Below, in pieces: positions 1 through 64,000 of a stretch of DNA of 64,000 nucleotides. A program made the position numbers and the translations under genes. The stretch spans positions 248,001 to 312,000 of the forward strand of contig JAJPIM010000045.1 in the NCBI GenBank assembly GCA_021324775.1. Reading direction: 5' to 3'. Each line of letters starts with the position of its first letter. Positions within the stretch are counted from its first letter, which is position 1. The notes below the pieces were generated by a model. The model saw nothing but the letters and a program-made list of their open reading frames with translations. It was not told where the DNA came from and did no database searches. The DNA is from Gemmatimonadota bacterium (GTDB lineage Bacteria; Gemmatimonadota; Gemmatimonadetes; Gemmatimonadales; Gemmatimonadaceae).

Positions 1-1398
1 CGGATCGTACGTGAAGCCGTCCGGCTTGTCCGAGCCGGGAGCCTTGGGCGTCAGCACGCCGTCGCCGGACATGGTGTTCGCCTTGCCGTCGCTGGCCAGG
101 TAGAACGAGAGCGGCTCCGCGCCACGGGGCGGCCAGGTGTCGGACGACTGCCAGGTGTTGGAACCCATCGTGAAGTAGCGAACATGCGGCAGCGTGTCCA
201 GCAGCCCGTTCTTGTCGCCCTTCAGGAAATGGTCGAACCACCCGTAGGTGAGGGCGTCGTAGTCGTAGCGCGCATCGCCCACGCTCCGCTCGCCGACGAC
301 CGTGTTCTCGGTCGCCCGCTTGTACTGGCAGTGCAGTGTGGGCGCGATGATCGCGTACTGATCCTTCGAGGTGGACGTCTGCCGCACGTGGTTGAACAGC
401 GCCAGGTTGGGACCGACTGAGACGTCGTACCAGGTCATGAAGTACAGGCCCGGCATGTTGATCGTGGTGTTGTCGTGGTACAACCCGCCCCGGTACCACG
501 CCGAATCGTCCGGCGTCCGCTGGATCATGCGCCCGCCAGTGGCCACCGGCATCGAGTCGGCGAAGATGCCGCGCGGCGCGTCGACGGCCTTCATGATGTC
601 CTGCTCCGGCAGGTGCTTGAATGCCTCCAGCCAGTCCACGTGCGGCATCTGGGCCGCCAGGTCGAACATCCGGGACTCGCGAACCAGGTCGTCCTGCGAC
701 GTATTCGCCGCGAACTGCGGACGGACCTGATTCTGCTCACCGTAGAGCCAGTCGATGAACAGCATCTGCACCGCGCCGCCGCGGTACCAGTTGCCCTGCT
801 CGTAGTAAGGCTTGACCCGGCCTACGCCCGCGCCGAAGCTCTCGGGAATGATCGTCGCCAGCCCCGGCGGTGACATGGCGGCGACCGCCATCTGCCATTC
901 GGCGGTCGATGAGCACCCGATGAGCCCGACCTTCCCGTTCGCCCACGACTGCGAGCTCACCCACTTGATCATGTCGTAGCCGTCGGTGGTCGGCGGCCCC
1001 AGAATGTCGTAGTTGCCTTCAGAGAAGAAGTGCCCGCGCTCGTTCTGGCCGACGTACGCATACCCGCGCTTGACCGCATCGAGGATCGAGGTCATGTCAC
1101 TCGGCGCGTTGTTGCGGACATCCCAGAAATTGAAGTTGTACGGCGTCCGAACGAAGATGATCGGCACCGGTCCCGACGCGCTTTTCGGACGGTAGATGTC
1201 GGTGGCCAGGCGCACGCCATCGCGCATCGGCACCATCACCTTCCGGTCGATCACGGCGACCGACTCCAGCTCCTTCTCGACGGCGAACCGCTGGGCGATG
1301 CCCGCGGAGTCGAGCAGGCGCTGCTGCGCGGCCACCGGCTGCGCGGCGGCCACGACCCCCGCCGCGGCAACGGCCAGGCGGCGGACTAGGCGATCCAT
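1..1398 (-). CDS. CocE/NonD-family serine hydrolase, secreted (partial)
   Basis: The gene starts at ATG 1398 and runs off the left edge, so the C-terminus is missing. The N-terminus is a signal peptide with a hydrophobic Ala/Val core ending in AQPVAAQ, so an extracytoplasmic enzyme is likely. The body reads as an X-Pro dipeptidyl peptidase S15/CocE-type alpha/beta hydrolase: it has [16 protein letters not shown], the family entry motif, then a nucleophile elbow [11 protein letters not shown] in place of the usual GxSYxG, and the downstream [15 protein letters not shown] segment of the family. Such enzymes hydrolyse esters or peptides; the substrate cannot be read here. It follows the 1.6-6.2 kb operon in the same direction but is separated by a hairpin. 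Confidence 0.85.
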
Positions 1399-1433
1399 GT
1401 GACTCTCTCCCATACTGAAGCAACGGATACGAG

Positions 1434-1458
1434 CGCACGCCGGCGGCCCCGGCGTGCG
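1434..1458. terminator. hairpin, possible terminator
   Basis: Perfect 10-bp inverted repeat (CGCACGCCGG / CCGGCGTGCG) with a 5-base loop, between the small membrane protein gene (ends 1576) and the CocE-type gene (starts 1398). There is no clear U-run on either strand, so it may be a terminator without a tract, or an operator. Confidence 0.4.
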
Positions 1459-1575
1459 GCGCCATTATGGCACCCGGAACTACGCGGCGCTAGCGGCTCG
1501 CGCTGCGATGGCCGCGTTGCTCGGGGGCGATCCGCCACTGCCAGAGTGAGAGGCAGTCCCGATTCCCGGGACACT

Positions 1576-1788
1576 TTACTCGACGCCGCCCCGGCGCTTC
1601 CGCGCGTGCTCTGCCGCGTGCCGCGCCCGTCCCTCCGCCGACGCGGCGTTGCCTGCCGCTTCGACCCGATGCAAGCGCCGCCGGACGACGATGTACCCCA
1701 CCACGACGCACACGGCGATCGCCGCCCATACGAACCAGAGCCAGTTGCCACGCACCAGATCTCCCACGCTCACCGACGCTCCGATCAT
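1576..1788 (-). CDS. small single-pass membrane protein
   Basis: A 70-residue protein with one clear transmembrane helix (about residues 15-37) followed by an Arg/His/Ala-rich, probably cytoplasmic tail. Its ATG overlaps the stop of the preceding NAD(P)-binding protein gene by four bases (ATGA), which argues that it is translated as the last gene of the molybdenum-hydroxylase operon. I do not recognise a family. It could anchor or assist the enzyme complex, but that rests only on position. Confidence 0.6.
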   Translation of the reverse strand: MIGASVSVGDLVRGNWLWFVWAAIAVCVVVGYIVVRRRLHRVEAAGNAASAEGRARHAAEHARKRRGGVE

Positions 1789-2462
1789 CGCGCACGCTCC
1801 TTCGCCAATTGCTCGATCTCCGGCGACTCGATGATCGGCCGGTCGTACCCGCTGAGCGCTACCACGATCATCGCGCGCCCCACGTTCACGGTTGTCGTCG
1901 TGAACCGCGGCGCCAGCCGCCGCAACAGCGGATACAGCGGCGCCAGCACGCTATACATGGCCTGATAGATCGCCGTCTTGGACCGGACGCCCTTGAGCGG
2001 CAAGATGAAGCCGGGCCGGAACATATACGCCGCCTTGAACGGTAGCCGCAGGAGGGCGTTCTCGGTCTGCCCCTTGACCCGCGCCCACATCCGGCTCCCC
2101 CGCTCCGTGCTGTCCGTTCCCGCCCCGGACACGTAGCAGAACGTCATCGCCGGGTTCGCCGCCACCATCGTCCCGGCCACCCCGAGTGTCAGGTCGTACG
2201 TCACCTGCCGGTACCGTTCCTCGCTCATCCCGGCCGACGAGACGCCAAGGCAGAAAAAACACGCGCCGCACGTGGCGAACTCGGATTGGATCGGCCCAAG
2301 GTCCGCGAAGTTCTCGACCAGGATCTCCCGCAGCTTGGGCGCCGTGATGCCCACCGGGCGCCGGCCGGCGACCAGCACCGAAGCGATGCGCGCATCCTCC
2401 AGGCACTCCAGCAGGACGCCGGACCCGACCATCCCCGTTGCACCGAAGATGACGACGTTCAT
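1785..2462 (-). CDS. NAD(P)-binding epimerase-like protein
   Basis: About 225 residues. It begins with MNVVIFGATGMVGSGVL, a Rossmann GxTGxxG dinucleotide-binding loop, and resembles the short NAD(P)H-binding NmrA/HIM1-like epimerase group (YVSGAGTDS... and MFRPGFI segments). I chose ATG 2462 because it forms an ATGA overlap with the stop of the upstream Mo-subunit gene and because the Rossmann strand starts there; longer upstream starts only read through the Mo-subunit gene. Fourth gene of a five-gene operon. The substrate is unknown; a role in processing the oxidised product or in redox sensing is possible. Confidence 0.75.
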   Translation of the reverse strand: MNVVIFGATGMVGSGVLLECLEDARIASVLVAGRRPVGITAPKLREILVENFADLGPIQSEFATCGACFFCLGVSSAGMSEERYRQVTYDLTLGVAGTMVAANPAMTFCYVSGAGTDSTERGSRMWARVKGQTENALLRLPFKAAYMFRPGFILPLKGVRSKTAIYQAMYSVLAPLYPLLRRLAPRFTTTTVNVGRAMIVVALSGYDRPIIESPEIEQLAKERAR

Positions 2463-4585
2463 GTGGCGAGCAGAGCCTCTATGCGGATGGGAAAGTCGCG
2501 GACACGCCGGCCGGTGGCGTGAAAGACGGCGTTGGCGATCGCCGGCGCCGTCCCCACGATCGCGATCTCGCCCAGCCCCTTCACACCCAGCGGATTCACG
2601 TGCGGATCCGACTCCTCGACGAACGCGACATCGAGCGAGGCGACATCCAGATTGACCGGCACGAGATAATCCGCGAGCGATGCGTTGACGGTCCGCCCGT
2701 CCCGTGCATCGACGACGGTCTGCTCCAGGAGCGCCATCCCGATGCCGCCGACCATTCCACCAATGCACTGGCTGCGGGCCAGCCGCGGGTTGATGATCCG
2801 GCCCGCCGCATACGCCCCGGACGCGCGCCGCACCCGCACCACGCACAGATCCGGATCGACCGCCACTTCCACGAACACGGCGCCGAACGCGTGCATGGAA
2901 TACTGCCGCTGCTCTTCCCCGCGCGCGCTCGACGCCTCGGCAACGATCGGGACGCCGCCCCGGCGGGCGATGATGTCGCGATAGTTGGTCCCGCCGGCCT
3001 GTCCGCGTGCCACGAGACACGCGGCCTGCACGGCCGATCCGACCGACGCCATGGTCATCGATCCGCCGTGGGGTGGTGTCGCCGGAAAATCCGACCGCCC
3101 GAGAGAGAAGCGTACGTCCGCCGGGGCGAGACCGAGCGTGTCGGCGGCGACCTGCGTCATGGAGGTGTACGTGCCGGGCCCCATGTCACTGGCGGCAGCC
3201 TCCACTTCGGCCGTTCCGTCGGCCAGGATCCGCACCCGCGCCTTCGCCAGCCCCCGCGATGCCGGATAGGTCGCCGCCGACATGCCCCACCCGATAAGCA
3301 TCCGCCCATCCCGCATCGAGCGAGGACGCGCATCTCGCTGTGCCCACCCGAACCGCTCGGCACCGAGCGTATAACACTCGCACATCGAGCGTGAGGAGAA
3401 CGGGAGGCCGCTCTGCTCATTCACCGCCGGTTCGTTGCGACGCCGCAGCTCGATCGGGTCCAGGCCGAGTGCAACGGCCAGTTCGTCCATCGCGCATTCC
3501 AGCGCCAGGACGCCGCTCGCTTCGCCCGGCCCTCGCATGTACGTGGGCGTGCTGCTATCGACCGGTACCAGCCGGTAGCTGGTCCGCACGTTCGGGCACG
3601 CATAGAGATACGTCGACGGCGTGGTGACGGCCTCGATATGCTCCTCGTAGCGCGACGTCTCGGCGGTCACGTCGTGGACCAGCGCCGAAAGCCGTCCATC
3701 GGACCCTGCTGCCAGGGTTACGCGCTGCACGGTGCGCGGCCGGTATCCAGTCGTATAGAACATCTGGCGGCGCGACAGAACGAGCTTGACCGGCCGGCCG
3801 ACATGGCGCGCGGCGAGCGCCGCCACGGTCACGTGCGGCCATGTCCGAAGTGATGTCCCGAACGCGCCACCGATGAACGGGCACACCACGAGCACGTGAC
3901 TCTCCGGCAGCCCGAATATCGCCGCGATCTCGGCGGCTTCGTTCACCACAAACTGGCTCTTGCTCCAGAGCGTCAGATGATCGCCATCCCATGACGCCAC
4001 CGCCGCGTGTGGCTCCATCGGATTGTGATGCTCCCGCGCGATGACATAGCTCGCATCGACCCGGATCGCGTCCGCTGCAACTGCTGCGGGGTCGCCGCGG
4101 ATGCTGTCGGCGAGAATTCGCCCGCTTCCCTTCCTCGCCGCCTCCGGTACGATCGCCGATGCGCCCGGCGCGTCCATGCGCGTCGCCGGCGACTCGGCTG
4201 CATAGCTGACGCGGACGGCGGCCGCGGCGTGCTCCGCGGCATCCAGCGTCGTTGCGATCGCTACGGCGACCGGCTGGCCAAAAAATCTGATCTGATCGTC
4301 CTGGAGGACATGGAGTCGCTCGCCCGCGGCCGGATCGACGAACCCGCGGTGGTCGTGATACGGCAGGCGCGGTGCGTTGTGGTGCGTGAGGATCGCGATC
4401 ACGCCGCCAAGCCGCGTCGCGGCGCTCGCGTCGATCGCCACGATCCGGCCCAATCCAGCCGAGCTCGAAACCATCACGGCGTACACCTGGCCGGGTTGGT
4501 TGAACTCGGCCGCGTAGCGGGCCGCGCCCGTCACCTTGCTCCGTCCGTCGACACGCGACAGCGCGGTACCAATCGACGGCGCCAT
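2459..4585 (-). CDS. molybdenum hydroxylase, Mo-binding subunit (PaoC-like)
   Basis: About 708 residues, the large subunit of a xanthine dehydrogenase/aldehyde oxidase-type enzyme that binds the molybdopterin cofactor and carries the active site. N-terminal region (1-130) is the Ald_Xan_dh a/b hammerhead; later come FIGGAFGTSL (Mo-pterin loop), YMRGPGEASGV, and near the C-terminus GVKGLGEIAIVG containing the catalytic Glu, followed by NAVFHATGRRVRDFPIR. The start at 4585 overlaps the FAD-subunit stop (ATGA). Together with the next two genes it forms a three-subunit enzyme of the PaoABC type, which oxidises aldehydes or N-heterocycles with water as oxygen donor. No Tat signal is visible, so it is probably cytoplasmic. 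Confidence 0.92.
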   Translation of the reverse strand: MAPSIGTALSRVDGRSKVTGAARYAAEFNQPGQVYAVMVSSSAGLGRIVAIDASAATRLGGVIAILTHHNAPRLPYHDHRGFVDPAAGERLHVLQDDQIRFFGQPVAVAIATTLDAAEHAAAAVRVSYAAESPATRMDAPGASAIVPEAARKGSGRILADSIRGDPAAVAADAIRVDASYVIAREHHNPMEPHAAVASWDGDHLTLWSKSQFVVNEAAEIAAIFGLPESHVLVVCPFIGGAFGTSLRTWPHVTVAALAARHVGRPVKLVLSRRQMFYTTGYRPRTVQRVTLAAGSDGRLSALVHDVTAETSRYEEHIEAVTTPSTYLYACPNVRTSYRLVPVDSSTPTYMRGPGEASGVLALECAMDELAVALGLDPIELRRRNEPAVNEQSGLPFSSRSMCECYTLGAERFGWAQRDARPRSMRDGRMLIGWGMSAATYPASRGLAKARVRILADGTAEVEAAASDMGPGTYTSMTQVAADTLGLAPADVRFSLGRSDFPATPPHGGSMTMASVGSAVQAACLVARGQAGGTNYRDIIARRGGVPIVAEASSARGEEQRQYSMHAFGAVFVEVAVDPDLCVVRVRRASGAYAAGRIINPRLARSQCIGGMVGGIGMALLEQTVVDARDGRTVNASLADYLVPVNLDVASLDVAFVEESDPHVNPLGVKGLGEIAIVGTAPAIANAVFHATGRRVRDFPIRIEALLAT

Positions 4586-5574
4586 CAGACACCGCCCTCC
4601 GGGCCGCTGGCGGCCATCTCGAGGGCGCGTATTATCGTGCGGCGCAGCAATTCGACCTTGAAGGCGTTGCCGGACAGCGGACGTGCACCGGCGATCGCGA
4701 GACCGGCGGCTGCCTCCCAGGCCGGTTGGCCGGGTGATTGTCCCACCAGCGCCTCCTCGGAAACGCGGAACCGCCATGGTCTGGTCCCCACGCCGCCCGC
4801 GGCCAGTCGCGCGGCGCGGACGATGCCCCCACTCAGGTACAGCGCGGCCGCCACGGAGACCACGGCGAACTCATAGGACGCCCGATCGCGGACCTTGAGG
4901 TATCGCGCGCGCCGCCCGTACCGTCCGTGCGGTACGTGGACTTCCACGATCAACTCGCCGCGCTCGAGGGCGTGCTCCAGATGCGGAGTCTCACCCGGAA
5001 GCCGGTACAGATCCTCGACAGATATCCGCCGCTCCCCGGCCGGGCCCCGCAGCGCGACCGTCGCATCGAGCGCGACCAACGCGACGGCCAGGTCCGACGG
5101 GTGAGTGGCCACGCAGTGCGCACTCGTCCCGAAGAGCGCATGGCCGGTGTTGACGCCGTCGATGGCCGAGCATCCGGAGCCGGGCGTTCGCTTGTTGCAC
5201 GGAGCATCCAGCGTCCGGAAGTACGGGCACCGCACGCGCTGGAGCAGGTTGCCTCCGATCGACGCCATGTTGCGGATCTGCGGCGACGCACCTTCTATCA
5301 ACGCTTCGGCGATCAGAGGCTGCGAGCCGAGGACGGCCGGATGCGCCGCGACGTCGGACATCCGGGCCAGCGCGCCGATGACGAGCGCGTCGTCCTGCAG
5401 CCGGACGGCCCGAAGCGGCAGACCATTGATGTCGATCAGCCGCTGCGGCTGCTCGACTTCCTCCCGCATGAGATCGATGAGCGTGGTTCCGCCAGCGACA
5501 TATCGCCCACCTGCCGCGGCGCCGTCGATCGCCGCCGGTTCGTTGTCCACCGCGACGTAGGAAAAGGGATGCAC
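4585..5574 (-). CDS. molybdenum hydroxylase, FAD subunit (PaoB-like, extra Fe-S)
   Basis: About 329 residues, the FAD-binding medium subunit. The pyrophosphate loop GGTTLIDLM lies near residue 30 and SIGGNLLQ near residue 110. Next to it is RCPYFR...CNKR.PGSGC plus a later HCVATHP: this four-Cys pattern is known from E. coli PaoB, where it binds an additional [4Fe-4S] cluster. The start is a GTG at 5574, two bases after the stop of the 2Fe-2S gene; longer upstream readings run into that gene. It passes electrons from the 2Fe-2S subunit to FAD. Confidence 0.9.
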   Translation of the reverse strand: MHPFSYVAVDNEPAAIDGAAAGGRYVAGGTTLIDLMREEVEQPQRLIDINGLPLRAVRLQDDALVIGALARMSDVAAHPAVLGSQPLIAEALIEGASPQIRNMASIGGNLLQRVRCPYFRTLDAPCNKRTPGSGCSAIDGVNTGHALFGTSAHCVATHPSDLAVALVALDATVALRGPAGERRISVEDLYRLPGETPHLEHALERGELIVEVHVPHGRYGRRARYLKVRDRASYEFAVVSVAAALYLSGGIVRAARLAAGGVGTRPWRFRVSEEALVGQSPGQPAWEAAAGLAIAGARPLSGNAFKVELLRRTIIRALEMAASGPEGGV

Positions 5575-5576
5575 CG

Positions 5577-6170
5577 TCAGCCCGCGCGCGCCGCCTGATC
5601 GACGGCGGCCACGATGCCGGGATACGCCCCGCACCGGCAGATGTTGCCACTCATCCACGCACGGATCTCATCCAGCGAGCCAGCGTGCCCCTCCGCGATG
5701 CACGCGACCCCGGAGATGATCTGCCCAGGCGTGCAGTACCCGCACTGGAACGCGTCGTGCTCGATGAACGCCGCCTGCAGCGGGTGGAGCGTGTCGCCAT
5801 CCGCGAGCCCCTCGATGGTCGTGATCCGGGTGCCCTGTTGCATCACAGCAAGCGTGAGACACGAGTTGATTCGCCGGCCGTCCACCAGCACTGTGCATGC
5901 TCCGCAGGCGCCCTGATTGCACCCCTTCTTTGTCCCCGTCATGTGCAGGTGCTCACGCAACGCGTCGAGCAGCGACGTGCGGGGGTCCAGGTCGAGCCGG
6001 TGCAACCGTCCGTTGACGGTCAGCCCGACGGAGACCGCCAGTGGCGCTGGATTCGCCACCCCAGCGGCCACCGGGACCCGGCTGTCGCGGACTCCGTTGG
6101 AGGCATTGAGGAATCGTAATCGCGGTCCCACCATTGGGGGGATGGGTGAGTCTGTCGCCAACCCGCACAC
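5577..6170 (-). CDS. molybdenum hydroxylase, 2Fe-2S subunit (PaoA-like)
   Basis: Up to 197 residues; ATG 6134 is an alternative start. It has the plant-type ferredoxin motif CNQGACGAC and a further Cys in NSCLTL, and the C-terminal [2Fe-2S]-binding domain with CGYCTPGQ and CRCGAYPG, so both clusters typical of the family are present. First gene of the operon 6170-1576. The N-terminal extension shows no twin-arginine motif. The promoter must lie in the short divergent gap with the LMF-like gene, where I saw no convincing box. Confidence 0.92.
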   Translation of the reverse strand: MCGLATDSPIPPMVGPRLRFLNASNGVRDSRVPVAAGVANPAPLAVSVGLTVNGRLHRLDLDPRTSLLDALREHLHMTGTKKGCNQGACGACTVLVDGRRINSCLTLAVMQQGTRITTIEGLADGDTLHPLQAAFIEHDAFQCGYCTPGQIISGVACIAEGHAGSLDEIRAWMSGNICRCGAYPGIVAAVDQAARAG

Positions 6171-6217
6171 GCATCACATTGTTCCAGCGCGTACGCGCGC
6201 CACCGGTCGGCGCCGCC

Positions 6218-7867
6218 ATGCCGCAGACGATGGGACCGGTCGCCACGAGGGCCCGATCCATTCCGAGTGCTACTGGATTACGGGAGCCTGTTTCGCCCTG
6301 GCGCCTGACGGCTCCGGCCTTCGGCATGCTCTGGCCGCGATGGCTTTTTCTCCGCGCGCTCGGAGTCATCTTCGGATCGGCGTTCTACTCGTTGCACTTC
6401 CAGATCCGCGGCCTGATCGGTCCGGCAGGGATCGAACCTGCGGATGCCTATCTCGCCGCGCTCGCCGCCGCCATCCCGCGGACGACCCGCATCTGGACCG
6501 CGCCGACGCTCTTCTGGTGGTCGGCGACCGACGGGGCGCTCATGGTGGTCGTGGGCGCGGGATTGGTGGCGGCGGCGCTGCTCGCGATCAACGTGTGGCC
6601 GCGCGTGACGGCGGCGGTGTGCACGGTTCTCTTCCTGTCCTGTGTCGTCGCGCTCCAGACGTTCTCGTCGTATCAGTCCGACGGGATGCTGCTTCAGGCG
6701 GGGGTCGCGGCCGTGCTGCTCGCGCCGCGCGGCTTGCGGCCGGGGTTGGGTGAGTGGTCGCCACCATCGTGGGCGAGCGTGTGGCTGCTGCGATGGGAGT
6801 GGTTCTCGATCTACTTCGGGTCAGGCGTGGTCAAACTGTGGTTCCGCGATCCCCAGTGGCGCACGCTTACGGCGATGGATCACTACTACGAGAACAGCCC
6901 GCTGCCCTCCTGGGTCGGATGGTACGCGCAGCAACTCCCGCACTCGGTCCACGCCGCGACCGCGTTCCTCACGCTGTTCGCGGAGCTGGTGACACCCTGG
7001 GTACTCCTGGCTCCCCGGCGGCCCCGGATCGCGGTCGCCGTCGCGCTGACCGCCTTTCAGATCGGGATCATCGCGACCGCGAACTACGCGTTTCTCAACT
7101 ATCTCGTGCTCGCCCTCGGCGTATTCCTGGTTGACGACCTGGCGCTCACCGGACTCGCCCGGCGCGTTTGGCACCCGCGGCGTAGGGTCGCGGCAACTGC
7201 TGCGCAACCGCCAGCCGCCGAGCCGCGGCTGGCCAGAGTGGTTCGGCCCGGCGGGTACGGTCGCTGGATCGGCCCCACAAGCACCGTCGTTCTCCTCGCG
7301 ACGGTCTACCTCTCGGCTTCGTCCTTCCTCGCCGACAAGCTGCCCGATGCGATGACCGCGCCGGCGCGGTATGCCGAGGCGTTTCGTTTTGCCAACTCGT
7401 ACGGCTTGTTCGCCGTGATGACGACGGCCGAATACGAGATCGAGTTCCAGGGGACGCGGGACGACAGCGTCTGGGTCGCGTATCCGTTCCGCTACAAGCC
7501 ACAGGATCCGTTCGCTGCGCCGGGGCTCTACGCTCCCTATCAGCCACGATTCGAATGGAATCTCTGGTTCGCGTCGCCCGGTCCATGGTACGAGAGCCCG
7601 TGGGTCGTCACAACGGAGGCCCGTCTCCTGCAAGACGACCCGCAAGTGCTGGCACTCTTCGCCGGGAATCCGTTCGCGACGTCTCCGCCACGCGCCGTCC
7701 GCACCGTACTCTGGCGGTACTGGTTCACCGATGCTGCGACCCGGCGGCGGACTGGCCGCTGGTGGAACCGGGACTTGCTTGGAGTATTCGCAGGGACGGT
7801 GAATCGGGGCACCGACGGTTCCGTGCAGTTCATGCCGGCCTCGGTGCCTCCGGAATCCGCCCGATGA
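6218..7867 (+). CDS. lipase maturation factor-like membrane protein
   Basis: About 549 residues from ATG 6218 (an upstream start at 6134 would overlap the divergent 2Fe-2S gene). Several transmembrane helices fill roughly residues 30-330, and the early signature GLIGPAGIEPADAYL followed by SYQSDGMLLQAG, FGSGVVKL and LPSWVGWYAQQLP is typical of the LMF1/LMF2 family. The C-terminal soluble part (WVAYPFRYKPQDP... ending in WYRD-like WNRDLLGVF) matches the family too. In animals LMF1 helps fold lipases in the ER; bacterial members have unknown function. Confidence 0.85.
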   Translation: MPQTMGPVATRARSIPSATGLREPVSPWRLTAPAFGMLWPRWLFLRALGVIFGSAFYSLHFQIRGLIGPAGIEPADAYLAALAAAIPRTTRIWTAPTLFWWSATDGALMVVVGAGLVAAALLAINVWPRVTAAVCTVLFLSCVVALQTFSSYQSDGMLLQAGVAAVLLAPRGLRPGLGEWSPPSWASVWLLRWEWFSIYFGSGVVKLWFRDPQWRTLTAMDHYYENSPLPSWVGWYAQQLPHSVHAATAFLTLFAELVTPWVLLAPRRPRIAVAVALTAFQIGIIATANYAFLNYLVLALGVFLVDDLALTGLARRVWHPRRRVAATAAQPPAAEPRLARVVRPGGYGRWIGPTSTVVLLATVYLSASSFLADKLPDAMTAPARYAEAFRFANSYGLFAVMTTAEYEIEFQGTRDDSVWVAYPFRYKPQDPFAAPGLYAPYQPRFEWNLWFASPGPWYESPWVVTTEARLLQDDPQVLALFAGNPFATSPPRAVRTVLWRYWFTDAATRRRTGRWWNRDLLGVFAGTVNRGTDGSVQFMPASVPPESAR

Positions 7868-8265
7868 CCTGGCGGCCGCGGACTAGCCTGATGAGCGGTA
7901 AGGCTGGATCGGCTCTTGCTCGCCGTGTTCCACCTTGCGATCATGCTGAGTGCCATTTTCGTCCCTTGTGGCCGGTCGATCATCGTCCTTCGCCAGATGC
8001 TCATAAGGACCACGCCAGCTGATTCACCACCGGGCCGCATACCATAGAGCAGAGCCGGATCCAGAGTCGCATCCGGAGGACTCGTACCCGGAGAGTCTTT
8101 TGCCGGGTGGCCTGCGCCCGGGAACGGCGTTTGCGACGATTGTTCTGGACCGTCACGCTCGCGCCGGCGACGAGCCGTTCACGGGTGCCGTTAGTGCAGC
8201 GCAAAGAGTGCCATTCGCCGGGACATCGCCATACCTCGATTCCACCGCTCTCGCCTGAGGCCGAC
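7868..8265. other. intergenic, 398 bases
   Basis: Between the LMF-like gene and the small hypothetical gene on the same strand. It has short open frames only, none with a ribosome-binding site or recognisable product. It presumably contains the promoter of the 8266 gene; I see no repeat or strong hairpin. Confidence 0.4.
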
Positions 8266-8541
8266 ATGCCCACGCCCCACCTGAACGGCAAGCACGAGAC
8301 CACCCTCCGCACGATCTTCCAGCATCCCGTTTCTCACAACCTTGATTGGCGCCAAGTCGTCCGGTTGCTGTCGGCGCTCGGTACCGTCGACGAACGACCT
8401 GATGGCAGGCTGACTGCACGTATCAACGACCAAGAGGCGGTCCTTCATCGCCCGCGGCGTAAGGACCTGAACAACGTCGACGAAGTCATGCAGATCCGGC
8501 ACTTTCTCGAGCGCGCCGGTGTGAGCCCGCCGCCAGCGTAA
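8266..8541 (+). CDS. small conserved hypothetical protein
   Basis: A 91-residue protein with HNLDWRQVVRLLSALG near residue 25 and VLHRPRRKDLNNVDEVMQIR towards the end. Short proteins of this pattern (a basic helical segment followed by a strand pair and HRP) recur as stand-alone genes in several phyla and are annotated as hypothetical; I recall no function. ATG 8266 was chosen because upstream sequence in the frame is Arg-rich, non-protein-like. It is convergent with the TonB receptor gene; only 36 bases separate the stops. Confidence 0.65.
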   Translation: MPTPHLNGKHETTLRTIFQHPVSHNLDWRQVVRLLSALGTVDERPDGRLTARINDQEAVLHRPRRKDLNNVDEVMQIRHFLERAGVSPPPA

Positions 8542-8577
8542 CCTCGATGGGGCGTGCCGGCGCCGCCACCGGCCTGA

Positions 8578-10701
8578 TCACCAGCGGTAGGTAATCGTGG
8601 CGCGGAACTCACGGGGCTCCGCGGGATGCGTGTGGATGTCCGCCACACCCGCGGCCGGCTCCCCGGGCAGGCGAGACACGTAGTAGTAGTCGATGTCGCT
8701 CGCGTAGGTGTTGAGCAGGTTGAAAACATTGACACCCGCGATCCAGTGGTCCGCGACTGCATACCCGACATCGGCATACACGAGCGTGGTGGCCTTCGAG
8801 GACACGCTGTCGTTCTGAGTGAGCGCTCGCGGGCCGAAGTAGCGGAGGCGTAACCCCGCCTCCAGGCGCGCAAGGGGCGCGGACAGATCGTGCACAGCGA
8901 CGCCGCCATCGAAGGTCGCCGCAAGCGCTTCGGGTACGTAGTTACCCGCCGCCTCATGGTCAGTGTAGCGGGCGTGCGACCACGCGTAGTCGGCGTCGAT
9001 CGCAAGCCATCGGAGCGGCAAATAGTAGTTGGCAAACTCGATCCCATATCGGCGCGTGGGGCCGCTGGGCTCACTGCCCCCGACGTCGGCGTCCCAGACC
9101 AGCTCTGATCTCAGATCGAGCAGCCAGAAGGTGACCGAGGTCTGAAGGCCCGGTATCCGCACCGTCCGCACGCCGGCTTCCGCGCCCTCGCTGCGTGGCA
9201 GGGGCGTCGCCGGCGCCGTCGGCGAGACGATGCCGCGGGCATCGTTGCTGTGGTACCCGTAGCCACCATTGATGTAAAACTCCGTCGCCGCCCACGGGCC
9301 GAAGACCACACTGGCCTTTGGACTGAGCAGGCCCGAAGCCACGTTGGCCGACGTGCCGCCCGTGTCGTTGTGAACGGCGAACCAGAAGTAGTCGCCTCGC
9401 AATCCAACGACGGTGCGAAGCCAGTGTGTCCACGATGTCCGGTTCTCCGCGAACGGCCCCACGTTGGTTTCTCCAATGTCGTTGACCGTGACCGGGTTCA
9501 GCCGGATGCGGGCCTCCGTGTGATACAGACCGTTCTCGATGTCGTCGTTACGGACCTGAATGCCGACGGTGTTTTGGCTCGGACGGCCCGCAAGCGTGCC
9601 GAAAATCGTGTGGGTCGCCTGACCGCCGAAGAGCGATCGGTTGTCGTGTTGCTCGATCTGATCGCCGCGCACGGGATCGAACAGGAAGTAGGTGAAGTTG
9701 GAGAAGAGATCGAGGTTATAGTGCTCGGCGTAGGCATCCGCGTGGGACATCGAATGCGCTCCAATCGAGTGCCAGGCGCCATTGAGCGCGTAGCGGCTCG
9801 TATTGCCTCCGTCGGTCGTATCGATCTCGCCATACCGGTCGATGAGACCGGCCGCGATGGCCCGATCCGGCACCTGGTCGGTCGCTCGCCACTGGTTGTG
9901 GTACGCCATCCCCGTCACCGAGAAGCCGTGTTGCGAGTCCCCCTGTGAGTAGCGTAGCACACCGTCGTACTTGCGCTCGTTGTCGCCGATGTCCCAGGGC
10001 CCGTCGTCCTGCTCGAATTCCGCCGAGTAGATCAGGTTACCGTCGCCCACCCGGGCGTTGTTGGCCACTATCGCGCGACCGTACCCCACTTGCCCGCCTT
10101 CGAGTCTCGCCACCGCGCCCGGCAGGGAATCGTAGTAGCGGATGTTGAAGGACCCTGCCGACCCGAAATCGCCGGCGTCTGCGTAATACGGCCCCTTCTT
10201 GAAATCGACCCCCTCGATCAGCTCCGGGATGACGAAGTTCAGATCTGAATACCCTTGCCCGTGCGCGTGGCTGGGCATGTTGACCGGGACGTCGTCGACG
10301 CTGAGCGCGAGATCGGTACCGTGGTCCAGATTGAATCCGCGCAAGAAGTACTGGTTGGCCTTGCCGCTCCCGCTATGTTGGGTGACGATCACTCCGGGAA
10401 CGTTTTCCACCACTTCGGCTGGGCGCAACAGCGGACGGAGTGCCAGGTCGGCTGCACCAACCGTTCCCTGATTGGCGGTCGTCGCGGTCCCCACTTGGCT
10501 CGTCACGCGCCCCTGGGTGACCACCGTGTCGAGCGTCGCCGCCGCCTTCCGACGCGTGGCGGTGTCAGGCTGCCACGGTGGCGGGGCGGTATCCCGCGCG
10601 AGAGCCTGCGCCGCCGCACCCCGGCCGGCGGTTGCCATAACCATCACGATGACCCTCACGATCACTGTCATTCCGCGGGCCAGCCGTTGACCATCAGGCA
10701 T
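8578..10701 (-). CDS. TonB-dependent outer-membrane receptor
   Basis: About 707 residues from ATG 10701, which has AGAGG eight bases upstream. A hydrophobic signal (MTVIVRVIVMVMATAGRG...) precedes a plug domain with VENVPGVIVTQHSGSG, QYFLRGFNLDHGTD and GVDFKKGPYYADAGDFG, then a long beta-barrel ending in RATITYRW with the terminal aromatic. The His-containing HAHGQGYSDLNF segment is characteristic of a receptor subgroup usually found beside HupE/UreJ-like genes, as here. It imports a ligand across the outer membrane with TonB energy; the cluster suggests a metal or metal complex, but the ligand is not proven. Confidence 0.88.
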   Translation of the reverse strand: MPDGQRLARGMTVIVRVIVMVMATAGRGAAAQALARDTAPPPWQPDTATRRKAAATLDTVVTQGRVTSQVGTATTANQGTVGAADLALRPLLRPAEVVENVPGVIVTQHSGSGKANQYFLRGFNLDHGTDLALSVDDVPVNMPSHAHGQGYSDLNFVIPELIEGVDFKKGPYYADAGDFGSAGSFNIRYYDSLPGAVARLEGGQVGYGRAIVANNARVGDGNLIYSAEFEQDDGPWDIGDNERKYDGVLRYSQGDSQHGFSVTGMAYHNQWRATDQVPDRAIAAGLIDRYGEIDTTDGGNTSRYALNGAWHSIGAHSMSHADAYAEHYNLDLFSNFTYFLFDPVRGDQIEQHDNRSLFGGQATHTIFGTLAGRPSQNTVGIQVRNDDIENGLYHTEARIRLNPVTVNDIGETNVGPFAENRTSWTHWLRTVVGLRGDYFWFAVHNDTGGTSANVASGLLSPKASVVFGPWAATEFYINGGYGYHSNDARGIVSPTAPATPLPRSEGAEAGVRTVRIPGLQTSVTFWLLDLRSELVWDADVGGSEPSGPTRRYGIEFANYYLPLRWLAIDADYAWSHARYTDHEAAGNYVPEALAATFDGGVAVHDLSAPLARLEAGLRLRYFGPRALTQNDSVSSKATTLVYADVGYAVADHWIAGVNVFNLLNTYASDIDYYYVSRLPGEPAAGVADIHTHPAEPREFRATITYRW

Positions 10702-10712
10702 GGCTCGCCTCT

Positions 10713-11249
10713 TTACGGCAGTGGCTTGGCCGCGTCGCCTTTGATGAACAGCAGACTTTCGCGCCGCCCGCCGTATTCGGCCATCACCACATTGACCTGA
10801 TCGTCGAAAAGCTCGATCAGCGCCTGGTTGCGGATCCGCACACCGGACAGCCCGCCAGGCGTCGTCACGCGCAGGCACGCCCATAACAGATCGCCCGTCA
10901 GGCGTGACCCGCACCACTGCATCGGGAGTGCGTGGCCGTCTGGCCCGACCGCCGTGAACACGGAGGCGAGATAGGCAAAGCTGCTCGAATCGGATGTCCG
11001 GACGCTGGCCAGGAAACGCCCGTGTGCTCGACGCGTGATGGCGGTGTCGAGATCGTTGGCGAACACGCGCACGGTGACTGTCGCCTGATGGGACGCCGCG
11101 TCATACGTGATCGTGGTGATCGTGGTGTGCAAGGGATGCAGTCGTCCCCCGGACGCACCGGGGGCCGCCCCCAATACGAACGCAATCCCGCAGCACGCGG
11201 CGCGTCCGGCGAGGGGCCGCAGCCGGCGCGCCCACCGGTGATCACCCAT
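10713..11249 (-). CDS. DUF6702-like secreted protein
   Basis: About 178 residues starting at ATG 11249, sixteen bases after the HupE-like stop. A twin-Arg-containing N-terminus and hydrophobic segment (RLRPLAGRAACCGIAFVLG) look like a signal peptide. The mature start HPLHTTITTITYD followed by VTVRVFANDLDTAI is typical of the DUF6702 family found beside HupE-type proteins. Function unknown; probably a small periplasmic beta-sandwich. Fourth gene of the 13.2-8.6 kb group. Confidence 0.65.
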   Translation of the reverse strand: MGDHRWARRLRPLAGRAACCGIAFVLGAAPGASGGRLHPLHTTITTITYDAASHQATVTVRVFANDLDTAITRRAHGRFLASVRTSDSSSFAYLASVFTAVGPDGHALPMQWCGSRLTGDLLWACLRVTTPGGLSGVRIRNQALIELFDDQVNVVMAEYGGRRESLLFIKGDAAKPLP

Positions 11250-11265
11250 CACCCGCGACCACCGC

Positions 11266-11883
11266 TCACCACGCCGTGAAGAACGGACTTCGCTGCACGG
11301 CCCAACTCGCTGCGACCGCGGTGACCAGCGCGGAGATCGCAACAACACGCAGCCGCAACGGCGACGCCGTGCGGATGGGCAGGCGAATGCTCACCAGCAT
11401 CCGGTCGATGCCCCACAGGACCAGAAATGCCCAGCCGAGAACGAAGATCTGCCCCAGCTCGATGCCGACGTTGAACCCGAAGAGGGGCAGCGCGAGGTGG
11501 TCGACGAACATGCTCTTGAGGTAATTCGCGAAGCCGGCGCCATGCACGAGGCCGAAGACGCCCGCGAATAGCGGCCGGTAGCGGCCGCCCCAGAGTGCGG
11601 TCGCCCGATCGCGGACCGCGATGTTCTCGATGCCCGTGATCAGGATGGTGATGGGGATCAGGAATTCGATCAGCGACGACGGCAGCGTCACCACTCCGGT
11701 CACGGCCAGCGCCAGCGTGATGGAGTGCCCCACGGTGAACGCACTCACGACCCACAGCGCATCCCGCCAGTCGCGGGGCCGGTAGATCGCCGCCAGCGCC
11801 AGCAGGAACAGGATGTGATCGGCGGCGCCCACATCCACGATGTGCCGGAAGCCCAGATGCACGAATGTCAGCAGCTCGCTCAC
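11266..11883 (-). CDS. HupE/UreJ-family membrane protein
   Basis: A 205-residue polytopic protein with about six helices. Family marks: GFRHIVDVGAADHILFL in helix one, SAFTVGHSITL, FGLVHGAGFAN and FNVGIELGQ. The conserved His/Asp residues within the membrane are those that make HupE/UreJ proteins candidate nickel or other divalent-metal permeases; here there is no hydrogenase or urease gene, so the metal is unknown. Together with the TonB receptor and DUF6702-like protein it would give a route from outer to inner membrane. Confidence 0.85.
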   Translation of the reverse strand: MSELLTFVHLGFRHIVDVGAADHILFLLALAAIYRPRDWRDALWVVSAFTVGHSITLALAVTGVVTLPSSLIEFLIPITILITGIENIAVRDRATALWGGRYRPLFAGVFGLVHGAGFANYLKSMFVDHLALPLFGFNVGIELGQIFVLGWAFLVLWGIDRMLVSIRLPIRTASPLRLRVVAISALVTAVAASWAVQRSPFFTAW

Positions 11884-11902
11884 CGGGACACCGGGCTGCA
11901 GG

Positions 11903-13243
11903 TCATGAGTGCGATGTCTGCGGCAGCTCGGCCAGCGCTTTACGGGCGCTGTCCGGCTGCATGGGCTGAAAGTACGGATTGACCTGCAAGGCGCGTTCGA
12001 GGTACGACCGCGCCAGCGCTGTCCGCCCGGCGGCGCGGGCGATCATACCCGCGTGATAGAACAGCATGCCGTCCTGCGTGCCTTGGCTCAGTGCGCGCGC
12101 CATGGCGGTCTCCGCATCCGCCGCGCGCCCGCTCTTGTAGAGTGCCCACGCCAACACGTCGTAGCCATAGATGTCCTGGCGCGTCGCGAGTTCGGCGCGT
12201 GCCTTGGCGAGCACCTCGGACACCCTGCGGCCATGATCCAGCAGGAACAGGCTCCACGCCCGGTGATACGCGCCGGGCTGTTTGGATACGGCGATTTCCA
12301 TCACGCGCGCATACTCGGCTGCTTGTGCCGTGTCGCCCAGGGCGGCAAAGGCGTCGCTGATGGTGCCCAACGTCGCCGGGTCGAGATTGGTCATGATGGC
12401 GCGCTCACCGGCGTCGACCGCGCCGCGCCAGTCGTGGCGCACGGCGTCGAGGTGCGACTCGGCCGCGAGGAGGCGGTAGTCGCCGGGATGCGCGACGAGT
12501 CCATTGGCATAGGCGTAGCTGGCGACATCGGGGTGCCCGGCCCGAAACTCCAGGTCGCCGAGCCGCAGCCAGAACCACGCGACCTGTTCGCGCGGCAGGT
12601 CGGGGCGCCGACCCGCTTCGTCGAGCGCCAGGTGCAGCAGATGGCGCGCGTCCCCGGTGCGACCTTCGATTTCCTCCCACCGCGCCAGGCGCGAGGTGAC
12701 CGCCAACTCGCCCTTGTGGCCCCGTAAACTGTCGAAGGTGGCGCGTGCCTCATCGTAGCGCCCCAGCTCGAACTCTACTTCGCCCAAAGCCGCCCGATAG
12801 GAGAGATGCGTGGGGTCGGATTCCGCCAGCCCACGCTGCACGTCGAGGGCCTCGGCGAAGCGATGCTCGGAAACAAGCGCCGATGCCAGCACTTGCGACG
12901 CCGACGCATTGTGCACCGCACGATTGGCGAGTGACTGTCGGGCGTCCGCCTCGGCACGCAGGACGTCTTCGTACCGCCCAGTCTCCCGAGCCCGCTGCAG
13001 ATAGAGCTGGGCCACGCGCGCCAGATCCATGGCGCCGGTGGGATCGCGGCGGGCCCGTCTCTCGTAGAACACGATGTCCGAGTCGCGTATCGCCGCCTCG
13101 GGCAGCACCGGCCGGCTCGGCATCGACCTGCCGATCGTCGTCCCCGGGGCTCGCAGCCGAGCATACGCGACGCGCCCACCGGCGGCGAGCGAGGCGCCGG
13201 CCGTCACCAGGACGGCGAGTACGACTGTGGATGGCCGGCTCAT
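11903..13243 (-). CDS. TPR-repeat protein, secreted or anchored
   Basis: A 446-residue protein with an N-terminal hydrophobic segment (residues 6-27) and then tetratricopeptide-like helical repeats across most of the length, e.g. ALGEVEFELGRYDEARATFDSL, DAFAALGDTAQAAEYARVM and FYHAGMIARAAGRTALARSYLERAL (read as three separate TPR units). TPR arrays bind protein partners. It lies between the DUF4331 genes and hupE-like gene, a position seen in other clusters of this kind. A 14-base duplication sits over its start (see repeat at 13238). Confidence 0.8.
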   Translation of the reverse strand: MSRPSTVVLAVLVTAGASLAAGGRVAYARLRAPGTTIGRSMPSRPVLPEAAIRDSDIVFYERRARRDPTGAMDLARVAQLYLQRARETGRYEDVLRAEADARQSLANRAVHNASASQVLASALVSEHRFAEALDVQRGLAESDPTHLSYRAALGEVEFELGRYDEARATFDSLRGHKGELAVTSRLARWEEIEGRTGDARHLLHLALDEAGRRPDLPREQVAWFWLRLGDLEFRAGHPDVASYAYANGLVAHPGDYRLLAAESHLDAVRHDWRGAVDAGERAIMTNLDPATLGTISDAFAALGDTAQAAEYARVMEIAVSKQPGAYHRAWSLFLLDHGRRVSEVLAKARAELATRQDIYGYDVLAWALYKSGRAADAETAMARALSQGTQDGMLFYHAGMIARAAGRTALARSYLERALQVNPYFQPMQPDSARKALAELPQTSHS

Positions 13244-13265
13244 GGTAGACCGCTCATGGTAGACC
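13238..13265. repeat. 14-bp tandem duplication over TPR start codon
   Basis: GCTCATGGTAGACC occurs twice in tandem. On the minus strand the upstream copy supplies a second ATG, 14 bases before the real start, out of frame: it opens a five-codon frame (MSGLP) whose TGA overlaps the TPR start as ATGA. It could be a small translational-coupling leader or a chance slippage product. Confidence 0.7.
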
Positions 13266-13280
13266 GCTCAATGAGCGCAC

Positions 13281-13832
13281 CTAGTTAGGGTTGCCCAGAT
13301 AGGGAAATGCCGCCTGGTAGTCCGTGTGTGCGGGGACGTTGTCGTTGCACAACTGCGGACATGAATTGCCCGCCGACTCGATCAGCGTGCCGAAGATCGC
13401 GTCGAGCCCCGCCGCCACGACGTCGTCGGTGAGTTTCCGGCCGCCGTAACCATCGGCGAGCGCCCAGCTCAACCACCCTGCGGTGCTCGGGTTCTTGCTG
13501 GTGTCGACGATGAGCATGTCGGGGAGCAGGACGGCGGCCAACGTGTTCTGGACGATCGTGTCACGTCCGGCAACCGTGGCCACGAAATTCTTGAACTCGG
13601 GCTCGATGATCGTGTCCTGCGCAGGCCCGATCGAGCCATGGGTCGGGTGGCTGCGTTTGGCGAGGAAGACCTCGCTGACCAGCGGGTTGCCGAGGCGCTG
13701 CAATTGATCGTAGGCGCGCGTGGCGCTGGGAGCGGTCGCGCTGGTGGTCGTGCAGGCGGCGACGGCGGTAACCGCCGCCATCGTGGCGGCGGCCAGCCGG
13801 CGACGGGCAGTCTGAGAAGAGCGGGACAGCAT
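13281..13832 (-). CDS. DUF4331 C-terminal part, separate lipoprotein-like gene
   Basis: A 183-residue protein with a signal segment ending AAVTAVAACTTT (lipobox-like, Cys as lipidation candidate). The rest, beginning YDQLQRLGNPLVSEVFLAKRSH and ending in an AFPYLGNPN tail, matches the C-terminal half of DUF4331 proteins, including the conserved LGNPLV segment and the closing P-Y-L-G. The N-terminal half is encoded by the next gene upstream (13873-14607), with only 40 bases between them. Both pieces have their own secretion signals, so this is probably a genuine gene split and not a sequencing error. Confidence 0.75.
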   Translation of the reverse strand: MLSRSSQTARRRLAAATMAAVTAVAACTTTSATAPSATRAYDQLQRLGNPLVSEVFLAKRSHPTHGSIGPAQDTIIEPEFKNFVATVAGRDTIVQNTLAAVLLPDMLIVDTSKNPSTAGWLSWALADGYGGRKLTDDVVAAGLDAIFGTLIESAGNSCPQLCNDNVPAHTDYQAAFPYLGNPN

Positions 13833-13872
13833 GTGATGAGTCCTCGGATAGAAGTCGTATCGGGCGCGCTCG

Positions 13873-14607
13873 TCAGCGGCTGATAGTGCCCCAGAGACCG
13901 ATCTTTGCATTGCCGCCGGATGTGAGCATGGTCGTCGGCAGCTCCATCACGATCGACAGGACGTTGTGCCCGGCGACGTAGTCGATGCCCGGGTTGCGGA
14001 ACCCGCTCGCGGTGGGCGTCGCAGGCAGCTGCGAGAGCGGTCCGGTCACCGGCTTGCGGTCGGGGAGGATCCGGAAGAACTGCTCGAGATCGATGAAGAA
14101 CGGATCGCTCCGCGGCCCGGCGAAGAACTGAATCCCGCCGCCCGTGAGCACCTTGTTGACCGGGCCCGTGATGATCGGAGCGGCTGAGGACACCCTGTTC
14201 TGCATGGCACCGACCACGGGCGGCGCGACGGGACCTCTGACCTGCACGGTCTGGCTGGAGCCCGTGCCTTGAAAGGTCACCTGGAAAACAAGATTCTCGA
14301 TCGGGGCACCGGTGTTCTCGACTTTGAACTGATACAGGAGATTGGGATCGAACGAGACCGACGGCGTGTTTGCCGGCGTGAGGAATGCCCAACTGTCCAT
14401 CACCAACACGATGTTGCCCGCGGTAGCGCCGGGGAACGCGTAGAAGTCGGTCATGTCGGACGCCGGATTGAGCTCCACTTCGGGGCTGTCCTGGTGGTCT
14501 GACGCCATCGCCCGGCGGGCGATCAGACCCCCGGCGAAAAGCCCTGCCACCACCAGTGCGGCCGCCAGCACGTGCGGCGGTGCGAACAACGGTCTGCGGT
14601 CTGACAT
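13873..14607 (-). CDS. DUF4331 N-terminal part, exported
   Basis: A 244-residue protein with a transmembrane or signal segment (about residues 10-30, AAALVVAGLFAGGL) and then SDHQDSPEVELNPASDMTDFYAF, the hallmark start of mature DUF4331 proteins, followed by VLVMDSWAFLTPANTPSVSFDP and NGPV-type strands. Family function is unknown; the fold is predicted beta-rich and extracytoplasmic. It is the first gene of the minus-strand group that runs to the TonB receptor. Ends within the middle of a normal DUF4331 length, the rest being in the next gene. Confidence 0.82.
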   Translation of the reverse strand: MSDRRPLFAPPHVLAAALVVAGLFAGGLIARRAMASDHQDSPEVELNPASDMTDFYAFPGATAGNIVLVMDSWAFLTPANTPSVSFDPNLLYQFKVENTGAPIENLVFQVTFQGTGSSQTVQVRGPVAPPVVGAMQNRVSSAAPIITGPVNKVLTGGGIQFFAGPRSDPFFIDLEQFFRILPDRKPVTGPLSQLPATPTASGFRNPGIDYVAGHNVLSIVMELPTTMLTSGGNAKIGLWGTISR

Positions 14608-14832
14608 TGCCGCCTCCAGAAACGGGACGAACGACCTGCGAGCGAGGTGGATGGATCACGAGAGAGCGGTCTGATCACAGCGCACCGGGGCGCCGCGATC
14701 GAACTACGGTCGCACCTCGCGCGAGGCGGCGATGCCAGCGTAGATGACCGCTTCCGCACGCACTACGACTCGCGCGTGAAATCGGATCTCTCGGGCGTTG
14801 GGTGGCGCAGCGTTCCCCGGCGCGCGGAGCGC

Positions 14833-14877
14833 CGAAAAGCGGCTGCCCGAGAAGCGGCCGGCCGAGAAGCGGCCGGC
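14833..14877. repeat. three 15-bp tandem repeats forming hairpins
   Basis: Three consecutive units of CGAGAAGCGGCCGGC (the first with two substitutions). Units two and three create an 8-bp perfect stem (GCCGGCCG / CGGCCGGC, loop AGAAG, 14857-14877). Lies just after the stop of the MarR gene on the minus strand, so it may end that transcript. Confidence 0.7.
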
Positions 14878-14890
14878 AAATAGCCCGAGG

Positions 14891-15421
14891 TTACGTGGAG
14901 TGGCGGGCCGCGCGCCGGGCCGCGCGCCGCTGCGCGGGATCCTCGAACAGCATCGCACTGGGCTGATCCGGCAGCCGCATCGATCGGCTCAGCCCGGCCA
15001 ATCCGCGCACGAGCGCGCGAAGCTCGCGGGCGTCGAGTTCGGCGATCGCACGCAGCAGGCGCGTGGTTGGCGGCTCCGGCGCCCGGCGAACCAGTGCTCG
15101 GCCCGATTCGGTCAGTGTCAGCACGACGCTGCGGCCGTCCACCGCCGAGCGCGCGCGGCGCACCAGACGGCGGGTAACGAGCCGGCCGACGATGGCCGAG
15201 ACGGCGCTTTGGCCTGTATGGGCGTGCGCGGCGAGGTCGCGGACCGACGACCCGTCGCCCGCCGCCAAATGCTGCAGGAGGAACAGTTGGGCGTTGGTGA
15301 CGCCCGTGCGCTCCTCGATGGCCCGCGCGGACTGGCCCAGCCCGCCCACGAGCGCGCGCAAGCGCTGGAGCACGGCGGCTTCGATGGTCTCGCGGGACCT
15401 GTCGCTGCGGAGTCGCGGCAT
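14891..15421 (-). CDS. MarR-family transcriptional regulator
   Basis: About 176 residues from ATG 15421; ATG 15466 is possible but lies inside a hairpin. A winged-helix core occupies residues 30-130: TNAQLFLLQHLAAGDGSSVRDLA, then QSAVSAIVGRLVTRRLVRR as recognition helix, and the wing SAVDGRSVVLTLTESGR with the typical D-R-S of MarR proteins. Such regulators are dimeric and respond to small aromatic or oxidative ligands. It reads in the same direction as pal upstream; no obvious target is adjacent, though the MFS exporter 900 bases away is plausible. Confidence 0.85.
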   Translation of the reverse strand: MPRLRSDRSRETIEAAVLQRLRALVGGLGQSARAIEERTGVTNAQLFLLQHLAAGDGSSVRDLAAHAHTGQSAVSAIVGRLVTRRLVRRARSAVDGRSVVLTLTESGRALVRRAPEPPTTRLLRAIAELDARELRALVRGLAGLSRSMRLPDQPSAMLFEDPAQRRAARRAARHST

Positions 15422-15450
15422 GGCCACGGGCACTCGGCGCGTTTCCTGGC

Positions 15451-15482
15451 GGCGGACGTGGCCCATCCTGGCCACGTCCGCC
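15451..15482 (-). terminator. 13-bp perfect hairpin after pal
   Basis: GGCGGACGTGGCC and its exact complement separated by six bases, starting 16 bases after the pal stop. Very stable stem; no following U-tract. It could be a terminator for pal or, as a long palindrome upstream of marR, an autoregulatory operator. Confidence 0.55.
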
Positions 15483-15497
15483 CCAACAGGCCGGTAA

Positions 15498-16082
15498 CTA
15501 CGCCGGCTTGATGTTGTCGGCGCCCGCGGTGATCTCGAACTCGTCGCGACGGTTCTTCGCGTACGCCTCCTCGGTGTCCCCCTCGACAGCAGGGCGCTCC
15601 CGTCCATAGCTAATGATGTCGATCCGGCTGGCATCCACGCCGTGGTCGGACAGGTACCGCTTCGCCGCCGCGGCACGCCGCTGGCCGAGCGCGAGATTGT
15701 ACTCGTCGGAGCCGCGAGCGTCACAGTTACCCGCGATGCGGATGCGCACTCCCGCACTGGCGTTCAGGACCGGAATCTTCGCGTCGAGGGCAGCCGTCGC
15801 CTGTGCGGTCAGCTCCGCTTTCTCGAAGTCGAAGTACACGGGCGCCGTGAGCGCGGCCCGGGCAGCGGCCAGGGCGTTCGCGCGGGCGAGCTCCGCGGCC
15901 CGCCGCTGCGCGGCGGCGAGCGAGTCCTGATTTGGACCGGGCGCCTGCGCGGGTGCCGGCGCGGCCGCCGGTGCCGGGGGGGGAGCCGCGGGCTGTTTGT
16001 GGGAGCACCCAGCCGCGACGAGTGCGGCGACACCCACGACGGAAGCAGAAGCGAACGACCAGACAGGATTCCGGCGGCTCAT
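15498..16082 (-). CDS. pal: Pal/OmpA-family peptidoglycan-associated lipoprotein
   Basis: A 194-residue lipoprotein: signal peptide with lipobox LVAAGC (Cys about residue 26), then an Ala/Pro-rich linker, a short helical Ala/Arg stretch, and the OmpA C-terminal domain starting VYFDFEKAELT. Peptidoglycan-binding marks are present: IAGNCDARGSDEYNLALGQRRA (the G-x-C/T-D-x-R-G-S pattern, with Asp and Arg that contact diaminopimelate) and VSYG-like IISYGRERPA. It tethers the outer membrane to the cell wall. The rest of the tol-pal operon is not adjacent here. Confidence 0.9.
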   Translation of the reverse strand: MSRRNPVWSFASASVVGVAALVAAGCSHKQPAAPPPAPAAAPAPAQAPGPNQDSLAAAQRRAAELARANALAAARAALTAPVYFDFEKAELTAQATAALDAKIPVLNASAGVRIRIAGNCDARGSDEYNLALGQRRAAAAKRYLSDHGVDASRIDIISYGRERPAVEGDTEEAYAKNRRDEFEITAGADNIKPA

Positions 16083-16144
16083 ATCACGATCTCCAGGTGC
16101 ATCGAGTGTGGGGGAACACCGATTGGCGGCAAGGGGGGGATACA

Positions 16145-16174
16145 ACGACGTCACTACAAATACATCGACGTCGT
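16145..16174. promoter_or_regulatory. inverted repeat between pal and MFS gene
   Basis: ACGACGTC and GACGTCGT, an 8-bp perfect inverted repeat with a 14-base AT-rich spacer, in the divergent gap between pal and the MFS exporter. The size fits a dimeric repressor site such as MarR or TetR, and the AT-rich spacer could hold a -10. Confidence 0.5.
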
Positions 16175-16343
16175 AACATAAGCAATGGTCACCCGATTCC
16201 CGCCCCTCCCCCAGTCCGGCGTCCTGGCCCCGAACCGAGACGCGAAACGGGCCCTTTTCGAGGGGGTGTCGGGGGACGATTCCACAGGGTTCAGGAGGTG
16301 TGGCATGCCCTGCCTTGCTGGTCTCTGGCGATAGTATTCGCTC

Positions 16344-17840
16344 ATGACAGCGCAGGAACGCCGGCAGAATCGGGGGACGGCACCCGGGCAAGCGCGCGGG
16401 CTGCACTCGGCGCGCGGCCGGTGGATTGTCACGGCATCGATCGTCGCCTCAGGGGCGGTGTTTCTCGAAGGCACGACGGTCAACGTCGCGCTGCCCGCCA
16501 TCGCCCGGGACTTCGGCCTCGGCGTCGAAGGACTCCAATGGGTCCTCAACGGCTACCTGCTGACGCTCACCGCGCTCATGCTCCTGGGAGGCGCGCTCGG
16601 AGATCGCTTTCGGCGCCCCGCGGTATTTGCGGCAGGGTGCGTGGCGTTCGCCGTGACATCCGCCGGCTGCGCGGTCGCTCCGGGCATCGTCTCCCTCGTC
16701 CTGCTTCGGGTCGTTCAAGGCGCCGCCGGAGCGCTGGTAGTGCCGAATAGCCTCGCGATGCTCGAATCCGCCTTTCAGGGCGATGAGCGCGGCGAGGCCA
16801 TCGGCCTGTGGTCCGCGTGGTCCGCCGTATCCACGGCAGTGGGCCCACTGCTCGGCGGTTGGATCGTGGATGCGGCATCGTGGCGCTGGGTGTTCGCCGG
16901 AGTCGTCGTTCTCGCGTTGGCAGCCGCCGGGATCATCGCGCGGCATGAGACCACATTGGCGGCGTCACCAGCCGGCACACCGGCGCGAGATGCCATTGCA
17001 AGCCCGGCGGCCGGCCCGGCGGCCGGCCATGTGGATTACACCGGGGCGATCCTGGTCACCCTCGGCCTTGGCGGAACCATCGGGGCGCTCATCGACGGGC
17101 CGCATCGCGGATTCGGGAGTCCGACCGTGCTGGCCGCTGGCCTCGGGGGTGTGATCCTCCTCGGCGCGTTCGTGGTCGTCGAGGACCGCGTCGCCCGGCG
17201 CGGAGCGCAGCCCCTGCTGCCGCTTGCAGTGTTTCGGTCCCGCCAGTTTACCGGAGCGAACGTCATCACGGTGCTGGTCTACGCGGCCCTGAACGCCCTG
17301 CTGTTTCTGCTCATGCCGCAGCTCCAGGCCAACCTTGGCTATAGCGCTCTCGCCGCAGGGGCCTCGCTGCTGCCGGCGAACATCCTCATGCTCGCGCTAT
17401 CACCAGCGGCCGGCCGCCTGAGCGCCCGGATCGGCCCGCGATTGCCGATGGCCGGCGGCGCTCTCGTGACCGCGGCGGGGATGGTCCTCTTCACGCGAGT
17501 CGAGCCGGGAGCGTCATATCTGACGACCGTGTTTCCTGCCGCCACGGTCTTCGGCCTCGGGATGTCGGCGTTCGTGGCCCCGCTCACCACGGCCGTGCTG
17601 GGCGCGCTCGACCAGCGAGACGCCGGCATTGCGTCGGGCGTCAACAACGCGGTCGCCCGTCTCGCAGGTCTCATCGCCACTGCGGCATTGCCACTCGCCG
17701 CGGGCCTTGGTGGGCTCGAACGACTCACCGGACCCGCGTTTACCGCCGGGTTCGAGCGGGCCGCGTGGATCAGCGCCGGTCTCTGCGCGGCCGCCGCGGC
17801 CATCACGGTCGTCACGATCTCCAGCGGCCGCCAGCGATAG
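16344..17840 (+). CDS. MFS multidrug exporter (DHA2/EmrB-QacA type)
   Basis: A 498-residue protein with about 14 hydrophobic helices. Diagnostic: VASGAVFLEGTTVNVALPAIARD in helix one, WVLNGYLLTLTALMLLGGALGDRFRRP (helix two with motif A, GGxLGDRxGR-like) and LRVVQGAAGALVVPNSLAML (motif C region). Such transporters export drugs or toxic compounds by proton antiport. It is divergent from pal and near a MarR regulator, a common arrangement for efflux control, although marR lies beyond pal. Confidence 0.9.
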   Translation: MTAQERRQNRGTAPGQARGLHSARGRWIVTASIVASGAVFLEGTTVNVALPAIARDFGLGVEGLQWVLNGYLLTLTALMLLGGALGDRFRRPAVFAAGCVAFAVTSAGCAVAPGIVSLVLLRVVQGAAGALVVPNSLAMLESAFQGDERGEAIGLWSAWSAVSTAVGPLLGGWIVDAASWRWVFAGVVVLALAAAGIIARHETTLAASPAGTPARDAIASPAAGPAAGHVDYTGAILVTLGLGGTIGALIDGPHRGFGSPTVLAAGLGGVILLGAFVVVEDRVARRGAQPLLPLAVFRSRQFTGANVITVLVYAALNALLFLLMPQLQANLGYSALAAGASLLPANILMLALSPAAGRLSARIGPRLPMAGGALVTAAGMVLFTRVEPGASYLTTVFPAATVFGLGMSAFVAPLTTAVLGALDQRDAGIASGVNNAVARLAGLIATAALPLAAGLGGLERLTGPAFTAGFERAAWISAGLCAAAAAITVVTISSGRQR

Positions 17841-17861
17841 CGTCACGCGCCCGACGCGGAG

Positions 17862-18803
17862 CTACTGCCGGAACAGCGACAGTGGCAGGTAGGCGGAGAC
17901 GCCCCAGTTGGGCTGATCGACGATCTGCGAGATCTTGAGATCCGCCGCGAGGCTGCACAGGACGTAGGCATCGGCCGGAGCCAGTCCGTGTTCGGAGCCG
18001 AGCCACGCGATCAGCTCGCGAACCGCGTTCTTCGCGTTGGTCATGAGATCGGGACCCAGCGCGCTCGCCGCGTAGTAGCCCAGGCGGTCCGACCGCGGCT
18101 GCAGCGAGCCGGGTGCGGTGCGGAAGTGATACCGCCAGGGGCGCATGCCGCCGCCCTTGATCACCGTGAAGCGAAGGCTGAAGCGCATCGGCGATTCGAT
18201 CCCGGTGACGCAGACCTCGCCGTCGCCCTGCGCGGCGTGGCAGTCGCCGGCCGAGAACAGCGCGCCCCGGACGAATACCGGCAGGTAGAGCGTCGATCCC
18301 GCGACGAGATGCCTCGTATCGATGTTGCCGCCGCCTTTCGTGGGCGGGAGCACATCGTGCTGGCCGGGCTCGTCCGTCGCCACGCCCATCGTGCCGCAAA
18401 ACGGCGCGATCGGGATCCGGATGTCGTCGCGGATCGCAGTATCGCGGCCGTTCGACAAATCGAAGTGACGGAGGTACGGATCCGGGAAATCCTCGGGGAG
18501 CAAGCCCAGCCCTGGGATCAACCCCGCCCAGCCCCAGTCCAGGGTTTCGAGACTCAGGATATCGATCTGCAGAGTGTCGCCCGGCTCGGCGCCGCGGACG
18601 AAGACCGGTCCAGCGAGAGGATAGAGGCGCGAGAAATCGATGGTGCCGAGCGCCGACGCGGGAGCGCCGGGGCGCACCTGCCCGTCGGTGACCTCGTCGG
18701 TCTCGCAGTGCACGACGTCGCCCGACGCGATTTCAACCACCGGCCGCTGCGCGTTATCCCACTTGTAATGGACCTGTCCCCGTTCGATCCGATGTTCGGC
18801 CAC
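17862..18803 (-). CDS. acetamidase/formamidase-family amidohydrolase
   Basis: About 313 residues from GTG 18803. It follows the FmdA_AmdA family closely: VHCETDEVTDGQV, the GPVFVRGAEPGDTLQIDIL strand, PDPYLRHFDL, IPIAPFCGTMGVA, GGGNIDTRHLVAGSTLYLPVFV and FSAGDCHAAQGDGEVCVTGIE, the last holding the conserved D-x-H-x-x-Q-G-D-G-E site. Members hydrolyse short amides or formamide to the acid and ammonia. It is divergent from the AraC-type regulator gene at 19130, which may control it. Confidence 0.88.
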   Translation of the reverse strand: MAEHRIERGQVHYKWDNAQRPVVEIASGDVVHCETDEVTDGQVRPGAPASALGTIDFSRLYPLAGPVFVRGAEPGDTLQIDILSLETLDWGWAGLIPGLGLLPEDFPDPYLRHFDLSNGRDTAIRDDIRIPIAPFCGTMGVATDEPGQHDVLPPTKGGGNIDTRHLVAGSTLYLPVFVRGALFSAGDCHAAQGDGEVCVTGIESPMRFSLRFTVIKGGGMRPWRYHFRTAPGSLQPRSDRLGYYAASALGPDLMTNAKNAVRELIAWLGSEHGLAPADAYVLCSLAADLKISQIVDQPNWGVSAYLPLSLFRQ

Positions 18804-19129
18804 GTGGCTCTCGGGTTGTGGTGAATGCGATGACTGGGAGACGTAAGCAGACCCGGGCTCCGCGAGCAAGGGACCGTGTCCCGAAAACTGGGATGCGTTT
18901 CGTTTTGTCGGGCCACCCGAACGCGGGTACGGTTTGTACCGGTGCCCGTCGTGGCGACCGTCACGAGTGCAACGGGTTCAATCTTTATCTTTTTTTTATT
19001 TTTGTTTTTTCGCGGGCTGTGTAGGTTCACCCTGTCACGATCGCGGTGTTCCGCCGCACTCGGCGAGAACCGCTGGCGGATGCCGCAGCCGGTGATCGGC
19101 CGGGGAGCCTTGGATCTGTCCGGAGAACC
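18804..19129. promoter_or_regulatory. divergent intergenic region with 31-base T-rich tract
   Basis: Control region of the acetamidase-like and AraC genes. Positions 18980-19010 are almost pure T (A-rich on the other strand), an abrupt AT block in this GC-rich DNA. It could act as an UP-element or bent DNA for the leftward promoter. No coding frame here has a convincing start. Confidence 0.45.
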
Positions 19130-19939
19130 ATGGCCGAACGCTCGGGGGATGGGGAGTTTCACGGCCACGCCGAAATCGTGCGGCAGACGCACGACCTTCA
19201 GTTCGTCGAGGCGCGGTATGCGCCGCGCGCGCGATTGGCGCGGCATACGCACGAATTGCCGTACTTCTTCTTCGTCCTGAGCGGGTCGCTCACCGAGTAC
19301 GCACACGGACGGGCGCGTCCCTGTGCGCCCGGGACGGTCATCTTCAACCCACCCGGCATCAATCACCGGGACGAGATCGGCGGACGCGGCGCCCGCTGCT
19401 TCATCGTCCAGCTCGGGCGCGACTGGTGCGCGGGGCGGCTCGGTGCCAGCCGCGATCCCGAGTGGGTGACGTTGAGCGGGGAGCTGGTCTCGGGGCTGGC
19501 GCTGCAGCTCCGGCGGGAAGCACAGTCGTGGGATGTGACGTCGGCACTGGTCGTTGAGGGCATCCTCCTCGTGCTGACGGCCGAGGCTTTGCGCACCGAT
19601 CGTGGGCGCGGCCTGCGGATGCCCCCGCCCTGGGTGGCGCGCGCGGCCGAGCACCTCGACGCGAACTTCACGTCACCGCCGACCATTCGGGAGCTTGCGG
19701 TCGGCGCGGGGGTGCACCCGGCGTACTTCGCGCGCAGCTTCCGGTCCGCTTTCGGATGCACGCCGGGCGCCTACGCCCGGCTCCGCCGGCTCAACTGGGC
19801 GCGGCAACAGGTGCGGGGCTGCCGGGCGCTGGTGGATGTGGCCTTGTCCGCCGGCTTCGCGGACCAGGCACATTTCTCTCGCGAGTTCAAGCGAGGATTC
19901 GGCATTACGCCGTCCGAATACCGGCGGTCGCTGAGCTGA
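19130..19939 (+). CDS. AraC-family transcriptional regulator
   Basis: A 269-residue protein from ATG 19130 with GGAGAA just upstream. N-terminal cupin-type sensor (ARHTHELPYFFFVLSGSLTE, then FNPPGINHRDEI) with His residues typical of ligand-binding AraC proteins; C-terminal pair of helix-turn-helix motifs: TIRELAVGAGVHPAYFARSFR and ALVDVALSAGFADQAHFSREFKRGFGITP (the family signature). It probably regulates the divergent amidase gene in response to a small metabolite. Confidence 0.88.
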   Translation: MAERSGDGEFHGHAEIVRQTHDLQFVEARYAPRARLARHTHELPYFFFVLSGSLTEYAHGRARPCAPGTVIFNPPGINHRDEIGGRGARCFIVQLGRDWCAGRLGASRDPEWVTLSGELVSGLALQLRREAQSWDVTSALVVEGILLVLTAEALRTDRGRGLRMPPPWVARAAEHLDANFTSPPTIRELAVGAGVHPAYFARSFRSAFGCTPGAYARLRRLNWARQQVRGCRALVDVALSAGFADQAHFSREFKRGFGITPSEYRRSLS

Positions 19940-19998
19940 GCGACGCAGCCGCGATGTCGTCGCCGCGATGCCGTCGCCGCAGTGCTTTCGCCCCCATA

Positions 19999-20016
19999 CT
20001 GTCCGGAATCGGACAG
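19999..20016. promoter_or_regulatory. palindrome upstream of susC-like gene
   Basis: CTGTCCG-GAAT-CGGACAG, a perfect 7-bp inverted repeat 214 bases before the SusC-like start. Candidate operator, or the end of the araC transcript. Confidence 0.45.
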
Positions 20017-20229
20017 GTCAGTCCCGTTCAAGAACGCGCGCGCTGATGCAAGCATAAGCGCCAACGTATCTCTACTGTAACGCCCGCGATACGAGGCGCG
20101 CGCGTGAGCGCGGCGCCGTCACACGCTGTTGGCCGATCGGCGGCACCGGGGCGTCAAGGCACCACCGGTGCCGCCGCATGCCGCCCACCGACGCAGCCCG
20201 TGCGTCCATGTCCCCAATGGAGGAGAGCA

Positions 20230-23214
20230 GTGAGAGCTCGCTGGTTCATTGGCGCTGCCGTGCCTTTGCTGACGCTCATCGTCGCAGTACAGGCGTCGGC
20301 GCAAAACACGACCCGCCGGATCACGGGCCGAATCGTCGATTCGGCTGACCACCAGCCGCTCGCCGCCGCCCAGGTGATCCTGACGGGCACGACGATCGGC
20401 ACCATCACGTCCGACAGCGGCACGTTCACCCTTCGCGTGCCGGCCGGTGCGAGCCTGTCGGTGCGGCGCATCGGATACCGGTCGTCCACCGTCAAGGTGG
20501 CCGACGCCAGTACTGACGTGACCGTGGACCTGCTGCGCGACGTGCTGCAGCTCGATCAGCAGGTGATCACCGGCGTCGGGACGCAGATCTCGTCCAAGAA
20601 CGCGGCGACCCAGGACCCGGTGATCATGTCCGGGGCGATCACTTCGGTTCCGACGCCGACGATCGAGAACGCGCTCGAGGGCAAGGTCCCGGGCGCACTG
20701 ATCAGCGACAACTCGGGAGCCCCCGGTGGCGGGTTGCAGGTCCAGGTCCGCGGCACCACCTCGATCTACGCGACCGCGGCTGGCCAGCCGCTGTATGTGA
20801 TCGACGGTGTGATCATGAGCAACGCGTCGATCCCGTCAGGCCTCAACTCGGTGTCCGGTGCCGCCGGCAACACGTCGGGCAACGGCCCGTCCCCGCAGGA
20901 CCAGCAGACGAACCGTATCGCCGACATCAATCCGGAGGACATCGAGTCGATGCAGTTTCTCGAGGGCTCCGCGGCGTCGGCCATCTACGGCAGCAAGGGC
21001 GCGGCCGGCGTGATCCTGATTACGACGAAGCACGGTGCCTCGGGAAAGCCGGTCTACAGCTTCACCCAGCGTCTGGGATCGTACGATGTGAGCAACTCGT
21101 TGCCCGTGCGCCGGTTCTCGCTGGCCGAGGCCCTGACCGACAACGTCAGCCGCGGCGCCCCTCTCACCGCAGCCGAGGTGACGCAGAACTACAACGCGTG
21201 CGGCGGCTTCTGCGACTTCCAGCACGAGCTGTACGGCCAGACGGGCCCGTCCTACGAGACGGACCTCAGCATCAGTGGCGCGCTCCCGTCGACCGAGTAC
21301 TTCCTGTCCGGCCTGGACAAGTACGACAACGGCGCGCAGATCAACACCGGCTATCAGAAGCAATCGATCCGTACCAACATCGTCCAGCATGTCGCGCCGA
21401 CGCTCACGGCGTCCGCCAACGTCGCCTACTCGGCGTCGCTGGCCCGCCGCGGTGTCAACGGCAACGACAACCTGGGGATCGCCGGGTATGACAACATCTC
21501 GTACACGCCGTCGTACTTCGACATGGCCAGGCAGAACGCAAACGGCTCGTACGTCATCAACCCGTACGGGGTGGCGAACGCCTTCGCCGATGCGAAACAA
21601 ATCCTGACGCCGGAGAACGTCAACCGCATCACCGCCGGTGGCAACGTCGACTTCAAGCCGATCACGACCCGGGCACAGAGCCTCGAGTTCATTTTCCAGG
21701 CCGGTGCCGACTACGCCGTCCAGAAGGACCAGTTCTACGCGCCGCCCTCCCTGCAGGTCGAGACGTCGCCGCTGAGCGCCTTCGCCGGCACGTCGACCTA
21801 CCAATCGGCGACGAACCAGTTGTCGAACTACTCGTTCAGCATCGTGCACGTCTTCACCGGCATCCACGGCGTGCAGGCGACGTCGTCGGTCGGTCTGACG
21901 CACGATGAGAACGCGCTCTTCCTGCCGGACATCGTCTCACAGAACCTGGTCAGCGGCCTCGCCAACCAGCAGTACGGCGTCGTGCAGACCAGTTTCTACA
22001 ACCAGCAGAACACGATTAACCAGGGCTTCTACGGGCAGGAACAGCTCGTCATGTTCAACGAACGGTTGGCCCTGACCGGCGGTATCAACTCCGAAGCGAG
22101 CACGAACGACGGTGGCGTGAACCGCTACTACTCGTACCCCAAGGCGTCGGTGTCCTACCGCTTCCCCAACCCGTTCTCGGGCGTCGACGAGATCAAGCTG
22201 CGTGGCGCGTATGGCGTCTCCGGGACCGTGCCGAACTACGGCGTGAAGTTCAACGCCGACTCGTTGCGTGGATATTCGGGCAGCCTCGGCGTCAAGGAGG
22301 GCCTGGTGGCCGGTGACCCCGGCATTACCCCGGAGACGAACACCGATTTCGAGGGCGGATTTGACGTCACCCTCTTCAAGGGCAAGCTGACGTTCAACGC
22401 CACGGGCTACCAGAAGCGAATCACAAACCTCCTGCTGCAGGCCCAGGCGCTCCCCTCGCTGGGCTACGACGAGCAATGGATCAACGGCGGCGAGATCACG
22501 AACCAGGGTCTCGAGCTGCAGGTCGCAGCGACGCCGATCACGATCGGCAAGTTCACCTGGGTAACGGGGGAAAACTTCGCCCGCAACCAGGCGGTGGTGA
22601 ACAACATCCCTGTCCCCACATTCACGCCGGGCTTCACCGCCTTCGGCTTCAGCCCGTTCGGCGGATACCAGATCGAGGCCGGTGCCTCGCCGTCCGCGTT
22701 CTGGGGAGACGTGATGAGAAACGGCGTCCCGACGCTGGTGGCGCTCGGCGACGCGAACCCCGCGTTCACCGTGGGATTCACCAACGACTTCAACTACGGC
22801 CGCTTCCACTTGCACACCTTCCTCGACATGCGCCGCGGGTTCAAGGTCTCGGACCTCACCGAGCAGTATTTCGACGGGGCGCACAATCTCGAGGACACGG
22901 CGGGTACCAACGCGCGAACGATCGCCGAGTCGCAGGGCCTCACGCCGTACCTCTACAACGGGGATTATCTGAAGCTGCGCGAGCTTACCCTGCGGTATGA
23001 CATACCAGGCAACTTCCTGGAACGCCTCGGACGTGGCGTCGTTCACACCGCAGCCCTGAGTGCATCCGGCCGCAACCTGGTGACCTGGACCAAGTATCCC
23101 GGACTGGACCCCGATGTCAGCAACTTCAGCAACCAGCTGGTCGGCCGGGGGCAGGACGTCACGCCGTATCCGCCGACCCGCAGCTTCTTCCTCTCCGTCG
23201 ATCTGGGCCTCTAA
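20230..23214 (+). CDS. SusC/RagA-family TonB-linked outer-membrane protein
   Basis: A 994-residue protein from GTG 20230, preceded by GGAGGAGAG; upstream in-frame starts would give an implausible Arg/Pro-rich leader. Signal peptide to about residue 25 (…QASAQ). A carboxypeptidase-regulatory-like beta domain follows (RRITGRIVDSADHQPLAAAQ, residues 30-110), then the SusC plug with VQVRGTTSIYATAAGQPLYV-type signature, MQFLEGSAASAIYGSKGAAG and a large barrel. It is the TonB-driven channel that works with the SusD-like lipoprotein encoded one base downstream. The cargo, glycan or peptide, cannot be told; no hydrolase is linked. Confidence 0.93.
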   Translation: MRARWFIGAAVPLLTLIVAVQASAQNTTRRITGRIVDSADHQPLAAAQVILTGTTIGTITSDSGTFTLRVPAGASLSVRRIGYRSSTVKVADASTDVTVDLLRDVLQLDQQVITGVGTQISSKNAATQDPVIMSGAITSVPTPTIENALEGKVPGALISDNSGAPGGGLQVQVRGTTSIYATAAGQPLYVIDGVIMSNASIPSGLNSVSGAAGNTSGNGPSPQDQQTNRIADINPEDIESMQFLEGSAASAIYGSKGAAGVILITTKHGASGKPVYSFTQRLGSYDVSNSLPVRRFSLAEALTDNVSRGAPLTAAEVTQNYNACGGFCDFQHELYGQTGPSYETDLSISGALPSTEYFLSGLDKYDNGAQINTGYQKQSIRTNIVQHVAPTLTASANVAYSASLARRGVNGNDNLGIAGYDNISYTPSYFDMARQNANGSYVINPYGVANAFADAKQILTPENVNRITAGGNVDFKPITTRAQSLEFIFQAGADYAVQKDQFYAPPSLQVETSPLSAFAGTSTYQSATNQLSNYSFSIVHVFTGIHGVQATSSVGLTHDENALFLPDIVSQNLVSGLANQQYGVVQTSFYNQQNTINQGFYGQEQLVMFNERLALTGGINSEASTNDGGVNRYYSYPKASVSYRFPNPFSGVDEIKLRGAYGVSGTVPNYGVKFNADSLRGYSGSLGVKEGLVAGDPGITPETNTDFEGGFDVTLFKGKLTFNATGYQKRITNLLLQAQALPSLGYDEQWINGGEITNQGLELQVAATPITIGKFTWVTGENFARNQAVVNNIPVPTFTPGFTAFGFSPFGGYQIEAGASPSAFWGDVMRNGVPTLVALGDANPAFTVGFTNDFNYGRFHLHTFLDMRRGFKVSDLTEQYFDGAHNLEDTAGTNARTIAESQGLTPYLYNGDYLKLRELTLRYDIPGNFLERLGRGVVHTAALSASGRNLVTWTKYPGLDPDVSNFSNQLVGRGQDVTPYPPTRSFFLSVDLGL

Positions 23215-23215
23215 A

Positions 23216-24787
23216 ATGACCTCACATCGCCATTTATCAGGTCCGCGTTCGACCTCCGGCTCGGGTTCGCGCACCCGACGGCTCGGTCCGCGGCACGCCG
23301 CACTGTCGCTCGCGGCGGTCGCTGCGACGGCCGTCGCGGCCTGCAGCAACCCGACGGTTCCGAACTACAACGCCCTGAATGGATTTCCGCACACCGCCGC
23401 CTCGCTGCAGAGCGAAGTAACCGGTGCGTTCGACGGTGTCCGCACGGACATCGGTAACTTCAACCTGTTCACGGACGGGATGGCGCGAAACACCGCGTAC
23501 TTCACGGCGTCGGAACAGCGGTTCGTGTCGGTCGTGACCGGCGAGTCGTTCGCGGGCCCCGGCGACGTCTTCATGGGGCCGTCGGTGTGGGACTTCTACT
23601 TCAACGCCGTCAAGGGCGTCGACACCGTCATCGGCAACATCAGCGCGATCGTCGTGACGACGGCAACGGGCTCGGGCCCGATGCCCGCCGCACAGCAGGA
23701 ATCGCTGTTCGGTTTGATGGAGACGCTGAAAGCGATGTACTACATGTATATCGCCCAGACGCGGGACACCCTGGGGGTGCCTATCAATGAAGTGGGGCGG
23801 ACCGCCAGCGCGACGCCTGCTCCGATCCTCTGCAACCGGGACGTCTGGGCGCAGATTGTCGCGATGCTCGATTCGGCCGCCGACAGCCTGACCGTCGCCG
23901 GCGCGTCAGCGACGTTCCCGGTCAACATGCCGCCCGGGTTCAAGTTGGTGAGTACCAATGCCGGGGCGTTCCTCGGCCTCACGCGGGCGCTCCGCGGCAA
24001 GGCGCGCATTGAGTACGCCTACTCGACCGGCCGGCCGGCCGACACGCTGTCCGTCGGCACGCCGAACCTGGCGCAGCTCGACTCGGCCGTCACGGACATC
24101 CAGGGCGCGGCGCCAATCTTCAGCGCGGCGCTGTCGTCCTCGGAAGCAGTGGCGGCCAACGACCTCGGCGTGTTCCACGATTTCAGCACCACGTCGAACG
24201 ACGTGCAGAACCCGATCAACACCAATGCGGCGGCGATCTGGGTACTCTTCGACGCCCTCAACGACATCGACACGACCGACCTGCGATTCACCGCGAAGTT
24301 CGGCCCAGGGAGTGGACCGACCTCAGTTGGTGCCCATATCGGGTCGACGTGGCATTACGTCAATAACATCAGCGGCAGCGAGCCGATTCCGCTGGTTCGC
24401 AACGTCGAGCTGCAGTTCCTGCTTGCCCGTGCGAATCTCGGCCTGGGGAACTTTGCGACCGCGATCGCACTGGCCAACGGGGTACGCACCAACGTCGGCG
24501 GACTGCCCCCCGCCGTCGTGGCGGCGGACTACGTCGACGCGCGCAACTTTGTTCTGGCCGAGCAGCGGGTTTCGACGATGACCGAGGCCCTGGGCGACCG
24601 GCTGGACGCGCTGCGCGATCTCAACCTGGTCAAGTCCCGCGACACGACCTGGTCCGCCACTAGTGGCCCGGACGGCACTGCGGCTCACCTTGCGGGCGTC
24701 TCCAAGGATTTCCAGACGTCCGTGATCGCGATACCGCTGGGCGAGAGCGACGCGCGGAGCGGCAATATCGCCCCGCAGTGCCCCTAG
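23216..24787 (+). CDS. SusD/RagB-like outer-membrane lipoprotein
   Basis: A 523-residue protein. N-terminus has an Arg-rich stretch, a hydrophobic segment and lipobox TAVAAC followed by SNPTVPNYN, the usual start of mature SusD-like proteins in this phylum. The rest is mostly helical with SusD-type TPR-like pairs, ending in DRLDALRDLNLVKSRDTTW and the conserved final PLGESDARSGN segment. It caps the SusC channel and binds substrate at the cell surface. ATG 23216 comes after a single base from the susC stop, so they are translated together. Confidence 0.9.
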   Translation: MTSHRHLSGPRSTSGSGSRTRRLGPRHAALSLAAVAATAVAACSNPTVPNYNALNGFPHTAASLQSEVTGAFDGVRTDIGNFNLFTDGMARNTAYFTASEQRFVSVVTGESFAGPGDVFMGPSVWDFYFNAVKGVDTVIGNISAIVVTTATGSGPMPAAQQESLFGLMETLKAMYYMYIAQTRDTLGVPINEVGRTASATPAPILCNRDVWAQIVAMLDSAADSLTVAGASATFPVNMPPGFKLVSTNAGAFLGLTRALRGKARIEYAYSTGRPADTLSVGTPNLAQLDSAVTDIQGAAPIFSAALSSSEAVAANDLGVFHDFSTTSNDVQNPINTNAAAIWVLFDALNDIDTTDLRFTAKFGPGSGPTSVGAHIGSTWHYVNNISGSEPIPLVRNVELQFLLARANLGLGNFATAIALANGVRTNVGGLPPAVVAADYVDARNFVLAEQRVSTMTEALGDRLDALRDLNLVKSRDTTWSATSGPDGTAAHLAGVSKDFQTSVIAIPLGESDARSGNIAPQCP

Positions 24788-24843
24788 TCACTGACGGGAG
24801 ATAACGAAACGAGATCGGGCTCGAATTCGAAGTAGAGTTACAA

Positions 24844-24892
24844 GAGAAAGAGGAGAGAGAAGGCGATCCCGCCATGCTCTCTCCTCTTTCTC
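24844..24892 (+). terminator. 16-bp stem terminator of the susCD operon
   Basis: GAGAAAGAGGAGAGAG and its exact complement, enclosing a second small GGCG/CGCC stem, 57 bases after the SusD stop. Purine/pyrimidine strand bias is striking. Only a modest T-rich tail follows. Confidence 0.8.
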
Positions 24893-25027
24893 GTTGTCGT
24901 CAATCGTAACAACCTGCGCATCCCGAGGCGCCAGACCTAGACATCCTGGACTGGCGGTCGCAGCTTGAGCACCTCCTTCAGCGCCCGTTCGATCGGGCTC
25001 AGCCCCGGAGGCATCGGGAGGCGATCG

Positions 25028-25534
25028 ATGCAGCTTATCCTCATTCGGCACGGCATTGCCGAGGACGCGGCCGAGTTTGCGGACACGGGGAAACCGGATT
25101 CGGAGCGCCCGCTGACGAAGCACGGTCGCTGGAAGATGGAGCGACTGGCTCGTGGACTCCACCGTGCCGTTCCAGCGCTCGACGTGCTGGGCTCAAGCCC
25201 ATTGCGCCGAGCAGAGCAGACGGCAAAAATTGTCTCCCGCGCCTTTCACGACATCGAGGTCACGACGGTGCCGGTATTGGCGCCGGAGATACCTGTCGGC
25301 GACGTGCTGTCGTGGCTCAAGCACCACCTCGCGGCCACGAGAGTCGCCATCGTCGGCCACGAGCCGCAACTCGGCGAACTCACTACGTGGTTGTTGACGG
25401 GGACAGCAGCCGCAGGAGTCGAGTTTCGGAAGGGCGGGGCGTGTCTGGTCGAATTCAAGGGACGGGCCAGTGCTGGTTCAGGACGCCTCCAGTGGATGCT
25501 GACGCCCGCCCTTTTGCGCGACTTGGCCGACTGA
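25028..25534 (+). CDS. sixA: SixA-like histidine phosphatase
   Basis: A 168-residue protein from ATG 25028. It begins MQLILIRHGIAED, the RHG catalytic motif of the phosphoglycerate-mutase superfamily in its SixA subfamily form, continues with RPLTKHGRWKMERLARGL and VLGSSPLRRAEQTA, and has the second catalytic His in VGHEPQLGELTTWLL. SixA removes phosphate from phosphohistidine in phosphorelay or PTS proteins. A link to the kinases at 30 or 43 kb is speculative. Convergent with the next gene. Confidence 0.87.
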   Translation: MQLILIRHGIAEDAAEFADTGKPDSERPLTKHGRWKMERLARGLHRAVPALDVLGSSPLRRAEQTAKIVSRAFHDIEVTTVPVLAPEIPVGDVLSWLKHHLAATRVAIVGHEPQLGELTTWLLTGTAAAGVEFRKGGACLVEFKGRASAGSGRLQWMLTPALLRDLAD

Positions 25535-25562
25535 CCGAGGCGATTCGCGCCGAGTGACGGCT

Positions 25563-26114
25563 TCAGCGCGCGGCGTTCAGGTCGCTCTTTACAGCCTCCG
25601 ATGTCGCTCGCGCGAGCCGGTGTGCTGCGAGCTGCGTTCGAATCACCGCCTGGAGTCGGGAGTCCGTCACGGCGATGTCCTCGCGGAGGCGGCTCAACGC
25701 CGCAACGTCGTGTCGGTATTCGAGCAGCGTGGCGAGATTCGCCGCCAGCTCACAGGTTGGAATCGCCATGTACACCGCGCTCCGAACCACATTGGCGATC
25801 GCGAGATCACGCGCGTCGCCCCGCGGCCAGCCACTCAGTTCGCGTTCGGAGGTGCCGAGTAGAGTTTCGAGCTCCGCCGCGTGGAAACGTGCGGGCCGAT
25901 CGATGCGCGACACGATCGCATTGAGGGCGCCGTCGTGATGGCCCGTCAACGCCATGCAATCCCCGAGGATCGCCACGAGCTCTGGATCTGACGCCGCCGC
26001 GATGAGCGCTGGGAGCTTGAGGTGCATGATGCGGGTGCTGGCCGCGAGATTCCACGCGAGGTCGAGGTAGATCTCGGGGAATGAGCCGGGCGGGCGGGAC
26101 ACGTCGTCAGCCAT
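25563..26114 (-). CDS. predicted helical, ferritin-like (DUF892-type) protein
   Basis: A 183-residue, almost entirely helical protein. The segment HLKLPALIAAASDPELVAIL followed by a GDCMALTGHHDGALNAI helix resembles the YciE/YciF (DUF892) four-helix family, in which such helices carry metal ligands, but the similarity is partial and I cannot confirm all ligands. ATG 26114 gives the shortest sensible N-terminus; upstream frame residues look non-coding. It could act in stress protection. If the DUF892 reading is wrong it is a helical hypothetical protein. Confidence 0.55.
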   Translation of the reverse strand: MADDVSRPPGSFPEIYLDLAWNLAASTRIMHLKLPALIAAASDPELVAILGDCMALTGHHDGALNAIVSRIDRPARFHAAELETLLGTSERELSGWPRGDARDLAIANVVRSAVYMAIPTCELAANLATLLEYRHDVAALSRLREDIAVTDSRLQAVIRTQLAAHRLARATSEAVKSDLNAAR

Positions 26115-26209
26115 GGAGGCCCTCTGAAGGTCAATCCCACACAATTTACCTGGGCGCGGCCGTGGCCACATTCCCTACTTTTGGGACCCCTGCAGTCGCG
26201 GGGGCAGCG

Positions 26210-26806
26210 CTATGCACGCGGATCAAGCACCGTGCCAGTCTGCTTCCCTTCCACGCTCGCCACGTAGGCCCGCGCCACAGCAGCCGCAGGTAGTCCGGCA
26301 CCCGGATCCTGTCCGCGAGCCCGCAGTGTCTCGGATAGCGACGGCGGGCTCACGACGTTGATGCGCTGCCCCCGCGGCAACTCGAGCGCGGCCGAGCGCC
26401 CGAAGCCCTCGAGCCCCGCGTTGACCAAACTGACGGCGGCCGCGTTCCGCGCTGGCTCCCGAGCCATCAGGCCCGCCGTGAGGGTGAACGAGCCCCCGTC
26501 GGCGACCGAGGCAATACCGAACCGCACGAGGTTCACCTGTCCCATCAGCTTGTTGTTCAGGCTGAGGGAAAAATCGGCATCCGTGAGGTCAGCCAGCGGC
26601 TTGAACGCTGCCTGTCCCGCCGCGCTGACCACGGCGTCGACGCGCCCGACCCGAGCGTATAGCGCGCGGATCGATGCGGGGTCGCTGATGTCCACCTGCT
26701 CAGGTGCTTCGTCCTTGCTCGCGAGGACGAGATCGTGCCGGCCCGTGAGAGCCGAGACAATCGCCCGGCCAATCGTGCCGCTCGCACCAATTATGAGTAT
26801 GCGCAT
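26210..26806 (-). CDS. SDR-family oxidoreductase lacking YxxxK
   Basis: A 198-residue short-chain dehydrogenase. MRILIIGASGTIGRAIVSAL provides the Rossmann GxSGTIG motif, and DAVVSAAGQAAF the NNAG-equivalent. Where the catalytic Tyr-x-x-x-Lys should stand the sequence reads AAVSLVNAGLEGFGRSAALE, so both residues are missing. A known atypical SDR group has this form (N-A-x-LEGF), so it may bind NADP without classical catalysis or use other residues. Third gene of the GMC operon, 59 bases after the esterase stop. Confidence 0.8.
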   Translation of the reverse strand: MRILIIGASGTIGRAIVSALTGRHDLVLASKDEAPEQVDISDPASIRALYARVGRVDAVVSAAGQAAFKPLADLTDADFSLSLNNKLMGQVNLVRFGIASVADGGSFTLTAGLMAREPARNAAAVSLVNAGLEGFGRSAALELPRGQRINVVSPPSLSETLRARGQDPGAGLPAAAVARAYVASVEGKQTGTVLDPRA

Positions 26807-26865
26807 GACATGCCAACCCCGCGAATGGTGACACGGTTGCACAAGGCCAGGCCGATCAGAGCGGG

Positions 26866-27822
26866 TTACCGCAGCCGCTCGGTCAGAAAGGCTCCGATTG
26901 CGTTGAGTGCCAGTCGAGCGGCGTCGAATATGCCGACATTGGCGACGAATCCGTGGGGCATTCCCATCCAGACGTCCAGCTCGGCGTCGACCCCCGCCGC
27001 GACGGCCTGCTCCACGTAGCGGCGCGAGTCGTCGAGCAACAGCTCGTCGTCTCCAACATGAACCCGGATTGGAGGCAGGCCGCGCAGATCACCGTACAGA
27101 GGGGACGCCAGAGGATTCTTCGGATCGGTCTCACCCAGATAGGAGGCGACCAGCCCGGCAACCTGGGACTTGGTGAAATACGGATCCGCTTCCGCTCGCG
27201 TCTCGAAGCTCTCACCCGTCAGCGCGAGGTCGGTCACCGGCGACATTGCGACGGCGCCTACGGGAGCGATGCCGCCGTTGGCCGCTTGCGCGGTGGCAAT
27301 CGATAGTAGCACAAGCGCCAGATCGCCTCCCGCTGAGTCGCCGGTCACGGCGATTCTGTTGATCCCTCTATCAACCAGTCCACGATAGCACGCTTCGACG
27401 TCTCTGACCGCAGCAGGGAAGCGATGCTCGGGGGCGAGCCGGTAATCTGGTATGAAAGCATCGGCTCCGGCGCTCGACGCGATGTGGCCGATGAAATTGC
27501 GATATGCGCGAGCGGTTCCCAAGTTGAACCAGCCGCCATGTGCGTGAACGATTGCCGCGCCCTTCTGTGACCGCGACGGCTTCGCCCACCAGCCGGAGAT
27601 CCCTCCGATGGTATCGGCTTCAAAGGTCACGCCCGGGGGAGCTGCAACTTGCTCCATGATGGCGTCGAACGGACCGCGACCCGCCGTTCCTTCGACCTTG
27701 CCTTTCACTGCTGCGACGCTAGCTCGCAGACCGGTCGCCGCGCGGGAATCCTCCCGGCTGAGCGGATGGACCGCCAGCCAGGGTGCTTTCGCCGCCGTGT
27801 CACTGCGCACTTGAGTTTGCAT
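26866..27822 (-). CDS. alpha/beta hydrolase, hormone-sensitive-lipase family
   Basis: A 318-residue esterase. The oxyanion-hole HAHGGWF, PDYRLAPEHRFPAA, the nucleophile elbow VTGDSAGGDLAL, the acid in HVGDDELLLDDS and the catalytic His in MPHGFVANVG are all present, so the enzyme should be active on carboxylic esters or lactones. Start ATG 27822 has an excellent AGGAGGT nine bases before it. It lies 26 bases after the GMC oxidoreductase gene and probably acts on the same substrate chain, e.g. opening a lactone made by the oxidase. Confidence 0.92.
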   Translation of the reverse strand: MQTQVRSDTAAKAPWLAVHPLSREDSRAATGLRASVAAVKGKVEGTAGRGPFDAIMEQVAAPPGVTFEADTIGGISGWWAKPSRSQKGAAIVHAHGGWFNLGTARAYRNFIGHIASSAGADAFIPDYRLAPEHRFPAAVRDVEACYRGLVDRGINRIAVTGDSAGGDLALVLLSIATAQAANGGIAPVGAVAMSPVTDLALTGESFETRAEADPYFTKSQVAGLVASYLGETDPKNPLASPLYGDLRGLPPIRVHVGDDELLLDDSRRYVEQAVAAGVDAELDVWMGMPHGFVANVGIFDAARLALNAIGAFLTERLR

Positions 27823-27848
27823 TGTCCGTACCTCCTGCGATCCGCGTT

Positions 27849-29396
27849 TCAACCCAGCACCAGCTGGGATGCTCGGCCCCCAATCATATGGCTCGCCGCG
27901 TTTGTCCCCGGTCCCCGAATGATCCGCGGCATCACGGACGCATCTGCCACGCGCAGCCCCACAATACCGTGCACGCGCAGGTCGGGGTCGACAACCGCGA
28001 GCGGGTCCACGCCGATCTTGCACGTACCCACTGGGTGTCCAAAACTCGCCGCGGCAAGCCGGGCAAGTTCTCGGATTTCGTCGGCGGTCGCCGTGGGCCC
28101 CGGAACGATTTCGCGCTCGCGCACACTGTCAAAGGCATGCTGGTGCCCGAGTTCACGCGCGGCCTCGATGGCCTGAACGATCGCCGCTAAATCATTATCC
28201 GACGCCAGATAGTTGCCATCGATCACCGCAGCATCCTGAAAGTGGTCGCTGGCCAAGCGGACCGACCCTCGGCTCGTCGGTTGCACCAGAGCGGGCGCGA
28301 TGGTGAATGCGTCGGCCGGAGGAGCGCCAAAGCGCGCCGCCGCTTCGGGTGTCAGCGCCGGCAGTTGTTCAAGCACAAGGACAGTGTCGATGTCGGTGTT
28401 ACCGGAGGGACCGGTCGACAAGTAGGCCTCTGCCTCGACTGCGTTGCTGTCGGCGGGCCGATCCGGCATCCTGCCCTTGTACTGGAATACGACACCGGAC
28501 ACGAGCACGTGGTCCTGCAGGTTTTGGCCGACTCCAGGCAGGTTCTCGACGACGTCGATTCCAAGGCCGCGGAGTGTGGTCGCATCGCCGATACCGGAAA
28601 GCATCAGCAGCTTCGGGCTCCCGATCGATCCGGCAGCAAGGATCACTTCCTTGTCCGCTGCAATGTCCTTGACGGCGCCGTCCGCGATTGCCTTGACACC
28701 GACACACCGAGTACCGTCGAAGTTCAGTCTGACGACGTTGGTGTTGAGCAGCAGCGTCAAGTTCGGTCTCGACAACGCCGGGTGCAGAAAGGCACGGGCG
28801 GCACTGACGCGAGTTCCATCGGCGGCGATGTTCATGTTGATGTAGCCGGCGCCCGGACGCATGGGTCCGTTCATGTCGTCCAGGATGGGCATGCCCATCT
28901 CCCGCGCAGCGTCTATGAACGCGGGCGCTGTGGGATGAGGATCCCCGGGCCGGCGGATGTGAATCGGCCCGCCGGCGCCGCGCCAGTCGTTGGCGCCGGC
29001 CTCCCAATCCTCTTGTTGTTTGAAGACCGGGAGGACGTCGGCGAAGGCCCAACCCTTCGCTCCGTTCTTCGCCCACCCGTCGTAGTCCAGTGGCATCCCG
29101 CGAGTCCAACACATGGCATTGATGCTGCTGCCGCCGCCGAGGACATGCCCGAGAGCCAGGGTGAGCTTCCGATTATTCAATCGGGGCGTCGGGGTGATCG
29201 GCAGATTGTAGTCCAGGGGCCCGCCGACATTGGTGAACCAGATGCTGGGGTTCGTGATGGTTGGGGCCCCGTCGCCCCCCCCGGACTCGACGATGAGTAC
29301 CGTAGCACCGGAGGCGGAGAGTTCAGCCGCCAGGACCGAGCCGGCCGGACCTGCTCCGACCACGATGTAGTCATAATGCGTCTGCTTATCGCGCAT
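27849..29396 (-). CDS. GMC-family FAD oxidoreductase
   Basis: A 515-residue flavoprotein. DYIVVGAGPAGSVLAAELS binds the FAD; GHVLGGGSSINAMCWTRG is the GMC signature 1; AAGSIGSPKLLMLSGIG is signature 2; the C-terminus has ASFGHPVGTCKIG and AASHMIGGRASQLV with the catalytic His/His-Asn pair region. Family enzymes oxidise alcohols (choline, glucose, aryl alcohols). First gene of the operon 29396-26210, whose promoter region (29487-29640) is a duplicate of the one in front of the second Mo-hydroxylase operon, suggesting shared control. Confidence 0.93.
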   Translation of the reverse strand: MRDKQTHYDYIVVGAGPAGSVLAAELSASGATVLIVESGGGDGAPTITNPSIWFTNVGGPLDYNLPITPTPRLNNRKLTLALGHVLGGGSSINAMCWTRGMPLDYDGWAKNGAKGWAFADVLPVFKQQEDWEAGANDWRGAGGPIHIRRPGDPHPTAPAFIDAAREMGMPILDDMNGPMRPGAGYINMNIAADGTRVSAARAFLHPALSRPNLTLLLNTNVVRLNFDGTRCVGVKAIADGAVKDIAADKEVILAAGSIGSPKLLMLSGIGDATTLRGLGIDVVENLPGVGQNLQDHVLVSGVVFQYKGRMPDRPADSNAVEAEAYLSTGPSGNTDIDTVLVLEQLPALTPEAAARFGAPPADAFTIAPALVQPTSRGSVRLASDHFQDAAVIDGNYLASDNDLAAIVQAIEAARELGHQHAFDSVREREIVPGPTATADEIRELARLAAASFGHPVGTCKIGVDPLAVVDPDLRVHGIVGLRVADASVMPRIIRGPGTNAASHMIGGRASQLVLG

Positions 29397-29820
29397 GGGG
29401 ACGCCCCGCGGTTCCGGAGGTACCGAAGATGCCCTCGACGAGTTGAGTGGGTGAAGCCGGCATGGTTTTTCTCCCGTGTTGTCTGCCCGGACGGCCGAAT
29501 TGTAGAACCGTCCAGGTCTGGCAACCATTTGTCGCGTTGATGATTTTTTGTCTGTACCTTCGGCCTATGTTTTCTCACCCAGTCGGACCTACGAACGGCC
29601 CGCCCGAAACCACTCTTGGCCTGTGATCGCGTAATCCAGCTCCGCCGGGCTCGTGCGCCCGGCGCTCCAGGTAGACACGACAGTCGGCATCCCAGGACAT
29701 CCGAAAAGGCGACCTATGCCAAGAGTAGTGGTTTTGGTTGGCCGATTCGGCCGATGCCTTCTCCGGCGCGAATGAGCATTATATCGGAGTGTATTTTTCA
29801 TTGAGCCCTGCGCCGAGACG
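29397..29820. promoter_or_regulatory. divergent control region, GMC operon and kinase 1
   Basis: No gene in these 424 bases. 29487-29640 duplicates 38306-38460 with about 100 bases to the start codon in both cases. It includes, on the minus strand, a TACAAT -10 (29499-29504) and the conserved block CGACAAATGGT. Two inverted copies of GCCAAGAG-TRGT lie at 29610-29620 (facing the GMC operon) and 29718-29729 (facing the kinase). Confidence 0.65.
29718..29729 (+). promoter_or_regulatory. GCCAAGAGTAGT box upstream of kinase 1
   Basis: Begins 103 bases upstream of the kinase 1 ATG. An identical 12-mer begins 101 bases before the MEDS/kinase 2 operon at 42648, and its flanks (CATC, then TTCGGC-GATG downstream) match too, so it is a shared upstream element. 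Confidence 0.6.
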
Positions 29821-31686
29821 ATGAAACCGAGCCGGAGCCACACCCTGCAGACCCGGCCGTCCGTCCATTCATCTGCCCCAACGGCCGACCCCGGCCGTAT
29901 CGGCCTGATTGGCGGCACGAGTGAGGAGGCGGCGCAGCTGTCGGCGGCAAGCGCCGTGCTGCAACGCTCTCTCGAGCGTCTGACGAATCTGTCGGACGTC
30001 CGGTTGCTCGTGAGCGAGGTGCTGACATCAATCATCGAGGTCGCAGGGGCCGACGGCGGGGCGCTTCTCCGCTACGAGCCGGCCACGCGCAACTTGGTGC
30101 TTCAGTCGTACGTGCTGGATGGACTGGTCCTTGATATGGCGAACAACGAGCGGTTGGCTCGGAAGCAGGAGGTGATGCCGGCCGAGAAGTTTCCACATTG
30201 GAAGGACATTCTCGGTGCGACGGACACGTTTTTCGCGTACAACGATTGCGGGGTCCGCCCCACACTGGCGGAGCTCGCACGCTCCCACGGGCCCATGAAC
30301 AGTGCGGGCCTGGCGCTGCGGCGTGGGGACACGATCGTCGGCCTCCTCGTCCTGGTCTATCGCTTGTCGGTGGAGATACCTGCAGAGCGAATCCTCGCGA
30401 CTCGAACGTTGACCCGGTACGCGGCACTCGTGCTCGAACTGGCGTGGCTGGCCGATGCATCGCGCGAGGCGGCAGTGATCCGCGCGCAGGCAAAGGCCGC
30501 CGAGGAACGCGCCGCGGAGCTGGCGAAGGCGAATGCGGCACTGAGTGCGTCGATCGAGATGCTCACGTCCTTCGAGGACTTGCCGAGGTTTACGAGTCAA
30601 ATCCTCCAGGAGGTAATTCGGGCATCAGGTGCGGCCAACGGTAGCGTGTCGCTGTTCGATGAGGTGACGGACACCCTCCGCCGCATCGCGGTCTACATCG
30701 ACGGCGAAGCCGTCGATCTGGCGGCGCCAGCGGCAACGGCGCTCACGCAACCATTTGTCCTCTTGCCGGCGGCGTGGCGCCTTTTGCGCGAGGCCCGCAC
30801 CGGATTCTGGGTCGACTGGGAGACGCCGAGCGCTCGCCCGCCGGAGTTGCGGGACGCATCGGCGCACGTATGCGCATTTACACAGCGGACAGGCGATCGT
30901 TTTGCTGCGCTCCTGCCGTTGATCCTGCACGGCGCCACCATCGGCTTCTTGACGTTGGGATTCCGATCGTTTACGGAGGAACGCTGGCCACTCGTCCGAG
31001 AGCTCTGCGGCGCCTACATGCATCAGCTCACGCTCGCGTTGCAGAGTGAGCGGATCACTGAATCGGTCAAGTCCACGGCCATCGCCGAAGAGCGCAACCG
31101 GCTGGCGCGCGACATCCACGACACGCTCGCGCAGGCGCTTGCGCTGATCGTGATGCAGCTGCAGCGCGCGGAGTCCAAGCTGGGGCCGGCGTGGGCGTGT
31201 GCACGTGAGCCGCTCGACACGGTGCGGCAACTGGCGGTCGAGGGGCTCGCCGAGGCCAGGCGGTCGGTCAGCATGCTGCGCCCTCCGGTGACCCCGCACG
31301 GACTTGCCCAGGCAGTGCAGGAAGTCGCCGATCTCGTACGCGGGTATTATCGCGGCCCCCTCGAGGTGCGCGTGACTGGAGTGTCGCACGCTCTGGAGCG
31401 ATCCGTGGAGGAGGAATTGTTCGCGATCGCGCGTGAGGCGCTGACGAACGCGGCCAGGCACAGCCAGGCGAGTCGCATCGACGTCGAGGTGGCGTACCCG
31501 GACCAGCGCAGCGTGCGTGTGGCCGTCACCGACGACGGCGTCGGCTTCGATCCCGAGCAACCCCGGAACGGACGGTACGGCCTGGTCGGGATGTCCGAGC
31601 GCGCCAGCCGGATCGGTGCGGCACTGACGCTGGCCTCCGAGCCTGGCGCGGGCACCGAAATCGTGGCGGTGTGGCCCAATGATTGA
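29821..31686 (+). CDS. soluble histidine kinase, two GAF domains (NarX-type transmitter)
   Basis: A 621-residue kinase without membrane segments. Residues about 45-205 are a first GAF-like sensor, 205-245 an Ala/Glu-rich coiled coil (AKAAEERAAELAKANAALSAS), 245-405 a second GAF. The HisKA_3 dimerisation domain has EERNRLARDIHDTLAQAL with phospho-acceptor His433, and the HATPase_c domain has EALTNAARHS (N box), DDGVGFDP (G1) and GRYGLVGMSERA (G2). It phosphorylates the NarL-type regulator encoded by the next gene, which it overlaps. The cytoplasmic double GAF suggests sensing of an internal small molecule or redox state. The C-terminal 215 residues are about 80 % identical (by eye) to kinase 2. 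Confidence 0.93.
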   Translation: MKPSRSHTLQTRPSVHSSAPTADPGRIGLIGGTSEEAAQLSAASAVLQRSLERLTNLSDVRLLVSEVLTSIIEVAGADGGALLRYEPATRNLVLQSYVLDGLVLDMANNERLARKQEVMPAEKFPHWKDILGATDTFFAYNDCGVRPTLAELARSHGPMNSAGLALRRGDTIVGLLVLVYRLSVEIPAERILATRTLTRYAALVLELAWLADASREAAVIRAQAKAAEERAAELAKANAALSASIEMLTSFEDLPRFTSQILQEVIRASGAANGSVSLFDEVTDTLRRIAVYIDGEAVDLAAPAATALTQPFVLLPAAWRLLREARTGFWVDWETPSARPPELRDASAHVCAFTQRTGDRFAALLPLILHGATIGFLTLGFRSFTEERWPLVRELCGAYMHQLTLALQSERITESVKSTAIAEERNRLARDIHDTLAQALALIVMQLQRAESKLGPAWACAREPLDTVRQLAVEGLAEARRSVSMLRPPVTPHGLAQAVQEVADLVRGYYRGPLEVRVTGVSHALERSVEEELFAIAREALTNAARHSQASRIDVEVAYPDQRSVRVAVTDDGVGFDPEQPRNGRYGLVGMSERASRIGAALTLASEPGAGTEIVAVWPND

Positions 31687-32314
31687 AGCCCATGGTTCGA
31701 TTCGAGTCTTGCTCGCCGACGATCATGCGATCGTTCGCAACGGCGTCGCGCAGATCCTCAACGAGGAGCGAGGGATCAGCGTGGTCGCAGAGGCTGTGGA
31801 CGGCGCCGAAGCCGTAGAGCTCTTCGCGCGCGACCGCCCGGATGTGGCGCTCGTCGATCTCCGCATGCCGAAGCTGGAAGGCGTACAGGTTGTGGAGCAG
31901 ATTCGGGAGCGGTTCCCCGACGCGGCGATCGTCATCCTGACGACGTACGATACCGACAACGATATCGAGCGCGCGCTGCGTGCAGGAGCCAAGGCCTTTC
32001 TGGTCAAGGACGTGTCACCCCAGGACCTGGTGGACTGCGTCCGCGCCGTGCACGCCGGACGCACGTGGGTGTCGCCAACGGTCGCCGCCAAACTGGTGGC
32101 GCATGTGACGAACGTGCGTCTCACCCGGCGCGAGCTCGCGGTCCTCCGTCTCTTGGCTGCCGGTAACTCCAATCGCGAGATCGGCGATGCGCTCGGCATC
32201 AGTGACGGCACGGTGAAGATCCACGTCACGCACTTGTTCGCCAAGCTCGGCGTGACGAGCCGCACGGAAGCGATCGCCACGGCCCTGCGGCGGGGACTCG
32301 TGCGGATCGACTGA
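31679..32314 (+). CDS. NarL/FixJ-type response regulator 1
   Basis: A 211-residue regulator. Receiver domain 1-125: acidic pair D14-D15, phospho-acceptor D60 in VALVDLRMP, T/S in TTYDT and K110 in FLVKDVSP. The LuxR-type HTH fills residues 145-211: LTRRELAVLRLLAAGNSNREIG, then ISDGTVKIHVTHLFAKLGVTSR. The start overlaps the kinase stop by eight bases. It differs from regulator 2 at roughly 39 of 211 positions (counted by eye), and the recognition helix is nearly the same, so both may bind the same DNA sites. Confidence 0.94.
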   Translation: MIEAHGSIRVLLADDHAIVRNGVAQILNEERGISVVAEAVDGAEAVELFARDRPDVALVDLRMPKLEGVQVVEQIRERFPDAAIVILTTYDTDNDIERALRAGAKAFLVKDVSPQDLVDCVRAVHAGRTWVSPTVAAKLVAHVTNVRLTRRELAVLRLLAAGNSNREIGDALGISDGTVKIHVTHLFAKLGVTSRTEAIATALRRGLVRID

Positions 32315-32322
32315 CTCGCGGC

Positions 32323-32400
32323 ACTATCCCAAAAGGCCGACATCGACGTCTCCGCCTTTGCAGACGCGCGCGCGCCTGGCACAGGGTACTCTTCGCGGGG
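32323..32400 (+). promoter_or_regulatory. regulon promoter A (cupredoxin gene)
   Basis: Starts 9 bases after the regulator 1 stop. Inverted repeat CGTCT (32347-32351) N10 AGACG (32362-32366), then 20 bases, then -10 TACTCT (32387-32392). The same block stands in front of four other operons (41229, 45133, 58869, 63810). The inverted repeat covers the -35 zone, as for a class II activator. Confidence 0.75.
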
Positions 32401-32466
32401 TCTGACTCAGACTCGCGCTGACGGCCGCCGGACGGCATCCACCCTCATCCAGTAGCGGAGAGTCCC

Positions 32467-33438
32467 ATGGCATGGTTGACGTATCTTCTCAGCGCCCTCC
32501 TCGCCTCGACGACGCCCGCGCGCGCGGCATCGAGCACCGACTGGACGGTGATCGTGGGGGGGGCCACCGCTGACACCAGTATCTACGCCAACGCCTTCTT
32601 TCCCCAGGCCATCGAGATCGGTGTAGGCGACGCTGTCACCTGGACCTTTGAGGGGTTTCACAACGTCGCCTTCCTGAGCGGCGGTGCGGCGCCGCCGTTC
32701 GCCGTTCCAGAGGGGGACAAGACGTACTGGAATCCGCAGATGCTGTTTCCCGTCGGCGGCCAGAGCTACGATGGCACAGGCTATCACAACTCTGGGGTGC
32801 CAGGGCCCGACGGCCGGCTGTCCTACACGCTCACGTTCACGAAGCCCGGGCGATACCCGTACGTGTGCACCATACACCCCGGCATGCGCGGGATGGTGAT
32901 CGTGACCGACAAGGTGACCGGCACGCCCGCTGCTGCATTGAAGCGGGGACGCGCGGAGCAGGCGGCAACGCTGGCAGCGGGGCAGGCGCGCTTTGCTGGC
33001 CTCGAGGCCGAGCGCAACGGCACGACCTTCGTGGTGCCGCTCGTCGGGAACAGCCAGCAGCGCTACTCCGTGCTCCGCTTCACTCGAGAGCCGCTGGTCG
33101 TTCCGCGCGGCTCAACGGTGACGTGGGCGATGCGTGACACGTTCGAGATCCACACGGTGACGTTTACGAGCGGAGAGAAGCCACCGCAGTTGGCGGTGCC
33201 GGAGCCCCAGTCGAGCGGCCCACCCAAGGTGCTGCTCAACCCGAAGGCGCTCACTCCCACGAACACGACTCAATACGACGGCACGGGCTACGTGAACTCC
33301 GGTCTGCTGTTCCCGCCGGGCAACCCGGGGAAACTCCCATCGTCATTCAGTCTCACGTTCACGAAGCCGGGACGGTTCGAGTACTGGTGTCTGGTGCATG
33401 CTGAGGTCGGGCAACACGGTATCATCGTCGTCCAGTAA
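32467..33438 (+). CDS. secreted two-domain cupredoxin-like protein
   Basis: A 323-residue protein with a signal peptide (to about residue 21) and two plastocyanin-like domains. Domain one (25-160) has the first His in EGFHNVAFLS and the C-loop YVCTIHPGMRGMV: Cys, His, Met are all there, so a type 1 copper site is likely. Domain two (185-323) has FEIHTVTF and YWCLVHAEVGQHG: Cys and His remain, but Met is replaced, so the copper site would be of the Gln/other axial type or altered. The periplasmic protein could take electrons from the oxidative enzymes. It is directly under promoter A. Confidence 0.85.
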   Translation: MAWLTYLLSALLASTTPARAASSTDWTVIVGGATADTSIYANAFFPQAIEIGVGDAVTWTFEGFHNVAFLSGGAAPPFAVPEGDKTYWNPQMLFPVGGQSYDGTGYHNSGVPGPDGRLSYTLTFTKPGRYPYVCTIHPGMRGMVIVTDKVTGTPAAALKRGRAEQAATLAAGQARFAGLEAERNGTTFVVPLVGNSQQRYSVLRFTREPLVVPRGSTVTWAMRDTFEIHTVTFTSGEKPPQLAVPEPQSSGPPKVLLNPKALTPTNTTQYDGTGYVNSGLLFPPGNPGKLPSSFSLTFTKPGRFEYWCLVHAEVGQHGIIVVQ

Positions 33439-33482
33439 CGCTCGAGGACGCGTTGGCCGGGCTCGATTCATTCCGCGAAAGC

Positions 33483-34436
33483 CTATTCGCCGCGGCGCGT
33501 CGCCAAACGCGGCAACAGCCGTGCCGCGTTCCCTCCGAGAATGGCGCGGCTCTCGAGGTCATTCAACGCAGTGCTCTGCAGGATCCGCTGCCCCGCTGTT
33601 GCGGCCAGGTCTCGGCGCAGGTACGGGAAATCCGTGCCGTGCAGCACGTGATCAATTCCTGCTACATCCCGCAGCATGCGGAGCACGGGATCGCTGGCAG
33701 CAAGCGCCGTGTCCCAGTAGTGCCGGCGAAACATGTCCGCCGCACTACCCCGCTGCTCACCGCCCTTGATAAACCCCATCTCATCGATGATCGCGAAGCG
33801 CGCGGCCAGATACGGGACCGACCCTCCGGCGTGAGAGAAGATGTACTTCACGGCCGGGGTGCGCGCGAACCGATTCGTGTAGTGCATTTCCGTGACGGCG
33901 CGATTTGTGTCGGTCGGGAAGTCGAGCAGGTTGTCGGGAAGCCCGAATGAGTGAGCCACCGGGTCAGGTGATGGGTTCGGATGCACGAACACGACAGTCT
34001 TGCGGCGCTCCAGCTCTTCGAAGACGGGCTCCAGAACGGCGTCGCCGAGGTACACCCCGTTCGAGTTCGTGAACACCACAAACCCATCGACTGCGAGAAT
34101 GTCGTCCGCGTACGATATCTCCTCCAGAGAGGCATCGATATCCGGCAGCGGGATGCATGCAAATAGCCCGAACCGATCGGGTCGTCCCTGAACGAGCTCG
34201 GCCCCGAAGTCGTTACATCGACGGGCCAACGACCGGGCTTTCTTGCTGTCTCCGGTGTGCACGCCCGGGGTGCTCAACGACATGACGGCAACGTCGATCC
34301 CCGCGTCGTCCATGAACGAAAGCGACGCCTCTTTCGACCACGTGAGGGGCGCAATCCCGCCTACAGGCGCCTGGGCGTTGTCCGTCTCACGCCAGAAGAA
34401 ATCCGGCAGTAGGTGGTGGTGGGTGTCGATGACCAT
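33483..34436 (-). CDS. amidohydrolase_2 family protein (ACMSD-like) 1
   Basis: A 317-residue TIM-barrel metal enzyme. Metal and catalytic residues are visible: MVIDTHHHLLPDFFW (HxH of strand 1), VFVHPNPSPDP (His of strand 5), YIFSHAGGSVPYL (His of strand 6) and HGTDFPYLRRD (catalytic Asp of strand 8), which is the pattern of the ACMSD/gamma-resorcylate decarboxylase branch. Members decarboxylate or hydrolyse ring or enol acids. Last gene of the operon 38219-33483; starts two bases after the Mo-subunit stop. A paralogue (59892-60908) ends the third Mo-hydroxylase operon, so oxidation plus this step look functionally paired. Confidence 0.9.
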   Translation of the reverse strand: MVIDTHHHLLPDFFWRETDNAQAPVGGIAPLTWSKEASLSFMDDAGIDVAVMSLSTPGVHTGDSKKARSLARRCNDFGAELVQGRPDRFGLFACIPLPDIDASLEEISYADDILAVDGFVVFTNSNGVYLGDAVLEPVFEELERRKTVVFVHPNPSPDPVAHSFGLPDNLLDFPTDTNRAVTEMHYTNRFARTPAVKYIFSHAGGSVPYLAARFAIIDEMGFIKGGEQRGSAADMFRRHYWDTALAASDPVLRMLRDVAGIDHVLHGTDFPYLRRDLAATAGQRILQSTALNDLESRAILGGNAARLLPRLATRRGE

Positions 34437-34438
34437 GA

Positions 34439-36643
34439 TCAGAGGAGGTCTTCGATCCGGATTGGCAGATGTCGCACTCGCCGTCCGGTCGCGTGGTACA
34501 CTGCGTTGGCCACGGCCGCGGCCGGTCCCACGTTGGCCACCTCACCGAGCCCTTTCACACCAGCGTTGTTCAGCATCGGATCTGGCTTGTCGACAAAATC
34601 GACCTGGATGTCGCCGATGTCCGCGTTCACCGGGACGAGATACTCGGCGAGGTCGGCATTCAGGAATCCGCCATAGCGCGGGTCGACCTCGCTTGCCTCG
34701 CGCAACGCGCCGCCGATTCCCCAGACCACGCCGCCCCGGAGCTGACTTGCCGCGGTGCGGGGACTGACGACCCGGCCACAGTCAGCGACCGTTACTACCC
34801 GAGGCACCCGCACGCGGCATGTAGCCGGCTCGACGTGAACCTCAACGAAATGGGCTATGAAGCTGAACGACACGAATTCCGGGAATTCCGGGCCGACGTA
34901 CGCCAGCAAGCCTTGTTTCATCCGGTCGAAGACCGCATCAGGAGCGCCCGGTGCCTGATGTCGCGCCTCGACCTCGAGGAATGGCCGCTTGGCGTGACGG
35001 AGAATACCGGCTGGCGTTGCGCCGTTCGACGCCTCCGGTTGGAGCTTCCGAAGCGCTTCGCGCATATCGATCGCCGCCTGGCGCGCTGCCGGGACGGCCG
35101 TCGCGGTTCCCCATGAGCCTGCCGTGAGATGCGGAGGCGGCCCTTTCGTATCGCCGAGCAAGGTCGTGACCTGGTCGGCGCGCACCTTCAGTACATCCGC
35201 GACGGCCGCCGCGACGGCATTGCGCGCCCCCTGCCCCATTTCTTGCACACCGACGTTGAGGACAATACCACCGTCGTCGGTGACGCGAAGCTGGGCGATG
35301 CTCGGACTGATCACGCTGGGATAGGCGCCGGTCGCCACTCCCCAGCCCACCAGCGTACCATCCGTCTCTCGCATGGACCGCGGCGCCATTCTGCGGCGGG
35401 CCCACCCAAAAAGCTCCGCCCCACGGCGCAAGCACTCCGACAGGTGGCGCGACGAGAACGGTTTGCCCGTGACCACATCGTACGGCAGCTCATTCGCCAA
35501 TCGGAGCTCGACCGGATCCCGGTCGAGCGCATACGCGAGCTCGTCGATGGCCGACTCGAAGGCAAACGCTGCGGCGTGCTCCCACGGCGCGCGCATGAAG
35601 CCGGGCGTCTGCACATCGGTGCGCCGGAGCCGCTCCCGCGATCGGAAGTTGGGAATCCCGTGGAGTCGCGCGCTCGTGTCCGTGGCCATCGACGGGAAGA
35701 GATCGTGTCGGGAGGTTTGCTGATCGATCTCGTGCACCGCCGCGACGATCTTGCCCGCTCGGTCCGCGCCGAGCCGGACGCGGTGCCGAGTGGGCGGGCG
35801 AAAGCTCGTGTTGTGGAAGAGCTGCGACCGCGGAACGACGAGTTTGACCGGACGTCCGAGCGTCCGTGCCGCCAGCGCGACGAGCACGGTCTGCGCATGC
35901 ATGGCGTTCTTCTGACCAAAGCTACCGCCGCAGAAGGGCGAGATCACCCGGACCTTGTCGGGCGATATGCCGAGCTCGAAGGCAAGCCCCTGACGAATAC
36001 CTTCGACGTGCTGCGTGCTCTCATAGACTGTCAGCTCGTCACCGTCCCATGATGCCACCGTGGCAATCAATTCGATCGGATTCTGGTGCTGTGGCGCACT
36101 GTCGTAGACTGCGTCGACCGTGACCGGAGCGGCCGCGAGCGCCGCGTCGGCGTCCCCCACGTTCTTGTCGGCAAACGCCGGCTTGGGGAGAGGCAAGTCA
36201 GCCTGCGCCAGTATCTCCGTGCCTTCGCTGTCGAGCGTGACACTGAACGGCGCTGTCACGTACTCCGCGCTGACTTGCTCAGCGCCCTCGATCGCCGCCT
36301 CCAGGGAATCCGCGACGACGAGCGCGATCGGCTGGCCACGGTACGCGATTGCGGTGCCGATCATCGGTTGGACGCTCTGGAACGATCGGCCGTTGGCGAA
36401 GAGATAGCCGTCCGCTTTAAGGCCCTCGGTGTCCTGGTGCGTCAGGACGAGTTGAACGCCCGCGACCGCACGGGCCGCATCGGTGTCGACCTTGACCAGG
36501 CGACCTTTTCCAATCTGGGCCGTCACCAGCATCGCGTGCGCCAGATTAGGGGGGTGGTTGTCGGCGCCGTATGGCGTCATTCCACGCACTTTGTCACGCG
36601 CGTCGACACGGGCGACATCAGGGAATGGGCCGGGCCCCGTCAT
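34439..36643 (-). CDS. molybdenum hydroxylase 2, Mo-binding subunit (PaoC-like)
   Basis: A 734-residue large subunit. Hammerhead domain near the start (VARVDARDKVRGMTPYGADN), FCGGSFGQKNAMHAQ (Mo-pterin loop, nearer the family consensus than the 2.5 kb copy), GFMRAPWEHAAAF and the catalytic Glu in GVKGLGEVANVG, ending NAVYHATGRRVRHLPIRIEDLL. The ATG overlaps the FAD-subunit stop. Middle gene of a four-gene operon and clearly a paralogue of the 2459-4585 gene with a different substrate pocket. Confidence 0.93.
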   Translation of the reverse strand: MTGPGPFPDVARVDARDKVRGMTPYGADNHPPNLAHAMLVTAQIGKGRLVKVDTDAARAVAGVQLVLTHQDTEGLKADGYLFANGRSFQSVQPMIGTAIAYRGQPIALVVADSLEAAIEGAEQVSAEYVTAPFSVTLDSEGTEILAQADLPLPKPAFADKNVGDADAALAAAPVTVDAVYDSAPQHQNPIELIATVASWDGDELTVYESTQHVEGIRQGLAFELGISPDKVRVISPFCGGSFGQKNAMHAQTVLVALAARTLGRPVKLVVPRSQLFHNTSFRPPTRHRVRLGADRAGKIVAAVHEIDQQTSRHDLFPSMATDTSARLHGIPNFRSRERLRRTDVQTPGFMRAPWEHAAAFAFESAIDELAYALDRDPVELRLANELPYDVVTGKPFSSRHLSECLRRGAELFGWARRRMAPRSMRETDGTLVGWGVATGAYPSVISPSIAQLRVTDDGGIVLNVGVQEMGQGARNAVAAAVADVLKVRADQVTTLLGDTKGPPPHLTAGSWGTATAVPAARQAAIDMREALRKLQPEASNGATPAGILRHAKRPFLEVEARHQAPGAPDAVFDRMKQGLLAYVGPEFPEFVSFSFIAHFVEVHVEPATCRVRVPRVVTVADCGRVVSPRTAASQLRGGVVWGIGGALREASEVDPRYGGFLNADLAEYLVPVNADIGDIQVDFVDKPDPMLNNAGVKGLGEVANVGPAAAVANAVYHATGRRVRHLPIRIEDLL

Positions 36644-37644
36644 GAGGTCTTCGCCCTCCCCTTTGCGATCATGAGCGCCTCGGCGATCGTGCGCGCGCCC
36701 AGCTCGACCTTGAATCTGTTGTACTGGCCGGTTCGCGCCGCCGTGAACGCCAGCTCACCGGCCGCGCGAGCGCTCCCTTCCGTGAGCGCCCCGCCCATCA
36801 ACGCGCGCTCGGCGTCGCGCGCCCGCCAAGGACGTGTCGCCACACCACCAAGCGCGATTCGCGCTTCCCGAACCGTGTCGCCATCAACGCGTAACGCAAC
36901 AGCCGCGGAGGCGAGCGCGAACGCGTACGAGGCACGATCCCGGATCTTGTGGTAGGTGGACGCCCGCCCAGCCACGGTGACGGGCACGCGAATGCGTACA
37001 ATCAACTCGTCGGGCTTCAGTATCGTCTCGAGGTGCGGCGTCTCGCCTGGTTCTCGATGTAACTCGTCGATGGGAATAGTGCGCTCACCACGCGGACTCA
37101 CCGTATCCAGTTGTGCATCAAAGGCGGCGAGTGCCACGGCCCAGTCACCCGGATAGACCGCAACGCAGGATGTGCTGGTCCCCAGAATCGCGTGACTGCG
37201 ATCCAGCCCGCCAATGGCCGCGCACCCGCTGCCAGGCTGTCGTTTGTTGCAGGGGTACGGCGCGCCACCGCGAAAGTAGGCGCATCGCGTGCGTTGGAGC
37301 AGATTCCCACCCACCGTCGCCATGTTGCGCACTTGCGGCGACGCGGCCAGCCAGAGCGACTCAGCGAGGGCAGGATAGTCGGTCTGGAGTGTCCGATCGG
37401 CGGCAATGTCACTCATGCGCGCCATCGCGCCGAACACGAGCTCGCGTGTGCCCGACGTATCGAATGTCGTGAGCTCACCGAGCCGGCTGACGTCGACCAG
37501 CGCCTGCGGCGCTTCTATGTTCAGCTTCATCAGGTCATACAGCGTCGTGCCACCCGCAATGATGCGGGCGTGCGGACTGGCATCGGCCAACGCCTGAACG
37601 GCCGCCATCACGGTCAAGGGCCGCGCGTAGGCGAATGATCTCAT
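36640..37644 (-). CDS. molybdenum hydroxylase 2, FAD subunit (PaoB-like)
   Basis: A 334-residue FAD subunit: GGTTLYDLM for the FAD pyrophosphate, TVGGNLLQRTRCAYF, then PCNKRQPGSGC and TSCVAVYPGD, so the four Cys expected for the PaoB-type [4Fe-4S] cluster are kept. ATG 37644 overlaps the 2Fe-2S stop (ATGA). The C-terminal dimerisation domain ends RFKVELGARTIAEAL, a conserved feature of the family. Confidence 0.92.
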   Translation of the reverse strand: MRSFAYARPLTVMAAVQALADASPHARIIAGGTTLYDLMKLNIEAPQALVDVSRLGELTTFDTSGTRELVFGAMARMSDIAADRTLQTDYPALAESLWLAASPQVRNMATVGGNLLQRTRCAYFRGGAPYPCNKRQPGSGCAAIGGLDRSHAILGTSTSCVAVYPGDWAVALAAFDAQLDTVSPRGERTIPIDELHREPGETPHLETILKPDELIVRIRVPVTVAGRASTYHKIRDRASYAFALASAAVALRVDGDTVREARIALGGVATRPWRARDAERALMGGALTEGSARAAGELAFTAARTGQYNRFKVELGARTIAEALMIAKGRAKTS

Positions 37645-38219
37645 GGTTCGGCGCCTTGCATTCGCGGAGCCGCATCCTGTATGGCAGCGACAATGCCGAC
37701 ATAGGCGCCGCAGCGGCACAGATTACCGCTCATGTACTCGCGGATGCCGGCCACCGAGTTCGCGTGGCCTTCCCGAACGCACGCCACCGCTGACATGATC
37801 TGGCCGGGCGTGCAATAACCGCACTGAAGGGCATCGTGGTCGATGAAGGCCTGCTGCATCACGTGCAGGGAGCCGTTCGGGCCTGCGAGCCCCTCTATGG
37901 TTGTCACCTCACGGCCATCGGCCTGGAGGGCGAGCATCAGACAGGACACGACGCGCCGGCCATCGAGGTGAACGGTACACGCGCCGCACTGTCCATGGTC
38001 GCACCCTTTTTTTGTCCCCATGAGATGCAGATGGTCGCGCACAAGGTCGAGAAGTGACGCACGCGGATCGACGTCCAGTTGCCGGCGCTGGCGGTTGACC
38101 ACAATGTCGATGGACAACCCGGAGCTACCGGGAGCGCCGGCCGACTGCTCGCCCGGGCGCGTGCTGACGAGAATGGACTGTGCCGGGGTGACCACTTCTT
38201 GCAGCTCGTTGCGATTCAT
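37641..38219 (-). CDS. molybdenum hydroxylase 2, 2Fe-2S subunit (PaoA-like)
   Basis: A 192-residue subunit with CDHGQCGACTVHLDGRR and a further SCLMLAL Cys in the ferredoxin fold, and CGYCTPGQIMSAV with CRCGAYVGI in the helical domain. A good ribosome-binding site (AGGAGGG) precedes ATG 38219. No twin-Arg leader, so the complex is expected in the cytoplasm. First gene of the operon; its promoter region is the duplicate described at 38306. Confidence 0.93.
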   Translation of the reverse strand: MNRNELQEVVTPAQSILVSTRPGEQSAGAPGSSGLSIDIVVNRQRRQLDVDPRASLLDLVRDHLHLMGTKKGCDHGQCGACTVHLDGRRVVSCLMLALQADGREVTTIEGLAGPNGSLHVMQQAFIDHDALQCGYCTPGQIMSAVACVREGHANSVAGIREYMSGNLCRCGAYVGIVAAIQDAAPRMQGAEP

Positions 38220-38305
38220 AGTGACCCTCCTGCCGACGGCATCCTCCGCGCGTGCGCGACAGTTTCTCGGACAGCCGCTGGGTCAGGCGAACGCAATCGC
38301 CATCG

Positions 38306-38460
38306 CCCGGACGGGCTGAATTGTAGACCCGTCGACATCCGGCGACCATTTGTCGTGTTGGCGATTTTTTACCCGTACCTTCGGCCTACATGCTCTCATC
38401 CGGTCGGGGCTGCCAGCAGCCCACCTGAAGGCCCTATTGGCTTCGTGACCCCGTCTCGTG
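38306..38460 (-). promoter_or_regulatory. promoter of Mo-hydroxylase 2 operon, duplicate of GMC promoter
   Basis: Aligns with 29487-29640 over about 150 bases at a near-constant offset of 8.82 kb. Conserved: TACAAT -10 (minus strand, 38320-38325), CGACAAATGGT block (38345-38355), an A6 tract, TACCTTCGGCCTA on the plus strand. The -10 to ATG distance (101) equals that of the GMC copy (103). The -35 zone is poor, so an activator is probably needed. Flanks 38220-38305 and 38461-38491 hold nothing else I can name. Confidence 0.7.
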
Positions 38461-38491
38461 GGACGCGTGTTCAACGCTCAGATGATTCGCG

Positions 38492-39679
38492 TCAGACCCG
38501 CAGTGTTGCTCTTGCGTAGGGATAGATCAGAGAACCCGATGCAAGGCCAGGCGGCCATACCACGGGCTGCGTTCGCGCGTCTCTGAATTCCCCTATGTCG
38601 CGCCCCTTGATGTTCTGGTACTGCACATGAAGGACACGAGGTTCCGCCCATCCGCCGCCAGGACCGAACTGCACATCGCCAACGACGGTCTTGAACGAGT
38701 GCTCTCGCGTGAACCGCGCGAGCCGTGCGTCGTCGAGGGAACCCGTGCCACTGACGGCCTGCTCGACGATCTGCATCTGGGCGTAGGCCTGCGGCACCAC
38801 ATAGTACCCGAGCGGATCCGATCCCGCGGCCGCTGCGCGTGACTGATAATTGGCGATCACCTGCGCGACGCCGGGGTACATCATCGCCGGCACCGGAAGC
38901 CAATACTCATAGTTCACCACGCCGTTGAGGAGAGGCCCGAGCTCGATCTTCACTGAGCCGTTCTGCGGGCCGATCATGGCCCCGCCCACGATCCCCGGCT
39001 CGAGGCCGGCCGCATCGATTGCGCGAAGCAGGCCGACCGAGTCGTTCAAATACGAGCAGAGAAACAGGATGTCGGGTTTGACCGGCTCGAGCGGCCGAAT
39101 GAGCGGCTCGAAGTCAGCGGTGCTGAGCGGATACCTGGTTTCTGACACCACGCGAACACCCAACTCGTCCGCATGCTTCTTCGCCCCCGCAACCGGTCCC
39201 ACGGAAAACGGAGCGTCCGCGGCGAGAATCGCCATCGATGCGGGCTTTGGCGACTGTTCGGCGGCGAGCCTGAAGAAGCCTTCCGTGAGAGCGTCCGTCG
39301 GGTGCGGCCCGGTTGGAATCATCACGAAGTAGTTCTCGTAGGCAAGGGTCGCGTTCACCGCGAGCGCCATCAGCGCAATGAGATACCGCTTCCGCTCGAT
39401 GATCAGCGGCATCGCCGGGGAGACCGAGTTGTCGCCGTAGCCCCCGATGACGAGATCGGCCTTCTCGTCATCGAGCAATCGTTTGTAGATGGCCGGAACG
39501 AGCTTCGGATTCGTCTCGTCGTCGATGCAGATCATCTGCACCGGTCGCCCGAGGAGCCCGCCTCGCCGGTTGACATCCGCTTCCCACATTTGATGGGCCA
39601 CCCGCGCCGTGCGGCCGTTCGAAGCCAGGGCCCCGGTCAGCGAGAGGCAGTATCCGATTTTGATCGGTGGTGTGCTCAT
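38492..39679 (-). CDS. leucine/amide-type ligand-binding protein without signal peptide
   Basis: A 395-residue type I periplasmic-binding-protein fold (Peripla_BP_6, LivJ/AmiC group). It begins MSTPPIKIGYCLSLTGALAS, i.e. the first beta strand of the mature domain directly at the start codon; there is no signal peptide or lipobox. INRRGGLLG-like NRRGGLLGRPVQ and VIGGYGDNSVSPAM are typical family segments. No ABC permease or ATPase gene is nearby. It may be a cytoplasmic ligand sensor like AmiC. The start codon overlaps the YciI-like stop (ATGA), so the start is firm. Last gene of the operon 41191-38492. Confidence 0.85.
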   Translation of the reverse strand: MSTPPIKIGYCLSLTGALASNGRTARVAHQMWEADVNRRGGLLGRPVQMICIDDETNPKLVPAIYKRLLDDEKADLVIGGYGDNSVSPAMPLIIERKRYLIALMALAVNATLAYENYFVMIPTGPHPTDALTEGFFRLAAEQSPKPASMAILAADAPFSVGPVAGAKKHADELGVRVVSETRYPLSTADFEPLIRPLEPVKPDILFLCSYLNDSVGLLRAIDAAGLEPGIVGGAMIGPQNGSVKIELGPLLNGVVNYEYWLPVPAMMYPGVAQVIANYQSRAAAAGSDPLGYYVVPQAYAQMQIVEQAVSGTGSLDDARLARFTREHSFKTVVGDVQFGPGGGWAEPRVLHVQYQNIKGRDIGEFRDARTQPVVWPPGLASGSLIYPYARATLRV

Positions 39680-40023
39680 GGGTCCGCTACTCGCCCCAGG
39701 TTCGGTTGATAGTTGTTGCGGCGCTCGGCCTGTGCCCACGCGAGAAGGTCGTAGGATTGGACGCCCGCGCGGATCATCGGGTCCTCGTCGGCGATGCGTT
39801 TCGCCTCGGCATGACTCGCGGTCCGCAACACGATCAAGCCGCCAAATCGGCCGAGGAATGGGCCGGCGAGCACGAGCTTCCCCTGACGGTCGAGATCCGC
39901 GAGGTGCGCCGCGTGGCGCGCCAGCACGTCGGCGGTCGGTGTCCTGCCGGCCACCCCATTGAGAAACAGCAGGTGGTAGACGACGTCCTGCGAGACATCA
40001 TTGTCCTGACCGGCAGGTGTCAT
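39676..40023 (-). CDS. YciI-like protein
   Basis: A 115-residue ferredoxin-like alpha/beta protein. ARHAAHLADLDRQGKLVLAGPF carries the conserved His-x-x-x-Leu and the GPF turn of the YCII family, followed by RIADEDPMIRAGVQSYDL, which contains the conserved D-P-(F/M)-(V/I)-x-A-G motif. Relatives include muconolactone-isomerase-like and dechlorinating enzymes. It is translated just before the ligand-binding protein and may be a small isomerase or lactone-handling enzyme. No function is certain. Confidence 0.8.
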   Translation of the reverse strand: MTPAGQDNDVSQDVVYHLLFLNGVAGRTPTADVLARHAAHLADLDRQGKLVLAGPFLGRFGGLIVLRTASHAEAKRIADEDPMIRAGVQSYDLLAWAQAERRNNYQPNLGRVADP

Positions 40024-40040
40024 GACACCGCTCTCTCTGG

Positions 40041-40508
40041 CTACTTACGGAAGGCCGCTTGGAGGTTGAGGAACACGCCGAGCTGTTCGAGCAGAATGGG
40101 AACGGCCACATAACAGTCGAACCCCAGCACTTTCCCGTCTTTGACATGGAAGACATCGCAGCAGGGCGCGCGCATGGTTCGCCCCGTTGGCGGGATGGTG
40201 CCCTTGGGCAGCACCAGATCGCCCTTGTGCGTGCCGTTGAGTGAGAGCTCGACCACCACGACATCGTCGCGGAAATACATGTGGTACAGCTCCCGGTGCA
40301 TGTCGGGAAATGCCGTCGCGTAGACATCGACCGTATACCCGATGTCAGCGCCAAAGTACTTCTTGCCCGCCGCGACGTCGTTGAAGTACCCGCCATCCCC
40401 GAACATGGAGACGAACCGCGGCGTGTCTTTCGATTTCGCGTCAGCGAGCGAGTACAACGTCCGGATGACTTGCTCGTTGCGGCTTTCCTCGGCGGTCAGT
40501 ATAGGCAT
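40041..40508 (-). CDS. SnoaL-like/NTF2-fold protein
   Basis: A 155-residue cone-shaped alpha+beta barrel protein starting at ATG 40508. EQVIRTLYSLADAKDT-type helix, then MFGDGGYFNDVAAGKKYFGAD, HRELYHMYFRDDVVVVELSLNG and FHVKDGKVLGFDCYVA fit the polyketide-cyclase/SnoaL and ring-dehydratase superfamily. These use a hydrophobic cavity to isomerise, dehydrate or hydrolyse small ring compounds. Between an isochorismatase-like hydrolase and YciI gene in one operon. A second SnoaL-like gene lies at 45247 under the same promoter type. Confidence 0.8.
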   Translation of the reverse strand: MPILTAEESRNEQVIRTLYSLADAKSKDTPRFVSMFGDGGYFNDVAAGKKYFGADIGYTVDVYATAFPDMHRELYHMYFRDDVVVVELSLNGTHKGDLVLPKGTIPPTGRTMRAPCCDVFHVKDGKVLGFDCYVAVPILLEQLGVFLNLQAAFRK

Positions 40509-40525
40509 GATCGGTTGCTCCAGAG

Positions 40526-41191
40526 CTAGGCTTTTGCGGCGCTGGCCAGCAGTTGCAGGCCCCACGCGAAGGCCGCGCCGGAGCTGCCACCGTGGTCGAT
40601 GAGAATACCTACTAACTCGGCTTGCTTGTCCTGGCGTGCTGCCCAGTCGCGCTGCCATTCGCAGAGCACGGCGAGCCACGTGACCGGCTTGATGCCGGCT
40701 TGAATCATCCGGTCCATCGCCACGGCGTGCGCCTCGGCGGACACCCCGCCCGAGGCATCCGAGACGACATAGACGTCGTAGCCCTCGCCCTGTGCCTGGA
40801 GCGCCGGCATCGCGACGCAGACTTCTGTCCACAGCCCCGCCATGACCAATTTCTTGCGCCCGGTTTTCTTGACCGCGTTCGCAAACCGCGTGTCCTGCCA
40901 GGCGTTGATGAACGTGCGGTCGATCGGCTGCTGGTCAGGCCAGACGTCGTGAATGCCCTTGATGATGTTCCCGCTGCGCGCCGCAACGACTGTCGTGAGG
41001 ACCGTGGGAACGCCGAACAGTTTCGCGGTCTTGGCCAGCGCGATGGCGTTGTTCACGACGAGCTGCGGCTCGTTGCTGTGCAGATTCGCGAGTTGGGCGC
41101 CCTGGTGGTCGATGAGCAGCAGCGCGCTGTCTTCGGGAGTGAGCAGCGCGGGGAGACCGGTGTACGACAGTGGAGCGGCTACGGCAGACAC
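40526..41191 (-). CDS. isochorismatase-family hydrolase (YcaC-like)
   Basis: A 221-residue cysteine hydrolase. Catalytic Asp28 in LLLIDHQGAQ and the nucleophile Cys125 in WTEVCVAMPAL, with the cis-peptide/oxyanion loop before the Cys. Family members cut C-N or C-O bonds, e.g. nicotinamide, N-carbamoyl amines or isochorismate; the NAWQDTRFANAVKKTG region resembles YcaC-type proteins whose substrate is unknown. First gene of the operon 41191-38492, 45 bases after promoter B. As an amide or imine hydrolase it could follow a Mo-hydroxylase. Confidence 0.88.
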   Translation of the reverse strand: MSAVAAPLSYTGLPALLTPEDSALLLIDHQGAQLANLHSNEPQLVVNNAIALAKTAKLFGVPTVLTTVVAARSGNIIKGIHDVWPDQQPIDRTFINAWQDTRFANAVKKTGRKKLVMAGLWTEVCVAMPALQAQGEGYDVYVVSDASGGVSAEAHAVAMDRMIQAGIKPVTWLAVLCEWQRDWAARQDKQAELVGILIDHGGSSGAAFAWGLQLLASAAKA

Positions 41192-41228
41192 GGCTCGTCC
41201 TCCTCATTCGCGGTGGTGGTGTGAATGC

Positions 41229-41307
41229 GCCGCGAAGTGTAGCCTGTGCCAGATGCGCGCGCGTCTGCAAAGCCGGAGACGCCGATATCGGCCTTTTTGG
41301 ATAGTGC
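41229..41307 (-). promoter_or_regulatory. regulon promoter B (isochorismatase-like operon)
   Basis: On the minus strand: CGTCT-N10-AGACG (41262-41281), 20 bases, -10 TACACT (41236-41241). The identity with promoter A extends through the whole block and into the preceding regulator 3-prime end. Confidence 0.75.
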
Positions 41308-41313
41308 CGCGAG

Positions 41314-41361
41314 TCAGTCGATCCGCACGAATCTGCACCGCAGAGCGGTGGCGATCCCTTC
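41314..41361 (-). pseudogene. 3-prime remnant of a third NarL-type regulator gene
   Basis: On the minus strand the last 15 codons plus stop (reading EGIATALRCRFVRID) match the C-terminus of regulator 1 (EAIATALRRGLVRID), and the following bases continue into the same downstream promoter block. No upstream part exists: position 41361 joins directly to the end of the phospholipase-D-like gene. It shows that the regulator-promoter unit was copied here and lost its gene. Confidence 0.75.
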
Positions 41362-42373
41362 AGTGTTGATCCTGGGCGAGGGATCGCCAGCGCGCGACCA
41401 CGTTATCCTCGAGGTGGTGGCGTTCGATGTCAGCAGCCAGGCCCTTGTCGCTCAAATCGAGCGCCTTTGAGCGCCTCCAGTCTCGATGATGCACCCGTCG
41501 AAGCCGATCCACGATGGCGGCATCGGTGAGCTCGATCGCCAATTCCCGACGTTTGTCGAAGCTCCCCACGCTGATGTTGATCGATCCGACGATCGCCGTG
41601 TGATCGTCCGCCAGCATCATTTTCGCATGCAGCTTCAGGTGCTCGAGTTTGTGAATCTTGACACCGACATCGTGCATCATTTGCAGGGCACTGACCCCTT
41701 CGGCCATGTTCTCCTCGCTGAGCGAATGCACGGGCCTCGTGAGCACGTGCACCTTGACGCCACGCGACCTGGCCCGCACCACATGCTCGACGATAATGGG
41801 GTCCTGAAAGCGGTCGTTCTGGATGATAAGGAATTCCTCGGCGCGGTCGATGAAATGGGCGAAGCGCTCGCGCCCCTCCCATGGACACCAGATCAGACTA
41901 GATGGCTCATCGGGTTGGAAGCGCCGCCGTCGCCAATCGGCCTCGAAACACTTGATGATTGCCGCCACCTCGTCGCGATTCGTGGTTCGGATCGCGAAGT
42001 CGCGCGTGTGGGTGAAGTACTCCGTCTCCCAATTGCACGACTGCACGAACGCGGTCCCCTCATCGACGACGAGCGACTTTTCGTGAGTCGCGCTGAAGTG
42101 GGGATTGCTGGATAGCACGTCGATGCCAGCGCGCCGAAGGCGCCGGCGGGCGGCCATCCGCTCGCGATGGCGCCGCGCTCGCGTCGGGTCGACCATGATT
42201 CGCACCGATACACCTCGTTGGCGGGCCCCGATGAGGGCTTCGACCGCGGAGGGATCGGACAGTTCAAACATCTTGACGCGGACGGTCGCCTTCGCCGCCG
42301 CAATCGCCTCGAGGAGAGGTTTTGCAGAGTCATCCGGGAGCACGACAAGGGACCGCAGTGGACGCTTGGTCAT
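41360..42373 (-). CDS. phospholipase D-like domain protein
   Basis: A 337-residue protein with two HKD half-sites: HEKSLVVDEGTAFVQSCNW (about residue 95) and HAKMMLADDHTAIVGSINIS (about residue 250). That pair makes one phosphodiesterase or transphosphatidylase active site. No signal peptide (MTKRPLRSLVV), so perhaps cytosolic or membrane-peripheral; similar stand-alone proteins resemble cardiolipin synthases without membrane helices. The stop codon sits exactly at the junction with the regulator remnant, so the last residues may derive from the rearrangement. Divergent from the MEDS gene. Confidence 0.85.
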   Translation of the reverse strand: MTKRPLRSLVVLPDDSAKPLLEAIAAAKATVRVKMFELSDPSAVEALIGARQRGVSVRIMVDPTRARRHRERMAARRRLRRAGIDVLSSNPHFSATHEKSLVVDEGTAFVQSCNWETEYFTHTRDFAIRTTNRDEVAAIIKCFEADWRRRRFQPDEPSSLIWCPWEGRERFAHFIDRAEEFLIIQNDRFQDPIIVEHVVRARSRGVKVHVLTRPVHSLSEENMAEGVSALQMMHDVGVKIHKLEHLKLHAKMMLADDHTAIVGSINISVGSFDKRRELAIELTDAAIVDRLRRVHHRDWRRSKALDLSDKGLAADIERHHLEDNVVARWRSLAQDQH

Positions 42374-42748
42374 GGCTATGCTCCAGTCGCCGCCGGCTCG
42401 CGCTCCGTCAAAACGCGGAACAGATCTGGACGGGTGCCCCGGGCGAACGGATAACCACAAGCGATCATAGGCCCCACTCGCGTTCTGGATCGGTTGCGAT
42501 CCCATCGAAGTGCGGAGCACCAGCGGGATCGGCGCCACTATCTACCCCGCGACGGCCGCAAGAAACAAATATGTGCGACGCCAGAGCGCAGTGCTTGGCG
42601 CAAGATACCCAAGCGGGCAATCTCCAATTCGGACATCGCGGCCATAGGCCAAGAGTAGTACTTTCGTCAGAGGGTTCGGCGGATGGGGTTTCCCGTGAAG
42701 CGCCAAGCCTCTGGCGCTCAAGGTGGCATGTCTCCAGCCAGGTGACAT
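42374..42748. promoter_or_regulatory. divergent region, PLD gene and kinase 2 operon
   Basis: No gene in 375 bases. It carries the GCCAAGAGTAGT box at 42648-42659 in the same position and with the same flanks as upstream of kinase 1; the rest, including a moderately AT-rich stretch around 42560-42580, shows nothing I can assign. Confidence 0.6.
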
Positions 42749-43396
42749 ATGAATGATTCAATGCAGTGTGCCGGGGGCACTCTGGGAAGCCACCGGCATG
42801 TTTGCGCGTTCTTCAATAGCATCGACGAGGAGCACCGGGTGCTGAGTTCGTTCGTGAAGGATGGCCTCGACCGGGGCGAAAAGGCGACCCACGTGGTGGA
42901 TCCAGCGAAACGGCAAGAGCACCTGAAACGGCTCGCGGAAGCGGGTATCGATGTGCAGCAGGCCTTGGCCGCTGGCCGGCTGGAGGTGCTGCCGTGGTCC
43001 GATGCATACGTTCGCGACCACCAGTTCGACCAGAACGCCATGCTGGCCGAAGTCGAACAACTGATCCAGTCGGGGGCAGCGGCGGGCTACGCGCTCACGA
43101 GACTGGTGGGACATCATATGGATTGGGCACTGCACGATGAATCAGGCGTGAACAACCTGGTCGAATACGAGGCTCGCCTCAACTATGTTCTTGCCAAGTA
43201 CAAAGATCCCGTCATCTGCACGTACGATCTGTCCAAATTTGGCGCAACGGTGCTCCTGGACATCTTGCGGACGCACCCAGTCGTGATCATCGGCGGCATT
43301 CTTCAGGAGAACCCGTTCTTCAGTCCTCCGGATCAGTTTCTCCGTGAGTTGCGTGAGCGACGCTCGGCTCTCAAGGGGGCGGGCATGGCGCACTAA
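42749..43396 (+). CDS. MEDS-domain sensory protein
   Basis: A 215-residue protein of the MEDS type (the sensory domain first described in methanogens, methylotrophs and the dichloromethane regulator DcmR). HVCAFFNSIDEEHRVLSSFV, then GLDRGEKATHVVDPAKRQEHLKRL, DAYVRDHQFDQNAMLAEVEQ, and VICTYDLSKFGATVLLDILRTHP with the conserved Cys-Tyr/D motif. MEDS domains probably sense small hydrocarbon-type ligands. Its stop (TAA) directly touches the ATG of kinase 2, so the two proteins are likely partners: a sensor split from the kinase. Confidence 0.88.
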   Translation: MNDSMQCAGGTLGSHRHVCAFFNSIDEEHRVLSSFVKDGLDRGEKATHVVDPAKRQEHLKRLAEAGIDVQQALAAGRLEVLPWSDAYVRDHQFDQNAMLAEVEQLIQSGAAAGYALTRLVGHHMDWALHDESGVNNLVEYEARLNYVLAKYKDPVICTYDLSKFGATVLLDILRTHPVVIIGGILQENPFFSPPDQFLRELRERRSALKGAGMAH

Positions 43397-44497
43397 ATGT
43401 CCACGGAATCGAATACTGATAGTGTCACGCTGCGAGGCGCGCTCCGCGAGCTGGTGGCACTTTCAACAATCCCCGCAGCGTGGGTGGGAAGAGAACCGCC
43501 GACAATTGCCGCCGGGCTCGCTGATGTGCTGGTCGGATCGCTGCAGCTTGATTTCGCCTTCGTGCGGTTGTGCGACCCCAAAGGTGGCAATGCAATTGAG
43601 GTAATGCGGGGGTACACGTGGAAAGAATTCCCCGAATGGCTACAAAACCACCCTGGCTTTGCCGGCCGGTTCTCGTGTAAGGCGATCAGTCCTGATCTTG
43701 GCGCCCTGGAGGCGTGCACGGGCGTTGTCATTCCCATTGGCGTCAATGCCGAGGGCGGCCTGGTCGCCGGGGCGTGTAATCGGACCGCATTTCCCAGCGA
43801 GATTGAACAGTTACTCTTTTCCGTGGCTGCCAATCATGCCGCGGCCGCGTTTCAGAACGCACGCCTCGCTGAGTGGGTGAAGACTGCGGCCGTTGCCGAG
43901 GAGCGCAACCGGCTGGCCCGTGACATCCATGACACGCTGGCACAGGCGCTCGCACTGATCGTGATGCAACTGCAACACGCCGAGTCCAAGCTTGGGCCGG
44001 CATGGGCGTCGGCCCGCGAGCCGCTGGAAACCGTGCGGCAACTGGCGGTCGAGGGGCTCGTTCAAGCGAGACGGTCGGTCGGGATGTTGCGCCCTCCGAC
44101 GACACCGCACGGCCTTTCCCGCGCGGTGCAGGAAGCCGCCGATCTCGTGCGACGCTATTACGGTGGCTGCCTCGACGTGCGCGTGACGGGTGTGCCACAC
44201 GCGCTCGAACGATCGGTGGAGGAGGAGTTGCTCGCGATCGTGCGAGAGGCGTTGACGAACGCGGCCACGCACAGCCGAGGCATGCGTATCGAAGTCGAGC
44301 TAGCCTACCTCGATCGGGGCTCCGTGCGCCTCGCCGTGAGCGACGACGGACAGGGTTTCGATCCGGATCAGCCCCGTGACGGCCGCTACGGCTTGGTCGG
44401 CATGTACGAACGGGCCAACCGGATCGGCGCGGCGTTGACGCTGGTCACGGAGCCTGGCGCCGGGACCGAAATCGTGGTGGTGTGGCCGAATGAGTGA
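43397..44497 (+). CDS. soluble histidine kinase 2 (GAF, NarX-type transmitter)
   Basis: A 366-residue kinase with no membrane segment. Residues 10-160 form one GAF-like domain (LDFAFVRLCDPKGGNAIEV..., GVVIPIGVNAEGGLVAGA). From about residue 170 it is near-identical in layout to kinase 1: EERNRLARDIHDTLAQAL with phospho-acceptor His178, EALTNAATHS, DDGQGFDP, GRYGLVGMYERA. The different sensor with a conserved transmitter points to domain shuffling after duplication. Overlaps the regulator 2 start by eight bases, exactly as in pair 1. Confidence 0.93.
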   Translation: MSTESNTDSVTLRGALRELVALSTIPAAWVGREPPTIAAGLADVLVGSLQLDFAFVRLCDPKGGNAIEVMRGYTWKEFPEWLQNHPGFAGRFSCKAISPDLGALEACTGVVIPIGVNAEGGLVAGACNRTAFPSEIEQLLFSVAANHAAAAFQNARLAEWVKTAAVAEERNRLARDIHDTLAQALALIVMQLQHAESKLGPAWASAREPLETVRQLAVEGLVQARRSVGMLRPPTTPHGLSRAVQEAADLVRRYYGGCLDVRVTGVPHALERSVEEELLAIVREALTNAATHSRGMRIEVELAYLDRGSVRLAVSDDGQGFDPDQPRDGRYGLVGMYERANRIGAALTLVTEPGAGTEIVVVWPNE

Positions 44498-45125
44498 CGC
44501 GATCGGCGCGATTCGGGTGATGCTGGCTGACGACCACGCGATTGCTCGCAATGGCGTCGCGCAGATCTTGAACGGGGAGCCAGGGATCAGCGTCGTGGAG
44601 CAAGCGCGGGACGGAGTAGAAGCGGTCGAGCTCTTCGCGCGCTCCCAGCCGGACGTGGCACTGATCGATCTCCGCATGCCGAAGCTGGAAGGCGTGCAAG
44701 TGGTCGAGCGGATCCGGGGACAGTTTCCGGGCGCCGTCATCGTCATCTTGACGACGTACGATACCGACACCGATATCGAACGCGCGCTGCGCGCCGGCGC
44801 GAAGGCCTATCTCGTCAAGGACGTGTCGCCCCAAGACCTGGTCGCCTGTATCCGCGCCGTGCACGCGGGTCGCACCTGGGTGTCGCCGAGCGTCGCCGCA
44901 AAGCTGGTGGCGGGCGTGACCAACATCCGGCTCACTGCACGCGAGATGGGAGTGCTCCGGCAGCTGGCCGCCGGCAAGTCCAACAGAGAGATCGCTGACG
45001 CGCTCGGCATCAGCGACGGCACGGTCAAGATTCACATCACGCACGTGTTCAGCAAGCTTGATGTCACGAGCCGCACCGAAGCGATCACCACGGCAGTGCG
45101 ACGAGGTCTCGTCCGGATCGACTGA
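44490..45125 (+). CDS. NarL/FixJ-type response regulator 2
   Basis: A 211-residue regulator with D14-D15, D60 (VALIDLRMP) and K110 (YLVKDVSP), and a LuxR-type HTH with ISDGTVKIHITHVFSKLDVTSR. About 81 % identical (by eye) to regulator 1; the recognition helix GTVKIHxTHxF is the same but for conservative changes. Promoter C follows eight bases after its stop, matching the arrangement after regulator 1. The twin regulators may compete for or share the CGTCT-N10-AGACG sites. Confidence 0.94.
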   Translation: MSDAIGAIRVMLADDHAIARNGVAQILNGEPGISVVEQARDGVEAVELFARSQPDVALIDLRMPKLEGVQVVERIRGQFPGAVIVILTTYDTDTDIERALRAGAKAYLVKDVSPQDLVACIRAVHAGRTWVSPSVAAKLVAGVTNIRLTAREMGVLRQLAAGKSNREIADALGISDGTVKIHITHVFSKLDVTSRTEAITTAVRRGLVRID

Positions 45126-45132
45126 GCCTCGG

Positions 45133-45210
45133 CTCTATTCCAAAAGTCGGATTGCGAGTTCTCCGGTTCGCCAGACGCGCGTAACCGGGGGGGCGGCGTA
45201 CACTTCGCAC
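45133..45210 (+). promoter_or_regulatory. regulon promoter C (SnoaL-like operon), diverged
   Basis: GTTCT-N10-AGACG (45158-45177; left half diverged), 21 bases, -10 TACACT (45199-45204). Less similar to the others but in the same place relative to the regulator gene. Confidence 0.6.
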
Positions 45211-45246
45211 GGAGGCCATGCACGCACCCGAGAGAGGAGAGAGACC

Positions 45247-45669
45247 GTGCCGCTTTCATCCACTCAAGTCGTTCAGACGCTGCTCGCTAACCCGGTCGAC
45301 CTGGCGAATGTGCGAAACGTGACGAGCCCCGACGTGACCTACGTGTCGCTCAATGAAGACAACCCGGAGCTCAAGCGGTATCTGCCTTGGACCGGCACGA
45401 ACAAAGGGCCCGAAGCCATCGTCCGGGCCTTCGAAGGGATTGGGCGGGCGTGGGAGACAAAGGCGTTCCAGGTCCGCGACGTCATGGAACAGGGCGATAC
45501 GGTCGCGATGTTCGGTTCATTCACTTATCGCGGGCGCCAGTCCGGCCAGGAGATCACGTCACCGTTCTCGATCCTGGCGAAGGTCAGGGACGGAAAAGTT
45601 CACTACGTCCAGTTTCTTGAAGACACGTTCGGCACGTCCGGAACTCTCGGTCGTCCGCATGCCCAATGA
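45247..45669 (+). CDS. SnoaL-like/NTF2-fold protein 2
   Basis: A 140-residue protein from GTG 45247, 43 bases after the -10 of promoter C and preceded by GAGAGGAGAG. VVQTLLANPVDLANVRNVTSPDVTYVSLNED, LKRYLPWTGTNKGPEAIVRAFEGIGRAWE and GDTVAMFGSFTYRGRQSGQEITSPF are standard for the NTF2/SnoaL superfamily. As with the 40 kb protein it may isomerise or hydrolyse a small ring compound. The next gene (DUF4956) overlaps its end by eleven bases, so it also leads an envelope-gene operon. Confidence 0.85.
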   Translation: MPLSSTQVVQTLLANPVDLANVRNVTSPDVTYVSLNEDNPELKRYLPWTGTNKGPEAIVRAFEGIGRAWETKAFQVRDVMEQGDTVAMFGSFTYRGRQSGQEITSPFSILAKVRDGKVHYVQFLEDTFGTSGTLGRPHAQ

Positions 45670-46846
45670 ACGGCCCACTACTAACGTCGCCGGCCACTGG
45701 ATTGGTGGCGCGTGGGTCGCGTCTGACCAGCGGCGCTGGCGAGGGCTGTCGAGACAGGCGTGGCGTCTCGGTCGCGCGATCGGCCTCACCATGCTCGTGG
45801 CGCTCCCGCAGCACCGCGTCATGGCGCAAACACCGGATAGCGCGCCCAGCACCCAGTCGTTCTCCCAACTCCTTCAGGACGGGAGCACCGGGGGGCGCCG
45901 GCACGCCGCGCGCGAGGCCGTGGCCGCGCTCACCAATGGCACTGTTCGGCCCGGGATGACCGGGCTCACCTGGCGGCCGCAAGTGGCGATGGCGACGCTG
46001 ATCGCGCTCACCGGCGCGCTGCTGCTCGCCCTACCACCGCTGGTGGTCTACCGGCTGACGACTCCGAACGGCCGGTTCGACCCGTCGCTCGCCGAGAGCC
46101 TCTTCATTCTCCCCGTCGCCGTGGCGGGGATCGTCACCGTGATCCAGGGCAGCCTGGCGGTGGCGCTCAGTCTCGCGGGCGTGGTCACCACGGTGCGATT
46201 CCGGAGCGCACTCAGGGAGACCAACGACGCGGCCTACATCTTCCTCGCCGTCGCCATCGGCGTCGCGGCCGGTGCCGCCGCGCTCGACATCGGCGCGGTA
46301 CTCGCGCTCTTCTTCTGCGCCGCGATGCTGCTCTTGTGGGCCACTCGCCGGTACGTGGCGCGCAAGCACCCAGAGGCCGTGCTGCCCCCGCTGGAGCCGC
46401 ACAAACACGACAAACACGAATACGGCGAGGGGACCGCGTCCGAAGCGACCGCCCCCGGCATGTTGAGTGCGGCCGGTGAGGACCACCACGCCTTCATTGC
46501 CGTCCACGCGCCGCAGAAGGATGCAGCCCGGCGCCTCGTAGAGCCGTTGCTCGGGGACCGCACGAAGTCGTGGGTACTTCAGGACGCGGCCACCGAGTCC
46601 GACGGCTCGGCGTCACTGACGTACTCCGTCCATATGCGGAAGCACGTGAGTCCCGCAGCACTGGCTTCCGCCATTCACGAAGCGGGCGCTCATGATGGCA
46701 TCACCGCGAGCCTGGCTAACGCGAATGAGCGGCCCTCGGTCCCAACTGTTCCCGCCTCCGTCGTTCCAAGCCCCGACGGGGCGCGGGACGACGCATCGGC
46801 GACCGCGGCGCGGACAGCCGTGGCGCAGTCTGCCCCGGGACATTGA
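45659..46846 (+). CDS. DUF4956 membrane protein
   Basis: A 395-residue protein with a hydrophobic helix near residue 45, then four helices between residues 95-225 separated by short loops; VRFRSALRETNDAAYIFLAV is the DUF4956 hallmark, followed by GVAAGAAALDIGAVLALFF. A soluble C-terminal domain (about 270-395) has ferredoxin-like strands and a His-rich linker (PHKHDKHE). DUF4956 genes in other bacteria stand with VTC polyphosphate polymerases and CotH-type kinases. Here it leads to a phosphoesterase and kinase-motif OMPs. ATG 45659 was chosen; a later Met is possible. Confidence 0.8.
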   Translation: MPNERPTTNVAGHWIGGAWVASDQRRWRGLSRQAWRLGRAIGLTMLVALPQHRVMAQTPDSAPSTQSFSQLLQDGSTGGRRHAAREAVAALTNGTVRPGMTGLTWRPQVAMATLIALTGALLLALPPLVVYRLTTPNGRFDPSLAESLFILPVAVAGIVTVIQGSLAVALSLAGVVTTVRFRSALRETNDAAYIFLAVAIGVAAGAAALDIGAVLALFFCAAMLLLWATRRYVARKHPEAVLPPLEPHKHDKHEYGEGTASEATAPGMLSAAGEDHHAFIAVHAPQKDAARRLVEPLLGDRTKSWVLQDAATESDGSASLTYSVHMRKHVSPAALASAIHEAGAHDGITASLANANERPSVPTVPASVVPSPDGARDDASATAARTAVAQSAPGH

Positions 46847-46849
46847 ATC

Positions 46850-48001
46850 ATGCGTATATCGGCCGTCCGCCGACTGGTATCCGCGACGGGCATCATCGGC
46901 CTGTGCGCGGCGCCGCCCGCCGCGTTTGTTGCGCCCGCACCCGCGGGCCCGACGGCTGCCCCGCTCCCGCTCCGGCGGAGCGCCGTGAGCGACACGGACG
47001 TGACGCTCTTCCTGATCGGCGATGCCGGAGCGCCCGCGCCGGCTGGTGATCCGGTGCTGATCGCGCTCACGCGCGAGGCAAGCGCAGCTCACGCGCAACA
47101 CCGCGTCGTCGTGTTCCTGGGCGACAACATCTATCCCCGAGGCCTCCCCGACACGCTCGACCGGGGCCGTGCCCAAGCCGTGCAGCGTATCAACGCCCAG
47201 CTCCACGTCCAGGAAGCGAGCGGCGCTCGCGTGATCTTTGTGCCGGGTAATCATGACTGGGACGCTGGCCACGCCGACGGATGGGCTGCGATTCGGCGCG
47301 AAGGCGCCTACATCGATCACGCCGGCGGCGACCTGAGCCCCGGCGCTGGTGTGGCCGGTGCCTCGATGCTCCCCGCGAACGGATGCCCCGGGCCGGCGGT
47401 CGTCGACGTGGGCGCTCGCGTGCGGCTCGTGCTCCTCGACAGTGAGTGGTGGCTCGCGTCGGGGCCGAAGCCGACCGATGGCTGCCCAGCGGCCACCGCG
47501 GAGGAAGTGCTTGACCAGCTGCGGCACGACATTGCCGGCGCTGGCACTCGCCGGGTCATCGTCGGTGCGCACCATCCGGTGGTCTCCGGCGGCGTGCACG
47601 GGGAGCCGGTGCGCTGGACCGATCCCTTCCGCAGCCTGCCGTCGGCGCTCGCGCGTCGCCTGATTCGCGACGCCCAGGATTTCTCTGGGGCGAAGTATCG
47701 GGTCCTGCGCGCCGCTCTGGACAGCGTGTTCGCGTCCACTCCTCCCTTTGCCTTCGCGACCGGCCACGATCACGCCCTCCAGGTCATCAGCCGGGATCAC
47801 GCACCGCTTTTCCTCGTCTCCGGCGCTGGCACATTCCATCACCTTGACCTTGTAGAGCCGATTCGCGGGACGCGATTCGAGGCACATGAGAGCGGCTACA
47901 TGCGGCTCGATTTCGTGGGAGACACGGGGGTCCGGCTGTCAGTGCGCGTCGTCGACGCGTCCGCTACCGCGCGCGATGCATACACGCAGGAGTGGCCGTG
48001 A
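46850..48001 (+). CDS. secreted metallophosphoesterase
   Basis: A 383-residue calcineurin-like enzyme with a signal peptide (to about residue 25). The five metal motifs are present: LIGDAGA, FLGDNIYPRG, VPGNHDWDAGH, VGAHHPV and ATGHDHALQV. Members act on phosphomonoesters or nucleotides; the substrate is open. It starts three bases after the DUF4956 stop and its own stop overlaps the next start (GTGA). Its neighbours suggest a cell-envelope phosphate function. Confidence 0.9.
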   Translation: MRISAVRRLVSATGIIGLCAAPPAAFVAPAPAGPTAAPLPLRRSAVSDTDVTLFLIGDAGAPAPAGDPVLIALTREASAAHAQHRVVVFLGDNIYPRGLPDTLDRGRAQAVQRINAQLHVQEASGARVIFVPGNHDWDAGHADGWAAIRREGAYIDHAGGDLSPGAGVAGASMLPANGCPGPAVVDVGARVRLVLLDSEWWLASGPKPTDGCPAATAEEVLDQLRHDIAGAGTRRVIVGAHHPVVSGGVHGEPVRWTDPFRSLPSALARRLIRDAQDFSGAKYRVLRAALDSVFASTPPFAFATGHDHALQVISRDHAPLFLVSGAGTFHHLDLVEPIRGTRFEAHESGYMRLDFVGDTGVRLSVRVVDASATARDAYTQEWP

Positions 48002-50733
48002 GCACACACCGGCCATCGTGTCGGGCGGGATGGCTGGGTGTCATGTGGGCGATCGGCCTCGTGACAACCGTATGCGCGGGCATCCGGGTCTCCGCGCAGG
48101 CTGCGGCCGACACAACGCAGCCCGCCGATTCCCGCCCCGTGCTCAAGCCGCACAAGCTCGCCAAGCCGCGCGGACCCGCGTCAGCACCAGCGCCCGGGCG
48201 GGCCGTTCCGGCGCCCCCGCCCCCGACGGCGGCCGCGCCCGAGTCGGTCACGGTCGTACCAGGGCCGGAATACCGCGCGAGCGGCATCCGTCGGCTGTTC
48301 GGTGGCGCGCGCTATCGCGCCGTGTGGACGACACCGATCCGGGTGCGGGTCATGGACCTGGAGCGGTTCGCGGGCGGACTCACGCCCCTGTACCACGGCG
48401 GCGGGGAAGAAACGGTGTCGCTGCACATGCGAGGTGCCGATGGGATCGAGTATGTCCTGCGCTCGATCGACAAGCGCCCGTGGGTACCGGCCAATCTCCG
48501 GCAGACCATCGTCGAAGACCTCGAGCACGACGAGATCAGCTCGGCCCTCCCGACAGGAGCCCTGGTGGTCGCTCCTCTGCTGGAGGCCGCCGGAGTCCTG
48601 CACCTCGAGCCCTCACTGTTCGTGATTCCCGACGATCCGCGTCTCGGACCCTACCGGCAGGAATTCGCCGGCATGTTGGCCGAGGTCGAAGCACGGCCCC
48701 GGACCGCCGATGGGGAAGAGACATTCGCCGGAGCGTCCAAAGTGGAGGGGAGCGCCAAGCTGTTAGCCGCTATGGCCCAGTCCTCCTCCATCCGCGCCGA
48801 CAGCCGGGCGTTTCTCACGGCGCGGCTGATGGACATGTACGTGGGTGACTTCGACCGCGACACGGTCCAGTGGCGCTGGGCGCGTTTTGGCGAGAAGGGA
48901 GACCGGCGGTGGGAGCCGATTCCGCTCGACCGTGACTGGGCATTTGCGCGGTTCAACGGCGTCCTGAACGACATACTCAGCCGGGACTGGCCGCAGATCG
49001 TCGTCTTCGGCGATCACTACCCTAGTGTTGTCCGGCTCGCGTTCGAGGGATGGCGCTTCGACCGCCGCTTGCTGCAGGACCTCGAGCGGCCGGTGTTCGA
49101 CTCGACGGCGGCGTGGCTCGTTCACCAGCTCTCCGACTCGGTGATCGACGCGGCCGTGGCCCGCCTGCCCGAGGGCGAACGCGAGCGCGTCGGACCGTTT
49201 CTCGTGCGAACGCTCCGTCGCCGGCGCAACGGTCTTCCGGCACTCGCCGAACACTATTATCGGCGGATCTCCGCCAGTGCCGACGTGCACTCGACTGTCC
49301 AGCCCACGGTCGTCGACATCGACCGCCGCCGCGACACAGTGGAGATCCGCTTCCGGCTCCGCGACGCGGATCCCGCGGACCCGTACTTCGATCGCCGGTT
49401 CGTCCGCGGTGAGACGCATGAGATCCGTCTCTACCTCGATGGTGGGCCGGACAGTATCGCCGTCCGTGGCCGCGGGGATGGGGTGCTCGTTCGCGTGATC
49501 GCAGCGGGTGACGATGATGTGCTCACCGTTTCGTCGGGCGCCGGGGCAGGTCGCACCGCGATCTACGACGGGGGCCACCTCGTGCGCCTCGTGGGCGCGC
49601 ACTCTATCTCGAGAGACGACAGGAGATGGACGCCCGCTCCGGCCCCGAGCGATTCGCTTGCCCTGGGCAAGGAGAGGCTGGAGCTCGATGACGGATCGTG
49701 GTGCCACACACAACCCTGGCTCGGCGGCAGCACGGACGATGGCCTGGTCGTGGGCGGCGTCCTGACGTGCGACGCGTTTGGCTTCCGCCAGGACCCCTCG
49801 GCGCTGCATCAGACGCTTCAGATTGCGTATGGGACGTCCACCGGCGGGGGGCTCCTGTCATACCGCGCGCAACTCCACCCCACCGAAAGCCTGAACCAGT
49901 GGGCCCTCCAGGTTCGCGCTGCGACCAGCGAGTACACGCGCTACTTCGGAGTAGGCAACGAGACCCCACTCGCTGGGACCCTCGGCTTCTATGAGGCCCA
50001 CCAGCAGTACTACGAGCTTGCACCTGCATTCGTGTTCGGCATCTCGAGGCAAGCGTCCCTGGCACTCGGTCCGGACCTCCGGTATTGGGAGACGGGCCGC
50101 ATCGCAGGCACCGTCCTCGGTACGTCGCGGCCCTATGGCGTCGGTCCGTTCGGCACCATCGCGGGTCGTCTGGATTTTCGGCTCGACACGCGCGACGTCG
50201 CAACCATCGCGCGGAGCGGCATGCTCCTCGATGTGAGCGGGCGTGGCGTGCCCGACGCCTGGAACGCCACCGAGTCGTACGGGCAGCTCTCCGGCGTGCT
50301 CAAGAGGTATCTCAGTGCCACGTCGTGGCCACTCGAGCCGACGCTGGTGCTCCGCGCTGGCGGCATGAAGGTGTGGGGACTCGCACCCTATCAGGACCTG
50401 GCCCACATCGGTGCGCAGACGACGGTCGAGGATTTCAGCGTACGCGGTTACTACCCGGATCGCTTCACCGGGGACGCGTCAGCCTACGGCACGGTGCAAC
50501 TCGAGATCACGCTCGCGCATCCCAAACTGATCGTCCCGGCCGACGTGGGACTGCTCGGGTTGGATGACATCGGCCGCGTGTTCGCGCCCGGTGAGCCTTC
50601 GTCGGTCTGGCACGACGGTGCAGGCGGCGGGGTGTGGGCGGCCTGGCTCGACCGGACCTTTGCGTCGAACGTGACCGTAGCGCACGGCACCGATGGCACG
50701 CGAGTCTACTTCGGCCTCGGGACTGGGCTGTGA
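47998..50733 (+). CDS. giant outer-membrane protein with kinase-like motif 1
   Basis: A 911-residue protein from GTG 47998 (GTGA overlap; GTG 47992 is an alternative). Signal peptide, Pro/Ala-rich linker to about 85, then a soluble region with TPLYHGGGEETVSLHMRGADG, MDMYVGDFDRDTVQWRW and WEPIPLDRDWAFARFNG (about residues 270-320), a beta-rich part (400-520), and a C-terminal barrel of the BamA/surface-antigen type with PYQDLAHIGAQTTVEDF near the end and a final YFGLGTGL. The GDFDR...PIPLDRDWAF pair recalls the catalytic loop and metal-binding loop of CotH/Fam20/HipA-like kinases; I infer this only from motif order. Such OMPs fused or next to phosphoesterases are known in Bacteroidota-like bacteria. 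Confidence 0.75.
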   Translation: MSTHRPSCRAGWLGVMWAIGLVTTVCAGIRVSAQAAADTTQPADSRPVLKPHKLAKPRGPASAPAPGRAVPAPPPPTAAAPESVTVVPGPEYRASGIRRLFGGARYRAVWTTPIRVRVMDLERFAGGLTPLYHGGGEETVSLHMRGADGIEYVLRSIDKRPWVPANLRQTIVEDLEHDEISSALPTGALVVAPLLEAAGVLHLEPSLFVIPDDPRLGPYRQEFAGMLAEVEARPRTADGEETFAGASKVEGSAKLLAAMAQSSSIRADSRAFLTARLMDMYVGDFDRDTVQWRWARFGEKGDRRWEPIPLDRDWAFARFNGVLNDILSRDWPQIVVFGDHYPSVVRLAFEGWRFDRRLLQDLERPVFDSTAAWLVHQLSDSVIDAAVARLPEGERERVGPFLVRTLRRRRNGLPALAEHYYRRISASADVHSTVQPTVVDIDRRRDTVEIRFRLRDADPADPYFDRRFVRGETHEIRLYLDGGPDSIAVRGRGDGVLVRVIAAGDDDVLTVSSGAGAGRTAIYDGGHLVRLVGAHSISRDDRRWTPAPAPSDSLALGKERLELDDGSWCHTQPWLGGSTDDGLVVGGVLTCDAFGFRQDPSALHQTLQIAYGTSTGGGLLSYRAQLHPTESLNQWALQVRAATSEYTRYFGVGNETPLAGTLGFYEAHQQYYELAPAFVFGISRQASLALGPDLRYWETGRIAGTVLGTSRPYGVGPFGTIAGRLDFRLDTRDVATIARSGMLLDVSGRGVPDAWNATESYGQLSGVLKRYLSATSWPLEPTLVLRAGGMKVWGLAPYQDLAHIGAQTTVEDFSVRGYYPDRFTGDASAYGTVQLEITLAHPKLIVPADVGLLGLDDIGRVFAPGEPSSVWHDGAGGGVWAAWLDRTFASNVTVAHGTDGTRVYFGLGTGL

Positions 50734-50737
50734 CACG

Positions 50738-53500
50738 ATGAACACGATGACCGCCGGCACCGGTCTCGCCATCGTTCTCGTAGCCGTGTCGCGCCGCGGG
50801 CCATTCGCCAGCGCGTGCTGCCTGATCCTGGCGTTCGCTGCACTGCTCGCCGCGTCTCCGCTGGCCCAGTCGGCGTGCGCGCAGAACTCCGCGGCGGCCA
50901 GCGCGCCAAAACCGGCGGGCAAGGTGCCGAAGAACGCGCGACGCCCTGCGGCGATTGCGGCACCGGGACGTGTCGTGCCCGCGCCCCCGCCGCCGGGTGA
51001 TCGGCCTGAGTCAGTCTCGGTCGTACCGGGGCCTCAGTACCGGGCGACGGCGCCTCGCAAGTGGTTTGTCGGTGACCGGTATCGTGACGTGTGGACCACG
51101 CCGATTCGTGTCCCGGTGCTCGACCTCGAGCGCTATGCCGGCGGCCTCACCCCGATCTACCCCGGCGGCGGGTTGGAAACGACCTCCCTCCATATGCACG
51201 GAGCCGACGGGATCGAGTATGTGCTGCGATCCGTCGATAAGCGTCAGGTTGTACCTCAGGAGTTGCAAGGCACGATCCTGCAGGACGTGGCCCAGGACGA
51301 AACCAGTGCCGGCTTTCCGACGGGCGCGCTCGTCGTTGCGCCGTTGCTGACCGCGGCGGGCGTGCTGCACGTCGCCGGGAGTCTCGTGGTCATTCCTGAC
51401 GACCCTCGGCTTGGCGCCTACCGGGAGGAATTCGCCGGGATGCTGGCCGAGATGGAACCCCGCCCGCGGACGGCCGACGGCGAGGATGCATTTGCCGACG
51501 CGTCGAAAGTCGAGAACACAACGAAGGTACTCGAGGACGCGACCCATGCGTCAGTCCGGATCGACGCCCGCGCGTACCTCACCGCGCGGCTCATGGACAT
51601 GTACATCGGCGATTGGGATCGAGGCCCCACGCAGTGGCGCTGGGCGCGCTGGGGTTCCAAGGCCGAGCGGATCTGGGAGCCGATTCCGCTGGATCGTGAC
51701 TGGGCGTTCGCCCGCAATAACGGCATTCTGAACGCGATCCTCCGGCTCGCCGACCCGCGGCTCACGGTGTACGACCACGCGCATCCGCCGACGCGCGAAA
51801 TGCTCGGGCTCATGACTGAGGAGTGGCAACTGGACCGACGGCTGCTGCAGGAGGTCGAGCAGCCGGTGTTCGACTCGACGGCTCGGTGGCTCCAGGGCGT
51901 GCTCACCGACTCGGTGATCGGCCTGGCCGTCGCTCAGATGCCGGGCGAGGAGCAGGCCATTCGCGGCGCGTGGCTTGCGCACGCCCTCCGGCAACGACGT
52001 GCCGAGCTCCCGGAGATCGCTCGCCGCTATTACCTGCGGATGGCCGACGGTGCCGATGTCCATACCGCCACCGAGCCGACCGTCGTCGACATCGACCGCC
52101 GGCCCGACACCGTCGATATCCGCTTCCGGCTGCGCGGCGCCCAACCCGGGGATCCCTACTTCGAGCGCCGGTTCGCCCGCCGCGAGTCCAACGAGGTCCG
52201 GCTGTATTTGGACGGCGGCCCGGACAGCATCACCGTCCGCGGCGCCCACGACGACATCCTCGTGCGCGTCATCACCGCGGCTGACGGCGACGTGCTCGTG
52301 GATTCGTCGCAGTCCGGCACCGGGGGCACGAACGTCTATGACGGGTGGCATCCCCTCCGTCTGGTCGACGCGCACTCGATCGATACCGATCATCGCCGGT
52401 GGTCACCCCCGCCGAACGACTCCGGGCCCCTCAGCTTGCAGGTGCTCGTGCGGGACGACGGCTCCCAATGCCTTGCTTATCCCTGGGCCGCCGGCAACTC
52501 GGACGTAGGGCTGGCCGTTGGAGGCGTGCTCACCTGCAGCCTCTTTGGGTTCCGCCGTCTCCCGTTCGAACTCCATCAGCGGCTCATCGCCGCCTTCACC
52601 TCCGCGACGACGGGGGGACTGCTCGACTATCTCGGCCAAGTGCGGCCGACCGGGAGTGAGGACCTGTGGTCGCTGCGGATGCGAGCATCAACCGCCGACT
52701 ACACACGGTACTTCGGCATTGGTGACGCCACGCCGCTCGGCCGTCCGGAGCGGTACTTCGAGGCACACCAGCAGTACTACGAGCTCGCTCCGGCCTTCAC
52801 CCTCGCGGTCGCCCCACACGCGACGCTCACCCTGGGCCCGGACCTCCGCTACTGGGACACGGGCCGGACGACGGCGACGTATCTCGGGTTGACGGATCCC
52901 TACGGGCTCGGGGCCTTCGGCTCCGTCAGCGCCGTCGCCGATGCCGTGATCGATACGCGGGATACGCCGGCTCTCGCCACACGGGGGGTCTTGGTCAACA
53001 TTGGCGCGCGCGGGGTTCCGGGGTGGTGGACCGCGTTTCAGTCGTACGGCCAGTTGCACGGAGTGGCATCGACCTACCTCACGGCTGCGGGGCTCCCGCT
53101 TTCCCCCACCTTGGCGCTCCGCGCGGGCGGCGAGAAGATCTGGGGTACGGCACCCTATCAAGACCTGGCGCACATTGGCGCGCAGACCGTCTTCGATCCG
53201 TTCACTGTGCGGGGCTACTTCCCCGACCGCTTTGCAGGGCAGGCATCAGCATTTGGCACGGTCCAGCTCGAGGTCACGGTCGCGCATCCCAAGCTGATCG
53301 TCCCGGCGGAGTTGGGCCTCGTCGGATTCAACGACATCGGTCGCGTATTCGCGTCCGGAGATCCCGCGTCGGTGTGGCACAATGGAACCGGCGGGGGCAT
53401 CTGGACCGCGTGGCTCCAGCGGACGGTGGCAGGCAGCGCCCTCATGGTTCACGGGAGCGACGGGACACGTATCTATGTGGGAGTAGGCACGGGGTTCTGA
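50738..53500 (+). CDS. giant outer-membrane protein with kinase-like motif 2
   Basis: A 920-residue tandem paralogue of the previous gene (about 60 % identical by eye), starting five bases after its stop. Same order: signal peptide (LAFAALLAASPLAQ), Pro-rich linker, GLTPIYPGGGLETTSLHM, MDMYIGDWDRGPTQWRW, WEPIPLDRDWAFARNNG, then the barrel with the PYQDLAHIGAQTVFDPF and FNDIGRVFASGDPASVW segments and a final VGVGTGF. The central D-W-D-R loop is kept although the sequence around it differs, which supports functional importance. Confidence 0.75.
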   Translation: MNTMTAGTGLAIVLVAVSRRGPFASACCLILAFAALLAASPLAQSACAQNSAAASAPKPAGKVPKNARRPAAIAAPGRVVPAPPPPGDRPESVSVVPGPQYRATAPRKWFVGDRYRDVWTTPIRVPVLDLERYAGGLTPIYPGGGLETTSLHMHGADGIEYVLRSVDKRQVVPQELQGTILQDVAQDETSAGFPTGALVVAPLLTAAGVLHVAGSLVVIPDDPRLGAYREEFAGMLAEMEPRPRTADGEDAFADASKVENTTKVLEDATHASVRIDARAYLTARLMDMYIGDWDRGPTQWRWARWGSKAERIWEPIPLDRDWAFARNNGILNAILRLADPRLTVYDHAHPPTREMLGLMTEEWQLDRRLLQEVEQPVFDSTARWLQGVLTDSVIGLAVAQMPGEEQAIRGAWLAHALRQRRAELPEIARRYYLRMADGADVHTATEPTVVDIDRRPDTVDIRFRLRGAQPGDPYFERRFARRESNEVRLYLDGGPDSITVRGAHDDILVRVITAADGDVLVDSSQSGTGGTNVYDGWHPLRLVDAHSIDTDHRRWSPPPNDSGPLSLQVLVRDDGSQCLAYPWAAGNSDVGLAVGGVLTCSLFGFRRLPFELHQRLIAAFTSATTGGLLDYLGQVRPTGSEDLWSLRMRASTADYTRYFGIGDATPLGRPERYFEAHQQYYELAPAFTLAVAPHATLTLGPDLRYWDTGRTTATYLGLTDPYGLGAFGSVSAVADAVIDTRDTPALATRGVLVNIGARGVPGWWTAFQSYGQLHGVASTYLTAAGLPLSPTLALRAGGEKIWGTAPYQDLAHIGAQTVFDPFTVRGYFPDRFAGQASAFGTVQLEVTVAHPKLIVPAELGLVGFNDIGRVFASGDPASVWHNGTGGGIWTAWLQRTVAGSALMVHGSDGTRIYVGVGTGF

Positions 53501-53545
53501 TGGCAATTCCTCGCCGCGACGCTCGGCCGGGCGGTCGGTAACGCA

Positions 53546-54160
53546 ATGTCATCCTACTACAAGGACGGCGACTCGTATACAGTCGACCCGGCACACAGTG
53601 GGGCACGATTCCACCTGCATGCGATGGGCGTGCCGGTTTTTCGAGGCACGCTCCCACTGAGTGGGGGTGAGCTTGTGATCGATATCAATGGTGGAATCCG
53701 CACGGCCAATTTCCAGTTGGACGCAACGGGCATCACGTTCGAGGGGCCCATCGACCAGCGCAGCACTCGAGGACTGTTCGGAACAGCTTCCCATCCGCTG
53801 ATAGAGTTTGAGACGCAGTGGGCACGATCCGTGGGGCCCGGTCTCCACGAGCTCGATGGAGTACTCCGGCTGCACGGCCAGGAGCACGTATTCACGCTGC
53901 GGGCGGAGCGCGGAGCGTGGGAAGGGCCGGCGAATGACTCCCGCTGGTATCGGGGGCTCGTGAGTGGCGGATTGGACCGCAAAGCCTGGGAGTTGCGCTC
54001 TCATAGCCTTGCCGATGGTGCCCTCCTGCTACTCGGCCACGAGGTCCATTTCGAGGTCGCCCTCTGCGCCGGGCCGCGGGCCACGTCTCAGCCGCCGGCC
54101 CAAACGGATCGCCGGCCGGAGGATCGGAGCGCGTCTGATGACGCTGATCGAGTGGAATAG
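53546..54160 (+). CDS. YceI-family lipid-binding protein
   Basis: A 204-residue beta-barrel-type protein: SYTVDPAHSGARFHLHAMG at the start is the YceI signature (D-x-x-H-S-x-v-x-F), then a series of strands with GGIRTANFQLDATGITF and the TASHPLIEFET segment in the usual place. Members bind isoprenoid or other lipophilic molecules. No signal peptide, in contrast to periplasmic YceI. A Pro/Arg/Asp-rich tail follows residue 175. Same direction as the OMP genes, 45 bases downstream, so it may belong to that operon. Confidence 0.8.
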   Translation: MSSYYKDGDSYTVDPAHSGARFHLHAMGVPVFRGTLPLSGGELVIDINGGIRTANFQLDATGITFEGPIDQRSTRGLFGTASHPLIEFETQWARSVGPGLHELDGVLRLHGQEHVFTLRAERGAWEGPANDSRWYRGLVSGGLDRKAWELRSHSLADGALLLLGHEVHFEVALCAGPRATSQPPAQTDRRPEDRSASDDADRVE

Positions 54161-54242
54161 GCTCGGATAACACTACCCGTGGCGAAAGTGTGCCAGAGAC
54201 CAACGGAACGCTTCGGTCACTCAGTACGGCGCGAAGGGCGAG

Positions 54243-55148
54243 TCACGGCTTGACCGCGCGCACCGAACTCCAGAGCGCCCAGCCCGGATTGACCCGGTTC
54301 GGGTACAGTGCCAGCATTTTGTCGTAGAGCGCCTGGGCGGTTGTCGTCTGCTCCACCAGCCGATCGAAATCGCGAATGTACTGCCTGGTCTCTTCGATGA
54401 CCTTGGGGTTGTCCTCGTTGTCCGGTCGCTTGTGTGACGCGATGACCGCGAGGGGATTGAGCGACTCCATCTTGTCGAGCGCAGCGATCCATTCGCGTCG
54501 TGACTGCGGGGTTGACTCGGCCAGGTAGAGATGAACGTCATTGTACGCGGCATCGCCCGCGACCACGAGTCCGATGGAGGGGACATTCAGACAGGTCGTA
54601 TCATCCGTGTCGGTATGGCCAAGCGCCACGGCGACCAATTCTTGCCCTTCCAGGCCAATCACATTCCCCTCGAGCTCCTCCGCGATCACGAGCTTGTCCG
54701 GAATCTGGCCTGGGAAGGCGGCCTTCCAGATTGTCTCCAGAGACTCTTGGGACGCATTGCGGCGCATCTGTTTGACCACCGTGGGCGTGGCGACTGCGAC
54801 TGCATCCGGGAATCGCTCGAGCAGAGTGCCGATCCCAAACCAATGGTCTCCGTGGCCATGGGTGATGTAGATGGTTGTCAGATTCTTGCCTTTGGTCGTG
54901 ACCCAATCGGCCAGAGCGTTGGCCTGCTTGACCGTCATGAAGGCGTCCACCAGGACGGCGTCTTGCGCACCATAGATGAGGGTTGACGCCGTCGCCTGGA
55001 AGAATGTCTCGCTCACGCCCGGGGGTGCGTCACGAGTGACAATGGGTAGGCCGGGCGTCACGAACACGTCCCAGCGTAGACGAGTGGCGCGTGTTGTATT
55101 CGGCGCTGAATCTACGGCCTGTGCCGGCTTGGCCTGAGCGAACGACAT
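54243..55148 (-). CDS. MBL-fold metallo-hydrolase
   Basis: A 301-residue enzyme from ATG 55148, preceded by AGGAGA. Metal motifs: THGHGDHWFG (HxHxDH), the His in ALGHTDTDDTTC, the Asp in VAGDAAYNDVHLY, and ASHKRPDNEDN carrying the last His. No export signal. Relatives cover lactonases, aryl-sulfatase-like and detoxifying enzymes. Downstream of the alpha/beta hydrolase gene in the same direction (129-base gap), so they may form one unit. Confidence 0.87.
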   Translation of the reverse strand: MSFAQAKPAQAVDSAPNTTRATRLRWDVFVTPGLPIVTRDAPPGVSETFFQATASTLIYGAQDAVLVDAFMTVKQANALADWVTTKGKNLTTIYITHGHGDHWFGIGTLLERFPDAVAVATPTVVKQMRRNASQESLETIWKAAFPGQIPDKLVIAEELEGNVIGLEGQELVAVALGHTDTDDTTCLNVPSIGLVVAGDAAYNDVHLYLAESTPQSRREWIAALDKMESLNPLAVIASHKRPDNEDNPKVIEETRQYIRDFDRLVEQTTTAQALYDKMLALYPNRVNPGWALWSSVRAVKP

Positions 55149-55277
55149 CTTGGTCTCCTGTGTACGTGATTCTTCATCGGTTGCGCGCCCATCCGCGATG
55201 CGGAGAACCGGAGCCGGCGCGTCCCCCGCGGTGTGTCCCGATCGTCGCACGGTGGTCGCGGGGGACGCCTGGAACGG

Positions 55278-56033
55278 CTACGCCGGAATTGCGGCGTTGC
55301 GAGCCCCGCTTGCAGCCTTGCCGGCAGCCGTAGCGGATTCCTGGACGGCTCGTGCCGCGGCACGGATGACGTCGATGACCTTGCCGGGGTGGGACAGCAT
55401 CGCGACGTGGCTGCTGTCGATCGCGTGAGTGATCGCACCCATGCGCTTCGCCAGGAAGCGTTCCAGATCCGGCTGAACCGTGCGGTCGTTGTTGGCCACG
55501 ATGTACCAACTGGGCTTTGACTTCCAGGCCACTCCAGGGGCGTTCCGGCTGAACAGGTCGGCAGCCGGCGCATAGTGGGTCGCCCAGACAAGCAGTTGTT
55601 CCTGTTCCGGGAGGTCTCCCGCAAAGCACTCGATGCCCTCCGGACGCAACCAGAAGCGCCCGTCCGCGAGTTCGACGTACTTGAACACGTCGGTCACGGG
55701 AAACTTCTCCTGCTGGCTCTGGGATGTTTCGTCTGCGTCGGGGGCCAGCGCGGCGATGTACACGAGTCCAGCGACGCGGTCGTCAGTGCCTGCCGCGGTG
55801 ATGACACTGCCTCCGTAGGAGTGGCCGACAAGGATGGCCGGGCTGCTGACCCGCCCGAGCGTCCGCTTTACCGTGGCCACGTCCCCTTCGGGAGTGTCGA
55901 GGCCGTATTGAGCGGCGATCACTTCGTGCCCATCTGCCTGAAGTGTGGGGATCACTTTGCTGAAGCATGAGCCATCTGCCCAGATCCCGTGGCAGAAGAC
56001 GATGCTCGGTTTGGCCGCGCGTGTGGGTGTCAT
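55278..56033 (-). CDS. alpha/beta hydrolase
   Basis: A 251-residue enzyme: FCHGIWADGSCF (oxyanion His-Gly), VGHSYGGSVITAAG (nucleophile elbow), and catalytic His in IDSSHVAMLSHPGKV. The layout is that of small pimeloyl-carrier-like/RsbQ-type esterases often found in aromatic-compound operons and annotated as general hydrolases. An Ala-rich tail (about 30 residues) follows the domain and has no counterpart in the family core. Confidence 0.87.
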   Translation of the reverse strand: MTPTRAAKPSIVFCHGIWADGSCFSKVIPTLQADGHEVIAAQYGLDTPEGDVATVKRTLGRVSSPAILVGHSYGGSVITAAGTDDRVAGLVYIAALAPDADETSQSQQEKFPVTDVFKYVELADGRFWLRPEGIECFAGDLPEQEQLLVWATHYAPAADLFSRNAPGVAWKSKPSWYIVANNDRTVQPDLERFLAKRMGAITHAIDSSHVAMLSHPGKVIDVIRAAARAVQESATAAGKAASGARNAAIPA

Positions 56034-56241
56034 GGGGTGTTCCTCTGTGAGAGTGACGTTGGGGTCATGTGGCAACGAGGGCGCCGGGAACGGCAGCACC
56101 CAGATGATCGAGAGTGTTTGCGGTCATCATGGACGGGGACACCCCACTCACGATCGTGATATTCGAGCATCAGCGGATTATCCACGCTCGCCCAGGCGCA
56201 CCGATGGGGTGTCACGATTGCGGCGTTGCGTGCCGTCTTTC

Positions 56242-56508
56242 TCACTCTGTCCTCGACTGCTCACTGTCCATCCACGCTCGGATGTACGGCAGACAATGGA
56301 GGAGCTCGATCCCTTCCGTCTCGCACGCAACCAGGAAGTGCACGGCATTCATGTCCACCAGCATCACCTCTCCGAGATCGAGGGCCACCCTACCCCGGTC
56401 GCCCCGCACCTGGGCTTCGATCTCGGCGACGTTCTCCGAGTCGATGCGCCCGATGAGGTGGTGCACCGTCGTCCCCTGATCGCGCGATGTTTCGATCCTG
56501 AGCGTCAT
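56242..56508 (-). CDS. small STAS-domain protein
   Basis: An 88-residue STAS domain: VHHLIGRIDSENVAEIEAQ and RVALDLGEVMLVDMNAVHFLV. In SpoIIAA-type proteins the DS-x-G-L loop carries the phosphorylatable Ser; here the loop reads DMNAV, with no Ser or Thr, so switching by phosphorylation is unlikely. It may be a constitutive anti-anti-sigma-like or protein-interaction module. Located just downstream of the sigma-54-type activator gene, in the same direction. Confidence 0.75.
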   Translation of the reverse strand: MTLRIETSRDQGTTVHHLIGRIDSENVAEIEAQVRGDRGRVALDLGEVMLVDMNAVHFLVACETEGIELLHCLPYIRAWMDSEQSRTE

Positions 56509-56653
56509 GGGCTCGCGTCGCAGTCCGGACGCCCCCGAGGGCAAACCACGGACCGCCGCTAACCTATTGGAAGGCGGCCACTTGCCAAACCGATGCAGTG
56601 CTGATTTTTCGGAAAATGCCGAACGCTCGTCGTTCGCTCGGCGCGTGGGGACG

Positions 56654-58702
56654 CTACCGCGCCCGGAACCGGTACTTGTCGATCTGGAGCGTCCGGATCT
56701 TGGAATCCAATGTCTGGCGCGGGATCCCGAGCTTGGCTGCGGCGCCGGATGGCCCGGAGACTCGGCCGTGCGAGCCAGCCAAGGCAGCTTCGATAATTTC
56801 TTTCTCACGCTCCACGAGCGTGCCACGAAGCGGAGCGCTCGGTGTCGCCACACGTGCTGGCTTTCTGACCAGCCAGGACTCGTCTACCGAGAACGTCTCG
56901 GCTTCGCAAAGCACGACGGCGCGCTCGATCACGTTCTGGAGCTCGCGAACATTGCCTGGCCAGTCGTACGCCTGAAGGCGTCGCATGGTTGCCTTGTCAA
57001 TGTGGCGAATGCGTTTGCCCGCCCTCTTCGCATAGCGCTCGACGAGGTAGGACACGAGCATGGGCACATCGTCCGCTCGCTCGCGGAGCGGAGGGACCCT
57101 GATCGGGAAGACGTCGAGCCTGTAGTAGAGATCCTGGCGGAATGTCCCGCCCGCGACCGCGTCGTCGAGATCCTGATTGGTTGCGGCGATCACGCGGACG
57201 TCGACGGGGATCGGATGATTGCTGCCGACCCGCTCCACCTCGCGCTCCTGCAGCACGCGGAGCAACGCGGTTTGGGCTTCAGCAGGAAGATCGCCGATCT
57301 CATCAAGAAAGATGGTGCCGCGGTCGGCGGCCTCGAATCGGCCGAGCCGCCGCTGCAGCGCTCCTGTGAACGCGCCTTTCTCGTGACCGAACAACTCGGA
57401 CGCGATGAGTGATGCGGGAATCGCCGCACAGTTCACTCGGATGAACGCGTGGCTGGCGCGGCTCGAGCGTTTGTGAATGGCACGTGCCACGAGCTCCTTG
57501 CCGGTCCCGGTCTCGCCCGTGACGAGCACGGTGGAATCCGTCGGCGCCACGCGGGCGACTTGCGACAGGACACGTCGCAATGGCGCGGACGATCCGACGA
57601 TTTCTTCGAACATCGACGCGCGATCGGCGTCCTCACGCAGCGCAATGTTCTCGCTCAGGATCCGTTCCTCGGCGCGCTTGCGGTCGTCTATCTCGGTCCC
57701 GGTAGCGTACCACCGGATGACCGCTCCGCGCTCGTCGCGGAATGGGTTGTACTTGATGAGGAACCAGCGATACTGGCCGTCATGCCGCCGGGCCCGCTGC
57801 TCGTTCTCGAAGGGCAGCGTGCCGGACAACCCCGCGCGCCGCTCGTCCGCGACCCTCGCCACGTCTTCGGGATGAAAGATCCGCGCACGAAACTCAGGTG
57901 CGAGTACTTCCTCCATCGCCAGACCCGTGAAGTCCAGCACCGCCTGATTGGCGTAGACCGCGGCGCCGTCAGCGCTCAGTACGATGATCGTCTGGGGAAT
58001 CGCATCCGTGATCTGCCGGAGCTCCTGTTCATCTCGCCGGAGTCGCTCGGCTGAAGCCTGAACCTCGAGCAGGGCCTGCTTCAGTGCGGCTCGCGCGCGT
58101 TCGCTTTCGATCGCTATGATGGCGATGTGCCCTGCGTCCTCGATCAGTTGAAGCTCGCGCATGCTCGGGCGTCGCGGAGTCGGGTAATACATGGCGAAGG
58201 TGCCAAGGAGCGCGCCGGTCTTCGAGATCAGCGGCTCAGACCACGAGGCTCGCAAGCCGTAACCAAGCGCCACCTGTCGTGACTTTTCCGGCGGAGCACC
58301 TGACCAGCGAGAGTCGCTCGCGATGTCCGAGATGATGATGCGTTCTCGGCAAAAGGCGGCCGTGCCGCAGGAGCCTATGTCGGGGCCGATCTCGAGTGGC
58401 GTGATCGCTTGGGTCCACCCCGTCGGGACTCGGGGACCTGCCGCGGGCCATAGGCGCTGCCCGTCGGGATCAGCCAGCAAGATTGTCGACATCATCGCGT
58501 CGTCCTGCGCGTCGATCGCCTCGCACAGACTCGCGAGGACGTCGCGCAGGCTGGCTCCCGCGGCGATCATCTCGAGCGTGCCCTTCGCGGCACTGAGCAG
58601 CGAGCCGGCCGCGCTGCCGCGCCCCGCGGCATCTGCCCGCGCGCCTAGTCCTGGGCCCCCGCGCCCATCAGGAATCACAGCATGCGGTTCTGATATACCC
58701 AC
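56654..58702 (-). CDS. sigma-54-dependent transcriptional activator (GAF-PAS-AAA-Fis)
   Basis: A 682-residue activator from GTG 58702 with GGAGGAG just upstream. Residues 35-190 GAF, 220-345 PAS with PAC ([17 protein letters not shown]), 370-600 AAA+ domain with Walker A GETGTGKE, the sigma-54 contact loop GAFTGA, Walker [11 protein letters not shown] and R-finger region, and a C-terminal Fis-type HTH ([17 protein letters not shown]). It senses an internal signal through GAF/PAS and opens sigma-54 promoters. I found no unmistakable -24/-12 promoter beside it. Confidence 0.92.
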
Positions 58703-59068
58703 CCGGGTCTCCTCCCGGCCCCCAGGACGCCGGTCACCTTGCACAGGAGAGGTACAACCACGCGCCGCCGTTCATCCTTGTACGTTAGCCTCTGGCGATC
58801 GCTCCTGCGAGTGTGCCCGGGATGCGCTGGCGGTGCACGTCTCCGCGGTCAGCCACGGCAAGGCGACGCTCTATCCCGAAAGGCCGATACCGGCGTCTCC
58901 GCCTTTGCAGACGCACGCGCGCCGGGCACAGAGTAGACTTCGCGGCGCGCTGACACCACCACCGCGACTGAGGATGACGACACACGGCCGCCGCGGCCAC
59001 CCAGCGTTCGTATACCTTCGTGGTGGCAGTGGGCGTCTGAAACGTTGCCCGACAAGGAGGACCGGATA
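58703..59068. promoter_or_regulatory. divergent region with regulon promoter D
   Basis: Of these 366 bases, 58869-58950 is the promoter block: CGTCT (58894-58898) N10 AGACG (58909-58913), 20 bases, -10 TAGACT (58934-58939); the crotonase gene starts 130 bases after the -10. Nothing else recognisable in the rest. Confidence 0.75.
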
Positions 59069-59833
59069 ATGTCGAGTTTCTCGAGTTACCGCGACAGCTT
59101 CCCACACGCCAGGCTTGCCCGTTCCCCGGCTGGCGTGCTCGAAGTGGTGCTTCACACGAACGGCGAGACTCTGATCTTCAACGGGCACTCCCACGAGGAG
59201 TTCGTCGACCTCTTCCATCAAGTCGGCCAGGATGCAGAGAATCGGACAGTCATTCTCACCGGTGCAGGTCAGGCGTTCATCGACAACATCGAGTCTGAGG
59301 GCTTTGATTTCTTCTCACCGAGAGGCTTCGACAAGATCTATCGCGAGGGCAAGAAGATCCTTGCCAACTTGCTCGACATTCCGGTCCCCGTCATTGCCGC
59401 TGTCAACGGACCTGCTACTGTCCACTCTGAATACATACTGCTCGCTGATATTGTCATCGCGACGCCGGACACCGTATTTCAGGACAAGCCTCACTTTGCC
59501 TTCGGAATCGTGCCCGGAGACGGAATTCATTCTCTCTGGCCCGAAGTGATCGGCTCGATCCGCGGCCGAACATTCGTGCTGACGCAACAAGCCATCGCTG
59601 CCGACGAGGCACGGACCCTGGGCGTGGTCAGCGAGATAGTCCCCCGCGAGCGCCTGATGCAGCGCGCGCGGGAGATCGCCGATCGTATCGCGAAGCTGCC
59701 TCCGTTGACCGCCAGTTATACCCGTGTGGCGATGACCCAGAAACTCCGGCGCCTGGTCGACGAAAGCGTCGGGTACGGCCTTGCACTGGAGGGTATCTCC
59801 GCCGCGGACGTCGCGCGCACGCAAGGCGGTTGA
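59069..59833 (+). CDS. crotonase-family enzyme, possibly beta-diketone hydrolase
   Basis: A 254-residue enoyl-CoA hydratase/isomerase-fold protein from ATG 59069 with a perfect AAGGAGG. IPVPVIAAVNGPATVHSEYI is the oxyanion-hole helix; but the second half reads FAFGIVPGDGIHSLWPEVIG, close to the PGDG-(I/V)-H region of 6-oxocamphor hydrolase, which cleaves C-C bonds of cyclic beta-diketones without CoA. I would therefore not call it a hydratase without a test. It is alone under promoter D and convergent with the amidohydrolase operon. Confidence 0.85.
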   Translation: MSSFSSYRDSFPHARLARSPAGVLEVVLHTNGETLIFNGHSHEEFVDLFHQVGQDAENRTVILTGAGQAFIDNIESEGFDFFSPRGFDKIYREGKKILANLLDIPVPVIAAVNGPATVHSEYILLADIVIATPDTVFQDKPHFAFGIVPGDGIHSLWPEVIGSIRGRTFVLTQQAIAADEARTLGVVSEIVPRERLMQRAREIADRIAKLPPLTASYTRVAMTQKLRRLVDESVGYGLALEGISAADVARTQGG

Positions 59834-59859
59834 TTGCGCAGTAACCCGCGAGCCGGCGC

Positions 59860-59876
59860 GCGCGCCTTCGGCGCGC
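59860..59876. terminator. bidirectional hairpin between convergent genes
   Basis: GCGCGCC and GGCGCGC around a TTC loop, in the 58-base gap between the convergent crotonase-family and amidohydrolase genes. It would serve both transcripts. Confidence 0.6.
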
Positions 59877-59891
59877 CCCCGGCCGCAGGGA

Positions 59892-60908
59892 TCAGGCGCC
59901 GCCCAACCGCGGTAGAATGCGCAGGGCGTTGTCGCGATTCACGCGCTGGCGATCGGCCTGGTCGAATACGGCATCAACGCCCTTGGAATGCTCGGCAGCG
60001 GTGCGATACGGAAAATCGGTGCCGTAGAGGATCTGCGATACCGGAACCAGCTTGGCAAGCGCGGCCAATGTTCCAGCCATTGAGACTTGCGCCGTGTCAT
60101 AGTGGAAGCGATTCAGTTCACCCTGAATCATTTCACGGGTAAATCGGCCCTGGTACGGCGGTGTCGTAACCATCTGCACCAGGAGGCGTTCGGCAAACGC
60201 GGTCAGCCCACCGCCGCCATGCGAGAAGATCCAGCTGATATCCGGGTATTTCTGCGACGTGCCACTGAAAATCAGGCTGGTGATGCTGCGCGTCGTATCG
60301 GCCCCCCACTCGATCGCGTACGGCTGCACGCCCTGAACAAGATTGACGCAACAATTCGCGTCCGCCGGATGGGTGTAGACCGTCGCCTTGCGACGGTGAA
60401 GCTCATCCCAAATTGGCTCGAAGTACGGATAGCCGAGCCACTTATCGCCATAATTCGTGAGAATGCCAATGCCCTCGGCGTGGAGCGTGTCCAGGGCATA
60501 GGCAATCTCCCTGAGACTTTCGTCGATGTACGGCAGGGGCAGCATCGCGAAGACGCCGAACCTGCCCGGATGGCTCGTCGCGAGTTGCTTTGCGTACTCG
60601 TTCGATTCGCGCGCGATCCGGATCGCGGCGTCTCTGGCGAGCGGCCGCACCTGCGGAGCGTTGGCGGAAAGCACAGCGGTCCCCACGCCACCCTTGTCCA
60701 TATCGTCGAGCGATTTCTGGACTGACCAATTCGCGATCACCGGATCGCCGGCACCAATCTGCTTTACGGCTTGCAGCCAGCTCGGCGACGCCATGTGGTG
60801 ATGGACATCAATGCGTTGCACCGCCGCATTCGGCTGCGAAACGGAGAGCCGGGGCGAGGCGACCACGCTGGCAAACACGGCGCCAAATGTGCGCCGCGTG
60901 ACAGGCAT
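59892..60908 (-). CDS. amidohydrolase_2 family protein (ACMSD-like) 2, Tat-type leader
   Basis: A 338-residue metal enzyme from ATG 60908. The start MPVTRRTFGAVFASVVA is a twin-arginine-type leader, so it is probably exported folded. DVHHHMASPSW (metal HxH), TVYTHPADANCC, WIFSHGGGGLTAF and YGTDFPYRTA (catalytic Asp) match amidohydrolase 1. Last gene of the third Mo-hydroxylase operon (63732-59892), whose large subunit also has a twin-Arg leader, so the two enzymes would meet in the periplasm. ACMSD-type chemistry: decarboxylation or ring-acid hydrolysis. Confidence 0.9.
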   Translation of the reverse strand: MPVTRRTFGAVFASVVASPRLSVSQPNAAVQRIDVHHHMASPSWLQAVKQIGAGDPVIANWSVQKSLDDMDKGGVGTAVLSANAPQVRPLARDAAIRIARESNEYAKQLATSHPGRFGVFAMLPLPYIDESLREIAYALDTLHAEGIGILTNYGDKWLGYPYFEPIWDELHRRKATVYTHPADANCCVNLVQGVQPYAIEWGADTTRSITSLIFSGTSQKYPDISWIFSHGGGGLTAFAERLLVQMVTTPPYQGRFTREMIQGELNRFHYDTAQVSMAGTLAALAKLVPVSQILYGTDFPYRTAAEHSKGVDAVFDQADRQRVNRDNALRILPRLGGA

Positions 60909-61013
60909 AGTGAGCAATTCATCCCACCGAAACAGTGTTTCCACGTATCGAGTCCCGATCCGAGAAACTGCCGGAAAGCGTGACGGGTCGCTCGCGATCA
61001 CAACAACCCACCG

Positions 61014-63266
61014 CTATGCCAGAGCGGCCTTGACCCGGTCGCGATCGAAAGGAAGGTCGCGGAGGCGCCTTCCCGTCGCGTGAAAAAATGCGTTCGCAAT
61101 GGCCGCAGGCACCGGCGGCAAAGCCGCTTCTCCAGCGCCCAAGGGTGGCAGGTCCGGCCGATTGAGCAGCACGATGTCGATCTCCGGCAGCTCAGAAAAG
61201 GTCAGAATCGGATAGCTGTTCCAATCGCGCGATGTCACACGTTGGCGATCGAACCGGACCCTCTCCTTCAATGCCCAGCTCGCACCTTGAATGATTGCCC
61301 CTTCGAGCTGGTTCGATATGCCGTCCGGTGTGATGATCAGTCCGGAATCGGCGGCCGCCGTGATGCGCTCGACGCGAATGGCGTTCGACTCCCGATCGAC
61401 CACGATGTCGGCGATCACCGCCACGTAGGTTTTCGTGCTTTCGTAGCGCAGAAAGGCAATGCCGCGCCCCCGCGCACCATCGCCTTTGGCCCCGCTGCGC
61501 CACTTCGCGCGGTCCGCAACAGATCGAATGACGGCCTTGGCGCGGTCGTCGGTCAAGTGGCGGAGCCGGAATTCGACCGGGTCGGCGCCGGCGCTATGAG
61601 CAAGTTCATCCATGAATGACTCCACGGCGAACACGTTGCCGAAAGCGCCGAGCGATCGGTGGGCGGACACGCGTACCGGCATTGTCGGCAAGAAATGCTC
61701 GGTGATACGCTGGCTCGGAAAGTCGTAATACGGCACGGCGTTTCGATCGGCGCCGCCACTCGGCAACGGGATCTCGCGGGGCGGCGAGTGCTGGAACGGC
61801 TGGGCGAGGTGCCAGGCGGCCAACAGATTGACCCCGCCACGCTGGCCCGGGCGCATATTGAACGAGTTGCTCCATACGTCATATTGCCAGTCGGTGATCG
61901 ATCCATCGGCTGCCACGCTCGCCTGTACGTCGATGGACATCGCACCGCCGAACGGCTCCCAGGCGAATTCGTCGTCCCGCATCCACTGCACTTTCACCGG
62001 TGCCCCGCCGGCTGCGCGGCTCAGCAGAGCAGCATCGAGTGCCACATCATCGGCGCCGTTATGGCCGTAGCAGCCCGAACCCTGCGCGTGGACAATGCGG
62101 ACCTTGCCGAGCGGCAGGCCCATGACCACAGCTATATCGGTACGCAACGGATAAGCGCCCTGGGTGTGTGACCAGATCGTCAGCACGCCGTCCTCGACGG
62201 CCGCGATAGCGCAAGACGGGCCGATCGAGGCATGAGCGAGATAGGGTTTTGAATACGTGGCCCTCAGCGTTCTCACCGCCATGGGCGCGGTCACGCTCGG
62301 TGATCTCGAGCTCACCGTCGTTACCTGGGCGTCCGCAGAATTGCGAAAGAAGGCCGCGATGCTCGCCTCGTCTGGAAGCTCCGTGGGCATTGTCCACACG
62401 GCAGCTCGTTGCAACGCGGCGCGCGCGGCGATCGCTTGCTCCTCCCGTCGTGCCACGACGCCGAGAAACCGGCCGTTACGGACTACCGTGACAACGCCAG
62501 GCATGGCCTTCGCCGATACATCGTCGAACGCGGTCAGTTGTGCCCCATAGCTGGGCGGCCGAACTACTCGTCCGAACAGCATGCCGGGTAGCCGCATATC
62601 CTGCACGTAGGCTTCGCCGCCGGTGACTTTCGCGGGGATGTCGAGCCTCGGGACGGAGGTTCCAACGATGTGCCGACTCGAGTTGGGTTTCAGAGGAATT
62701 CCGCTCCTCACGTCGCGGGCGAGGAGTCCTTTCGAGGCAAGCTCCCAGTACGTGACCCGCCCGGCCGCCGCCGAAGTCGTAATCACGCCATCGTCGACCG
62801 TGAGGCTGCCTGTGGGGGCGCGCATCTTCGCCGCCGCCATCTCCAAGAGGGTCGCGCGAGCATCGGCCGCCGCATAGCGAAGGGCGCCGCCACCCACCTC
62901 GATCGAGGCGCTTCCCGCGGTATAACTCTCGTCGGGAGAATGAGAGGTGTCAGCCGGACGCATCCGAATGCGCTCGAAGTTGACGTCGAGTTCGTCTGCC
63001 GCGATCTGCGCAAGCGCAGTAATCGCGCCCTGGCCGTACTCCACTTTTCCGGTGAAAACTTCGACCGTTCCATCCGGATTGATCCGGAGCCATGAATCGA
63101 GACGCTTGTTGGTCTCCAGATCGAGAGGAAGTTGTCCTGGAGCGACGTGTCCGAGAAACGGGCCGGGATTCATCGAGAAGAACACGACGACCCCTACAGC
63201 CGCTTGGCAGAACTCGCGACGCGAGTAGTCCCGGGGAGACGGAAGCGTGCCTGAATGAGGGTTCAC
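61014..63266 (-). CDS. molybdenum hydroxylase 3, large subunit (IorB-type, Tat leader)
   Basis: A 750-residue large subunit from GTG 63266, one base after the 2Fe-2S stop. DYSRREFCQAAVGVVVFF is a twin-arginine signal. The form is IorB-like (isoquinoline 1-oxidoreductase): LRINPDGTVEVFTGKVEYGQ, GTSVPRLDIPAKVTGGEAYVQD, a Mo-pterin region with GSGCYGHNGADD, and the catalytic Glu in LGAGEAALPPVPAAIANAFF. There is no FAD subunit gene, as in the isoquinoline/nicotinate-type two-subunit enzymes, so electrons leave the 2Fe-2S subunit to a cytochrome or other acceptor. Confidence 0.9.
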   Translation of the reverse strand: MNPHSGTLPSPRDYSRREFCQAAVGVVVFFSMNPGPFLGHVAPGQLPLDLETNKRLDSWLRINPDGTVEVFTGKVEYGQGAITALAQIAADELDVNFERIRMRPADTSHSPDESYTAGSASIEVGGGALRYAAADARATLLEMAAAKMRAPTGSLTVDDGVITTSAAAGRVTYWELASKGLLARDVRSGIPLKPNSSRHIVGTSVPRLDIPAKVTGGEAYVQDMRLPGMLFGRVVRPPSYGAQLTAFDDVSAKAMPGVVTVVRNGRFLGVVARREEQAIAARAALQRAAVWTMPTELPDEASIAAFFRNSADAQVTTVSSRSPSVTAPMAVRTLRATYSKPYLAHASIGPSCAIAAVEDGVLTIWSHTQGAYPLRTDIAVVMGLPLGKVRIVHAQGSGCYGHNGADDVALDAALLSRAAGGAPVKVQWMRDDEFAWEPFGGAMSIDVQASVAADGSITDWQYDVWSNSFNMRPGQRGGVNLLAAWHLAQPFQHSPPREIPLPSGGADRNAVPYYDFPSQRITEHFLPTMPVRVSAHRSLGAFGNVFAVESFMDELAHSAGADPVEFRLRHLTDDRAKAVIRSVADRAKWRSGAKGDGARGRGIAFLRYESTKTYVAVIADIVVDRESNAIRVERITAAADSGLIITPDGISNQLEGAIIQGASWALKERVRFDRQRVTSRDWNSYPILTFSELPEIDIVLLNRPDLPPLGAGEAALPPVPAAIANAFFHATGRRLRDLPFDRDRVKAALA

Positions 63267-63267
63267 G

Positions 63268-63732
63268 TCAGGTCCCGTTCGCAGCGCGCTGCACCGCACG
63301 AACGATCCGCACATGAGTCCCGCAGCGACACAGATTTTCCGCGAGGGCCTGACGAATCGCAGCCGCTGTCGGGTGCGGGTTGTGATCGAGGAAGGCCTTT
63401 GCCGTCATGATCATCCCGTTGATGCAATAGCCACACTGCGCCGCCTGCTCGGCTATGAACGCCCGTTGAAGCGCATGCGGCTTTTCGATGGTCCCGAGTC
63501 CTTCGAGGGTGACGACTGATGCGTTTCCCACGCCCGACACTGGGAACAGGCAGGTCCGAATTGCCGCGCCGTTCAGGAGAGCGGTACATGCACCGCATTG
63601 TCCCAGCCCGCATCCAAATTTCGGTGCGTTGAGGCCGAGATCATTGCGCAACACATACAACAGCGGCGTGTCGCCCTCGGCCGTCACGGTGTGCTCGGCG
63701 CCGTTGACGTTCAGCCGAAATGGTTGAGGCAT
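63268..63732 (-). CDS. molybdenum hydroxylase 3, 2Fe-2S subunit (IorA-type)
   Basis: A 154-residue subunit, the short single-chain form: FGCGLGQCGACTALLNG with RTCLFPV for the ferredoxin cluster and CGYCINGMIM with CRCGTHVRI for the second. No leader of its own; IorA-type subunits are exported with the Tat-bearing partner. First gene of the operon, behind promoter E. Confidence 0.92.
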   Translation of the reverse strand: MPQPFRLNVNGAEHTVTAEGDTPLLYVLRNDLGLNAPKFGCGLGQCGACTALLNGAAIRTCLFPVSGVGNASVVTLEGLGTIEKPHALQRAFIAEQAAQCGYCINGMIMTAKAFLDHNPHPTAAAIRQALAENLCRCGTHVRIVRAVQRAANGT

Positions 63733-63809
63733 CGTGTCCTTCCGTTGGTCAGACGCCGGCCAGGTACGTCAGCCATGCCACGGGCTTCCGCCAGTATCGG
63801 TCTGCCAGG

Positions 63810-63886
63810 ATCCTAAGCGGCGCCGGTCGCGGGCGCGTCTGCTAAAGCGAAGACAAGAGCCCCGCACCATCGGGAGTATCCCGGAT
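63810..63886 (-). promoter_or_regulatory. regulon promoter E (Mo-hydroxylase 3 operon)
   Basis: On the minus strand TGTCT (63851-63855) N10 AGACG (63836-63840), 20 bases, then -10 TAGGAT (63810-63815); 78 bases to the start codon. The flanks are more diverged than A, B and D but spacing is exact. Nothing clear in the remaining bases to the window edge. Confidence 0.6.
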
Positions 63887-64000
63887 ATGTCGTATGGCCG
63901 ATGCACCCCTGTAGAGTACACAGCACCAACACTGCTTCGGCCCCTGCGCGCTGAGAGTGTACGCCTCAAATTGCGCCGGCTTCCCCGCTCCATTACGTTG

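Follow-up and report, generated by a model that had tools for sequence, protein, structure and literature searches.

A six-gene DUF4331–TPR–HupE–DUF6702–TonB receptor cluster of Gemmatimonadota as a candidate transition-metal acquisition route

The window analysed here is a stretch of 64,000 nucleotides from a Gemmatimonadota bacterium, in which six co-directional genes run on the minus strand from 14607 down to 8578 (ORF coordinates). In that order, they encode the predicted exported N-terminal half of a DUF4331 protein (13873..14607), its C-terminal half (13281..13832), a TPR protein with an N-terminal hydrophobic segment (11903..13243), a HupE/UreJ_2 permease (11266..11883), a stand-alone, anglerase-like periplasmic DUF6702 domain (10713..11249) and a TonB-dependent receptor (8578..10701). 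The intergenic gaps, calculated from the coordinates, are 40, 37, 19, 16 and 11 nt; the start codons of DUF6702 and the receptor were placed downstream of the longest-ORF starts. A sequence-only reading of this DNA had described five protein types in one direction with short gaps. Direction, types and gaps hold, and the gene count is corrected to six, with DUF4331 split. Profile searches of the host genome (4.19 Mb) found a single locus each for HupE_UreJ_2, DUF6702 and DUF4331, all in the cluster, which is confirmed as real and more than a chance arrangement. The flanking genes scanned with Pfam were Pal, MarR and LMF1, and no ABC transporter component was found in these or in the six cluster genes.

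The two DUF4331 genes together span the full PF14224 domain, with profile positions of about 1-242 in the N-terminal half (115.7 bits) and 243-421 in the C-terminal half (53.9 bits). The split leaves one half that is exported and one that resembles a lipoprotein; in the latter, a predicted lipoprotein, a lipobox-like cysteine (VTAVAAC) was read by eye, as it was in relatives. Cleavage according to the -3/-1 rule would give a mature N-terminal half that begins at Ser36 with S-D-H-Q-D, the S-D-H codons lying at 14494..14502 on the minus strand. In an untrimmed alignment of 144 distinct rows, four of them gapped at this position, histidine was the third residue of the predicted mature protein in 140/140 rows with a residue there; the residue preceding the predicted start was A, G or S in 133 rows and Met in seven signal-less forms. 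A second untrimmed alignment gave the same histidine in 22/22. These untrimmed alignments are the fair tests, as the invariance of His3 in the trimmed DUF4331 alignment arises partly by construction, its rows having been picked and cut at that histidine, and the same applies to His column 1 of another trimmed alignment. The motif is ATCUN-like and, with a putative free N-terminus, may bind Cu or Ni.

An AlphaFold2 (AF2) model of the mature N-terminal half reached a pLDDT of 91, with residues 1-10 loosely modelled (pLDDT 61). No solved structure was clearly related to its fold (best E 0.17 in Foldseek; best Z 6.1 in VIA), a result of little weight for a model of half a domain, and the DUF4331 sequence gave nothing credible against solved structures (best E 0.12). 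The neighbouring TPR protein scored above the cut-off of several Pfam TPR models. Full-text literature searching, with most subscription journals outside its reach, returned no paper naming DUF4331 or PF14224.

DUF6702 of the window matches PF20420 with 90.7 bits against a curated cut-off of 24, and its AF2 model (pLDDT 94.4) opens with an HPLH motif (11127..11138, minus strand). In the VIA fold comparison, the model matched 9GCE, the structure of Ang-1, with Z 11.6 and an rmsd of 3.8 over 128 aligned residues, followed by ZrgA (Z 10.8), PA4063 (9.6) and the next entry at 6.5; by the rule of the tool, 9GCE and ZrgA are tied. Foldseek gave eight matches with E no higher than 0.001, all of them ZrgA and PA4063 structures, and 9GCE, which surfaced only in the VIA comparison, was not among the best 50 matches listed. 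Sequence comparison with solved structures gave nothing credible (best E 0.34), ZrgA included. Because the model best matches, level with ZrgA, a Cu-bound domain found fused to HupE in other species, the DUF6702–HupE pair looks like a split anglerase.

The histidine of HPLH may not be N-terminal in the window, because it is preceded by GRL; the sequence ahead of it (GASGGRL) has no canonical -3/-1 cleavage site. Among 31 distinct DUF6702 sequences with H-x-x-H from loci linked to DUF4331 or TPR, the preceding residue was A, G, S or C in 18, the window not being one of these, and 13 had no such small residue; at L048, missed by the pattern, HPLH preceded by VA was read by eye. By plain residue count, Asn28 and Thr32 of the window would stand at the positions of His28 and His32, which with His1 form the tri-His site of PaDUF6702. 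PaDUF6702 binds Ni at 5.6 pM and Co and Cu at nM, and an N-terminal histidine occurs in 65% of the family (PMC12537917).

The permease, of 205 aa, matches PF13795 from residue 7 (150.2 bits; cut-off 24.5) and consists of the membrane domain only, with no fused periplasmic domain. Residues H14, D22, H23, H53, E73, H114, N138, E142 and Q145 were 100% conserved in the 66-68 rows reaching them, all gathered with a model seeded on the window HupE itself. The intramembrane His and Asp residues noticed from the sequence are thus retained, together with Glu, among these relatives. HupE of the window type is short, with DUF6702 as a separate gene, and such pairs also occur at loci without DUF4331. At L102, a full-length DUF4331 stands with a fused HDPGL-headed HupE, and that genome gave no DUF6702 match.

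The receptor (PF07715, 53.8 bits) carries HAHGQGY in its plug domain (10249..10269, minus strand), as had been pointed out from the letters, and the motif recurs in related receptors. It was exact in 36, variant in three and absent in eight of 47 distinct receptors picked by our model, the window included; this profile is loose and mixes two receptor subfamilies. In the Bacteroidota set it was exact in 31/31 receptors, and it was found in 0/24 other plug regions of the host genome, with the window as positive control. Among sequences of solved structures, the receptor matched only BtuB (E 2.3e-6). With the siderophore-receptor model TIGR01783, it scored 52.1, below the cut-off of 223.5.

The partners of the cluster also keep company elsewhere. 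Across 200 Gemmatimonadota genomes, co-occurrence of DUF6702 and HupE lay far above chance (60/61 versus 63/139), with Fisher p values, uncorrected for phylogeny, of 3.6e-15 for DUF6702/HupE, 5.2e-8 for DUF4331/DUF6702 and 0.0036 for DUF4331/HupE. Shared ancestry inflates such values. The sequence-only reading had offered co-occurrence no better than chance as grounds for giving it up; these values, and related gene orders in three phyla, point the other way. At 35 DUF4331 loci of the phylum, the host genome excluded, the neighbours were at least 29 TPR, 27 DUF4331 C-terminal half, 14 HupE, 13 DUF6702 and 9 TonB receptor; these counts are minimal, as some genes were lost to overlapping ORFs and several contigs end early. 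For DUF6702, the locus counts are minima also in that L043 and L082 were counted as lacking one and yet carry it; its profile was built on over-extended ORFs, and L100 and some alternative-frame ORFs score. HupE went undetected at 21/35 of the loci, some of which carry DUF4331-TPR alone.

In a set of 38 mainly Bacteroidota loci, a TonB receptor was present at 30/38 and HupE at 4/38. Here, DUF4331-TPR is paired with a receptor bearing HAHGQGY, and at six Bacteroidota loci a small, often His-rich ORF lies ahead of the receptor. The TonB receptor and DUF6702 are non-universal partners of DUF4331 loci. The cyanobacterial sample comprised 37 genomes with DUF4331, of which 35 supplied the 38 loci used; left out were G314 with its two fragments, one short piece from G283, and G200, which is covered by L159. 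TPR was found at 28 of these loci, NicO at 20 and HupE at 6, and the identity of NicO was verified with PF03824 in five proteins. Downstream of DUF4331(-TPR), 26/38 loci carry a nickel/cobalt-type permease, or 26/28 once three contig-end loci and seven of the signal-less type are set aside; at the remaining two, L238 and L269, TPR is present and the downstream sequence holds no permease. Judged by eye, 25/26 of these permeases have a His-headed domain (HKPSDS.., HWADL.., HPLGNF..) ahead of them within one polypeptide, the exception being L235, whose start lay out of view; DUF6702 gave no match at these loci. By computation, HupE and NicO interchange beside DUF4331; relatives of NicO include exporters.

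Profile searches of the host genome, with positive controls detected, found no urease, no NiFe hydrogenase and no B12 marker CbiB, extending to the whole genome what had been stated of hydrogenase and urease genes near the cluster. Ni-SOD gave no match either, but its positive control was equally silent. As urease, NiFe hydrogenase and CbiB gave no Ni/Co sink, neither nickel nor cobalt can be taken as the established metal. A search for a metal-responsive operator upstream of 14607 had been suggested. The intergenic region there (14608..14890, minus strand), a candidate promoter/operator, is partly conserved with a congener (73% identity over 307 nt, gene start included); the operator search yielded only weak inverted repeats, and Rfam found no riboswitch at gathering score in the window or at 27 loci, its only matches being three tRNAs. 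The only regulator gene near the cluster, an upstream one of the MarR family, scored 22.5 bits with the AdcR zinc-regulator model, far short of the cut-off of 175; it was dropped as a cluster regulator because it was not seen at the congener's locus (ORF lengths).

We favour, with modest confidence, the reading that the six genes encode one envelope-spanning route for transition-metal acquisition, with Ni(II), Co(II) or Cu(II) as the candidate metal. The TonB receptor, with HAHGQGY at its plug, would admit a metal complex across the outer membrane. In the periplasm, the two DUF4331 halves, the exported one with a free X-X-His N-terminus and the other as a lipoprotein, would keep or hand on the metal with help from the TPR protein; and DUF6702, as a detached anglerase domain, would pass it to HupE in the inner membrane. 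Computed support comes from gene order, protein families, the predicted DUF6702 fold, conservation, recurrence in three phyla and the HupE/NicO interchange, beyond which we infer signal-peptide cleavage, metal binding, import direction and hand-over. Of the metal uptake route first suggested for this DNA, metal handling is the part that gains support, since NicO replaces HupE in cyanobacteria, the DUF6702 fold resembles both a Cu-bound HupE-fused domain and zinc carriers, and one DUF6702 protein has published Ni, Co and Cu binding (PMC12537917). The TonB receptor proved a variable member, present at 9/35 and 30/38 loci of the two sets.

The same genes could instead serve detoxification or buffering, with periplasmic proteins sequestering excess Cu or Ni, permease and receptor tuning its level, and ECF sigma/RskA inducing the genes under envelope stress. 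We regard this as unlikely: TonB receptors are importers, and the P-type ATPase that adjoins one DUF4331 locus (L103) is a single case. Genes for RskA anti-sigma and ECF sigma factors do lie within 7 kb of 15/35 phylum loci, and in the mainly Bacteroidota set (n=38) RskA was found at 25 and sigma at 24. The gene most induced by Ni excess in Sphingobium is HupE/UreJ-like (PMC5557971), although the combination of a His1 domain with HupE has been proposed as an uptake system (PMC12537917).

That DUF4331, TPR and the TonB receptor make up a surface module, or one taking up organic ligands, unrelated to metals, HupE-DUF6702 being a separate metal pair in the same operon, appears improbable. It would account for the scarcity of HupE near most Bacteroidota DUF4331-TPR-TonB loci, for DUF4331-TPR alone at some phylum loci and for HupE with DUF6702 apart from DUF4331, but sits poorly with a HupE or NicO at 26/28 cyanobacterial loci and with the often His-rich ORFs before six Bacteroidota receptors. 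Least probable to us is a ZrgA-like zinc module in which DUF6702 carries zinc to HupE. The eight Foldseek matches and the VIA tie favour it, as does the pairing of DUF6702 model residue 1 with ZrgA residue 35, where His35 and His37 belong to conserved site 1 (PMC9820375); against it, both permease families, HupE and NicO, are of the nickel/cobalt kind, the preference of PaDUF6702 is for Ni (PMC12537917) and the scanned flanking genes hold no ABC transporter.

On the reading of one acquisition route, a wider proposal may tentatively be made, to which we give rather less credence than to the route itself. DUF4331 would found a new class of periplasmic metallochaperones with an N-terminal X-D/S-His ATCUN site and, with TPR, lie at the heart of a metal acquisition system that does without ABC transporters in Gemmatimonadota, Bacteroidota and Cyanobacteria. 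Interchangeable HupE/NicO permeases, each with its own His1-headed capture domain, either fused (anglerase) or free (DUF6702), would complete it, and many lineages would add a dedicated TonB receptor as well as an ECF sigma/RskA switch. DUF4331 is a common family, and the tie to nickel/cobalt-type permeases gives it a testable role, a first functional lead. The anglerase idea, put forward in 2025, would grow beyond fused domains to take in free carriers, which may have partners at the outer membrane and in regulation, and the metal question is open to direct binding assays on two small proteins.

FrpB4-type, TonB-dependent nickel uptake resembles the cluster in having a receptor in the outer membrane that presumably serves a metal; to our knowledge, FrpB4 is not tied to DUF4331, TPR or HupE genes. 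A literature search gave no title describing this cluster among the matches listed. The HupE/UreJ Ni/Co permeases that belong to loci for hydrogenase, urease or B12 share the single-component design and the intramembrane His/Asp/Glu pattern, whereas the host genome lacks hydrogenase, urease and CbiB and the window a riboswitch. The Vibrio zinc importer ZrgABCDE has the same periplasmic carrier fold with His ligands near the N-terminus (PMC9820375), but ZrgA feeds an ABC transporter, of which the flanking genes scanned in the window hold none. PaDUF6702, a metal sequesterase, belongs to the same Pfam family, and 18/31 linked relatives have the small residue before His; its named neighbours are an M1 peptidase and a HAD protein (PMC12537917), whereas the window copy adjoins HupE and shows no canonical site for cleavage ahead of its His. 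PMC12537917 does not name DUF4331, and its sections consulted here mention no combination of DUF4331, TPR and TonB with anglerase-HupE. Closest are the anglerases Ang-1 and Ang-2 described there, with a PF13795 permease and a His-headed periplasmic beta-sandwich, the domain to which the window DUF6702 matches in 9GCE; in the window, however, DUF6702 and HupE are encoded separately, and DUF4331, TPR and a TonB receptor accompany them.

The cluster is a run of six genes on the minus strand, from 14607 to 8578, with gaps of 40, 37, 19, 16 and 11 nt. According to Pfam, these encode, in order, an exported N-half and a lipoprotein-like C-half of DUF4331, then a TPR protein, a HupE_UreJ_2 permease of 205 residues, a DUF6702 protein and a TonB-dependent receptor. 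The sequence-only reading had named five protein types correctly; the genes number six, with DUF4331 split into two. In the host genome, HupE_UreJ_2, DUF6702 and DUF4331 were each found at a single locus, all within this cluster, and TonB plug matches numbered 25. The second plug match in the window lies at 20623-21012 (plus strand). Gene order was kept in the congener G104. No match to DUF4331, DUF6702 or HupE_UreJ_2 was obtained for the congener G107 in searches of the 200-genome sample, as if the set had been gained or lost together. A repeat spaced 15 bp, in three imperfect copies, was observed upstream of the cluster (14824-14873). Downstream are a lipase maturation factor (6134-7867, plus strand; Pfam) and xanthine-dehydrogenase-like small subunits (4585-6170, minus strand; by eye).

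Co-occurrence was surveyed in 200 genomes of the phylum, including the host, of which 61 contained DUF6702, 31 DUF4331 and 123 HupE_UreJ_2. HupE was present in 60/61 genomes with DUF6702 versus 63/139 without it (p 3.6e-15), DUF6702 in 23/31 genomes with DUF4331 versus 38/169 without (p 5.2e-8), and HupE in 26/31 versus 97/169 of the latter groups (p 0.0036), all p values ignoring shared ancestry. At the 35 DUF4331 loci of the phylum outside the host genome, neighbours were a TPR gene (at least 29), the C-half as a separate match (at least 27), an ECF sigma/RskA pair (at least 15), HupE (at least 14), DUF6702 (at least 13) and a TonB receptor (at least 9); these counts are minima because several contigs end early and overlapping ORFs mask genes. 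ECF sigma and RskA genes were observed beside the module in L161, L162, L047, L096 (there a ChrR-type cupin), L101 and other loci, and none was seen beside it in the window. In genome G163, the module was divided over two contigs, TPR-HupE-DUF6702 (L098) versus DUF4331 halves lacking TPR (L200). In L103 (7605-10684), DUF4331-TPR stands without HupE next to a P-type ATPase whose N-terminus is rich in His. In a second arrangement, found at 21 of the first 80 loci (including L072, L074 and L058), 1.8-3.9 kb separate HupE from DUF6702 and there is no DUF4331. The intervening gene was an M1-type peptidase in both Pfam-checked cases (L071, L072), in agreement with the M1 neighbours of DUF6702 reported in PMC12537917.

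A contig scan with the DUF4331-N alignment gave 457 relatives, and the best 80, classed by their record titles, came from Gemmatimonadota (42), Bacteroidota (37) and a single cyanobacterium. At the 38 non-Gemmatimonadota loci among these, the C-half was found at 37, TPR at 35, the TonB receptor at 30, RskA at 25, ECF sigma at 24 and HupE at 4. In six Bacteroidota loci (L162, 10593-11099; L175, 10524-10919; L174, L181, L157, L163), a small, often His-rich ORF directly precedes the receptor; the two scanned had no Pfam match. A Fasciclin (FAS1)-like protein was observed near DUF4331 in several Bacteroidota (L157, 7241-7801, by Pfam; also L162, L175 and L181).

The lone cyanobacterial locus carried NicO (PF03824) in place of HupE, and the cyanobacterial class was therefore searched more widely. 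DUF4331 was present in 37/145 genomes, and 38 loci from 35 of these contained TPR in 28, NicO in 20 (Pfam in five proteins, the remainder by similarity to the L159 protein) and HupE in 6. Among the 12 loci without a permease, three end at a contig edge (L234, L254, L256), seven are of the type lacking a signal peptide (L260-L262, L264-L267; L265, whose start is missing, was grouped by resemblance to L264), and L238 and L269 have TPR and no permease in the available downstream sequence (0.9 kb in L238). Signal-less DUF4331 proteins beginning MSHH, with no TPR or permease neighbours detected, were observed in L260, L261, L262, L266 and L112. One slot is taken by two different nickel/cobalt-type permease families, an exchange that gives the strongest indication of what class of substrate is handled.

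When 144 distinct DUF4331-N sequences, the window's among them, were aligned without trimming, all 140 with a residue opposite window His38 had His; of the four with a gap, two are long DUF4331 proteins from L158, which read SSH by eye, and the other two are truncated. Three residues earlier, the predicted -1 position was occupied by A (123 sequences), G (5), S (5) or Met (7, the forms without signal peptide). Position 2 of the predicted mature protein was Asp (125), Ser (8), His (5) or Asn (2). The predicted mature start is accordingly NH2-X-X-His, an ATCUN-like arrangement, a motif named with its Cu/Ni habit in PMC12509749. Because this His is invariant while residues 1-10 are loosely modelled (pLDDT 61), a ligand role suits it better than a structural one, although it could also contact the C-half.

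HAHGQGY in the plug, preceded by DHGTD, occurs in the window receptor, in some Gemmatimonadota receptors and in 31/31 receptors of the Bacteroidota set. Among receptors picked by the same model, three had a variant and eight Gemmatimonadota receptors, which look like another subfamily, lacked it. NCBIfam did not identify the window protein as a siderophore receptor.

We propose that the receptor, the DUF4331 halves with TPR, DUF6702 and HupE would hand a transition metal inward, a direction that is the best reading given the receptor and the anglerase model. NicO/HupE and PaDUF6702 speak for Ni or Co, and cobalt has been linked to a HupE of Synechocystis (PMC4284471); no urease, NiFe hydrogenase or CbiB was found in the host genome, an argument against a plain requirement for either metal. 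Ang-1 and the ATCUN chemistry point to Cu as well, and the ZrgA likeness points to Zn. No riboswitch was found in the window and 27 loci, nor a conserved metal regulator. The combination of parts, or any DUF4331 role, was not found in the literature searched, most subscription journals being outside its scope; the parts are already known one by one.

Franco Cairo et al. (PMC12537917) reported Ni, Co and Cu binding by a DUF6702 protein and Cu binding by Ang domains fused to HupE/UreJ-2. In VIA, the best match of the predicted window DUF6702 structure (pLDDT 94.4) was 9GCE, the Ang-1 domain with bound Cu (Z 11.6 over 128 aligned residues), tied under VIA's own rule with ZrgA (Z 10.8) and followed by PA4063 (Z 9.6) before a drop to 6.5. 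All eight Foldseek matches with E no higher than 0.001 were ZrgA/PA4063, and 9GCE was absent among the 50 matches listed. As a caveat to this likeness, a canonical cleavage site is absent before HPLH in the window protein; a small residue precedes the corresponding His in 18/31 linked relatives. The cyanobacterial slot permeases and the L102 permease carry a His-headed domain within the same chain, and no DUF6702 was found beside them. In the window type, by contrast, HupE has no such domain and DUF6702 is encoded separately. The two arrangements look as if a single device of two parts had been split or joined.

Follow-up and report, generated by a model that had tools for sequence, protein, structure and literature searches.

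The window, a stretch of 64,000 nucleotides from a member of the Gemmatimonadota, contains a tight operon of four genes at 45659–53500, all on the plus strand, whose neighbouring frames overlap or abut. The first gene (45659–46846) encodes a DUF4956 membrane protein (Pfam PF16316, E = 1.5e-12), and the second (46850–48001) a secreted, purple-acid-phosphatase-like metallophosphoesterase with an N-terminal signal-like sequence (Pfam PF00149, Metallophos, E = 9.6e-5). An earlier note on this DNA had placed a secreted phosphoesterase in one operon with two outer-membrane proteins, as is indeed the case. These two proteins, ORF1 (47992–50733, 913 aa) and ORF2 (50693–53500, 935 aa counted from the first ATG), are tandem paralogues with 61% identity overall, and each is made up of a signal-like sequence, a predicted kinase-like domain, a beta domain and an Omp85 barrel, an architecture that we refer to below as kinase-Omp85. 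The length of 910–920 residues previously given for both fits ORF1, while ORF2 is longer. A SnoaL-like gene precedes the operon and a YceI-like gene follows it.

Directly upstream and on the same strand (42749–45125), the window encodes a MEDS-domain protein, a HisKA_3 histidine kinase and a LuxR-type response regulator, which might control the operon. Promoter-like sites showed no excess over shuffled sequence and a search for tandem repeats found none, and we therefore make no claim on regulation. PADLOC returned no match to defence systems.

The Omp85 barrel and its linker

The C-terminal parts of both proteins are recognised by the NCBIfam model Omp85_fam (NF047779; E = 9.9e-13 for ORF1 and 9.4e-17 for ORF2, both below the cut-off), and PF01103 scored above its cut-off in four of the five relatives scanned with Pfam. 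The full-length model of ORF2 (residues 98–935; pLDDT 91.1, pTM 0.88) has 16 membrane-length strands, counted from the listed strands, which together with the family match and the fold matches define a barrel with a VRGY motif at 52463–53485. Foldseek paired this barrel with TamA, BamA and Sam50; with a C-terminal 16-strand barrel related to BamA and TamA, ORF1 and ORF2 belong to the Omp85 superfamily. Ahead of the barrel, in place of POTRA domains, the model has a linker that is all beta and about 114 residues long (52049–52390, residues 356–469 of the full-length model), and no beta-alpha-alpha-beta-beta unit was found in the full-length model of ORF2.

The N-terminal domain and its conserved motifs

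In each paralogue a domain of about 365 residues lies N-terminal to the barrel. It was delimited in ORF2 (aa 98–462, 50984–52078) by AlphaFold2 and Foldseek, and in ORF1 (48214–49305) by alignment with the modelled ORF2 domain, to which it is 62% identical. No Pfam or NCBIfam model matches this domain, and single-protein searches against Pfam, NCBIfam and the PDB gave no kinase match. The earlier note had proposed structure prediction and a fold search as the test of a kinase-like core. The AlphaFold2 model of the ORF2 domain (pLDDT 92.9, pTM 0.92) indeed has the two-lobe fold of the protein-kinase-like superfamily, and its nearest Foldseek matches were CtkA (E = 8.1e-5), HipA (1.4e-4), CotH (5jda, 2.0e-4), PI4KII (5.7e-4) and Fam20C (1.9e-3), with HipT also among the matches and a probability of 1.00 for each of these. 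Protein-kinase-like entries made up most of the top 50, and TM-scores were modest (query-normalised 0.29–0.44 for the ten best matches). The earlier proposal that kinase-like and barrel domains are fused in one protein thus agrees with the models of both parts.

No sequence match to any kinase was significant taken alone. When a profile of aligned relatives was compared with the PDB, CtkA was the best match, on the segment DRHNGNW (E = 0.16–0.18). The best Pfam match among 96 family members was to CotH (PF08757, E = 0.0031, in member L052), with a score of 17.5 bits that lies below the gathering cut-off of 23.8; for HipA_C the best match was again in L052 and at the same loop, with an E of 0.12 and a score short of the 30.5-bit cut-off. 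HipA_C was also the best of six profile-profile comparisons: the hhalign score to HipA was 24.8 against 13.7 ± 2.4 for a shuffled-column null (maximum 21.9, n = 100), which is not significant by HHsuite's own probability but which we regard as meaningful because it exceeds all 100 column-shuffled versions. A small CotH set gave a weak result in such a comparison. Taken as a prediction from the model, a protein-kinase-like fold for the N-terminal domain of ORF1 and ORF2 is well supported.

The motif pair GD(F/W)DR...QWRW and PIPLDRDWAF, already pointed out in both proteins, was located at 48844–48945 in ORF1 and at 51608–51709 in ORF2. In ORF1, the catalytic-loop-like motif GDFDRDTVQWRW, with Asp in place of His, spans 48844–48879 and the DFG-like PIPLDRDWAF spans 48916–48945. 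In ORF2, the corresponding motif GDWDRGPTQWRW, which includes D309 and has Gly in place of His, spans 51608–51643, and PIPLDRDWAF, with D334 and D336, spans 51680–51709. The order of the two motifs is as previously described, and their separation is 12 residues rather than about 15. In domain numbering, the ORF2 model runs from a helix (195–207) through the loop with DWDRG to a strand (218–223), a second strand (229–235) and, directly after it, DRD. This is the order of alpha-E, catalytic loop, beta, beta and DFG in kinases, and by topology the motifs are therefore placed at the catalytic and metal loops. The N-lobe contributes a segment (51164–51241) from a Gly-rich GGGxQT-like stretch to YVLRSVDK, modelled as beta strands.

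Conservation was assessed in 96 sequences from many phyla, including both window copies (ORF2 numbering). R179 and K183 of the N-lobe segment, D302, D309, R310, W315, D334, D336 and D381 are invariant (96/96), and Q314 and W317 are each found in 95 of 96; at this level of conservation across phyla, the motifs are not a chance resemblance. D309 on the one hand and D334 and D336 on the other thus correspond to the catalytic and metal-binding Asp residues that characterise the protein-kinase-like superfamily. The His of the DRH motif, H311, is present in 92 of 96, the exceptions being ORF2, L011 and L022 (all Gly) and ORF1 (Asp). The D-x-H-x-x-N loop of HipA_C and CtkA is not found, as most relatives have DRHxxQ and the window copies DRGxxQ and DRDxxQ. 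The earlier statement that both His and Asn are replaced is consequently correct for the window; across the family Asn has given way to Gln (95/96), but the His is kept. The window copies are sisters in a quick tree (support 100); judged from these sequences, the His disappeared no earlier than the stem that they share, and independently of this in other lineages.

The phosphatase, DUF4956 and PPK1 in related loci

At least 586 matching loci were confirmed in the genome collection. The best 80 of these come from Gemmatimonadota, Ignavibacteriota, Chlorobiota, Bacteroidota, Rhodothermota and KSB1, and further from Calditrichota, Latescibacterota, Poribacteria, Acidobacteriota and Aminicenantes; all neighbour counts given below refer to these best 80. 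Within the phylum of the window the distribution is patchy, with kinase-Omp85 present in 86 of 298 sampled genomes; the sample contains two further members of the window's genus, and neither has it. Closely spaced pairs of kinase-Omp85 paralogues are likewise seen in other phyla, as at L031, L033, L038, L039 and L061, which makes duplication at the locus a recurrent event.

The product of 46850–48001 conserves the five metal-binding motif groups of purple acid phosphatases (DxG, GDxxY, GNHD, H and GHxH) as D58xG60, G91DNIY95, G133NHD136, H241 and G305HDH308, and the family profile matches human purple acid phosphatase (1war) with an E of 2.6e-11; from its sequence we assign it as a purple-acid-phosphatase-type enzyme. 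The phosphatase is fused N-terminally to kinase-Omp85 homologues in 26 of the 80 loci and encoded by a separate nearby gene in 13. Pfam assigns no name to the several hundred residues that separate Metallophos from Omp85 in fused relatives from Bacteroidota.

DUF4956, which is present in a single copy in the window's genome, lies near a kinase-Omp85 gene in 20 of the 80 loci, two of these (L076, L078) being weak matches of about 2e-4. By coordinates, the two genes are within 10 kb on one contig in 17 of the 21 genomes that hold both in the sample of the window's phylum.

PPK1 (polyphosphate kinase) is found within 8 kb of a kinase-Omp85 gene in 17 of the 80 loci, compared with an expectation of about 0.3 (one per 4 Mb, 1.12 Mb of locus DNA); the loci are not independent of one another, although several phyla are represented. 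L029, L048 and L051 share the order DUF4956, phosphatase, kinase-Omp85 and PPK1, the first three as in the window. The PPK1 gene of the window's genome is on another contig. The polyphosphate system suggested in the earlier note thus gains support from the homologues and has no linked PPK1 in the window itself, and we regard the polyphosphate link of the gene set as moderately supported.

Other neighbours were also recorded. An SdiA-regulated/phytase-like propeller (e.g. L031:11603–12577) is the commonest neighbour family, present in 31 of the 80 loci. In two loci a CYTH domain is fused N-terminally to the PPK1 beside kinase-Omp85 (L048:10460–12490 and L051:10154–13672, the latter CYTH just below the Pfam cut-off). 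HD-domain phosphohydrolases that carry a membrane domain of the PycTM type (Pycsar effector-like) stand beside kinase-Omp85 at L035:2915–4183, L101:4714–5927 and about 20 other loci, where PPK1 and a SixA-like histidine phosphatase are often encoded too.

Comparison with known systems

The best solved matches to the predicted fold are the Ser/Thr kinases CtkA, HipA and HipT (HipA_C), which also share the Gly-rich GG segment. The HipA loop DAHGKN has the same spacing as the DRHxxQ of the kinase-Omp85 family, with the metal-loop Asp about 20 residues on. In contrast to these kinases, kinase-Omp85 proteins have Gln for Asn and DRD after the loop, are exported and are fused to Omp85; unlike HipA, they have no HipB and show no significant sequence match. 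PI4K type II and Fam20C, also among the top fold matches, are eukaryotic enzymes with no sequence match. A second likeness is to the set of CotH (PF08757), DUF4956 and polyphosphate polymerase, which in Pel polysaccharide clusters occur together (PMC7112168), in line with the earlier note. The likeness lies in the fold (5jda, E = 2e-4) and in having DUF4956 and a polyphosphate enzyme as neighbours, whereas kinase-Omp85 stays below the Pfam cut-off for CotH, is a Gram-negative outer-membrane fusion, and has PPK1 with CYTH where that set has the polymerase. By profile cut-offs and by the DxHxxN loop, the sequences thus place the N-terminal domain outside both HipA_C and CotH; its mode of action, should it prove active, would nevertheless resemble theirs.

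The architecture of PF00149 with an Omp85 barrel was catalogued in 2014 as the 'Metallo' subfamily (Heinz and Lithgow, 2014; PMC4104836), and two of three fused relatives that we scanned have exactly these two domains above the Pfam cut-off. In the available portions of that paper, no kinase-like or other domain is described between PF00149 and the barrel; in the window, moreover, the phosphatase is a gene of its own. The paper terms the PF00149 domain a metalloprotease, whereas PF00149 is a metallophosphoesterase family and is here purple-acid-phosphatase-like. Accessory subunits of the F. johnsoniae BAM complex were considered and set aside, the text of that paper containing no kinase or phosphatase term. 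In the open-licence literature searched, we found no earlier description of a kinase-like domain on Omp85.

Discussion

We consider it about 60% probable that ORF1 and ORF2 are outer-membrane enzymes, or enzyme-derived receptors, that are part of an envelope phosphate-transfer module. Such a module would consist of ORF1 and ORF2, the often fused purple-acid-type phosphatase and DUF4956, with an exported kinase-like domain tethered through the beta domain to the Omp85 barrel. We infer catalysis, substrate, direction and location alike: the N-terminal domain would bind a nucleotide or another phosphoanhydride and pass phosphate to an envelope substrate, the phosphatase would reverse or recycle this transfer, and polyphosphate could plausibly serve as donor, substrate or sink. 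That the residues are invariant speaks for phosphotransfer in the family, and a phosphate reaction that is reversed or recycled would be expected to show such a fusion to a phosphatase. Given the signal-like N-termini and the Omp85 barrel, the kinase-like domain would lie in the periplasm, the default for the N-terminal domain of an Omp85 protein, or on the surface, the location put forward in the earlier note, if the protein exports itself as type Vd systems do. ATP is normally absent from the periplasm and the cell exterior, which puts the donor in question and counts against the proposed envelope kinase.

The alternative that survives best, and which we hold to be a serious possibility short of an even chance, is that of a type Vd-like autotransporter, in which the enzyme domains at the N-terminus would be brought to the surface by the barrel of the same protein, the route proposed for PlpD. 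PlpD has a POTRA domain, whereas our model has none, and sequence cannot settle topology. The order of an enzyme domain followed by a 16-strand Omp85 barrel matches the architecture in Heinz and Lithgow (PMC4104836), who discuss this route for the 'Metallo' class. Type Vd-like export is a statement about location, and is compatible with a kinase-like function.

It is more doubtful that the genes serve to degrade or salvage extracellular or periplasmic phosphorus compounds (polyphosphate, phytate or phospho-esters), with the kinase-like domain binding these and PPK1 storing phosphate in the cytoplasm. The purple-acid-type phosphatase, the phytase-like propeller and the neighbouring PPK1 and SixA-like histidine phosphatase would all suit such a role, but it leaves the invariant catalytic and metal-loop Asp of the kinase-like domain unexplained, there is no known porin or transporter partner, and the exopolysaccharide clusters in which DUF4956 occurs elsewhere link it to CotH and a polyphosphate polymerase (PMC7112168).

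The missing His bears on the window copies in particular. Since both lack it, they may be weakened or specialised, and they could be active or pseudokinases. We think it rather unlikely that they are catalytically dead kinase folds that provide the barrel with a ligand or scaffold domain: the replacement of the His by Gly or Asp in the two sister copies, and its renewed loss in L011 and L022, are what one would look for in pseudokinases, but R179, K183, D309, D334 and D336 are retained even in His-less copies, and active PI4KII has DRG at the position of DRH. With the His kept in 92 of 96 members, the whole family is unlikely to be dead. Finally, an ordinary Omp85 assembly factor with a structural plug or POTRA substitute is very improbable, for although the barrel is of the Omp85/TamA/BamA class, the N-terminal model is kinase-like with invariant catalytic-type residues and the genes are found together with those for the phosphatase, DUF4956 and PPK1.

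Returning to the envelope phosphate-transfer module, the predicted kinase-like domain beside a phosphatase gene, in a gene set found next to PPK1 in relatives, suggests an as yet undescribed phosphate-transfer chemistry in the cell envelope. A broader proposal, which we put forward as speculative and on balance would not expect to hold, is that diderms possess widespread, unrecognised outer-membrane-anchored kinases that (poly)phosphorylate envelope molecules, coupled to polyphosphate synthesis and a fused phosphatase, as a Gram-negative counterpart of the set of CotH, polyphosphate polymerase and DUF4956. If true, six or more phyla (at least 586 matches) would have kinase chemistry in their outer membranes, residing in proteins that the family libraries annotate with nothing beyond an Omp85 barrel and a metallophosphoesterase. 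This would raise the issue of the phosphate donor where ATP is scarce, would have a bearing on the unsolved function of DUF4956, and would tie exported kinase-like domains in a concrete and testable way to a secreted phosphatase and to polyphosphate.
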